Shown one piece after another: positions 1 through 33,325 of a DNA stretch of 33,325 bases; the stretch's first letter is position 1; every line of letters starts with the position of its first letter. The stretch covers positions 1 through 33,325 of the forward strand of contig JAAYVM010000178.1 of NCBI GenBank assembly GCA_012517145.1, in the 5' to 3' direction. The DNA comes from Acholeplasmataceae bacterium. GTDB lineage: Bacteria > Bacillota > Negativicutes > Acidaminococcales > Acidaminococcaceae. The position numbers and the translations under genes are program-made. Under the pieces are notes generated by a model. The model searched no databases, was not told the DNA's origin, and saw nothing but the letters and a program-made list of their open reading frames with translations.

Positions 1-31
1 CCCGTCACTTCTTCATCCCTTGCCTTTCTTG
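1..31. repeat. 31-bp direct repeat, copy A
   Basis: Identical, base for base, to positions 2130-2160 and in the same orientation. The similarity ends at base 32, while the left side runs off the window, so the true repeat may be longer. The two copies bracket the DUF2939-type gene and the small secreted-protein gene. Confidence 0.8.
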
Positions 32-121
32 GTTGTATCATTATCCTGGGTTCACTAAAAGTGGTCGTTCCTATCGTTATGCTATTTATTAGACTCTATT
101 TATGCATTTTCTTAAAATAGG

Positions 122-141
122 GTTTACATATTTATGTAAAC
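122..141. promoter_or_regulatory. Perfect 20-bp dyad, possible operator
   Basis: GTTTACATA, two T bases, then TATGTAAAC: 9-bp arms, fully symmetrical. It has the size and symmetry of a dimeric repressor operator. It lies about 270 bp upstream of the DUF2939-type gene, so the controlled promoter is unclear; it could belong to a gene to the left of the window. No T-tract follows, so it is unlikely to be a terminator. Confidence 0.4.
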
Positions 142-409
142 GCAATAAGATTTAGATAAAAGTATTTCTCTCCCCTTACGCTTCAACAACAAAAAGGGCG
201 CATGAAACTTAGGACGCCTATCAAATCGTAGCTCTTCCTTCGCGTTTAACCAGGGAAGCAAATATAAAAACTTACAAGCATGAAACTTATCATGATGCTG
301 ATTTAGGAATGAATTGGATATTGATGGGCTTTAAAAGATCAAGCATACATAATATTTAAGCATCGTTTTTTATTTTAGTTCTACTATAATGCTATGGGAA
401 GAAGTGTTT

Positions 410-1504
410 ATGATGTCAGAACAAGAAGATCAAGTTGTTGAAAGTAAATCTTTAACAAAAAGCAGTAACAAGAAACGCAATATTATTTTTATTGCAATAA
501 TAGCAATTGTCGCAGCTCTATCCTTCTATTTCTTTTACTGGATTAAAACGCCGCAATACTCTCTCGGCATTATAAAAGAATCTATACAAAAGCATGATTT
601 AGTTAAATTTGAAAAGCACGTTGATTTAAACAATATGTATACCAGAGCCTTTGATGATCTAATTATGGCAACCCTGTCAGAAGACGATAAAAATAATCCT
701 TTCATCTTTGGTATTGCTTCTATGATGAAGAATATTGTGGTTCCTGCTTTAACCGATGAAACCAAAAAATTTGTTGAAACTGGTTCATTTGAAGCAGATA
801 AAAATGGCGATAAAAATAATGGACAACAAATAGCGGATAATATGAAAGATAAATCCGGCGTTGAAACCATAGAATATAATGGCGTTGAAAGTACCTCTAA
901 AGAAGGCAAAATCGCAGTTGTAAATATTAAAATTACAGATAAGCAGGTTAAAAAGAGCTTTATTATTAAACTCAAAATGAGAGAATTAGACGATAGAACA
1001 TGGCAGCTGACTGAAATTGCAAATCTTAAGGAGTACTTAAAAGAACACGAAGAAGCTGTAACTGCATATCTTGCTGAATTAAATAAACCTGTTCAAGATA
1101 AGATAGATGGTTATGTTAAATTAATTAACGATGATTCTAAATATAAAAACAGAATATACGTAACATCCGACGGTAATCCATTCTTTGCTTCACACTACTT
1201 GAATATGAGCTTTTTTGTTCAAATACCGGAACAAAATGTTCAAAGTTTTAGTGGCGTTATTAACATAGTTGATTCAAATAATAAGATACTTGCCTCCGGC
1301 ACATTTTCATCTTTTGACTATGAATTGAATAACTCAATTGTTGCAATACATAGAAGTAAAAATTTAAATCCATTTATACCAGATGACAAGAAATTTGTTA
1401 ATATGGATACCACTTCTTTGAAAGCTGACGTTAAGATTAGTAAGGTTATTTTAAAGGACGGAACTATCATCGAGCTTATGAAAGAATTGCCTCCGGTTAA
1501 ATAG
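410..1504 (+). CDS. DUF2939-type membrane-anchored protein
   Basis: The predicted protein is about 364 residues with a charged, Lys-rich cytoplasmic N-terminus, one hydrophobic segment (about residues 24-44) and a large hydrophilic remainder, so it is probably anchored in the inner membrane with its bulk outside the cytoplasm. The stretch just after the membrane segment (TPQYSLGIIKESIQKHD, then KHVDLNN) looks like the DUF2939 family, whose function is unknown. The remaining ~200 residues have no motif I recognise. The start is placed at the ATG at 410 (or 413) because GGAAGAAG at 397-404 serves as ribosome binding site; the in-frame ATG at 389 has none. The gene is clearly AT-rich compared with sbcC or the dehydrogenase further right. 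The next gene follows after 76 bp with a near-identical start context (GTGTTTATGATG), so the two may be co-expressed. Confidence 0.7.
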   Translation: MMSEQEDQVVESKSLTKSSNKKRNIIFIAIIAIVAALSFYFFYWIKTPQYSLGIIKESIQKHDLVKFEKHVDLNNMYTRAFDDLIMATLSEDDKNNPFIFGIASMMKNIVVPALTDETKKFVETGSFEADKNGDKNNGQQIADNMKDKSGVETIEYNGVESTSKEGKIAVVNIKITDKQVKKSFIIKLKMRELDDRTWQLTEIANLKEYLKEHEEAVTAYLAELNKPVQDKIDGYVKLINDDSKYKNRIYVTSDGNPFFASHYLNMSFFVQIPEQNVQSFSGVINIVDSNNKILASGTFSSFDYELNNSIVAIHRSKNLNPFIPDDKKFVNMDTTSLKADVKISKVILKDGTIIELMKELPPVK

Positions 1505-1580
1505 TTGGATTGCAATAGCTAGTTTATATTTACTTATTACTTGACTTGAAGTTCAGGACAATCATAACAAGGTGGTGTTT

Positions 1581-2060
1581 ATGATGCGAAAAATTTTAGC
1601 AAGTTTATTCTTAGTTTGTATCATGATGTTTGGCTTTGCCAGCGTTTCTTCTGCAGCAAATTGGCAGTGGATAACTTCGACTGATGATACTACTGTTTCT
1701 TTTGATACCACTAGTATCATTGATAAATCTATTAAAATTTCAAATACCGAATATATCAATTGCATTTATTCTGTATGGATTAAATTTGAATTTACCGATA
1801 CCGAAGGTGATACTATGGCACAAAAATACAATTTTGAAAAGTCTGTCGCACTTCAGCTTGTTGAAATGGAATTTGATTACAAAAATAGAGGTTCTCGTAT
1901 AAAATCATCACATATTTATGCTAAAGATGGATCACTTTTAGACAGCATGCCAAGCTATATGGTTAAAACTTCGTTTGATTCCATAATACCAGGGTCAGGA
2001 GGCGAAGCCATTTTTCAAGCTACCTTTAAAGAGTACAAGTCCCAATACGGGAAAAAATGA
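1581..2060 (+). CDS. Small secreted protein, surface-adhesin E-like
   Basis: The predicted protein is about 160 residues with a clear signal peptide (MRKILASLFLVCIMMFGFA, likely cleavage after SSAA) and no further membrane segment, so it should be periplasmic or surface-exposed. The mature part begins NWQWITSTDDTTVSFDTTSI, has a central VWIKFEF, and ends with a PGSGGEAIF motif. This pattern (Trp near the N-terminus, a D-T-x-S-I strand, a VW-K strand, terminal PGS-GE) resembles the surface-adhesin protein E family; this is a pattern match by eye only. AAGGTGG at 1569-1575 is the ribosome binding site and favours the ATG at 1581 or 1584 over the GTG at 1572 that lies inside it. It is AT-rich like the upstream gene, and a repeat-rich gap follows directly. 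Confidence 0.65.
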   Translation: MMRKILASLFLVCIMMFGFASVSSAANWQWITSTDDTTVSFDTTSIIDKSIKISNTEYINCIYSVWIKFEFTDTEGDTMAQKYNFEKSVALQLVEMEFDYKNRGSRIKSSHIYAKDGSLLDSMPSYMVKTSFDSIIPGSGGEAIFQATFKEYKSQYGKK

Positions 2061-2190
2061 AGAACTCCTCGGATTTCTTCCACACGCGACAATTCGCCTG
2101 CAAGCAGTCGGTCGCTGATGTGCAGCAAACCCGTCACTTCTTCATCCCTTGCCTTTCTTGATTTTATCAGCTTCTTATATTCATATTTTC
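2061..2190 (-). pseudogene. Possible minus-strand coding remnant over repeat
   Basis: Reading the minus strand from about 2190 there is an open frame rich in charged helix-forming residues (contains KARDEEVTGLLHISDR and LAGELSRVEEIRG) that runs on into the antisense of the preceding gene. It has no start codon or ribosome binding site and begins after a TGA. The shared 31-bp repeat encodes the KARDEEVT part in both copies. This may be the remnant of a gene end carried with a repeat, or a dispersed repeat that happens to be open. I do not recognise the family. Confidence 0.25.
2130..2160. repeat. 31-bp direct repeat, copy B
   Basis: Identical to bases 1-31 in the same orientation. Here the left side continues into GC-richer sequence (2075-2130) unlike the AT-rich genes before it, suggesting that the repeat unit extends leftward beyond the 31 bp visible in copy A. 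Confidence 0.8.
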
Positions 2191-2195
2191 TATGC

Positions 2196-2335
2196 TGTCA
2201 TGTCGAGCATAGCCGACGCATGAGCCACCTAGCAGTTTATTGCGTGTGGCGCAGCGGTTCGCACTGATGCGAAGCGGAAGAAGAACATCCTTGATGGTGT
2301 CTTTTCAAGATTTCTCCGCTACGGTCGGAATGACA
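2196..2335. repeat. Dispersed intergenic repeat with imperfect TIRs
   Basis: A ~140-bp GC-richer element. Its left end (TGTCATGTCGAGCATAGC, 2196-2213) and the reverse complement of its right end (GCTACGGTCGGAATGACA, 2318-2335) match at 14 of 18 positions. The interior holds further short dyad pieces (CGCAGCGG, GCGAAGCGG) and no gene. This is the look of a short non-autonomous dispersed element (MITE or REP/BIME-like). Copy number cannot be seen in one window. Confidence 0.55.
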
Positions 2336-2345
2336 AACAAAAACG

Positions 2346-2389
2346 AAAAACTGTACTGCTAATAAATGATATTAGAAGTACAGTTTTTT
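2346..2389. terminator. Bidirectional hairpin terminator
   Basis: Arms AAAAACTGTACT and AGTACAGTTTTTT enclose an inner stem CTAATA/TATTAG with loop AATGA. The A and T flanks make it a rho-independent terminator on either strand. On the minus strand it sits 5 bp past the stop codon of the GltD-like gene and would end that transcript. Confidence 0.75.
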
Positions 2390-2393
2390 ATAA

Positions 2394-3536
2394 TCATTTC
2401 TTTATGTCATTAGTCAAATATTTGGCACATTCAAGTGCAGCATCCCAGCCTTCATCAAAAGCCCACGCGACCATGCCGCCGCCTCTTCGAGCATCACCTG
2501 CTGCGAACACACCAGGTTCAGCTGCCAGGAAAGAACCGCTGACATTGGCAATGGTTCCCAAAGGTGTTTTCTTCACGCCAAACTTTTCGAAAACAACAGG
2601 TTCCGGTCCGCTGAAACCCAACGCCAATATTACCATCTGTACCGGTAAAACTAATGTTGTTCCTTCAATTTCCTTAGCAATAGGCATACCGCTGTCAGTA
2701 CGTCCCCACTCTACCCGGCACAGCTCTGCACCGCTTACGTTACCTTTATCATCGCCAAGCAAACGTTTTACCTTGGTATTATATTGCAGAGAAACATCTC
2801 CTTTGACCAGTTCGCAGAAACCTTCTTGACTGATTCTTGCCATGTTGCAATCCTGCAGTTCCACCTGCAGAATTGAACGTGCGCCATGCGACAATGCCAA
2901 CGCTGCACAATCGGCACCTGTATCACCGCCACCGATAATCAGGACGTCTTTGCCTTCTGAACTAAGAAAAGTACCCGGCACAAGCTGCCGTTCAAGCAGG
3001 CTTCTGGTAGTAGAGATTAAAAAGTCTTTGGCATAATAAATACCGGTCAATTCATTACCGGGCAATTTTAAAGGTCGTGGCTGCGAGCTGCCGGTGCAGA
3101 TCACTACCGCCGCGTACTGCTTTCTAATATCTTCCCAGCTGATAGCAGTGCCAACAGCGGCGTTAAGGCGAAATTGAACGCCAGCTTCTTCTAAACTCTT
3201 TATTTTAGACAACAATATTTCTTTGGGCAGCTTGATATTCGGCACACCATACATCAAAAGGCCGCCAGGCCTGTCATCCCGTTCAAACACTGTCACTTTA
3301 AATCCCAATTGATTTAATACATCACTGCAGCCTAGCCCAGCAGGTCCGGAACCAATTATGGCAACTTTTATTTCACCCTTAGCATGAGGAAACTTTGCTG
3401 TATTCACTTTATACGAAAATGCTTTTGTAAGAATATACTCCTCCAGCTCACGATCCTCTGCCCACACTTTCATACGTTCAGGCAAAGCCAGCTGTAAAAA
3501 TGCTTCTCGCGTAACAGGAACAATATTATTTGCCAT
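2394..3536 (-). CDS. GltD-like FAD/NAD(P) oxidoreductase, no Fe-S domain
   Basis: The 380-residue protein belongs to the glutamate synthase small subunit family, flavoenzymes that pass electrons from NAD(P)H to a partner. Visible marks are the FAD-binding GSGPAG (62-67), the family signature YGVPNIKLPK (96-105), the NAD(P)-binding GGGDTGAD (202-209) and the C-terminal FAD motif FAAGDARRG. Usual GltD proteins are ~450-490 residues, with ~140 residues carrying two 4Fe-4S clusters before the FAD motif. Here only ~60 residues precede it and none is cysteine, so the cluster domain is absent. The start is well supported by AGGAGG seven bases upstream, so this is not a mis-called start. No gltB is near. 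The gene begins 24 bp after the PilX-like gene with no terminator between, so it may be read from the pilin operon promoter. Real glutamate synthase activity is doubtful. Confidence 0.85.
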   Translation of the reverse strand: MANNIVPVTREAFLQLALPERMKVWAEDRELEEYILTKAFSYKVNTAKFPHAKGEIKVAIIGSGPAGLGCSDVLNQLGFKVTVFERDDRPGGLLMYGVPNIKLPKEILLSKIKSLEEAGVQFRLNAAVGTAISWEDIRKQYAAVVICTGSSQPRPLKLPGNELTGIYYAKDFLISTTRSLLERQLVPGTFLSSEGKDVLIIGGGDTGADCAALALSHGARSILQVELQDCNMARISQEGFCELVKGDVSLQYNTKVKRLLGDDKGNVSGAELCRVEWGRTDSGMPIAKEIEGTTLVLPVQMVILALGFSGPEPVVFEKFGVKKTPLGTIANVSGSFLAAEPGVFAAGDARRGGGMVAWAFDEGWDAALECAKYLTNDIKK

Positions 3537-3560
3537 TTCAATGCCTCCTGAAAACTATTT

Positions 3561-5324
3561 TTAGCTGCTCCAATTACTAAATTCTATAGTACCTGTACTA
3601 CTCCCAGATCCACTAGAGCCACCACCGCTATCATCATTTATCGTTATTGTAGTAGCAGAACCTAAATTAATATTACCATCAGCTGCAATAATAGAACCTG
3701 ATATGCTTAAAGATCCCGAAGTTGTGATGTCATTGCCCTCACCTTTTGTATAAAGCAATGTGTTAGTTCCTAGCAAAGAATTGTTGCCAGAAAGACTAAT
3801 ATCTCCATTTGACACAATTTTTACCGATGAACCAGTAATATGCATCCCGCTATTGCTGGCTGTCAAATTTCCATTGGAATAAACATTTACAATACCAGTA
3901 CTAGAATCAATGTTAATACCAGCACCGCTGCTTTCAAAAGTTGATCCAGTTAAAATATTCACAGTTCCCGTGCCATTACCTAGTATTTTTATTCCAGCTG
4001 CCGTATCTGTTATTTTCCCATTAACCAAAATATTTATATCCCCTGTTGCCGGTCTTGTGATGTTCAAACCTGAACTTGTAACAGCCAAATTTCCATCAAC
4101 AACAAAGTTTATATTACCCGAACTGACCCCAGTAACTTTGATTATTTGGTTAACTAATAAATTGCCTCCGACATTAAAAGTGACATTGCCTCCAGCTGGG
4201 CCATTAACGGTAAGTCCTGAACCTGAAGTAGAAAGATTTCCAGTAACATTAATTACAATATTATCGGCATTAGGAGCATTGATTGTGAATGCTCTAGCTT
4301 CCATTTTGCCAATTACGTTAAACACAAGATTTCCAGTACCACTAAAATTAATTATCGTACCATTTCCGCTACTATTGGAATAATAATCACCATAAATAGA
4401 AATTACTACGTATCCGTTGTCAGGTTTGCTAAATTTAAGAGTTCCATTATAAATCGGTGAAGGCATACCACTTGATAAGTAATATTTTGTATTTGCAGAT
4501 AGAGTATATGTCGTAAAACCATTATCACTGGTATATTGTGGAGAAGGCAAACTTATACCAGAAGAGTAATTCTGCGTGTAGCTGCTAATATTCGTCGCTG
4601 CACTAAAGGCAGGCAACGAAGTTATGGTAGTCGCGTCAGGAGTGAAAACATATTCGTTTCCAGACCAAGGTTTAAGCTTGTTTTTCAAAGGTCCATCATA
4701 CCATTGGTTGCCTATCATCCATACTGGAATATCCGTTCCAACTGTTGGTTTATTATAGTAATAAATATTTTTGTCATCATCTAAAGTTGGTAATGTAGAT
4801 ATTTTAATATTAGCTGCTAACACATCACCATTAATTACTTTAAGTGAATTACCAATATTAGCTGTGTTTCCAGCATAAATTGCCGGCGAAGAATCACTGC
4901 CAGTATTTATATATGCTATAACTTTAACAGTTTTTGAATAATTATTAACCTTACCGACCGACTGAATCAAATATTTACTGCCGCTTGTTAGCGCGATTCC
5001 GTCTTCAATTGGTGATGAACCTGCCTTACCGGAAGAATCTATCGGATAAATCGTAATTTTATAAGTTTCTCCGTCTGCAAACGTCAATTCTTGATTTCCT
5101 CGTGCCCAGCTCCAATCCGTATTGCTGGTATTGTTCAAAATCTGCGCAGCAGCATATTTAACCCCAGCTTCAGCAGCATATTGGGCTTCAACACCATCGT
5201 TATTAATAGAAGTAAAATTCAGTTCAGCCCCTACACGAGGTATTACTGCTCCCGTCAGAAGAAGCAAAAACGCCATTATAAGCAAGCTAATTGCACTAAT
5301 ATAACCACTGTTGTTTTTCTTCAC
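3561..5324 (-). CDS. PilX-like minor pilin with beta-solenoid repeats
   Basis: The predicted protein is about 587 residues. The N-terminus (KKNNSG|YISAISLLIMAFLLLL) is a type IV prepilin-like leader with a Gly before the hydrophobic helix. Position 5 of the mature protein is not Glu, as in PilX/GspK-type tip subunits. Residues ~40-320 are a globular region (AAEAGVKYAAAQIL matches PilX-type proteins). Residues ~330-510 form a regular tandem repeat: eight copies of a G-N-hydrophobic-x-hydrophobic strand followed by GNL or GKI turns, spaced 23-25 residues, the look of a right-handed beta-helix. A Gly/Ser linker (~566-578) precedes the C-terminal GTIEFSNWSS. The start is GTG at 5324 with GGTGAT upstream; GTG at 5333 is the alternative. 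It is the third gene of a pilin operon, 32 bp after the PilW-like gene. The likely role is a tip adhesin on a pilus; this is inference. Confidence 0.8.
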   Translation of the reverse strand: MKKNNSGYISAISLLIMAFLLLLTGAVIPRVGAELNFTSINNDGVEAQYAAEAGVKYAAAQILNNTSNTDWSWARGNQELTFADGETYKITIYPIDSSGKAGSSPIEDGIALTSGSKYLIQSVGKVNNYSKTVKVIAYINTGSDSSPAIYAGNTANIGNSLKVINGDVLAANIKISTLPTLDDDKNIYYYNKPTVGTDIPVWMIGNQWYDGPLKNKLKPWSGNEYVFTPDATTITSLPAFSAATNISSYTQNYSSGISLPSPQYTSDNGFTTYTLSANTKYYLSSGMPSPIYNGTLKFSKPDNGYVVISIYGDYYSNSSGNGTIINFSGTGNLVFNVIGKMEARAFTINAPNADNIVINVTGNLSTSGSGLTVNGPAGGNVTFNVGGNLLVNQIIKVTGVSSGNINFVVDGNLAVTSSGLNITRPATGDINILVNGKITDTAAGIKILGNGTGTVNILTGSTFESSGAGINIDSSTGIVNVYSNGNLTASNSGMHITGSSVKIVSNGDISLSGNNSLLGTNTLLYTKGEGNDITTSGSLSISGSIIAADGNINLGSATTITINDDSGGGSSGSGSSTGTIEFSNWSS

Positions 5325-5356
5325 AATAATCACCGGACTTTCTTAAGTAACATCAA

Positions 5357-5866
5357 TCAGTTTGACAGATTAAGCAGCTTTACCCTGCTAGTAATATTAG
5401 TAGCAGGCCTGTCACTATACGCCACGTCATTAATTGTCAAGTCAATTAGAAGCATTGTAGCATCGTTCGCGTCACGAGAAAATATTATGCCACTATCTGC
5501 AATCATGCCATTTGCTATTTTTTTAATATTACTGCTATCTTTGTCAATAAAAATTGCGTTTTTTGCATTATCATCTTTTGCAATATATATATTATAAACC
5601 GTGCCATCTGAAGTTTCCAATTGCAGCTGATTACTAGGCGTGGATGTCGTTGGTAAATCAATTTTGCTGCCATACCTTGCAATCTCTTCAATCTGATTAA
5701 CAGCATCTCTTGCCACTGATAAACTATTAGCCTTTGACAAATTATATTGTGAAGACATTAGTCCTGATGATAATAATCCAGCTACAGCTCCAAAAATTAA
5801 CAATATTATCAACATGCCAATCATTATTTCCGGTAAGGTATAGCCGCAAGCAGCCTTGTTTTTCAT
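5357..5866 (-). CDS. PilW-like type IV minor prepilin
   Basis: The 169-residue protein has the classic prepilin signature MKNKAACG|YTLPEIMIGMLIILL: short basic leader, Gly before the cleavage site, and Glu at mature position 5, followed by the ~20-residue hydrophobic helix. The remainder (LARDAVNQIEEIARYGS-type region, then NQLQLETSDGTVYNIYI) resembles PilW/GspJ-like minor pilins that prime pilus assembly. It should be cleaved by a prepilin peptidase; none is encoded in this window. The start at 5866 has AGAGGAAAG upstream. It lies 13 bp after the PilV-like gene and 32 bp before the PilX-like gene, in one operon. No pilus motor, secretin or platform gene is nearby, so it must work with machinery encoded elsewhere. 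Confidence 0.85.
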   Translation of the reverse strand: MKNKAACGYTLPEIMIGMLIILLIFGAVAGLLSSGLMSSQYNLSKANSLSVARDAVNQIEEIARYGSKIDLPTTSTPSNQLQLETSDGTVYNIYIAKDDNAKNAIFIDKDSSNIKKIANGMIADSGIIFSRDANDATMLLIDLTINDVAYSDRPATNITSRVKLLNLSN

Positions 5867-5879
5867 GATGCTTTCCTCT

Positions 5880-6311
5880 TTATTTAGTATAGTAATAAGA
5901 GTTTAAAATTACACTTTGATCTTTGCCAGAATTGCTATCTTTCCAGGTAACAACAACATTCAGCTTTCTTAACTTAGCATTAGAGTTATTAGGTTGCGAA
6001 GCGGAAATAGTCCTGGAAAAACCACTGGTTGCTACAGGAAAATCAGTATTTGAAAGAGCTTGATCTACTATAGTTTGAGTAACAGGTATTGTGCTGCCGT
6101 CATATTTTTTGAAATACTCCAGCGACTCTTTCGCCAAATATGTTGCTTTAGTTTTATCAGAAGACATAATAGATACACCTGTGGCCTTAGTAAAAGTTAA
6201 AGCTAGTGCAACTAAACCGATTGCCACTATTAATACCGCCACCATGCCGTCAACCAGCATAAAACCTCTTTTATCAGTTAAACTTTTGAAGTTACGAACG
6301 CTTGGTCTCAT
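5880..6311 (-). CDS. PilV-like type IV minor prepilin
   Basis: The 143-residue protein has a prepilin leader ending DKRG|FMLVDGMVAVLIVAIGL, with the hydrophobic helix directly after it. Position 5 of the mature protein is Asp (F-M-L-V-D) where nearly all pilins have Glu; the acidic character is kept. The body contains YLAKESLEYFKKYDG and ends in a strand-rich part (KLRKLNVVVTWKDSNSGKDQSVILNSYYY) typical of PilV/GspI-like pseudopilins, in which a CxxxW or VxVTW strand is common. It is the first gene of the three-pilin operon, so the operon promoter should lie in the AT-rich 6312-6393 gap. The ribosome binding site is the GGGG/AAGGA cluster just before the ATG. Confidence 0.8.
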   Translation of the reverse strand: MRPSVRNFKSLTDKRGFMLVDGMVAVLIVAIGLVALALTFTKATGVSIMSSDKTKATYLAKESLEYFKKYDGSTIPVTQTIVDQALSNTDFPVATSGFSRTISASQPNNSNAKLRKLNVVVTWKDSNSGKDQSVILNSYYYTK

Positions 6312-6393
6312 TCCTTGTTCCCCGCAATCAATCTAGCATTATTCCAAGAAAATTCTAATATCTAATAAAATTATTATAACATAAAAAATACTG

Positions 6394-6426
6394 CAAAAAA
6401 GCGGTTCAAAATATAATGAACCGCTT
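6394..6426 (-). terminator. Rho-independent terminator of the M48 gene
   Basis: On the minus strand the stem GCGGTTCA/TGAACCGC (forward 6401-6408 and 6417-6424) is followed by a run of six T. It sits 10 bp beyond the M48 stop and separates that transcript from the pilin operon. Confidence 0.85.
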
Positions 6427-6435
6427 AATTATCAA

Positions 6436-7467
6436 TTATTTCTGTAAAGCCCAGTTCTGAAGTTTAGCCGCTACTGCTCCTGCGTAACTGCTGATGGAAT
6501 CATAACCTGCCGCATCCTGCTCATATACTCTCAAAACATGGATATCATCATAATAGATATCCGAGAAATAGCTGTCATCAACTGTCAGGAAACGTGTTTC
6601 ATCGACAGGTCCTCTCTTTTTGGCAAGATACAAAGCGCCAGCCATCATCTTCGCCCTATACGCAGGTTTGTCGCTGTTGTAGGTCTGACTGACTTTAAAC
6701 TGCCAGCTGCCATCTTTTACGGTCGCCGTACCGTCTTCAGCAATAGCAACCGTCGGAGTGATATTCATCTTAGCCAGTGCCTTATTGACGCGCTCGATTC
6801 TTACTTCCGGTTCCGGGTGTGTGGAGAAGAGTCCAAAACCAGGATTGCCTTTGGCATCTGCCAGATCCTGTAGCTTGCTGACCGTAATCAGCATACTGTA
6901 AGGATTAAAACCAGCCTTATTGGTCAGCGCAAAACCTTGTTCATCAGCCTCGCGTTCATCAGAACGGCTATAGCCAGCCATCAGAGCCTGCATGGTCGCG
7001 TCAGCCAGAATAAACCCCTGGCCTTTCGTAAGTATCAATGTCAGGAGTGTCAAAGCCAGCTGCTTTTCTACTTGTTTGACAGAATGTCGTTTGACGATAT
7101 GACCGACTTCATGGCCTAAAACACCGGCAAGTTCATCATCAGAAGGCATGAAATCAAGCAAACCTTTAAAAACATAAATAAACCCTCCTGGAACTGCCAT
7201 AGCATTTACTTCGTCACTATTAAGAACTTTAAAAGAATACTCCAGGTCCTGTCTGCCGGAAACAGCTACAATGCGCTGCCCAATGTTGTTCACGCGTGCC
7301 TGCAAGTCATCATCCTGCACCACACCGTACTTGGCTTCCAGCTGGGCAGCTACATCTTTGCCCATGGCAATTTCCTGACTCTTGCTAATCAAACTAGCTT
7401 CTACTGGGGATTGCATGCCAAGCACACAACTGAAAATCATGAAAACTATCAATAATATCCTACGCAA
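6436..7467 (-). CDS. Secreted M48 family zinc metalloprotease
   Basis: The 343-residue protein has a signal peptide (MRRILLIVFMIFSCVLGMQS, likely cut near VEAS) and an M48 peptidase domain with the zinc site HEVGH at 119-123 and the third-ligand motif EREADEQG (Glu ~173). This is the BepA/LoiP-like exported kind, which trims or degrades misfolded envelope proteins, rather than the HtpX kind with several membrane helices. A ~110-residue tail after the protease domain (from about 235) has alternating strand/helix character and no motif I know. The start is a TTG: the codon at 7467 has a perfect AGGAGGTGA 8-9 bases upstream. It starts 36 bp after the CoA-transferase-like gene with no terminator between, so both may share a transcript. 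It ends at its own hairpin. Confidence 0.9.
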   Translation of the reverse strand: MRRILLIVFMIFSCVLGMQSPVEASLISKSQEIAMGKDVAAQLEAKYGVVQDDDLQARVNNIGQRIVAVSGRQDLEYSFKVLNSDEVNAMAVPGGFIYVFKGLLDFMPSDDELAGVLGHEVGHIVKRHSVKQVEKQLALTLLTLILTKGQGFILADATMQALMAGYSRSDEREADEQGFALTNKAGFNPYSMLITVSKLQDLADAKGNPGFGLFSTHPEPEVRIERVNKALAKMNITPTVAIAEDGTATVKDGSWQFKVSQTYNSDKPAYRAKMMAGALYLAKKRGPVDETRFLTVDDSYFSDIYYDDIHVLRVYEQDAAGYDSISSYAGAVAAKLQNWALQK

Positions 7468-7503
7468 AGGTTGTCACCTCCTATAACGTTTGTACGCACT
7501 TCT

Positions 7504-8655
7504 TCAAATTACGTGGTTTTCTTTTAGCCTGGTAATCTCTTCTGCAGTATAGCCGAGACTTTTCAAAATTTCTTCTCGGTGCTCACCTAATCTTGGTGCC
7601 CTCCGATCAATTGCTCCCGGCGTTGCGGAAAGTTTGATGGCCGGTTGTAGATACTTAATTTCACCTATATCCTCATCTCTTACGCCGATCATGCCACTTT
7701 CCGAAGTTAGCTCGCTATTTAGTGCTTCAGCAAGACTGCAGACCGGGGTAACGCAAAAATCTCTGTCGTCAATTAATGCAAGCCACTCCTGCTGTGTCTT
7801 CAGTAAGAAAACTTCTGCCAGCGCTTGTCCCAGTTCCTCGCCATGAGCAAAATCAAACTGCCTGTTTCCCAAGTCATCGCGGCCAATTAAACGGCAGAGT
7901 TCCTGCCAGAATTTCGGTTCAATCGTTCCCACCGTAAGATATTTGCCATCCTTAGTCTTATATATATTGTAGTAATGGGCAATTCTACCGAATGGTTCTG
8001 CACCCGTTTCCTGACAGCCCCACAAACTGCTGACAGCCGTAGCCTCCATGCTGAGGGCTGTGTTGTAAAGAGAAACATCAACGTATTGCCCCCGGCCCGT
8101 TCTTTCCCGTGCGAATAAAGCCAGTAAAATACCGCTGACCGCATTCATACTGCCGCCAAGAGCCGAAACTTGGATATCGGCAACGCACGCACTGCCTACA
8201 TCGTCTAAAGAAGTAATGCCGGCAAGCCCCACGATATTCAGATCGTGAGCCGGTTTATGCTTATATTTTCCCGTCTGTCCAAAGCCTGTTATTGAGCAAT
8301 AAACAAGGCGTGGATTTTCTTTGCTTATAGTTTCGTAATCAAGACCAAGTTTTGCCATGAAGCCTGGGCGAAAACCTTCAAGAACTACATCGGCCGTCAA
8401 AATTAATTTGTGCAGGATGCTTTTGCCTGCCTCCGTACGCAAATCAATTGCCATCCCTTTTTTATTACGATTGAGAGCCAGATGCCAATAACTCATATCC
8501 TTCTCTTTTTGGGGAATAAATTGTCTGGTATTATCGCCAGCTATGTCATCAATTTTAATTACTTCAGCGCCAAAATCTCCAAGCATCATACCGCAGTACT
8601 GGCCGGGCAGCCATTTGGAAAGATCTATGACTTTGATACCTTCTAAAGCTTTCAT
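7504..8655 (-). CDS. Class III CoA-transferase / acyl-CoA racemase family
   Basis: The 383-residue protein is of the CaiB/BaiF family, which either moves CoA between organic acids or epimerises 2-methylacyl-CoA esters. It starts MKALEGIKVIDLSKWLPGQY, carries VVLEGFRPGFMAKLGLDYE and CSITGFGQTG, the AHDLN motif whose Asp is the usual catalytic residue, and GRGQYVDVSLYNTAL. The AHDLN-x-x-GLAG version and the length (383, nearer 360-380 than 400-430) point slightly to the alpha-methylacyl-CoA racemase branch, but substrate cannot be read from sequence. The start at 8655 is chosen because AGGAGG lies 6 bases upstream; a longer in-frame version from 8691 lacks a site. It is divergent from thiW across a 141-bp gap and is followed by the M48 gene. 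Confidence 0.88.
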   Translation of the reverse strand: MKALEGIKVIDLSKWLPGQYCGMMLGDFGAEVIKIDDIAGDNTRQFIPQKEKDMSYWHLALNRNKKGMAIDLRTEAGKSILHKLILTADVVLEGFRPGFMAKLGLDYETISKENPRLVYCSITGFGQTGKYKHKPAHDLNIVGLAGITSLDDVGSACVADIQVSALGGSMNAVSGILLALFARERTGRGQYVDVSLYNTALSMEATAVSSLWGCQETGAEPFGRIAHYYNIYKTKDGKYLTVGTIEPKFWQELCRLIGRDDLGNRQFDFAHGEELGQALAEVFLLKTQQEWLALIDDRDFCVTPVCSLAEALNSELTSESGMIGVRDEDIGEIKYLQPAIKLSATPGAIDRRAPRLGEHREEILKSLGYTAEEITRLKENHVI

Positions 8656-8736
8656 CTGTTTCCTCCTGCTGAAATTCTGTTCCAAAAACAATTATCTTAG
8701 TAACCATTCTACATAAATCAGCTTTTCCCTTTTCGG

Positions 8737-8765
8737 TTGCAGGACATTTTTAAGCGTGTTATGAT
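8737..8765 (+). promoter_or_regulatory. Sigma-70-type promoter of thiW
   Basis: TTGCAG at 8737-8742, a 17-bp spacer, then TATGAT at 8760-8765: five of six consensus bases in each... -10 box and four in the -35 box, with ideal spacing. Transcription would start near 8772 and give a ~25-nt leader, too short for a thiamin pyrophosphate riboswitch. Confidence 0.65.
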
Positions 8766-8796
8766 AGTTATAATCTGAAAAAGCGAGGTCCTTGAT

Positions 8797-9312
8797 ATGT
8801 CTGTACAGCGTTTAACTTTAGCAGCCCTACTTATTGCCATCGGTACACTTAGTGCGCATATATTTTATATTCCGGCCGGCGTTTCGAAATGTTTTCCTGT
8901 TCAGCACGCTATTAATGTGCTGGCCGCAGTTATTCTTGGTCCAAGCTACGGCGTGACCATCGCCTTTGTCATCTCGCTCCTGCGCAACCTTTTAGGCTTT
9001 GGTTCTTTGCTGGCCTTCCCCGGCAGCATGATAGGCGCCTTTCTTGCCGGCATCATGTATGCCCGTTTCGGCAACCTGAAAGCAGCGATGTTTGGTGAAA
9101 TTGTCGGCACCGGTCTGATTGGCGGCCTTATCTCCTTCCCGATTGCCTATTACATAATGGGTAAAGCAACTGTTGCCTGGTTCTTTATTCCGCCTTTCCT
9201 GGTCAGCACAATTGGCGGCAGCATCATTGCCGGACTCCTGATCAGAAGTGGTGTGCTCAGCGGCATCTCTTCCGCGCTGCTGCCTTTGAAAAAACATAAA
9301 AACAACATGTAA
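8797..9312 (+). CDS. thiW: ThiW, ECF transporter S component (thiazole)
   Basis: The 171-residue protein is very hydrophobic with about five to six membrane helices. It shows the ThiW signature: PVQHAINVLAAVILGPSYG (residues ~35-52), SLLRNLLGFGS and LLAFPGSMIGAFLAG. ThiW is the substrate-binding S subunit of an energy-coupling-factor importer, assigned to the thiazole moiety of thiamin. No ECF core genes (EcfA, EcfA', EcfT) are near, as expected for a group II S component that shares one core made elsewhere. The ATG at 8797 has GAGGT 9 bases upstream and a good promoter 32 bp upstream. No thi-box riboswitch is visible, unusual for thiamin genes. The next small membrane-protein gene is 11 bp downstream in the same unit. 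Confidence 0.85.
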   Translation: MSVQRLTLAALLIAIGTLSAHIFYIPAGVSKCFPVQHAINVLAAVILGPSYGVTIAFVISLLRNLLGFGSLLAFPGSMIGAFLAGIMYARFGNLKAAMFGEIVGTGLIGGLISFPIAYYIMGKATVAWFFIPPFLVSTIGGSIIAGLLIRSGVLSGISSALLPLKKHKNNM

Positions 9313-9323
9313 GCGAGGTTACT

Positions 9324-9608
9324 ATGCTTGATGAAGTTGCATCCCAAATACTTTATGCTTTAAGTGGATTCTTGTTTGGTATTTTTTCCTGCCGTTACGG
9401 TACCATTTCAACAAACAGGATGAAAGCAGCGTTTGCAGAAAAAGGCTTTACCCCAGCCTTTCTATTGTCAGCAATACCAAGTCTTATCTTTCTTGTAATC
9501 GCTGTCTTCCTCTTTCCCATCTGGATGTCCACACGCACTGAAATTGGTGCCTTTGTTTATATGGCAACTTTTATTTATTATACTGCACGTAACAGACGCA
9601 AAAAATAA
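9324..9608 (+). CDS. Small membrane protein of unknown function
   Basis: The 94-residue protein is predicted to have three membrane helices (about residues 8-25, 44-64, 72-88) and a basic C-terminal tail (ARNRRKK), so the tail is probably cytoplasmic. I do not recognise a family. GCGAGGTTACTATG gives a good ribosome binding site, almost the same as that of thiW. It lies 11 bp after thiW and directly before a strong terminator, so it is the last gene of the thiW transcript. A role linked to thiazole uptake is possible from position only. Confidence 0.65.
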   Translation: MLDEVASQILYALSGFLFGIFSCRYGTISTNRMKAAFAEKGFTPAFLLSAIPSLIFLVIAVFLFPIWMSTRTEIGAFVYMATFIYYTARNRRKK

Positions 9609-9637
9609 CGGTACTTTCCGAGTACCGTTATTTTTTT
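9601..9637 (+). terminator. Strong rho-independent terminator after thiW unit
   Basis: Stem AAAAATAACGGTACT (9601-9615) pairs with AGTACCGTTATTTTT (9621-9635) around a TTCCG loop and continues into T bases. The stem begins within the last codons of the small membrane-protein gene. Confidence 0.9.
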
Positions 9638-9674
9638 ATTGATTTTAGAATTCCTCTATTACACTTTATAGTTG

Positions 9675-9680
9675 TATAAT
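9675..9680 (+). promoter_or_regulatory. Possible -10 box of the patatin-sbcDC unit
   Basis: A consensus TATAAT 31 bp before the patatin start codon and just after the thiW terminator. No good -35 hexamer is seen at 16-18 bp, so this is a weak assignment. Confidence 0.35.
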
Positions 9681-9711
9681 TGAAGCATCAGGTTAAAAGG
9701 AGTATTGCTCT

Positions 9712-10569
9712 ATGACTATGTTAGATAATGTTGGTCTTGTTCTGGAAGGCGGTGGGATGCGCGGTATGTTCTCCGCCGGCGTTTTCGAGGCATTTATGCA
9801 GGGTGATATCGAATTTCCTTATGCTACTGCTGTTTCGGCAGGAGCCTGCAATGTTGTTTCGTATCTTTCCAGGCAACCAATGCGCACAAGAAAAATCATC
9901 ACCGATTATGTCGCTGATCCCCGCTACTGCAGTGTTCGCAACCTGCTGCGTGATGGTTCGCTCTTTAATTTTGACTTCATTCTGAAAGAAATACCGCAAA
10001 AGCTGCTGCCCTTCGACTACGAGGCTTTCCGCCAATCCTCCTGCAATCTCTATGTCGGTGCCACTGACTGCAACACAGGCGAAGTCATCTGGTTCCCGAA
10101 AGAAACCATGGGTGATGATTTCGAACCTCTTCGCGCATCTTCTTCCTTGCCCTTTCTGGCACCTGTAGTACACTTTCAGGGTTATGAACTGATGGATGGT
10201 GGGCTTGCTGATCCGATACCGGTTGAAAAAGCGATGGCTGATGGTCACGAACGCAATGTCATCGTACTGACCCGTAATCCTGGTTATTACAGTACCGAGA
10301 ATTACCCAATCTGGCTTTTGAAACTTTGGTATGCTAAATACCCTAAGCTAATTGAAATAATCAGAACTCGTTCTGAAAACTATAACAGGCAGATGGCGCT
10401 CGCCGAGCAATTGGAAAAAGATGGCAAAGCTGTAGTCATCCGCCCGTTGGAACCCCTCACCATCGGAAGACTTGACCGCAAACCGCAAGAATTATTGAAA
10501 CTACACGACCATGGGATAGAATGTGGTTTGGCTTTGCTGGAAAATATTCGCCGTCTGGCGCAAAAATAA
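9712..10569 (+). CDS. Patatin-like phospholipase family protein
   Basis: The 285-residue protein has the features of the bacterial patatin fold (YjjU-like): oxyanion loop EGGGMRGMFSAGV at about residues 11-23, the nucleophile elbow AVSAGA (the Gly of G-x-S-x-G is Ala here, as is common in this group), and the catalytic Asp in LMDGGLADPIPV. Such proteins hydrolyse acyl esters of lipids; the natural substrate of this branch is not established. No signal peptide is visible, so it is cytoplasmic. AAGGAG at 9697-9702 sets the start at 9712; ATG at 9718 is possible. sbcD follows after 13 bp, so it heads the patatin-sbcD-sbcC-flavin reductase run. Confidence 0.9.
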   Translation: MTMLDNVGLVLEGGGMRGMFSAGVFEAFMQGDIEFPYATAVSAGACNVVSYLSRQPMRTRKIITDYVADPRYCSVRNLLRDGSLFNFDFILKEIPQKLLPFDYEAFRQSSCNLYVGATDCNTGEVIWFPKETMGDDFEPLRASSSLPFLAPVVHFQGYELMDGGLADPIPVEKAMADGHERNVIVLTRNPGYYSTENYPIWLLKLWYAKYPKLIEIIRTRSENYNRQMALAEQLEKDGKAVVIRPLEPLTIGRLDRKPQELLKLHDHGIECGLALLENIRRLAQK

Positions 10570-10582
10570 AGGAGTCCCCATT

Positions 10583-11725
10583 ATGCGTTTTTTGCACACA
10601 TCTGATTGGCATCTGGGCCGCATTTTTCACGGTCTGCATATGACGGAGGAACAAACATCAGTGCTCAGACAATTAGTTGAACTTGCGATAGACCGCAAGG
10701 TTGATGCCGTCCTGATTGCCGGTGACATCTATGATAGAGCCGTTCCGCCAACACAGGCCGTTTCGTTGCTTGACGAAACCCTTTCCTGCTTGATCAAGAA
10801 ACACAAGATACCTGTAATTATGATTGCGGGTAATCACGATAACCCGGAGCGCCTGGCCTTCGGTCAGTCACTTTTGGCAGAACAAAACCTTTATATTTTT
10901 GGGCCTGTCACTAAAGATGCGACACCCGTTATCCTTCATGATGAATTCGGGCCGGTCTATTTTGCTCCGCTTACCTACGCCGAGCCATTGGTAGCCGCTG
11001 AAGCAGCCGAGAAAGAAATCACTACTCATGAAGAAGCACTCCAGTGGCAGGTCAGCAGCATGTTGGCACAGATTCCGGAGAATGCCCGCACAGTTGCCCT
11101 CGCCCATGTTTTTTTGACAGGCGGTATGGAATCTCCGGACAGCGAGCGTCCTCTTTCCGTCGGCGGTGCGAGTACTGTTGGCATTGAAAACTTCGCAGCC
11201 TTCAATTATACTGCCCTCGGTCATCTCCACGCCTGCCAGACGGGCGACAACAAAGTCCGTTACAGTGGCTCGCTTTTGAAATATTCCTTTAACGAAGTTA
11301 ACCAGACCAAAGGTGTACATATAGTTGACCTGGATGCTGAAGGCGCTATCTCGGTAGAAACGGTAAGTTTTACGCCAACTCACGATTTGGCCTGTCTGCG
11401 CGGCACTTTTGATGATTTGCTGAAGAACCCCCGGCAGGAGCTTACTCAGCATTTTCTGCAGGTTACGCTGGAAGACGAGCACCCGATTCTCGATGCCAAA
11501 TATCGTCTGGAACAAGTCTATCCGCATATTCTGCACCTTGAATATTCCCGCCTGCAAAAATTAAGCACTGATAGTATCCAGTCCGGGAGCCATCAAAAAC
11601 TCGGTGTCAAAGAACTTTTTACCAGCTTTTTTGAACAGATAAGCGAACGTTCCCTGACAGAAGCCGAAACCACGATACTAAATGCCGCCATTGATGAAGC
11701 AGCCCAGACAGAAAGGCGGTCCTAG
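10583..11725 (+). CDS. sbcD: SbcD, nuclease subunit of SbcCD
   Basis: The 380-residue protein is the Mre11-type metallophosphoesterase subunit of SbcCD, which cuts hairpins and blocked DNA ends. The phosphoesterase motifs are in order: SDWHLGR (7-13), GDIYDRAVPP, GNHDNPERL, then AHVFLTG and the metal motif GHLHACQ. The C-terminal part supplies the capping and SbcC-binding region. The start at 10583 is preferred over an upstream in-frame ATG at 10523, which lies inside the patatin gene, because AAAGGAG lies 8 bases before it and MRFLHTSDWHLG is the standard N-terminus. It is followed after 2 bp by sbcC, indicating translational coupling. Confidence 0.96.
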   Translation: MRFLHTSDWHLGRIFHGLHMTEEQTSVLRQLVELAIDRKVDAVLIAGDIYDRAVPPTQAVSLLDETLSCLIKKHKIPVIMIAGNHDNPERLAFGQSLLAEQNLYIFGPVTKDATPVILHDEFGPVYFAPLTYAEPLVAAEAAEKEITTHEEALQWQVSSMLAQIPENARTVALAHVFLTGGMESPDSERPLSVGGASTVGIENFAAFNYTALGHLHACQTGDNKVRYSGSLLKYSFNEVNQTKGVHIVDLDAEGAISVETVSFTPTHDLACLRGTFDDLLKNPRQELTQHFLQVTLEDEHPILDAKYRLEQVYPHILHLEYSRLQKLSTDSIQSGSHQKLGVKELFTSFFEQISERSLTEAETTILNAAIDEAAQTERRS

Positions 11726-11727
11726 CG

Positions 11728-14328
11728 ATGAAACCTCTGAAACTTATCATGAATGCCTTTGGTGCTTATGCTGAAGAACAAATTGTCGATTTCTCGCTTC
11801 TGGGCGACAAGACTTTCTTTTTGATTCACGGGCCTACCGGTGCCGGCAAAACAACCATCCTGGACGCTATTTCCTTTGCCCTTTACGGGACGGCCAGCGG
11901 TGACTTGCGCGAGAGCAAAAACCTGCGCAGCGACTATGCACCTCCTTCAGCCAAAACACAGGTTGACTTTACCTTCCGTTCCGGCAGCAAAAACTATGAG
12001 GTGGTACGTTCCCCAGAACAGGAAGTTGCCAAACTGCGCGGCGAAGGCACTCGTAAAATACCGGCGGCCGCTGCCCTCTATGAAATTAGCGGCGATGAAA
12101 GAAATATTATCGCTTCCGGCATCAACGATGTAACAAAACAAGTGGAAACCATTCTAGGTTTCAAGGCTGAACAATTTTGTCAGATCGTACTTTTGCCCCA
12201 AGGCGAATTCCGTCGCTTCCTGATTGCTGAATCCAAAGACCGCAAAAGCATCCTCGAAACTTTATTCAAGACAGGCATTTACCGCCAGATTGAGCAACTT
12301 CTTTCCGACAAGAGCAAGCAAATCGAGCGTGAATATGATGACCTGAAAAAGGAGCGCAGTTATCTGCTGGAAACCGCTGCCTGCGAAAATAAGGAAGCTC
12401 TGCTGGCAAAAAAAGATTGCTATTTATCTGAGCAAAAAACTTTACAAATCGATCTAGCCTCTGCCCAAAAAGCCTTTGAACAGGCCAAAGCCGCCCACCA
12501 GGCTGCCCAGACTTTAGCAGCCGCTTTTGCCGAAGTGGAAACGGCAGCGAAAGCGCATGCAATACTCGCCGGACAGGCTGATGAAATAAAAAACAAAAGG
12601 ACTATTTTGGAAAACGCTGAACGTGCGTCTTTAGTCGAACCATATTATTTTGCCTTTCAGAAAACCTATCAAAAGCAAACTGAAGCTTCTGAACAAAATA
12701 CGAAGAAACAGGCTTTGCTGAGGGAGGCTGAGCAAAAAGCCTGCCTCTTGCAAGAAAGGCTCGACGTAAGTCTACCGGCTAATGTGCCGAACATAGCTGA
12801 TGCGCTGCAGGAGCTGCTGACTACAACCATTACAGATATCCAAAAGGCCAAAAATGCGAATGCTGTTTATGATAAATTAGCTAGAACAGAAGACGCTGTT
12901 AAAAAATCCGAGAAGAAAATACTTGTTTGTGCACAGGAATTAAAACAAACGCAAGCAAGCGAAACAGCAGCAAAAGAAGAATTAAAAAGGCTGCGGGATT
13001 TACAAATCAAGTCTCTGGCCAGCCATCTGGCTGTCGATTTACACGAAGGCATACCTTGCCCTGTCTGCGGTTCAACTACGCATCCCCTACCGGCTGCTAG
13101 TACAGCTTTAACAGAAATAAATATGGAAGACGGCGAGAAAAATCTGTATGCCGCTCAGCAAGCCGTAATTAGTGCCAGCGGTGCTTATAAAGCAATCGAA
13201 GCACAGCTTAAAGAACAGCAAGAGCAACTATTGGCTTTGCAAGTAGAATATTCATCTTATCCTTTTAGTACTAAGGAAGAATTAGTAAGATTCCTGCAAA
13301 CACTGGAAAACAAGCAACATACTTTGCAAACCTTGCAAAAAGAGCATAATGAGCTACAGTTACTACTGACCCGTACAGCAGCCGATGCCGCAAGTGCAGG
13401 GAAATATTTAGCAGAAGCCGAAACCGCTTTTCAAGAAAGTCGCGAAGAATACAAAAATCGTCTTGGCGACAATGGTTTTACCGATCAATCCGCCTTCCTG
13501 GCTGCACGCCGACCAGCAGCGGAACAAACCAGCCTGAAGCAGGAAGTTTCTAGTTACGAACAGCGGCTGGTAGCTGCCAAAGACAGATTGACCAGAGCCC
13601 AATCAGCAATTGATGGCAAAGAGTTGCCAAACCTGACTGAATTTGCCGCCGCTGAAAACAAAGCTGCCGAAGTGCAGCAAGAACTCAGTAACCGTTTTGC
13701 CGTCCTTGCCAAAGACATCCTGCAAATCACTGAGCTGTTGACCAAGCTGGAAAAACTGGAAGAACGCAGTAAAACGCTGGAAGAAATTTACAAAAATACC
13801 AGCAGCCTGGCGCAATGTGCTCAAGGCAATAACTCCAAAAGACTTACCTTCTCCGGTTTTGTCCTGCAGTCAATCCTTGATGATGTCCTGCAAGCAGCCA
13901 ATATGCGCTTAACACATATGAGCCGCGGTCGTTACACTCTTTCCCGTCTCGATGAAGTTACGGACGCCCGCCGCGAAAGTGGACTCAGTATAGAAGTCAT
14001 GGATAGCTTCACCGGCATCTCCCGTCCGGTCAAAACACTTTCCGGCGGTGAAATTTTCCTGGCTTCCCTTTCGCTGGCCCTCGGTCTCTCTGACGTCGTT
14101 CAGGCCTATGCCGGTGGCATCAGACTTGACACGATTCTGGTTGATGAAGGTTTTGGCAGCCTCGACCCCGAATCTCTTGATATGGCAATCCGCACGCTGA
14201 CTGATTTGCAAAAAGGCGGCCGCCTGGTCGGAATTATTTCCCACGTTGCCGAATTGAAAGAGCGTATCAGCACCAGACTGGAAATAACGCCTGGGCCACG
14301 TGGCAGCAGTGCAAGTTTCAGAATCTGA
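11728..14328 (+). CDS. sbcC: SbcC, ATPase subunit of SbcCD
   Basis: The 866-residue protein is a Rad50/SMC-type ATPase that partners SbcD. Walker A is GPTGAGKTT at 35-43. Long coiled-coil arms (about 180-430 and 470-720, rich in Glu, Lys, Gln, Ala) meet at a zinc hook, CPVC at 444-447. The ABC signature LSGGE is at 771-775 and Walker B with catalytic Glu is in [11 protein letters not shown] near 803-813. Length is shorter than the ~1,050 residues of the E. coli protein, fitting the Firmicute form with shorter arms. TAG of sbcD and ATG of sbcC are 2 bp apart. The flavin reductase-rubredoxin gene starts 20 bp after the stop. Confidence 0.96.
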
Positions 14329-14348
14329 ATCCGAAAGGAGCTTTAAAA

Positions 14349-14975
14349 ATGGATACAAGTGCAATGTTTAATCTTACCTACGGCCTGTTTATCGCCTCTG
14401 TTGAGCTGGATGGCAGGAAGAACGCCTGCATAATCAACACAGCTATTCAGACAACCTCCGAACCCTGCTGTATGACGGTAACCATGCAAAAATCAAACCT
14501 GACAACCGAGATGATTCTCAAAAAATGGAACTTCTCCATTTCCATTATTGCCCAAACCTGCCCTTTGGAAATGATCAAAAATTTTGGTTTACGCAGCGGA
14601 CGCGAATGTGATAAATTTGCCGGCGTAAAATGCGAAATTGACAACAATGGTAACCCATACTTCACTAAGGATATGCTCGCCTTTATGAGCGTTGACGTAT
14701 CCTCAGTCATTGATCTTGGCACTCATTATCTTTTCGTCTGCAAAGTAGCTGAAGCCGAAAAGCTTGAAAGCGGCAAACCTATGACTTACGCTGATTACCG
14801 CACATTAAAAGCCGGCGGCTCCTTAGAACTAACCGCACCCCAGCCGGCAAAGAAAACTTATTTCTGTTCCGTCTGCCATTACGTTTATGACGGTGCCACT
14901 CCCTTTGAAGACCTGCCGGATGACTATGTCTGTCCAATCTGCGGTAAGCCAAAATCGTTCTTTATAACTGAATAA
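14349..14975 (+). CDS. Flavin reductase-rubredoxin fusion (Hrb-like)
   Basis: The 208-residue protein joins an N-terminal FMN-binding split-barrel flavin reductase domain (about 1-155; [21 protein letters not shown], then [14 protein letters not shown]) to a C-terminal rubredoxin (about 170-208) with CSVC and CPIC, the four ligands of one iron, and the usual YDG and DLPDDYVCP around them. This is the layout of high-molecular-weight rubredoxin (Hrb) described in anaerobes such as Moorella, which passes electrons from NAD(P)H to flavodiiron proteins that reduce NO or oxygen. No flavodiiron gene is in this window. AAAGGAG lies 9 bases before the ATG. It is 20 bp downstream of sbcC, so probably the last gene of that transcript; no clear terminator follows. 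Confidence 0.9.
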
Positions 14976-15104
14976 ATTTGTAGACGTATGAAATTCGGCA
15001 ATGCCAATCTTATACTCAACAGCTGGCATATACTCTTCTACTAGTTGGCACCAATAGTCAGCTTGTATCATTTCTGCACTTTGATAAATAGTGTCATAAA
15101 CCAC

Positions 15105-15133
15105 TTGACAAGTTTACGTATTTATATGACAAT
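15105..15133 (+). promoter_or_regulatory. Candidate promoter with overlapping dyad
   Basis: TTGACA at 15105-15110 and GACAAT at 15128-15133 are 17 bp apart. The -10 box is embedded in the symmetrical TGACAATGTCA (15127-15137), and TGTCA at 15092 adds a further half-site. If used, the tpsB leader would be about 345 nt. Another weaker -10 (TATATT near 15391) lies closer to the gene. Confidence 0.35.
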
Positions 15134-15405
15134 GTCACTAGGTTACAAGGTATGTTCTTGTCGAAAAGTATTTTTGGCAATTATATCTTTGCTTTTTTGA
15201 ATTCCAGCTATTTAAAGATTTTTTCAAAAAATGAATGTTTTCTAGAAACTATTTTATTCAAAAAATTGTAATCATTAACAAAAAATGTTGGCAAGTAATT
15301 GTTATTATATGGTTACTCTTTTTTGGTAAAAATAATGCAAAATCAGTAATATTTATGTTTATCTTCTGTTTTTCTGATAATATTTACCATTATATATTGA
15401 GTATA

Positions 15406-15419
15406 TGACTGATCGGTCA
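15406..15419. promoter_or_regulatory. TetR-style dyad upstream of tpsB
   Basis: TGACTGATCGGTCA is symmetrical except for one central pair (TGAC-x-GATC-x-GTCA). Length, GATC core and GACYGATC-type arms are like operators bound by TetR-family dimers. It sits about 67 bp before the tpsB ribosome binding site. No TetR gene is in the window. Confidence 0.4.
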
Positions 15420-15485
15420 ATCTTCATCTACACCATATTACTGTAATTGTTTAAAAATCATCTATAAATAGGAGTGGTTATTTTC

Positions 15486-17162
15486 ATGAAAAAAAAAGGT
15501 GTTTTAAGTACTTGCATGTTAGCTTTAATAATCGGTGTTATGCCATCAACTGCTTTTGCTGACATCCCAACAACCGTAATTCCATCAGCTGGTTCACTGC
15601 TTAGCGAGCTTGAACCGGAGAGGCATATCACGCCCAGACCAACCAAACCAGAAATCGATGTCAAGCTCCCTGTACCAGCTTCTGCTGTACAAACTGGCCG
15701 TATGCTGGTTAAAAATATTCGTTTTGTCTGTCAGGAAATGGATATCCAAAAGGAACTTGATTTTCTTACAGCCGATAAATTGAACAACAAATTATCTTTT
15801 GATGATATGCAGGAGCTGGCCCTTGCCGCTACCAAACACCTGCGCAGCCAAGGTTATATGACCGCTATTGTTTATATTCCTGAGCAAAAATTTGATGATT
15901 CCGCTACATTAAAGCTTAATGTCATTTTGGGTCGTTTTGGCGATATTGTATTAACCAATAAATCAGAACTTACCGACCAGAGGGTTCTCGGCTATACCTA
16001 TGAAATACGCCCCGGTCAGATTATAACTTCCAAAACACTCGATAAAACTCTTCTTATTTTGAATGAGATTCCCGGAATTATTGCCCGTGCCTCGTTAGAG
16101 CCCGGCAAACATCCAGGCACCGCCAACATTCACCTTGATGTTACAACGCTGGAAAAAGAAGGCGGCTATATTTCCTCTGACAATTACGGCAGTAAATCCA
16201 CAGGCAACTGGCGCTTTGGCGGCAATTACCACTATAATAACCTTTCGCATGTTGGTGACCAACTGCAGCTAAATTACTTGACCAGCACACATGACATGGA
16301 TAACTACAGCATCCAGTATGCCTTACCGCTTGGACGCGACGGGGCTACATCGCATATTGCCTATTCCCGCATGAACTATGGCTTGGGAGATAAATTTGCT
16401 TATATGAATGCCGACGGTTATGCTGATACTTTTGAGCTTGGTTTTACCGTCCCGATGTACCGTTCTTTAACACAAAGCTCTTTTTATGATGTAGTCTACC
16501 GCAATCGTCAGTTAACTGACAAAATGTTCGATGGCGTCTGGAACAGCGGCAAATCATCAGATGCAGTAGATTTAGGTTTCCATGGTTATTTGCGCGGCGA
16601 AAATTCATCTTTTACCTATGGTTTGACCCATACAACCGGGAAAATGTATATGGATTCAGATATAGCCCAAGCCACAGACCTTCTGGATACAGCGGGCTGG
16701 TTCAATAAGACTTATCTCAGTACATCCTTCATCCGACGCCTCGACGAACGTTGGAATGCTACACTGGCTGTCAGCGGTCAATATGCCTACAACAATCTTG
16801 ATTCTTCAGAAGATTTTTATGGTACCGGGCCTAATGGTGTAAGAGCCTTCTCCCAAGGTGAATTAAGCGGTGACAGCGGACTCTTAGGCACTTTGGAATT
16901 CACCTATACGACAGGCCAGCCAAAATTGCAGCTTACCGCATTTATTGATGCAGCAAGAATACGTTATAGCAAAGATCCCCTGCCGGGTAGTGGTGAAAAT
17001 TACCGTGACCTTGCTGGTGCCGGTCTCAGCCTGATTTGGAATGAGTCACGTGATCTCTACGCCCGTTTAGACTGGGCAACACCGATAGGTGACCATTGGT
17101 CAGAAACTGACAACGAACGCACCAACAATACCTGGTGGTTCCGTATTGTCAAACAGTTGTGA
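15486..17162 (+). CDS. TpsB outer-membrane transporter (ShlB/FhaC/HecB family)
   Basis: The predicted protein is 558 residues with signal peptide MKKKGVLSTCMLALIIGVM (cut after TAFA). A Pro-rich linker is followed by a POTRA region (about 65-215, VKNIRFVCQEMDIQ, LRSQGYMTAIVYIPEQ, then GRFGDIVLTN) and a C-terminal 16-strand barrel. The conserved loop-6 motif is present as GVRAFSQGELSGDSG, which reaches into the pore in this Omp85-related family. It exports the partner TpsA across the outer membrane, so the cell must have an outer membrane. AGGAG at 15470-15474 points to the ATG at 15486 rather than the GTG at 15474 inside that site. The TpsA gene starts 18 bp after its stop, the normal TPS layout. 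Confidence 0.93.
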   Translation: MKKKGVLSTCMLALIIGVMPSTAFADIPTTVIPSAGSLLSELEPERHITPRPTKPEIDVKLPVPASAVQTGRMLVKNIRFVCQEMDIQKELDFLTADKLNNKLSFDDMQELALAATKHLRSQGYMTAIVYIPEQKFDDSATLKLNVILGRFGDIVLTNKSELTDQRVLGYTYEIRPGQIITSKTLDKTLLILNEIPGIIARASLEPGKHPGTANIHLDVTTLEKEGGYISSDNYGSKSTGNWRFGGNYHYNNLSHVGDQLQLNYLTSTHDMDNYSIQYALPLGRDGATSHIAYSRMNYGLGDKFAYMNADGYADTFELGFTVPMYRSLTQSSFYDVVYRNRQLTDKMFDGVWNSGKSSDAVDLGFHGYLRGENSSFTYGLTHTTGKMYMDSDIAQATDLLDTAGWFNKTYLSTSFIRRLDERWNATLAVSGQYAYNNLDSSEDFYGTGPNGVRAFSQGELSGDSGLLGTLEFTYTTGQPKLQLTAFIDAARIRYSKDPLPGSGENYRDLAGAGLSLIWNESRDLYARLDWATPIGDHWSETDNERTNNTWWFRIVKQL

Positions 17163-17180
17163 AGAAAGGAGTTGTAGATT

Positions 17181-20100
17181 ATGCAAATAGCTAAAAACCG
17201 CAATAAATTGGCTCTGCGTGTGACGTTATCATTGTTAATAGGCACAAGTCTTTATTTAGGTTCTGTTTCCACTACCTTCGCCGTTCCTGGCATCAATGAA
17301 CTACCTACAGGCGGAACGGTCGTAGTAGGCAGTGCAACAATTACCAACCCTTCTACGGGGCGAATGAACATTAATCAAGGAGCAACGACACCTTATGCAT
17401 TGATTAATTGGGAAAAATTCAATATTGGAGCCAATGCCTCCGTAAATATAACCCAGCATCAATCATCTGATGTCTTGGTAAATAACGTTGTCAGCAATAA
17501 TTTATCAGAAATATATGGCAAACTTAATGCCACAGGTAATGTTGTCCTGATCAATCCTAATGGTGTATTGTTCAGCGGCGCTAAAGTAAATGTTGGCGGA
17601 TTTGTAGCGTCAACGGCCAAACTCGCTGATGAAACTGCTACCTCTTTTCCTGGTTTTGCCACAGATGGCACAGTGCAAGGAAATATTGACGTTACCAATT
17701 CTACAATTAAAGCCGGTATTGGTGCCGTAATCGCCAATACCTCCGCCCTGAGCCTTCCTTCTGATTATGCTATTGGTCTAGGTGTTTTCAATGATGAAAT
17801 CAGACTTATCGCCAATGGCAATGTCAATATAAATGCCGGCACAACTCTGCAGGCGGTGGACCAGACTACGGTCACAACCGAAAACACTCTCGGTGTAGAA
17901 GAATACTCCGTAGCTGACAGTACCAGCACTTCACGTTCCCGTGTGCTCCTGAGATCAGATGCCAACGCTGATGATTACGGTACTGTAACTATGAACGGCA
18001 ACCCGGTAATTAATACCAGTACACTTGCCATCTATTATAATCCTGAAATTAAGGAAATAGCCACGACACAAGATGGCGTTCAATACTCAAAAAAGGATTA
18101 CACTAAAGAGCAAAATTTCTCCGGCCAATATACTTCAAATGCAACAACAGGCAAGCTTATCAGCGCTGATGCAGGACAAACTTATGCGCAGGCAACCCAA
18201 ACAGCCAGATCGGTTGCTGCTGTAAATGCTGACGCTTATATGTTAGTAAACAATATTGCACAGCTGCAGGATATCAGCGACGCTAATACCGGCAACTTAA
18301 ACGGCAAATATGCTCTTGGCAAAGACATCAATGCCACAGGCGATACTGCAGCCTTTTATGACCAAACGAACGGCATCTTATACCGTTCTGATAAAAATGG
18401 TAATATTGTCGCGGTGTCAACTTCTGATGGCGGTACTTTCACCGATGCCACGACCAAAGTTATTGCTGGCAAAACAATTACAAATACCGGCAGTACAATT
18501 TCTGACGGCACGTACAATTATAATGGCAGTACAACATCTGACTCTACCTATACTCTGGCTACCGATGGTTCCATCACAAGTTCAGTCTATAACCGCGATG
18601 CGACAGGCAATGTTATTATTCGTAACAGTGATGGCACAACAATCAGCGGCAATACCGTGAATACTGCCGGCAACACTTACAGCATTAGCGGTAATAGTGT
18701 CACTACCAATGGTGAAATGTACAATATTACCGCATCCACGGTTACCACGGTTCAAGGCGGGATTACCTATACCATAACGGGTAGTACAGTTACCGGCGTT
18801 GATGCTTCCAATAACCCTGTTACGATTCCTTCAGATACACAAACTCAGCTTTTGGGTTTGGCTAGTTCGGTAAAGGATGCGCAATCAACCTACACCTCAG
18901 CCCAAACAGTCAACACGGCGATGAATACCTTTGCAACAGGTGCCAATGCCGCAAAGCCTGCTTTAGCTACAGCGCTGACCCAATTTAATGCTTTAAATAC
19001 CACAGCAATCAATCAACCAGCAAAAAGCATTGATTCTTCCAAATGGAATGATAATAAAGGCTTTAATCCAATCGGAGATGCAGATACCGGCAAAGCATTT
19101 AAGGGTTCTTTTGACGGTTATGACGGTGACGCAGTCCACGGCATCAGCAATTTGACCATTAAGCGTACCGACGAAGATAATGTAGGTTTGTTCGGTGTAA
19201 CTGACGGCTCTTCTCTCAGGCGCGTCATTTTGAACAATGCCGTCATTGAAGGGCAAAGCAATGTCGGGGCTTTAGTCGGGCAAATGAAAGGAACCACTGT
19301 CAGCAGTTCCGCTACTTACGGCGGCTCAGTCACCAGCACTACTGCAGGATCAGCCAATATAGGCGGTCTGGTTGGCCTTGCAACCGACGCCAGTAACATT
19401 AATTCAGCTTACAATAGTGCTGCTGTCACCGGCAAAAATGATGACGGCAGTGTTAATATCTCCAATGTAGGCGGCATTGTTGGTCATTTGGACAATTCTA
19501 ATGTGAGCAGCGTAATCAACGCTGGTACCATTTATGGTGAAAAAAGCACTGGTGGGTTAGTTGGTAATGTGAATAACGATACTATGCCGACTAATACAAA
19601 AACACTGGCAAATTCCTATAACAAGGGACAAGTCAGCGGCATCGACAATACGGGCGGTATTGCAGGCGAAGCTACTAATGCCTCTTTTGATACGGTTTAT
19701 AACACGAATGAAGCTTCAACTTTAAGTGGCAATTTGGCGGCCTTAAATACTGGCAACGCAGCAATCAAAGCTTATTATGTTGGCAGCCAGAACCAAAGCA
19801 AATCCGGCAAGATAACCGGCACCGGTCAAAATACCGGCGGTTTAGTTGGCTTAGCAGAAAATACCACTATTGATAAAGCTTACAATGCCGGCAACGTAAC
19901 TGGCACCACGAACACTGGTGGCTTGGTTGGTCAAATGACGGGTGCGTCCGGCAAAATTACAAATGCTTATAATGCCGATAACAATACGGTAATTCGTGAA
20001 ACATTTGCGAGTGGCTTACCTGATGCCGTGAAAAATATAACCAGCAGCAGCAATGTAACAGAAGAAGATGTTCGCTACTATAGTTTCTATTCTGTAGACA

Positions 20101-23100
20101 GTTCAGGCAATCCAACCTATTATTATTTTATTCCCACACTGGAAAACGGTACTGTCGGAAAAAGTGATACTCAAGGCGCCAAAGGCTATTATGTGCTGGC
20201 AGACGGAAGTATCGTTAATCCTGATAACTCAACTAATAACACCAATTACGTGCCCGCTGAAGATCGTTATTATATGAATCGCATGGGCTATCTTGATGCC
20301 AATGTAACAGGCATAGAAAATACCGGCGGTCTTGTTGGCAATATGACAAATGGTATGATCGACACCACGTATAACGCCGGCACAGTAACCGGTACAGCCG
20401 CCAGCAGCGGCGGTCTGGTGGGAACAATGTCAGGCGGCACGTTAAAAAATTCTTTTTACGTCACAGGCACTGATGCCAGTACAGGCAAAGAATTTTCTGG
20501 TCAAACAAAAGCTGTCGGCAATCAAATCAGCGGAACAGTTGCCTCGAATATCAAAAGCGAAGGCCAAGACATTAAACTGATGCGGCAAGGCACTAATGTT
20601 AAATCGCTCGGTGACAATGCTACCAACAATACCAATTGGATTGGAATTATACAAGATACTACTCAAGGCGGTTTGTATGTCTATACAACAACACCTACAG
20701 ACGTTGATGCCATTATCAATGGAAGTACTGTTCGCTACTTCACCCCAGACGAAGGTCTTTTTACTTTGGCTGCCAACGGCAATCACGTGGCAATCTTACA
20801 GCCTGTAGAAGGAACTACAGATAAGTTTAAGAGCTTGGAAAATGGCAAAACTTATACCTTAACGACTGATGGCAGCGGAACTAACACTTTTAAAGCTGAC
20901 GGAGAAGCTGATATTACTATTTATAAACGAATGGTTTCCAGCAACCAGGGTGATAACTGGTTAATTTATGAAAACAGCTCGCTACCGCTTTTACAGGCTT
21001 ACCTGAATAACACTGGTCTGGACCGAGTATTTGAATATGACGGCACTACGCATAATCTGGTTACACAGGATGTAGATCACCTCTACGGCCGAGCTGACTT
21101 TAATGACGGTGCCGGTAAGAATGTCTGGACTGATGGCTATACCGAATCAGGAGAACATCCGGGATCCAGTCAATATCGTTATGACCGCTCTTCTATCTGG
21201 TCTCCTCAGCATGCTTACCAAATTGATCCCAAAGCACAGATTGTTATTTTGCCGAAGGACATGACCGTCACAGTAACAGGCAACAAAACTTACGGCAACT
21301 ATGCACTTACCGGTTATTATGTAGCAGTCGGCAGCAATTACTACAAGGTAATAGATACCAACGATTTAGTCACCTATCCTGATGGTTATTATTATGAGAA
21401 AGTTATTTTGACAAACGGAGAAACAATTGCCGCCAAAGCGAATGCCGAAGGCAAATATCTAGTTACCATTAATGGATTCATGCAAGGTGAGGGAATCTTG
21501 ACAGACGGTCAAACGAAAGACGTTATGTCCGGCCTCGTAACCATGATGAAAAATTCTACTGAAGGTAATAATTTTGTCTACGAAGATATCTCTAACGGTA
21601 CGAAAGATACCCTCCAACTGGACGCCGGCAATTACAACTTCTCCTCAGGTTCCTTAGGCGGGCTCGAAGCTGACCACAGAAACTATAATATTAGTTATGC
21701 AGGTCAGGAAACCATTGGCAAAGCTAATCTCTACTACACTGTCGACGGCGTTCGCGATTATGGCAAAACCAATCTTGACCGCAATGGTGAATACAAGTTC
21801 ACGTTGGTCGGAATTGATGACGCCGTTGGAACCAATGGGGCCTATACCAGTACCGAAGGCTATCTGAAAGCATGGGATCAGGACAAATTGGTCGGTATGA
21901 CCGCCAACGACGTTACCGCCTTCCTTAATAAAAACGGCTTAACGTATTCTATCCAAGGCAAAGCCGATGGTGGCTCAGTCATAACAATTGACAATAAAAC
22001 CCATGTAATCGTGGATAGCACAGGGAAAGTAACCAGCTATGATGTGACGTCATTTGGCCCCAACCCTGCATTTAACTCTGCCGCCCTAAGCAAAAACTAC
22101 AACCTGGTGTGGAAAGCAGAAAATGCTAATACGACTCTAAAAACAAATACCGCTCAGAATACGTTCGGCACTACGGCAGCCACCGTTGCTAAAAGCACGA
22201 TGACGTTGAAACCTGTTGATTTAAATGTCACTATTAACGGCGAACGCAACTATGGCGACAACATGTCAACAAGTGACAGTATCATTTACGCTTCAACAGC
22301 CAGTGATGGCAAATGGGCAGTCAATGCCAACGGTTATGCCAGTAACAGCCGGGATAATTCCAGTACGGTCATCAACAAAACTGTTCTGCAAAGTTTATTG
22401 AACCTGGTTGAAGGATTACCGGAAAACACGCTTAATAAAATTGATGCAACAACCTTTGTTAAACGTGATGGATCTGGTAATGTAACCGTCTATGATTTAA
22501 AGGCCGGCACAGAATACACAGGAAGCTTGATTGATGTAGCCACTTTGTTCACCAAAACAGATGGTAACGACAATCGTACTGTTGTCTTTGATCCTTCTGC
22601 TACCAATAATCAGATACTCAATTCTGCTTATAAATATGATTATCTTGTCAAAAATGGCAACCATAGTTTAAAAATAAAACCGATAGATTTAACTATTTTG
22701 ACAAACGGCTCCAAAATATATGGTCAAAATAATGATGACATTGCTTATGGTTACACTTATAACGGGTTAAAAGATTTTGACACTGACGACCATGATACCT
22801 ATCTCAAGAATAATACCACTTATACCAGTTCGCCTGATAGCCGTATCACTTCTACCAGCGATGCAGGTGTTTACGGTACTCAAAATGGTGACGGCCAAAA
22901 GGCAATTAACACAACAATACAAAATACCGGTTCAACAGAATACAACAATATAGCTAATAATTACAACATTAAATTCGCCGATACTTTAACCATCAACAAA
23001 CGGCAGTTAACCGTCAACACCGAAGGCAGCAAGACATACGGCAGCGCTAATCCGACCACCGGTTTTACTTACACTTCCAATACGGGTACCGCTGACAATA

Positions 23101-24032
23101 CAACCGGTTTGATGACCTGGGACAATACTTTGCTGCAAAATTCTACAACCGTTGTCGAAGGTCTTGATGAACGTTCCAATGCCGGCGTCTATGGCACGGA
23201 AGGCTCGCAAATACCTAACAACAAAGTCCTGAATACTACAACTGTCGCTAATTTAAACAAAAACTATGATATTACACACACTGATAAGTTTACAATTAAC
23301 AAGAAGGACCTGACCTACGCTTACACCGGCACGCGCGAATATGGCCGAGACAACGCCACCGGCAGCTATAATAATCCAATTTTTAATGGTTTAACAGCTT
23401 GGGATTCAGCAACTTCAGCTGACTATACGCTAAGCAATGAAGCTGAACGTACTACAAACGTTGGCACCCATTCAGACAAGTTGAAAGTAGAACTCACTGG
23501 CGATGTTTTCAAAAATTATAATATTTCCGGCACAACCGCTTTAGAAATTACTAAAGCAGATTTCACTTATGTGGCCGACCACACTGAATACTGGCAGGGG
23601 CAACAAATACCAGCACAAACCGGACGCGTCTTCAACAGTCATGGTGAAGATGTGAGTGACCTTGTTGGCTCTGTCGCCTGGATGACGTCTGCTACACGCT
23701 ACTCATCTCCTGGTTATTATGAAATTATCGGCAGCGGCTCGGCTGACAACAGCGGCAATTATAATGTTTTTCAATATGGCAACACTGGTGCATATAGTGA
23801 CTTCGAGCCAGCTTTTACCGACGCCCGTGATAATTTCACTGCACTGAAAATCAAAGCCAACCAAACCTTAAATTATGGTGAAATTTATGGTTCTTGGGGA
23901 AATTACCGTAAACCGCAATTGGATATCCGTTACTTAACTTCTAAATCTACTGAAGGTATCAATCGTGATTGGTCAGATAGTGCACAAGATAAAGGTACGT
24001 TTACCTTTATCAGTAACTCGCAAAAGAAATAA
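17181..24032 (+). CDS. TpsA filamentous haemagglutinin-like exoprotein
   Basis: The predicted protein is 2,283 residues, exported by the TpsB just upstream. Signal peptide residues 1-34 (ending STTFA). The TPS secretion domain (about 35-270) carries the hallmark NPNG at 125-128, followed by VLFSGAKVNVGGFVAST. Residues ~667-1095 hold GLUG-type repeats (NVGLFG, IGGLVG, TGGLVG, SGGLVG, each with an AYN or SYN strand). Residues ~1350-2170 hold at least six MBG/YG-type modules, each with a G-x-K-x-YG start (KTYGNY, RDYGKT, RNYGDN, KIYGQN, KTYGSA, REYGRD) and ending in I-x-K-x-x-L/F, plus a divergent seventh. Two long inserts, ~387-618 and ~940-1030, break the repeat pattern. No LPXTG, SLH or other C-terminal anchor is seen, so it is either released or held by TpsB. 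AAGGAG lies 9 bases before the ATG. Likely a fibrous adhesin; the target is unknown. Confidence 0.92.
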   Translation: MQIAKNRNKLALRVTLSLLIGTSLYLGSVSTTFAVPGINELPTGGTVVVGSATITNPSTGRMNINQGATTPYALINWEKFNIGANASVNITQHQSSDVLVNNVVSNNLSEIYGKLNATGNVVLINPNGVLFSGAKVNVGGFVASTAKLADETATSFPGFATDGTVQGNIDVTNSTIKAGIGAVIANTSALSLPSDYAIGLGVFNDEIRLIANGNVNINAGTTLQAVDQTTVTTENTLGVEEYSVADSTSTSRSRVLLRSDANADDYGTVTMNGNPVINTSTLAIYYNPEIKEIATTQDGVQYSKKDYTKEQNFSGQYTSNATTGKLISADAGQTYAQATQTARSVAAVNADAYMLVNNIAQLQDISDANTGNLNGKYALGKDINATGDTAAFYDQTNGILYRSDKNGNIVAVSTSDGGTFTDATTKVIAGKTITNTGSTISDGTYNYNGSTTSDSTYTLATDGSITSSVYNRDATGNVIIRNSDGTTISGNTVNTAGNTYSISGNSVTTNGEMYNITASTVTTVQGGITYTITGSTVTGVDASNNPVTIPSDTQTQLLGLASSVKDAQSTYTSAQTVNTAMNTFATGANAAKPALATALTQFNALNTTAINQPAKSIDSSKWNDNKGFNPIGDADTGKAFKGSFDGYDGDAVHGISNLTIKRTDEDNVGLFGVTDGSSLRRVILNNAVIEGQSNVGALVGQMKGTTVSSSATYGGSVTSTTAGSANIGGLVGLATDASNINSAYNSAAVTGKNDDGSVNISNVGGIVGHLDNSNVSSVINAGTIYGEKSTGGLVGNVNNDTMPTNTKTLANSYNKGQVSGIDNTGGIAGEATNASFDTVYNTNEASTLSGNLAALNTGNAAIKAYYVGSQNQSKSGKITGTGQNTGGLVGLAENTTIDKAYNAGNVTGTTNTGGLVGQMTGASGKITNAYNADNNTVIRETFASGLPDAVKNITSSSNVTEEDVRYYSFYSVDSSGNPTYYYFIPTLENGTVGKSDTQGAKGYYVLADGSIVNPDNSTNNTNYVPAEDRYYMNRMGYLDANVTGIENTGGLVGNMTNGMIDTTYNAGTVTGTAASSGGLVGTMSGGTLKNSFYVTGTDASTGKEFSGQTKAVGNQISGTVASNIKSEGQDIKLMRQGTNVKSLGDNATNNTNWIGIIQDTTQGGLYVYTTTPTDVDAIINGSTVRYFTPDEGLFTLAANGNHVAILQPVEGTTDKFKSLENGKTYTLTTDGSGTNTFKADGEADITIYKRMVSSNQGDNWLIYENSSLPLLQAYLNNTGLDRVFEYDGTTHNLVTQDVDHLYGRADFNDGAGKNVWTDGYTESGEHPGSSQYRYDRSSIWSPQHAYQIDPKAQIVILPKDMTVTVTGNKTYGNYALTGYYVAVGSNYYKVIDTNDLVTYPDGYYYEKVILTNGETIAAKANAEGKYLVTINGFMQGEGILTDGQTKDVMSGLVTMMKNSTEGNNFVYEDISNGTKDTLQLDAGNYNFSSGSLGGLEADHRNYNISYAGQETIGKANLYYTVDGVRDYGKTNLDRNGEYKFTLVGIDDAVGTNGAYTSTEGYLKAWDQDKLVGMTANDVTAFLNKNGLTYSIQGKADGGSVITIDNKTHVIVDSTGKVTSYDVTSFGPNPAFNSAALSKNYNLVWKAENANTTLKTNTAQNTFGTTAATVAKSTMTLKPVDLNVTINGERNYGDNMSTSDSIIYASTASDGKWAVNANGYASNSRDNSSTVINKTVLQSLLNLVEGLPENTLNKIDATTFVKRDGSGNVTVYDLKAGTEYTGSLIDVATLFTKTDGNDNRTVVFDPSATNNQILNSAYKYDYLVKNGNHSLKIKPIDLTILTNGSKIYGQNNDDIAYGYTYNGLKDFDTDDHDTYLKNNTTYTSSPDSRITSTSDAGVYGTQNGDGQKAINTTIQNTGSTEYNNIANNYNIKFADTLTINKRQLTVNTEGSKTYGSANPTTGFTYTSNTGTADNTTGLMTWDNTLLQNSTTVVEGLDERSNAGVYGTEGSQIPNNKVLNTTTVANLNKNYDITHTDKFTINKKDLTYAYTGTREYGRDNATGSYNNPIFNGLTAWDSATSADYTLSNEAERTTNVGTHSDKLKVELTGDVFKNYNISGTTALEITKADFTYVADHTEYWQGQQIPAQTGRVFNSHGEDVSDLVGSVAWMTSATRYSSPGYYEIIGSGSADNSGNYNVFQYGNTGAYSDFEPAFTDARDNFTALKIKANQTLNYGEIYGSWGNYRKPQLDIRYLTSKSTEGINRDWSDSAQDKGTFTFISNSQKK

Positions 24033-24058
24033 GACTCAACTTGATCAACACAACTCAA

Positions 24059-24096
24059 AAAAGGGACTATCTCCAAATTTGGAGATAGTCCCTTTT
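24059..24096. terminator. Perfect bidirectional terminator
   Basis: A 16-bp perfect stem (AAGGGACTATCTCC and its complement, with A/T flanks) closes around AAATTT. It lies between the convergent TpsA (+) and ABC ATPase (-) genes and should end both transcripts. Confidence 0.92.
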
Positions 24097-24126
24097 ACAA
24101 ACCATTTAAATAACCTTAGCTCACAC

Positions 24127-24858
24127 TTAGTAGCGGATACGTCTGAGGAAGTTTTGAGTTCTTTCTTGCTGCGGATTACCAAAGAATCCATTAGGTTCGC
24201 CTTCTTCGACAATTACACCTTTATCCATGAAGATAACTCTGTCGGCGACCTCGCGAGCAAAGCCCATTTCATGAGTTACGACAATCATAGTCATACCCTC
24301 TTCAGCTAAGCTCTTCATAACCATCAGTACCTCTCCCACCAATTCCGGATCCAGTGCTGATGTCGGTTCATCAAAAAGCATTATCTGCGGATTCATCGCG
24401 AGCGATCTGGCAATCGCCACACGTTGCTGCTGTCCGCCTGAAAGTTCTTTGGGATAGCTGTCGAACTTATCGGCAAGTCCAACCCTTTCGAGCAAACCCA
24501 TGGCAAGCGTGCGCGCTTCCTCTTTTGGCATTCCCTTGACAATGACCGGTGCTTCAATAACATTCTCCAGCACTGTTTTATGGGGAAATAGATTAAACCG
24601 TTGGAAAACCATACCAATATTTCTTCTAAGCATGCTCAAATCGGTTTTGTCATTAATTTCCTGTTCTTCAAACAAGATACTGCCTGACTGGATAGGTTCC
24701 AAACAGTTGATGCAACGCAAAACAGTACTTTTGCCGGAACCACTTGGTCCAATGATAACAATTTTTTCGCCCTCATTAACCTGCAGATTAAAATCTTTTA
24801 ATACTTCAACCGTGCCAAAAGATTTACAAATATTACGCATTTCAACAATATGGTTCAT
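24127..24858 (-). CDS. Polar amino acid ABC transporter, ATPase
   Basis: The 243-residue protein is a GlnQ/HisP-type ATPase: Walker [10 protein letters not shown] (37-45), Q-loop [10 protein letters not shown], signature LSGGQQQR (139-146), Walker [13 protein letters not shown] (159-170) and switch His in VVTHEMGFA. It energises the permease just upstream, whose stop it overlaps by 4 bp (ATGA), so translation is coupled. As last gene of the diaminopropionate/acyl-amino acid unit, it ends before the perfect hairpin at 24059-24096. Substrate specificity is set by the binding protein and cannot be read here. Confidence 0.95.
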
Positions 24859-25508
24859 TGTCTTGCCATCCTTTTTTCCAGTTTATCCGCAATAATCATG
24901 AACACCGAGTTCATAATCAGATACAGAACAGCAACAACGGTATATACCTCAAAACTGCGGAAGGTAGTATAAATAAGCTGCTCACCAGTACGGAATAGCT
25001 CTGTTATTGTAACCAAAGAGGCGATTGATGAATTTTTGAGGGTCATAATAAATTGATTTACCAGCGGTGGAATGCAGACTTTGATAGCCTGCGGTCCAAT
25101 AATCCTGATCATTGCCTGCCTGTATTTCATACCAAGGGACAAAGAAGCTTCCAGCTGTCCCTTATCGATAGCCTGGATACCGGCGCGAATTATTTCCGTG
25201 ATATATGCCCCGGTATTAACCGCAAGACCAAGCACGCCCGCCGTCATACTGGACATTTTAATTCCCAACTGCGGCAGGCCGAAATATAAAATAAACAACT
25301 GAACCATAACCGGAGTTCCACGAATTATCCAGACATATAAAAATGCTATTCTGGATAAAACCCTATTGGTTGAAATCCGGCACAGGGCTCCGCCTATACC
25401 GAATACCATGCCTAAAAGTAAGGCAAAAAACGATATCTCCAGCGTAACCCAACATCCCTCAATAAATAAAGGAAGTTTGCCAATTATAACGGAGTAATCT
25501 AAGTTCAT
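24855..25508 (-). CDS. Polar amino acid ABC transporter, permease
   Basis: The 217-residue inner-membrane protein is of the HisM/GlnP family with about five helices. The cytoplasmic loop that contacts the ATPase is visible: [19 protein letters not shown] (the EAA motif, EASLSLGM). It probably works as a homodimer since only one permease gene is present. It begins 22 bp after the binding-protein gene with an AGGAAGTAGGG site and overlaps the ATPase start by 4 bp. Confidence 0.94.
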
Positions 25509-25530
25509 CGCCCTACTTCCTTTCTCAAAA

Positions 25531-26352
25531 TTATGCCTTCGTACCCATCAACCATTTTTTGTATAATTTGTCAGCTTCGCCATTTTCTTTCATTTCTTTC
25601 AAAACACTGTTAACAAGGTCAACAAGTTCTTTATCGCCTTTTTTCACAGCAATACCCAAAGATGCTTTAGTAAATGGTTCGCCGACAACTTTGACATTTG
25701 GATGAGTTTTGTTATATTCGAGTTGATTCAAGAGGTCATTGATTGAAGCATCCAGACGACCATTTTCCATGTCCATCAAATAATCGACGGTTTCTTTATA
25801 GCTTTTTATGGTAATATTGGCGCCTTTAGCTTTAAGGTCTTGTGCGACCTTCTCACTTGTAGCACCTGTTTTAACACCAACAACTTTGCCATCCAGGTCT
25901 TTTACACTTTTAATTTCATTATTATCTCCATTAACTACCAAAACCATGCCTGTATCCATGTACGGATTTGCAAAATCAACTACCTCTTTACGCTGGTCTG
26001 TAATATACATGGCGGCAATCACTATATCAGCTTGTCCATTCTGCAATGTAGGTATCAGACTGGTAAACTGCATTTCTTTAACTTCTACCGGTACACCGAT
26101 CTTTTTAGCTATAGCCTCCGTCAAATCAATATCATAACCTACCAATTTATTAGTTTTTTCATCATGATACTCGAAGGGGCGATAGTTTCCTGTCGCAAGA
26201 ACCAGTTTGCCATTCTTCTTGATTTCATCGATTCTGCTTTGTGCAGGAGCTTTGGTGGTTGGTTCAGCTGACTTTCCGCAACCGGCTACCAGAAACGTTG
26301 CTGCCATAAATGTAGCCATGATACCTGCTACTATTTTAGTCTTTTTCATCAT
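25531..26352 (-). CDS. Amino acid ABC transporter substrate-binding lipoprotein
   Basis: The 273-residue protein has a lipoprotein signal peptide with lipobox LVAGC (Cys 25), so it is lipid-anchored in the envelope. The mature protein is a family 3 solute-binding protein: KLVLATGNYRPFEYHDEKTN at the N-terminal lobe, GYDIDLTEAIAKKIG, and DGKVVGVKTGATSE with the Thr-Gly-x-Thr ligand loop. It should bind a polar amino acid and hand it to the downstream permease. GAGGG sits 3-6 bases before two adjacent ATG codons (26352 and 26349); the second has better spacing. It lies 46 bp downstream of the deacylase gene, with no terminator, so uptake and catabolism seem co-expressed. Confidence 0.94.
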   Translation of the reverse strand: MMKKTKIVAGIMATFMAATFLVAGCGKSAEPTTKAPAQSRIDEIKKNGKLVLATGNYRPFEYHDEKTNKLVGYDIDLTEAIAKKIGVPVEVKEMQFTSLIPTLQNGQADIVIAAMYITDQRKEVVDFANPYMDTGMVLVVNGDNNEIKSVKDLDGKVVGVKTGATSEKVAQDLKAKGANITIKSYKETVDYLMDMENGRLDASINDLLNQLEYNKTHPNVKVVGEPFTKASLGIAVKKGDKELVDLVNSVLKEMKENGEADKLYKKWLMGTKA

Positions 26353-26398
26353 GATCCCTCTTTCATTTTTAATTATTTATAATAAGGCCGAAACCATA

Positions 26399-28003
26399 TT
26401 ATCCATTTTTTGCTTTGCGCAGCACCTTGCCTGCAACTTTCTTGCCATATTGGCCGGACTGCAAAACAACACTGCCATTAATCACTACGTATTCAATACC
26501 ACGCGGGTATTGTTCCGGCTCTATAAATGTTCCCATATCTATTACCGTTTGAGGGTCAAATATTACTATATCGGCATAGTTGCCTGCTTTGAGCACGCCA
26601 CGTCCTTGAATGCCAAAAACTTCCGCTGGCTTCGACGTCATTTTCTTAACAGCCTCTTCCAGACTCAAAGTTTTCTCTTCCCGAACATACTTTCCTAAAA
26701 CTCTTGGAAATGCTCCGAAAACTCTGGGGTGCGGCTTTCCTGCCAAAAGTCCGTCTGTGCAAACATTCTGTTCTTTTCTGGTCAAAAACAGTTTGACGTC
26801 TTCCTCCGCACCATAAAAGTCAACCATACCGACTGCGTTTTCTTCCTGATAAAGCAAGTCAAAAACAGCTTCGTAAGGATCTTTGCCTTGCAGTTTACCT
26901 ATTTCAACCAAATTTTTGCCAACCAAATCTGCATTTTTAGTCGTTTTTACGCTCGTAACAAAAATTTTGTCCAACCCAGCAAATTCAACAAAATTATCCC
27001 AGCCAGGCAAACCATGTTCGATATCAAAAATCATTTTTTTGCGGAGCTCGGCATCCTCCAAGCGTTCTAGCAGCTTGTCTGTGCCTCCGTCATGCGCCCA
27101 TGGCGGTAAGATTACACCAAGCATCGTACTGCCGGCAACATAAGGATACTGGTCAAAAGAAATACGCAGGCCTTCTTCTTGACCTTTGTCCAGTAACTCT
27201 GTCATTTCTTTGATAAAGCGCCTATTCTTATGTCCGCAAACCTTGAAATGTGAAAAATGTATCTTTGCGCCTGATCTGCGCCCAATCTCAAGTACTTCCT
27301 GCATCGAGGGAATAATTGTATCTGCTTCACTGCGCTGATGAACAACAAAAACGCCATCGTATTCCGCCACAACCTTGCACAACTCAACCAGTTCTTCAGT
27401 ATCAGCGTATGCACAGGGAGGATAAATCAGGCCAGTTGATAAGCCATAAGCACCAGCGTCCAATTCACGCCGTAAGATATCACACATCTTCTGCATTTCC
27501 AGTGATTTAGGTTTTCTGCTGTCCAACCCCATTGCTTCCATGCGGATATTACCGTGGGGTACTAAGTAGGCTTCATTAAGGCTTACTCCCTTGTTTTGCA
27601 GCAAAGATAAATAACCATCTGTATTTTGGTAAGTCCAGTCAATTTCTTCGCTGTCACCATCTAAGCCAGCCAGATTTTTGCGCCAGGAGGAAATATATTC
27701 AAGCGGCAGCGGAGCCATCGATATGCCATCCTGCCCCAAAATCTCCGTAGTAACTCCCTGGCGGATTTTGGGTTCTATATGCTGCTTAACTAAAATCTCT
27801 AAGTCAGAATGACTATGTGTGTCGATAAAGCCAGGAGCTACAACTAATCCATTGGCATCAATTTCTTTGTCAAAAACCTGCGGGTTTATATTTCCTATTT
27901 CTGTAATAAGTCCATCATCTACAACAATATTCCCCAAATATCCCTGCCTGCCTGTTCCATCGACAATCATTCCATTCTTAATCATGAGTTTCAAAAAATT
28001 CAC
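26399..28003 (-). CDS. N-acyl-D-amino-acid deacylase-type amidohydrolase
   Basis: The ~530-residue protein is a metal-dependent amidohydrolase of the D-aminoacylase group, which releases free D-amino acids from N-acyl derivatives. Motifs are MIKNGMIVDGTG, the metal pair in DTHSHSD (His 63 and 65), His 222 in VVHQRSE, His 252 in SHFKVCGH, and VCTDGL near the C-terminal third. In the characterised D-aminoacylases a Cys of GNCG binds metal; here that place reads GQDG (90-93), so Asp 92 would replace it. Start is uncertain: GTG at 28003 overlaps the upstream stop (GTGA), while TTG at 27994 has GAGGG at ideal distance and would give MKLMIKNG, the usual family N-terminus. In this operon it stands where enterobacterial ygeXY clusters have hydantoinase (hyuA). 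The substrate may be an acylated D- or diamino acid. Confidence 0.88.
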   Translation of the reverse strand: MNFLKLMIKNGMIVDGTGRQGYLGNIVVDDGLITEIGNINPQVFDKEIDANGLVVAPGFIDTHSHSDLEILVKQHIEPKIRQGVTTEILGQDGISMAPLPLEYISSWRKNLAGLDGDSEEIDWTYQNTDGYLSLLQNKGVSLNEAYLVPHGNIRMEAMGLDSRKPKSLEMQKMCDILRRELDAGAYGLSTGLIYPPCAYADTEELVELCKVVAEYDGVFVVHQRSEADTIIPSMQEVLEIGRRSGAKIHFSHFKVCGHKNRRFIKEMTELLDKGQEEGLRISFDQYPYVAGSTMLGVILPPWAHDGGTDKLLERLEDAELRKKMIFDIEHGLPGWDNFVEFAGLDKIFVTSVKTTKNADLVGKNLVEIGKLQGKDPYEAVFDLLYQEENAVGMVDFYGAEEDVKLFLTRKEQNVCTDGLLAGKPHPRVFGAFPRVLGKYVREEKTLSLEEAVKKMTSKPAEVFGIQGRGVLKAGNYADIVIFDPQTVIDMGTFIEPEQYPRGIEYVVINGSVVLQSGQYGKKVAGKVLRKAKNG

Positions 28004-29190
28004 CCTCTTTGAAATACTGCTTTCAAAATGCCTGCATAGCCTTCCATTGCTTTAGTTAATTGTTCTACTTCAATATATTCATCAACTGTATGTGCTAAAT
28101 TTTCCTTAGAGGGGCCGAAGCCAATGGTCTTGATTCCTGCTTCGCCTGCATAATGGCTGCCATTTGTGCAGAAAGAATATTGCGTGATTTCAGGCTCAAG
28201 TCCCGCTAAACGCAATCCTTTGAATGCCGCTTGTACAAATTCATCGTCTTCAGCATATAACCAACCCGGAAAAAACCTTTCGCCGGTAATTTCAGCACCT
28301 GTATAGCATTTTTCCGTACCGGTAGAATAAGAAGCCTTTGCCACAAATTCCGCATCATTTTGCTGCATTTCTTTAATCAGTTCATTGATTGGCTCTATCA
28401 CCGACTCTTTAGTTTCACCAACCAGCAGCCTTCTGTCATAAGTAACCCTGCAATAATCGGGAACAACGGAAGCACCAGGATATGGAGATGATTTTATGTC
28501 CGTCAGCTCCAGAATTCCCTTGCCCAAAACTGCCTGTTCAGGTGTTTTGAGCTGGCGAATCCTCGCGATAAGTTCTGTCATTTTGTAGACCGCATTAATA
28601 CCGTTTTGAGGATTTGCAGAATGTGCCGCCTTACCTTCGGTTTCGACAATTATTTCCGCCCTGCCGCGCTGGCCTATTTTCAAATTCAGTTCCGACGCTT
28701 CGCCGATAACAACATAATCCGGCTGCACCCTCTCACTTATTTTGCGTGCTGCCACCCCTTCGAAACATTCTTCGTGTACAACTCCGGCCACGAATATATC
28801 GCCTGCAAAGTCTTTTTTGCATTCCTCGGCAAAGGAATATGCGCCAAAAATCATCGCACTAAGCGCTCCTTTCATGTCTGTTGAGCCGCGGCCGTATATC
28901 CTGCCGTCAATCAATTCTCCGCCAAAAGGAGCATGCTGCCATTTCCCTTCATCAGGAACAGGCACTGTATCTATATGTCCATCAAACAAAATCTTTTTGC
29001 CAGGCTGCGTTCCTTTGATATGTCCGATAACATTGCCGTAATCATCGACTAATATTTCATCATATCCAAGAGCCAGAAAAGTTTTCTTAAGATACTCGCC
29101 TACTGAATTTTCCTCTCCAGAATAGCTTTTGTGTTGTATTAATTCCTGACATAGCAAAATCAGACCGTCTTCCTGCTGTTTTGTAAGCAT
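28000..29190 (-). CDS. ygeY: YgeY-type M20 family hydrolase
   Basis: The 396-residue protein is a zinc-dependent M20 peptidase/deacetylase. Metal and catalytic motifs: FDGHIDTVPV (His 72, Asp 74 after it the catalytic-assist Asp), GRGSTDMKGA (Asp 105), the general-base pair HEE (140-141), and a C-terminal LAHTVDEYI His. Overall it looks like the YgeY/selenium-metabolism-linked hydrolase family, and its partner next to diaminopropionate ammonia-lyase supports that. Members are thought to cleave amide-linked amino acid derivatives; the exact substrate is unknown. The start at 29190 has GGAGGAGA 5-6 bases upstream, better than the in-frame ATG at 29208, which precedes that site. It begins 23 bp after the lyase gene and ends in a 4-bp overlap with the deacylase. 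Confidence 0.87.
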   Translation of the reverse strand: MLTKQQEDGLILLCQELIQHKSYSGEENSVGEYLKKTFLALGYDEILVDDYGNVIGHIKGTQPGKKILFDGHIDTVPVPDEGKWQHAPFGGELIDGRIYGRGSTDMKGALSAMIFGAYSFAEECKKDFAGDIFVAGVVHEECFEGVAARKISERVQPDYVVIGEASELNLKIGQRGRAEIIVETEGKAAHSANPQNGINAVYKMTELIARIRQLKTPEQAVLGKGILELTDIKSSPYPGASVVPDYCRVTYDRRLLVGETKESVIEPINELIKEMQQNDAEFVAKASYSTGTEKCYTGAEITGERFFPGWLYAEDDEFVQAAFKGLRLAGLEPEITQYSFCTNGSHYAGEAGIKTIGFGPSKENLAHTVDEYIEVEQLTKAMEGYAGILKAVFQRG

Positions 29191-29213
29191 AAATATCTCT
29201 CCTCCCATGCGCC

Positions 29214-30431
29214 TTAAATATTATTGGTTACCGGATATTCGCCATCCCAGACTATGCGCCTGTATTTTTCAGGATCAGTATCTCCTTCTGTGCTGATTAT
29301 GAGCACAGAAGAATTTTGATCAAGTCCTAATGCTTTCCTTGCTGGCAACAATGCTTCATCCTTCATCAATAAGCTTATCAGACCAGCTGCCACCGCACCC
29401 GATTCGCCTGATACTACCTTACTGTCATTACCAAGAGGGTTGCCCAAAAGGCGCATGCCTTTTGCCGAAACTTCGTCAGGGCAGGAAAAAAAGCTTTCGC
29501 TGTAGTCCCTTAAGATTTCCCAGCCTATGCTGTTTGGTTCCCCGCAAGCCAAACCAACCATAATGGTATGCATATCACCCGTCACAATTCTCGGTTGTCC
29601 ATCATTGGCTATTGCTGATTGATAAATGCAATCTGCAATATCAGGCTCTACAACTGATATTTTAGGTCTTACCTCACCAAGTTGCGAAATAAAGCAGCCA
29701 GCTATAGAACCGGCAAACGAGCCAACACCTGCCTGTAAGAATATATGTGTTGGCTTCTGCCAATTATGCTCTTTTAATTGAGACAATACTTCTTCAGCAA
29801 TCGTGCCATAGCCTTGCATTATCCAGGCAGGTATTTCCTCGTACCCTTCCCAGGCAGTATCCTGTATAACGACCCAGCCAAACTTTTTGGCATTGTCAGC
29901 TGCCAGACGAACAGCCTCGTCATAATTCAAATCAGTTATGGAGGCCTCTGCGCCCTCTGCCTGTATATTTTGCAAACGAGTTTTGGAAGAACCTTTTGGC
30001 ATATAGACTACGGCTTTTTGCTTAAACTGACGTGCCGCCCAAGCTACGGCACGTCCGTGGTTTCCATCAGTAGCCGTAACAAAGGTAATTTCGCCTAATT
30101 TTGCTCTGATTTCCGGTGATTGCAAAGTTGGAAAATCAAGCTCGCTTATATCAACCTGCAAACATTTGGCAATATATTTCGCCATAGCGTACGATGCGCC
30201 CAAAACTTTAAAAGCATTCAAACCAAAGCGGTATGACTCGTCCTTGATATAAACGCTGCCAAGCCCTAAGTATTCTGCGAGATTATCGAGTTTTCTCAAT
30301 GGTGTTTCCGCATATTCCGGAAAACTTTTATGAAAAGCCTTTGCTCTTTTTATTTCATCTTCACTAAGAAAATCCGTCGAGACGCCAATCGCTTTTTTCA
30401 TTTTATTTTCAACCCAGGCTATTTTATTCAT
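29214..30431 (-). CDS. dpaL: Diaminopropionate ammonia-lyase
   Basis: The 405-residue PLP enzyme converts 2,3-diaminopropionate (both enantiomers in the characterised enterobacterial YgeX) to pyruvate and two ammonia. Signs are the fold-type II PLP Lys 75 in RFGLNAFKVLGASYA, TDGNHGRAVAWAA (the GNHG motif), GVGSFAGSIAGC for the phosphate cup, and a C-terminal LIISTEGDTD. Length matches the family (~400). GGAGATG precedes the ATG at 30431. It is the first enzyme gene of the operon, with a promoter candidate at 30485-30513. Pyruvate and ammonia would be the catabolic payoff of the whole unit. Confidence 0.93.
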   Translation of the reverse strand: MNKIAWVENKMKKAIGVSTDFLSEDEIKRAKAFHKSFPEYAETPLRKLDNLAEYLGLGSVYIKDESYRFGLNAFKVLGASYAMAKYIAKCLQVDISELDFPTLQSPEIRAKLGEITFVTATDGNHGRAVAWAARQFKQKAVVYMPKGSSKTRLQNIQAEGAEASITDLNYDEAVRLAADNAKKFGWVVIQDTAWEGYEEIPAWIMQGYGTIAEEVLSQLKEHNWQKPTHIFLQAGVGSFAGSIAGCFISQLGEVRPKISVVEPDIADCIYQSAIANDGQPRIVTGDMHTIMVGLACGEPNSIGWEILRDYSESFFSCPDEVSAKGMRLLGNPLGNDSKVVSGESGAVAAGLISLLMKDEALLPARKALGLDQNSSVLIISTEGDTDPEKYRRIVWDGEYPVTNNI

Positions 30432-30484
30432 TAATCTTTCATCTCCGTATTTGAATTTTAAATTCGCAATTTTACTTTGCCTTC

Positions 30485-30513
30485 TTCATAGCGAACACCT
30501 CAGGTAAATACAA
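30485..30513 (-). promoter_or_regulatory. Candidate promoter of the dpaL operon
   Basis: On the minus strand TTGTAT (forward 30508-30513) and TATGAA (forward 30485-30490) are separated by exactly 17 bp, four of six consensus bases each. It would give a ~45-nt leader to dpaL. A perfect palindrome lies 1 bp upstream of the -35 box, suiting control by a bound protein. Confidence 0.45.
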
Positions 30514-30514
30514 A

Positions 30515-30550
30515 ACGCTCTGGAAAAAGTAATTACTTTTTCCAGAGCGT
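30515..30550. promoter_or_regulatory. Perfect 36-bp palindrome before dpaL
   Basis: The arm ACGCTCTGGAAAAAGTAA is followed directly by its reverse complement. It may be a terminator for the upstream regulator gene (on the minus strand it runs into GTTTTGTATTT, a weak T-tract), an operator just upstream of the dpaL -35 box, or both. Its position between regulator and target makes either useful. Confidence 0.6.
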
Positions 30551-30591
30551 CACTGCTCAAAACCCTAGTTAATTTTGTTAGAACAAGAATA

Positions 30592-30613
30592 TCTCATTTT
30601 GAGACATTTGTCT
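30592..30613. promoter_or_regulatory. Two overlapping dyads near regulator end
   Basis: TCTCA-TTT-TGAGA (30592-30604) overlaps AGACA-TT-TGTCT (30602-30613). They lie ~20 bp after the regulator stop and ~115-135 bp upstream of the inferred dpaL start site, the distance of an upstream activator site for a Fis-type helix-turn-helix dimer. Binding by the neighbouring regulator is inference. Confidence 0.35.
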
Positions 30614-30632
30614 ACAGTTTTTTATATATTTT

Positions 30633-31241
30633 TTAAATTTCGTACTCCCTTATTTTACGATATAAAGTCGCCCTGCTTATTCCTAATATTTTTGCTGCTT
30701 TCTCTTTGCTTCTGGAATTACCAGCAACCTCTTCCAATGCCTTGATGATAGCCTCTTTTTCTAATGAATCCAGTCTAAGGAGTTTAGCGTTGTTCTCTTC
30801 AGCATCGGCCGTCTCCGGCAAATTGCCGGCAATAAGTTCTGCCATTTTTGCAATAAACTGTGACATCCATTCAACATTGTTGAATAGTCTTTTGGCTTGC
30901 AGCGCGTCAAAGCTCACCAAACCAATAACTCCCACCGGTATTCCATTTACCAAGATTGGTGAAGCTATTTCGCCGCTTTCAGAACAGTTGCCTTTTCTTG
31001 GGCATGGTTGGCAAAGCTCATGGTATCCTGGTTTTTTAATAACAACAGGAGTTCCTGTTTTCAACACATGCTGATAGACAAAACTATCCGGCATAAACCG
31101 CCCGCATTGGTCTTTGTATTCACCAGTACCGGCTATTCGGATGAGATGGCTGTCGGCAATCTCTACCTCTATTTTTAGAACATCCGCTATGGCTTCCGCT
31201 GTCCTTTGAACTGTTTCTCTTATTTCATGCAAAGAGCTCAT
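30633..31241 (-). CDS. Fis-HTH regulator with sensor domain, AAA+ absent
   Basis: The 202-residue protein has an N-terminal sensor-like domain (about 1-140; ends in the GAF-like stretch IASPILVNGIPVGVIGLVSFD) with clustered cysteines at 46, 77, 80 and 86 (CQPC then CSES), and a C-terminal Fis-type HTH (about 155-202; ALEEVAGNSRSKEKAAKILGISRATLYRKI). Both ends are those of sigma-54-dependent activators of amino acid and purine catabolism, but the ~240-residue AAA+ ATPase (GAFTGA, Walker motifs) that normally links them is missing; only ~15 residues join them. The frame is intact. The start at 31241 follows GAGGTGG. It is upstream of and codirectional with dpaL, so it is the likely local regulator, perhaps redox- or ligand-sensing. 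A repressor or sigma-70 activator role fits better than sigma-54 activation. Confidence 0.82.
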   Translation of the reverse strand: MSSLHEIRETVQRTAEAIADVLKIEVEIADSHLIRIAGTGEYKDQCGRFMPDSFVYQHVLKTGTPVVIKKPGYHELCQPCPRKGNCSESGEIASPILVNGIPVGVIGLVSFDALQAKRLFNNVEWMSQFIAKMAELIAGNLPETADAEENNAKLLRLDSLEKEAIIKALEEVAGNSRSKEKAAKILGISRATLYRKIREYEI

Positions 31242-31274
31242 TATCCACCTCAAAATTAAATCAAAACTATTATT

Positions 31275-31323
31275 AAAAACAACTGTTTTTTTAACGTATA
31301 ATTAAGTTATAATCAGTTAATTA
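31275..31323. promoter_or_regulatory. AT-rich dyads upstream of the regulator
   Basis: AAAAACA-AC-TGTTTTT (31275-31290) and TAATTAA...TTAATTA with an 11-bp gap (31299-31323) lie 35-80 bp before the regulator start, where its promoter must be. Given the very high A+T content these could be chance; they are candidates for autoregulatory sites. Confidence 0.25.
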
Positions 31324-31423
31324 TTATACTAAATTACCAATAATAATACAATTTGCATACAGAATTATCTTTTAGTAATTTATAATCTTGTAATATTTTT
31401 AACCATACTATTATTCATCACTG

Positions 31424-31464
31424 ATAAAAAAAGAAAAAGCAGGAATCCATTTGCGATTCCTGCT
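31424..31464 (-). terminator. Terminator of the aldehyde dehydrogenase gene
   Basis: Stem AGCAGGAATC/GATTCCTGCT (forward 31438-31447 and 31455-31464) is followed on the minus strand by TTTTTCTTTTTTT. It lies 16 bp after the dehydrogenase stop and separates it from the downstream regulator gene. Confidence 0.9.
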
Positions 31465-31479
31465 AATCCCAATATGTTT

Positions 31480-32961
31480 TTATTTTACGTAGAAACCACC
31501 AGGTTGTTCCTTAAGGTTGATAATGATATTCTTCATCTGAGTATAGTGGTCAAGAATAACCTTGTGGGTCTCTCTGCCGATACCGGACTCTTTGTAACCA
31601 CCGAACGGTGTACCTGCTGGGAAAGTGTTGTAGGTATTTACCCAGACGCGACCGGTTCTGATGCCTCTGGCGACCCTGATGGCCTTGTTAATATCTTTGG
31701 TAAAAACACCGCCAGCCAAACCATACATGCTGTCATTTGCCATAGCAAGCAATTCGTCTTCATCCTTGAATTTAATCACTACGCCGACAGGCCCGAAAAT
31801 TTCTTCCTGTGCAACGCGCATGTCATTAGTTACATCGGTCAACAAAGTCGGTTGCATGAAACAACCTTTGGCAGCTTCGCCTTCGGTATATCTGGCGCCG
31901 CCAACAGCAACTTTTGCGCCTTCTTGCTTGCCAATCTCGACATAGCTAAGAATTTTCTTCAACTGACGTTCATCAACTTGCGCACCCATCTGCGTATTCA
32001 TATCAAGTGGATTGCCGACTTTAACTTTCTGGAAAGCTGGGATTACATGCGCCATGAATTCATCATAGAAGGATTCCTCCACGAAAATTCTGGAGCCGGC
32101 AGAACATACCTGTCCTTGGTTGAATAGTATACCCAGCTGAATGCCTTCCAGAGCCACTTTCATATCTGCGTCTTTAAAGAATACATTAGCGGATTTGCCG
32201 CCAAGTTCCAAAGTTGAAGGAATAATCATCCGTGCGGCGGAAAGACCAATTTCCCTGCCTACTTCCGTAGAACCGGTGAATGCCAATTTATCAAGACCGG
32301 TGTGATGCTGCAGAAATTCGCCGCTCTTAGAACCTTTGCCGGTAATAAGATTAATGACTCCTTTTGGTACAACGTTCTGAATAAGCTTCATCAATTCCAG
32401 CACGCTTAAAGAAGTACTGCTGGATGGTTTTAGAATCGTAACATCACCTGCCGCTAAAACAGGTGCTAATTTCCAGGCTGCCATCAGGAACGGGAAGTTC
32501 CAAGGAACTATTTGGCCAACTACGCCGATTGGTTCCCTCAGGATAAGGCTGAGGGTATTTTCGTCAATCATAGTGGCACTGCCCTCTTCACCGCGGATAA
32601 CCCCGGCAAAATATCTGAAGTGGTCGGCAGCCAGCGGAATGTCCGCATAAATAGTCTCCCTGATTGGCTTGCCGTTGTCCATCGTCTCCACGGTCGCCAG
32701 GAACTCTTTATTTTCGTCAATAATATCGGCTATTTTATTTAAGATAGCTGCTCTTTCAACTACTGTGGTCTTGCTCCAAGTTTGGAATGCACTATGTCCA
32801 GCTTTTACAGCAGCATGAACATCTTCCTCCGAAGCATCAGCAATCTCCGCCAAAAGCTCTCCGGTTGCAGGGTTATAAGTTTTAAGCGTTTCACCATCAG
32901 AGGCATCACGCCATTCTCCATTAATAAATAATTGGTATTTTTTTTGTAATTCGACTTTCAT
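31480..32961 (-). CDS. NAD(P)-dependent aldehyde dehydrogenase (AcoD/ExaC-like)
   Basis: The 493-residue protein is a classic aldehyde dehydrogenase oxidising aldehydes to acids. Active-site residues: Asn 155 in PWNFP, the NAD-binding loop FTGSTEVG (228-235), general base Glu 252 in LELGGKSANV, and nucleophile Cys 286 in NQGQVCSAG. The C-terminal part (GRVWVNTYNTFPAGTPFGGYKESGIGRE, then LDHYTQMKNI) resembles the AcoD/ExaC/AldB acetaldehyde dehydrogenases. Length is standard. AGGAGGG lies 6 bases before the ATG. It is a single-gene transcript with its own promoter, a Rex-like operator and a terminator; the redox operator suggests its use depends on the NADH/NAD ratio. The true aldehyde is not known. 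Confidence 0.94.
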   Translation of the reverse strand: MKVELQKKYQLFINGEWRDASDGETLKTYNPATGELLAEIADASEEDVHAAVKAGHSAFQTWSKTTVVERAAILNKIADIIDENKEFLATVETMDNGKPIRETIYADIPLAADHFRYFAGVIRGEEGSATMIDENTLSLILREPIGVVGQIVPWNFPFLMAAWKLAPVLAAGDVTILKPSSSTSLSVLELMKLIQNVVPKGVINLITGKGSKSGEFLQHHTGLDKLAFTGSTEVGREIGLSAARMIIPSTLELGGKSANVFFKDADMKVALEGIQLGILFNQGQVCSAGSRIFVEESFYDEFMAHVIPAFQKVKVGNPLDMNTQMGAQVDERQLKKILSYVEIGKQEGAKVAVGGARYTEGEAAKGCFMQPTLLTDVTNDMRVAQEEIFGPVGVVIKFKDEDELLAMANDSMYGLAGGVFTKDINKAIRVARGIRTGRVWVNTYNTFPAGTPFGGYKESGIGRETHKVILDHYTQMKNIIINLKEQPGGFYVK

Positions 32962-33010
32962 TTCATTCCCTCCTATATAAAAGCTTAATTCTTACCATTT
33001 CGGTAGGGTT

Positions 33011-33039
33011 ATTGTAGCACTTATCACAATGTTCTACAA
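33011..33039 (-). promoter_or_regulatory. Promoter of the aldehyde dehydrogenase gene
   Basis: On the minus strand TTGTAG (forward 33034-33039) and TACAAT (forward 33011-33016) are 17 bp apart, close to consensus. Start of transcription would be near 33004, giving a leader of ~43 nt. The two boxes are themselves inside an inverted repeat ATTGTAG...CTACAAT. Confidence 0.6.
33012..33029. promoter_or_regulatory. Rex-like redox operator
   Basis: On the minus strand the site reads TTGTGATAAGTGCTACAA; the Rex consensus is TTGTGA-N6-TCACAA, so 10 of 12 defined bases agree. It covers the -10 box and spacer, where a bound repressor would block polymerase. Rex represses NADH-reoxidising genes when NADH is low. 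No rex gene is in the window, so assignment is by sequence and context. Confidence 0.4.
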
Positions 33040-33083
33040 TAGCATATGAATTGTAACATTTTTAGACACACTTTCTAAGATGC

Positions 33084-33124
33084 GCAAAAATAGTGCTGTT
33101 TCAGCTTTTTTGCTTAAACAGCAC
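33084..33124 (-). terminator. Weak hairpin, possible second tRNA terminator
   Basis: A 9-bp stem GTGCTGTTT/AAACAGCAC (33093-33101 and 33116-33124) with a 14-base loop; on the minus strand it runs into TATTTTTG. It lies between the tRNA unit and the dehydrogenase promoter and may back up the stronger hairpin at 33152-33188. Confidence 0.4.
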
Positions 33125-33151
33125 CTGAAAAATTTTACATTAAGTTCACAA

Positions 33152-33188
33152 TTGAAAAAAGAAAAGCACCCACATATTGTGAGTGCTT
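33152..33188 (-). terminator. Terminator of the tRNA transcript
   Basis: On the minus strand the stem AAGCACTCAC/GTGGGTGCTT (one G-T pair) is followed by TTCTTTTTT. It begins 9 bp past the tRNA-Phe CCA end. Confidence 0.85.
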
Positions 33189-33197
33189 ACTTACAAA

Positions 33198-33273
<76 letters not shown>

Positions 33274-33277
33274 ATAA

Positions 33278-33325
33278 TGGCGACCCGGATCGGACTCGAA
33301 CCGACGACCTCCGCCGTGACAGGGC
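33278..33325 (-). tRNA. tRNA-Asp (GTC), partial at window edge
   Basis: The 3' part of a tRNA on the minus strand, cut by the window end. The anticodon loop CTGTCAC gives anticodon GTC (Asp); the T arm with TTCGAGT, the 3' acceptor strand CCGGGTC, discriminator G and CCA are visible. The D arm and 5' end lie beyond the window. Confidence 0.9.

Follow-up and report, generated by a model that had tools for sequence, protein, structure and literature searches.

The window, by which we mean the whole 33,325-nucleotide stretch of DNA that was analysed, encodes a modular minor pilin that is the last member of a GspI-GspJ-GspK-like gene trio (Table 1), as the first-pass annotation had proposed when it described a minor pilin in a three-pilin operon. 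The reading frame is open throughout; a GTG at 5333 gives the length listed in Table 1, and an alternative in-frame GTG at 5324, the start chosen in the first-pass annotation, gives 587 residues. When the family profile was run against the organism's own genome, it matched this single K gene. The J-like neighbor scores 19.5 bits with N_methyl (just under the cut-off) and 17.3 bits with TIGR02532 (over the cut-off). In all five loci that we read (the window and genomes G002, G004, G005 and G007), an M48 metalloprotease lies directly upstream of the trio. Elsewhere in the window, a ShlB/FhaC-type transporter (15474-17162) is followed by a 2283-aa open reading frame without a Pfam match (17181-24032), and these two genes likely form a two-partner secretion pair whose large exoprotein is unrecognised.

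Table 1. Features of the modular pilin gene and of its neighbors in the window (residues are those of the 590-aa protein)
Feature	Residues	Position	Strand	Basis
K/ComZ-type modular minor pilin, 590 aa		3561..5333	-	ORF, family profile
Prepilin-like leader	1-10	5304..5333	-	Gly at -1, sequence
Long N-terminal helix	9-67	5133..5309	-	AF2 with 7 sequences, alignment
Pilin beta-meander, three strands	89-98, 119-129, 132-142	4908..5069	-	AF2, profile match to ComZ
First part of insert	144-292	4458..4904	-	pLDDT mostly < 50
Beta-solenoid (modelled)	298-566	3636..4442	-	AF2 models, periodicity
DUF7305 (PF23981) match		3645..3923	-	Best stretch 24 bits, 33.3 bits summed with neighboring stretches, cut-off 27
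Gly/Ser linker	567-579	3597..3635	-	Sequence
Terminal strand TGTIEFSNWSS	580-590	3564..3596	-	AF2 strand 580-584, short homologues
GspJ/PilW-like minor pilin, 169 aa, no extra module		5357..5866	-	N_methyl, TIGR02532, position
GspI/PilV-like minor pilin, 143 aa		5880..6311	-	TIGR02523 PilV E 1.6e-6, below cut-off; position
M48 metalloprotease (BepA/LoiP-like)		6436..7467	-	Conserved neighbor of trio
CoA-transferase family III		7504..8691	-	Conserved upstream flank
Pyr_redox_2 oxidoreductase		2394..3536	-	Downstream flank; its counterpart in the same place in G004 is 60% identical

The protein begins with the features of a minor pilin: a basic prepilin leader, a Gly at position -1, a hydrophobic helix and a long alpha-1 (...VKKNNSG/YISAISLLIMAFLLLLTGAVIP, the stroke marking the putative cleavage site). 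The leader Gly is invariant in an alignment of 78 relatives, and the family signature AQYAAEAG sits in the long N-terminal helix. Position +5 is Ile instead of Glu (YISAI); the N-terminus had no match to PilX_N (E 1) or to other Pfam or NCBIfam prepilin models, and in the NCBIfam search the protein did not match NF037980 T2SS_GspK. The prepilin-type N-terminus recognised earlier is borne out by the leader, the Gly and the hydrophobic helix. Because Glu5 is missing and the family models pass over the N-terminus, cleavage by prepilin peptidase is best described as presumptive.

The central feature of the protein is a repeat region that spans residues 325-560, in which we count ten consecutive units of 19-25 residues. 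Eight of these units are 23-25 residues long, in agreement with the eight repeats of that length first noticed. Self-similarity of the region peaks at lags of 25, 24 and 49 residues (z 3.9, 3.4 and 3.5), and its maximum was reached by 0.35% of 2000 shuffles for residues 321-570 and by 0.1% for residues 320-566. By the same test, periodicity is absent from the pilin part and from the 150-320 region; a spectral test restricted to hydrophobic residues found no period. The regularity of the repeat is modest but real.

Residues 298-566 are modelled as a beta-solenoid, in line with the domain proposed in the first-pass annotation, and neither a disordered nor a globular fold is predicted for the repeat region. 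Without an alignment, AF2 gives a pLDDT of mostly 76-93 across residues 331-560 and places approximately three short strands in each 24-residue turn, as in a triangular beta-solenoid. With an alignment of seven sequences, the solenoid is predicted at a pLDDT of mostly 77-90 and extends to residue 566, accompanied by a single helix (9-67), three pilin strands and a strand at 580-584 past the Gly/Ser linker. The first part of the insert (144-292) resembles neither a pilin nor a regular solenoid and has low confidence in both models. When the first model was compared with the PDB by Foldseek, the top matches included the type IV pilus minor pilin 7o5y (prob 0.98) and the beta-helical antifreeze protein 3p4g, which weakly favors the predicted fold; neither model had a match below E 0.001, and the 50 best matches listed did not include ComZ. 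A dihydrolipoyl dehydrogenase returned by single-sequence phmmer against the PDB was set aside as a chance match.

AF2 may favor solenoids on repeats, and one could suppose that the region is simply a low-complexity stretch, with no solenoid, that the predictor has over-regularised. Its composition, rich in Gly, Asn and Thr, and the missing fold match below E 0.001 would suit such a stretch. However, the periodicity exceeds that of shuffled sequences, and the match to the DUF7305 profile together with comparable inserts in many genomes indicates a domain rather than a drifted linker, so we consider this explanation hardly credible and retain the beta-solenoid as the predicted fold.

We found that the protein belongs to a broad family. 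With the single window protein as query against the genome contigs, no relative was found, and the solenoid is an orphan at that level. An alignment of nine N-termini was too variable for scanning, and a three-sequence alignment was used instead; a profile of nine pilin modules (A2) matched in 64 of 252 sampled Negativicutes genomes. After removal of one spurious I-type hit, the set held 85 distinct members, 29 of them with 130-173 aa and 56 with 322-646 aa, and none between. Members are thus either bare or carry an insert of 160-480 residues, without intermediates. The family also extends to Omnitrophota. In related genomes, relatives are roughly 25-35% identical over the first ~150 residues, and their remainders are divergent.

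Two Pfam families describe parts of this architecture. PilX_N (PF14341) is matched by 30 of 78 relatives at E 0.01, and several relatives match DUF7305; in the window protein the solenoid matches DUF7305, whereas the N-terminus does not match PilX_N. The DUF7305 match passes its cut-off when stretches are summed but falls short of it in its best single stretch (Table 1), and it is silent in a whole-protein hmmscan. None of 14 control genomes, Thermus composti among them, had a DUF7305 match. The literature searched contains no mention of DUF7305, which Pfam lists as an uncharacterised family without an assigned function.

The short members of the family also suggest how the solenoid is joined to the pilin. 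The first-pass annotation had correctly seen the Gly/Ser linker and had overlooked the conserved strand beyond it. A short hydrophobic C-terminal strand is common to short members (...QINIVSWNYH, ...MSILSQWEH) and long members (...TMEISSWRE, ...STITFGNWKSL, and ...GTIEFSNWSS in the window). A Trp falls within the last 2-6 residues in 23 of 29 short and 37 of 56 long members, where 5% would be expected, a count that is uncorrected for relatedness. The large K proteins of the syntenic relatives G002, G005 and G007 are without this Trp-containing last strand. In the model built with seven sequences, strand 580-584 has a pLDDT of about 53 and its partner strand is not readable. Because the solenoid-less relatives (130-173 aa) close with the same strand, the most economical reading is a probable insertion of the solenoid into an otherwise complete pilin module, so that the domain earlier called C-terminal would instead lie ahead of the last pilin strand.

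A profile of the pilin modules of the 78 relatives (A5), searched against 177,635 PDB sequences, ranked ComZ (6qvi) first at E=2.7e-7, with an alignment that spans the AEAG part of the helix through the end of the pilin strands; the nine-sequence profile had already placed ComZ first in the PDB (E=0.18). Titin hits of the A5 profile were summed weak Ig repeats (best stretch i-E 5.4) and were rejected. In the solved structure of ComZ of Thermus thermophilus, a GspK-like tip pilin, a beta-solenoid lies between the last two strands (PMC6561018). ComZ binds DNA and also a partner minor pilin, PilA2. The window protein shares with ComZ a GspK-like module without Glu5, a large beta-solenoid (modelled here) and a place beside other minor pilin genes. 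The two differ in that the insertion before the last strand is solved in ComZ and inferred here, in the size of the solenoid (about 270 residues here versus a ComZ domain of ~380 residues described as irregular) and in host (Negativicutes versus Deinococcota). The connection to ComZ is made through the pilin-module profile; common ancestry of the solenoids is not established, because DUF7305 is absent from the controls, Thermus composti included.

The first-pass annotation had treated the fusion as one not known as a described class, a claim that does not hold. ComZ is a fusion of just this kind (PMC6561018), modular pilins are a named and widespread class in which ComZ is cited (PMC8179133), and Pfam has PilX_N and DUF7305. 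Within that class, PilB and PilC of Streptococcus sanguinis similarly graft a ligand-binding module onto a type IV pilin module, although theirs are a vWA and a lectin-like module, respectively, rather than a solenoid, and the PilB vWA domain comes after its pilin module, joined to it by a short loop, and does not interrupt the sheet (PMC8179133). GspK is alike in being third in an I-J-K trio, in lacking Glu5 and in carrying a domain inserted in the pilin fold, but its insert is alpha-helical and lies between strands 3 and 4 (PMC6561018), unlike the solenoid here. To this known architecture we add how widely it occurs, the reading of the solenoid as an insertion, a connection to DUF7305 and the comparison of loci.

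The likeness to GspK raises the question of which machine the trio serves. The gene order I-J-K is that of GspI-J-K, the ComZ pilin module is closest to GspK (PMC6561018) and one relative weakly matches T2SS_GspK, all of which would fit a trio that caps the secretion pseudopilus of a type II secretion system and not a type IV pilus. We consider this very unlikely, as the machine encoded in the genome has PilT, PilM, PilN and PilO, which are typical of type IV pili, and the trio lies inside or beside the pil operon in G210, G216, G224 and G042. One contig of the organism's own genome encodes PilB (cut by the contig end), PilT, PilC, two pilins, PilD, PilM, PilN and PilO; two secretins, prepilin peptidases and ComEC are also present in the genome. 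With this set of components, the host filament is likely a retractile type IVa pilus. PilM occupies two open reading frames there (matching profile positions 1-118 and 182-337; L032:5448-6529, contig C63), possibly owing to a frameshift or an assembly error.

The trio recurs in other Negativicutes, as the first-pass annotation had suggested looking for: at least 9 of the 13 loci compared for gene context show a clean I-J-K order, which also occurs in Lucifera, in Pelosinus and in one Omnitrophota MAG. In two Omnitrophota MAGs (L049:1712-3991 and L051:4-2184), J-type proteins of 726-759 aa, far above the usual size, lie upstream of the K-type gene. Within the group of loci that includes the window (family f1), the block runs CoA-transferase, M48 protease, I, J, K. 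The sister genus G004 has a block bracketed in the same way (L128:2121-8054; CoA-transferase 63% and M48 protease 74% identical, with the oxidoreductase on the other side), yet its K is a bare 146 aa and its J is enlarged to 480 aa, as against a J of 169 aa and a K of 590 aa in the window (2394-8691). G002, G005 and G007 have enlarged versions of both J and K, and in J the addition is a PilJ_C domain (PF18223). Between the extra part of the G004 J protein and the K solenoids no homology was detected, so we make no claim that the module moved from K to J.

Sequence divergence is often much greater in the insert than in the pilin module that carries it. G002 has three tandem K copies (L039:5369-9759) whose pilin modules are 61-72% identical and whose inserts are 24-46% identical; G210 and G216 share 76-90% identity in PilC, PilQ and PilN, 65% in the K pilin module and 31% in the insert. 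Close pairs lack such extra divergence of the insert (92/91, 90/86, 88/91 and 81/78), and for this reason inserts may change by replacement or in bursts rather than by a steadily faster clock. In G210 (L130) and G216 (L131), the pil operon contains one bare trio, and another trio, with the solenoid, adjoins the operon near aroB; in G224, about 5 kb separate a bare K from a solenoid K, so it is possible that these are alternative tips for one machine. We tentatively extend this to Negativicutes type IV pili in general, which might carry an exchangeable tip cassette: at one and the same locus, K, J, both or neither would bear a solenoid or another bulky module, tandem K genes or a second trio would provide alternative tips, and selection would favor new ligands.

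The window protein is probably a ComZ-type tip receptor, a statement that leaves its ligand open, and its most likely role is at the pilus tip, as a receptor or adhesin whose ligand module can be exchanged. In the mechanism that we infer, processing would come first, with the leader trimmed by prepilin peptidase. The long helix would then pack with the adjacently encoded I- and J-type minor pilins in an initiation and tip complex, which PilB, PilT, PilC, PilA, PilM/N/O and the secretin, encoded elsewhere, would extend through the outer membrane. The beta-solenoid rod, which in three dimensions would sit in a loop of the pilin sheet ahead of the last strand, would be presented at the tip, where it would bind its ligand, and retraction by PilT would pull on the solenoid. 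The tip location named in the first-pass annotation is probable for a ComZ-type K subunit, since a large ComZ-like domain is difficult to accommodate within the body of the filament (an argument made in PMC6561018) and the same would hold for this solenoid.

Two functions come into question: besides acting as the adhesin named in the first-pass annotation, the protein could capture DNA, as ComZ does. For a competence pilus, the tip solenoid would be a DNA receptor that binds double-stranded DNA and delivers it by retraction to the secretin and ComEC; this variant falls under the same tip-receptor explanation and differs in the ligand. The nearest solved relative, ComZ, binds DNA (PMC6561018); ComEC, PilT and secretins are encoded in the genome, and a single K gene would serve whatever the pilus does. 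However, 10 of the 14 control genomes also have ComEC-family matches, so that their presence says little, and an invariant ligand does not predict rapid replacement of the insert or its absence at the G004 locus. The insert has a net negative charge in the window protein and in most relatives, which also weighs against DNA without excluding it, because ComZ is likewise without positive patches (PMC6561018). We therefore regard the DNA receptor as rather unlikely, and because inserts diverge or are replaced while their carrier stays, we lean toward an adhesin, with a variable surface or a glycan or cell ligand the somewhat more probable target.

The literature found treats ComZ as an isolated oddity, whereas here its design appears as a family that is widespread in the Negativicutes and changes fast. 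The insert is present in most distinct members, and the breadth of the family suggests that solenoid-tipped pili are common. DUF7305 gains a likely setting as a type IV pilus tip module. The natural pairs of bare and inserted proteins, together with the tandem copies, provide material with which to test what the module binds.
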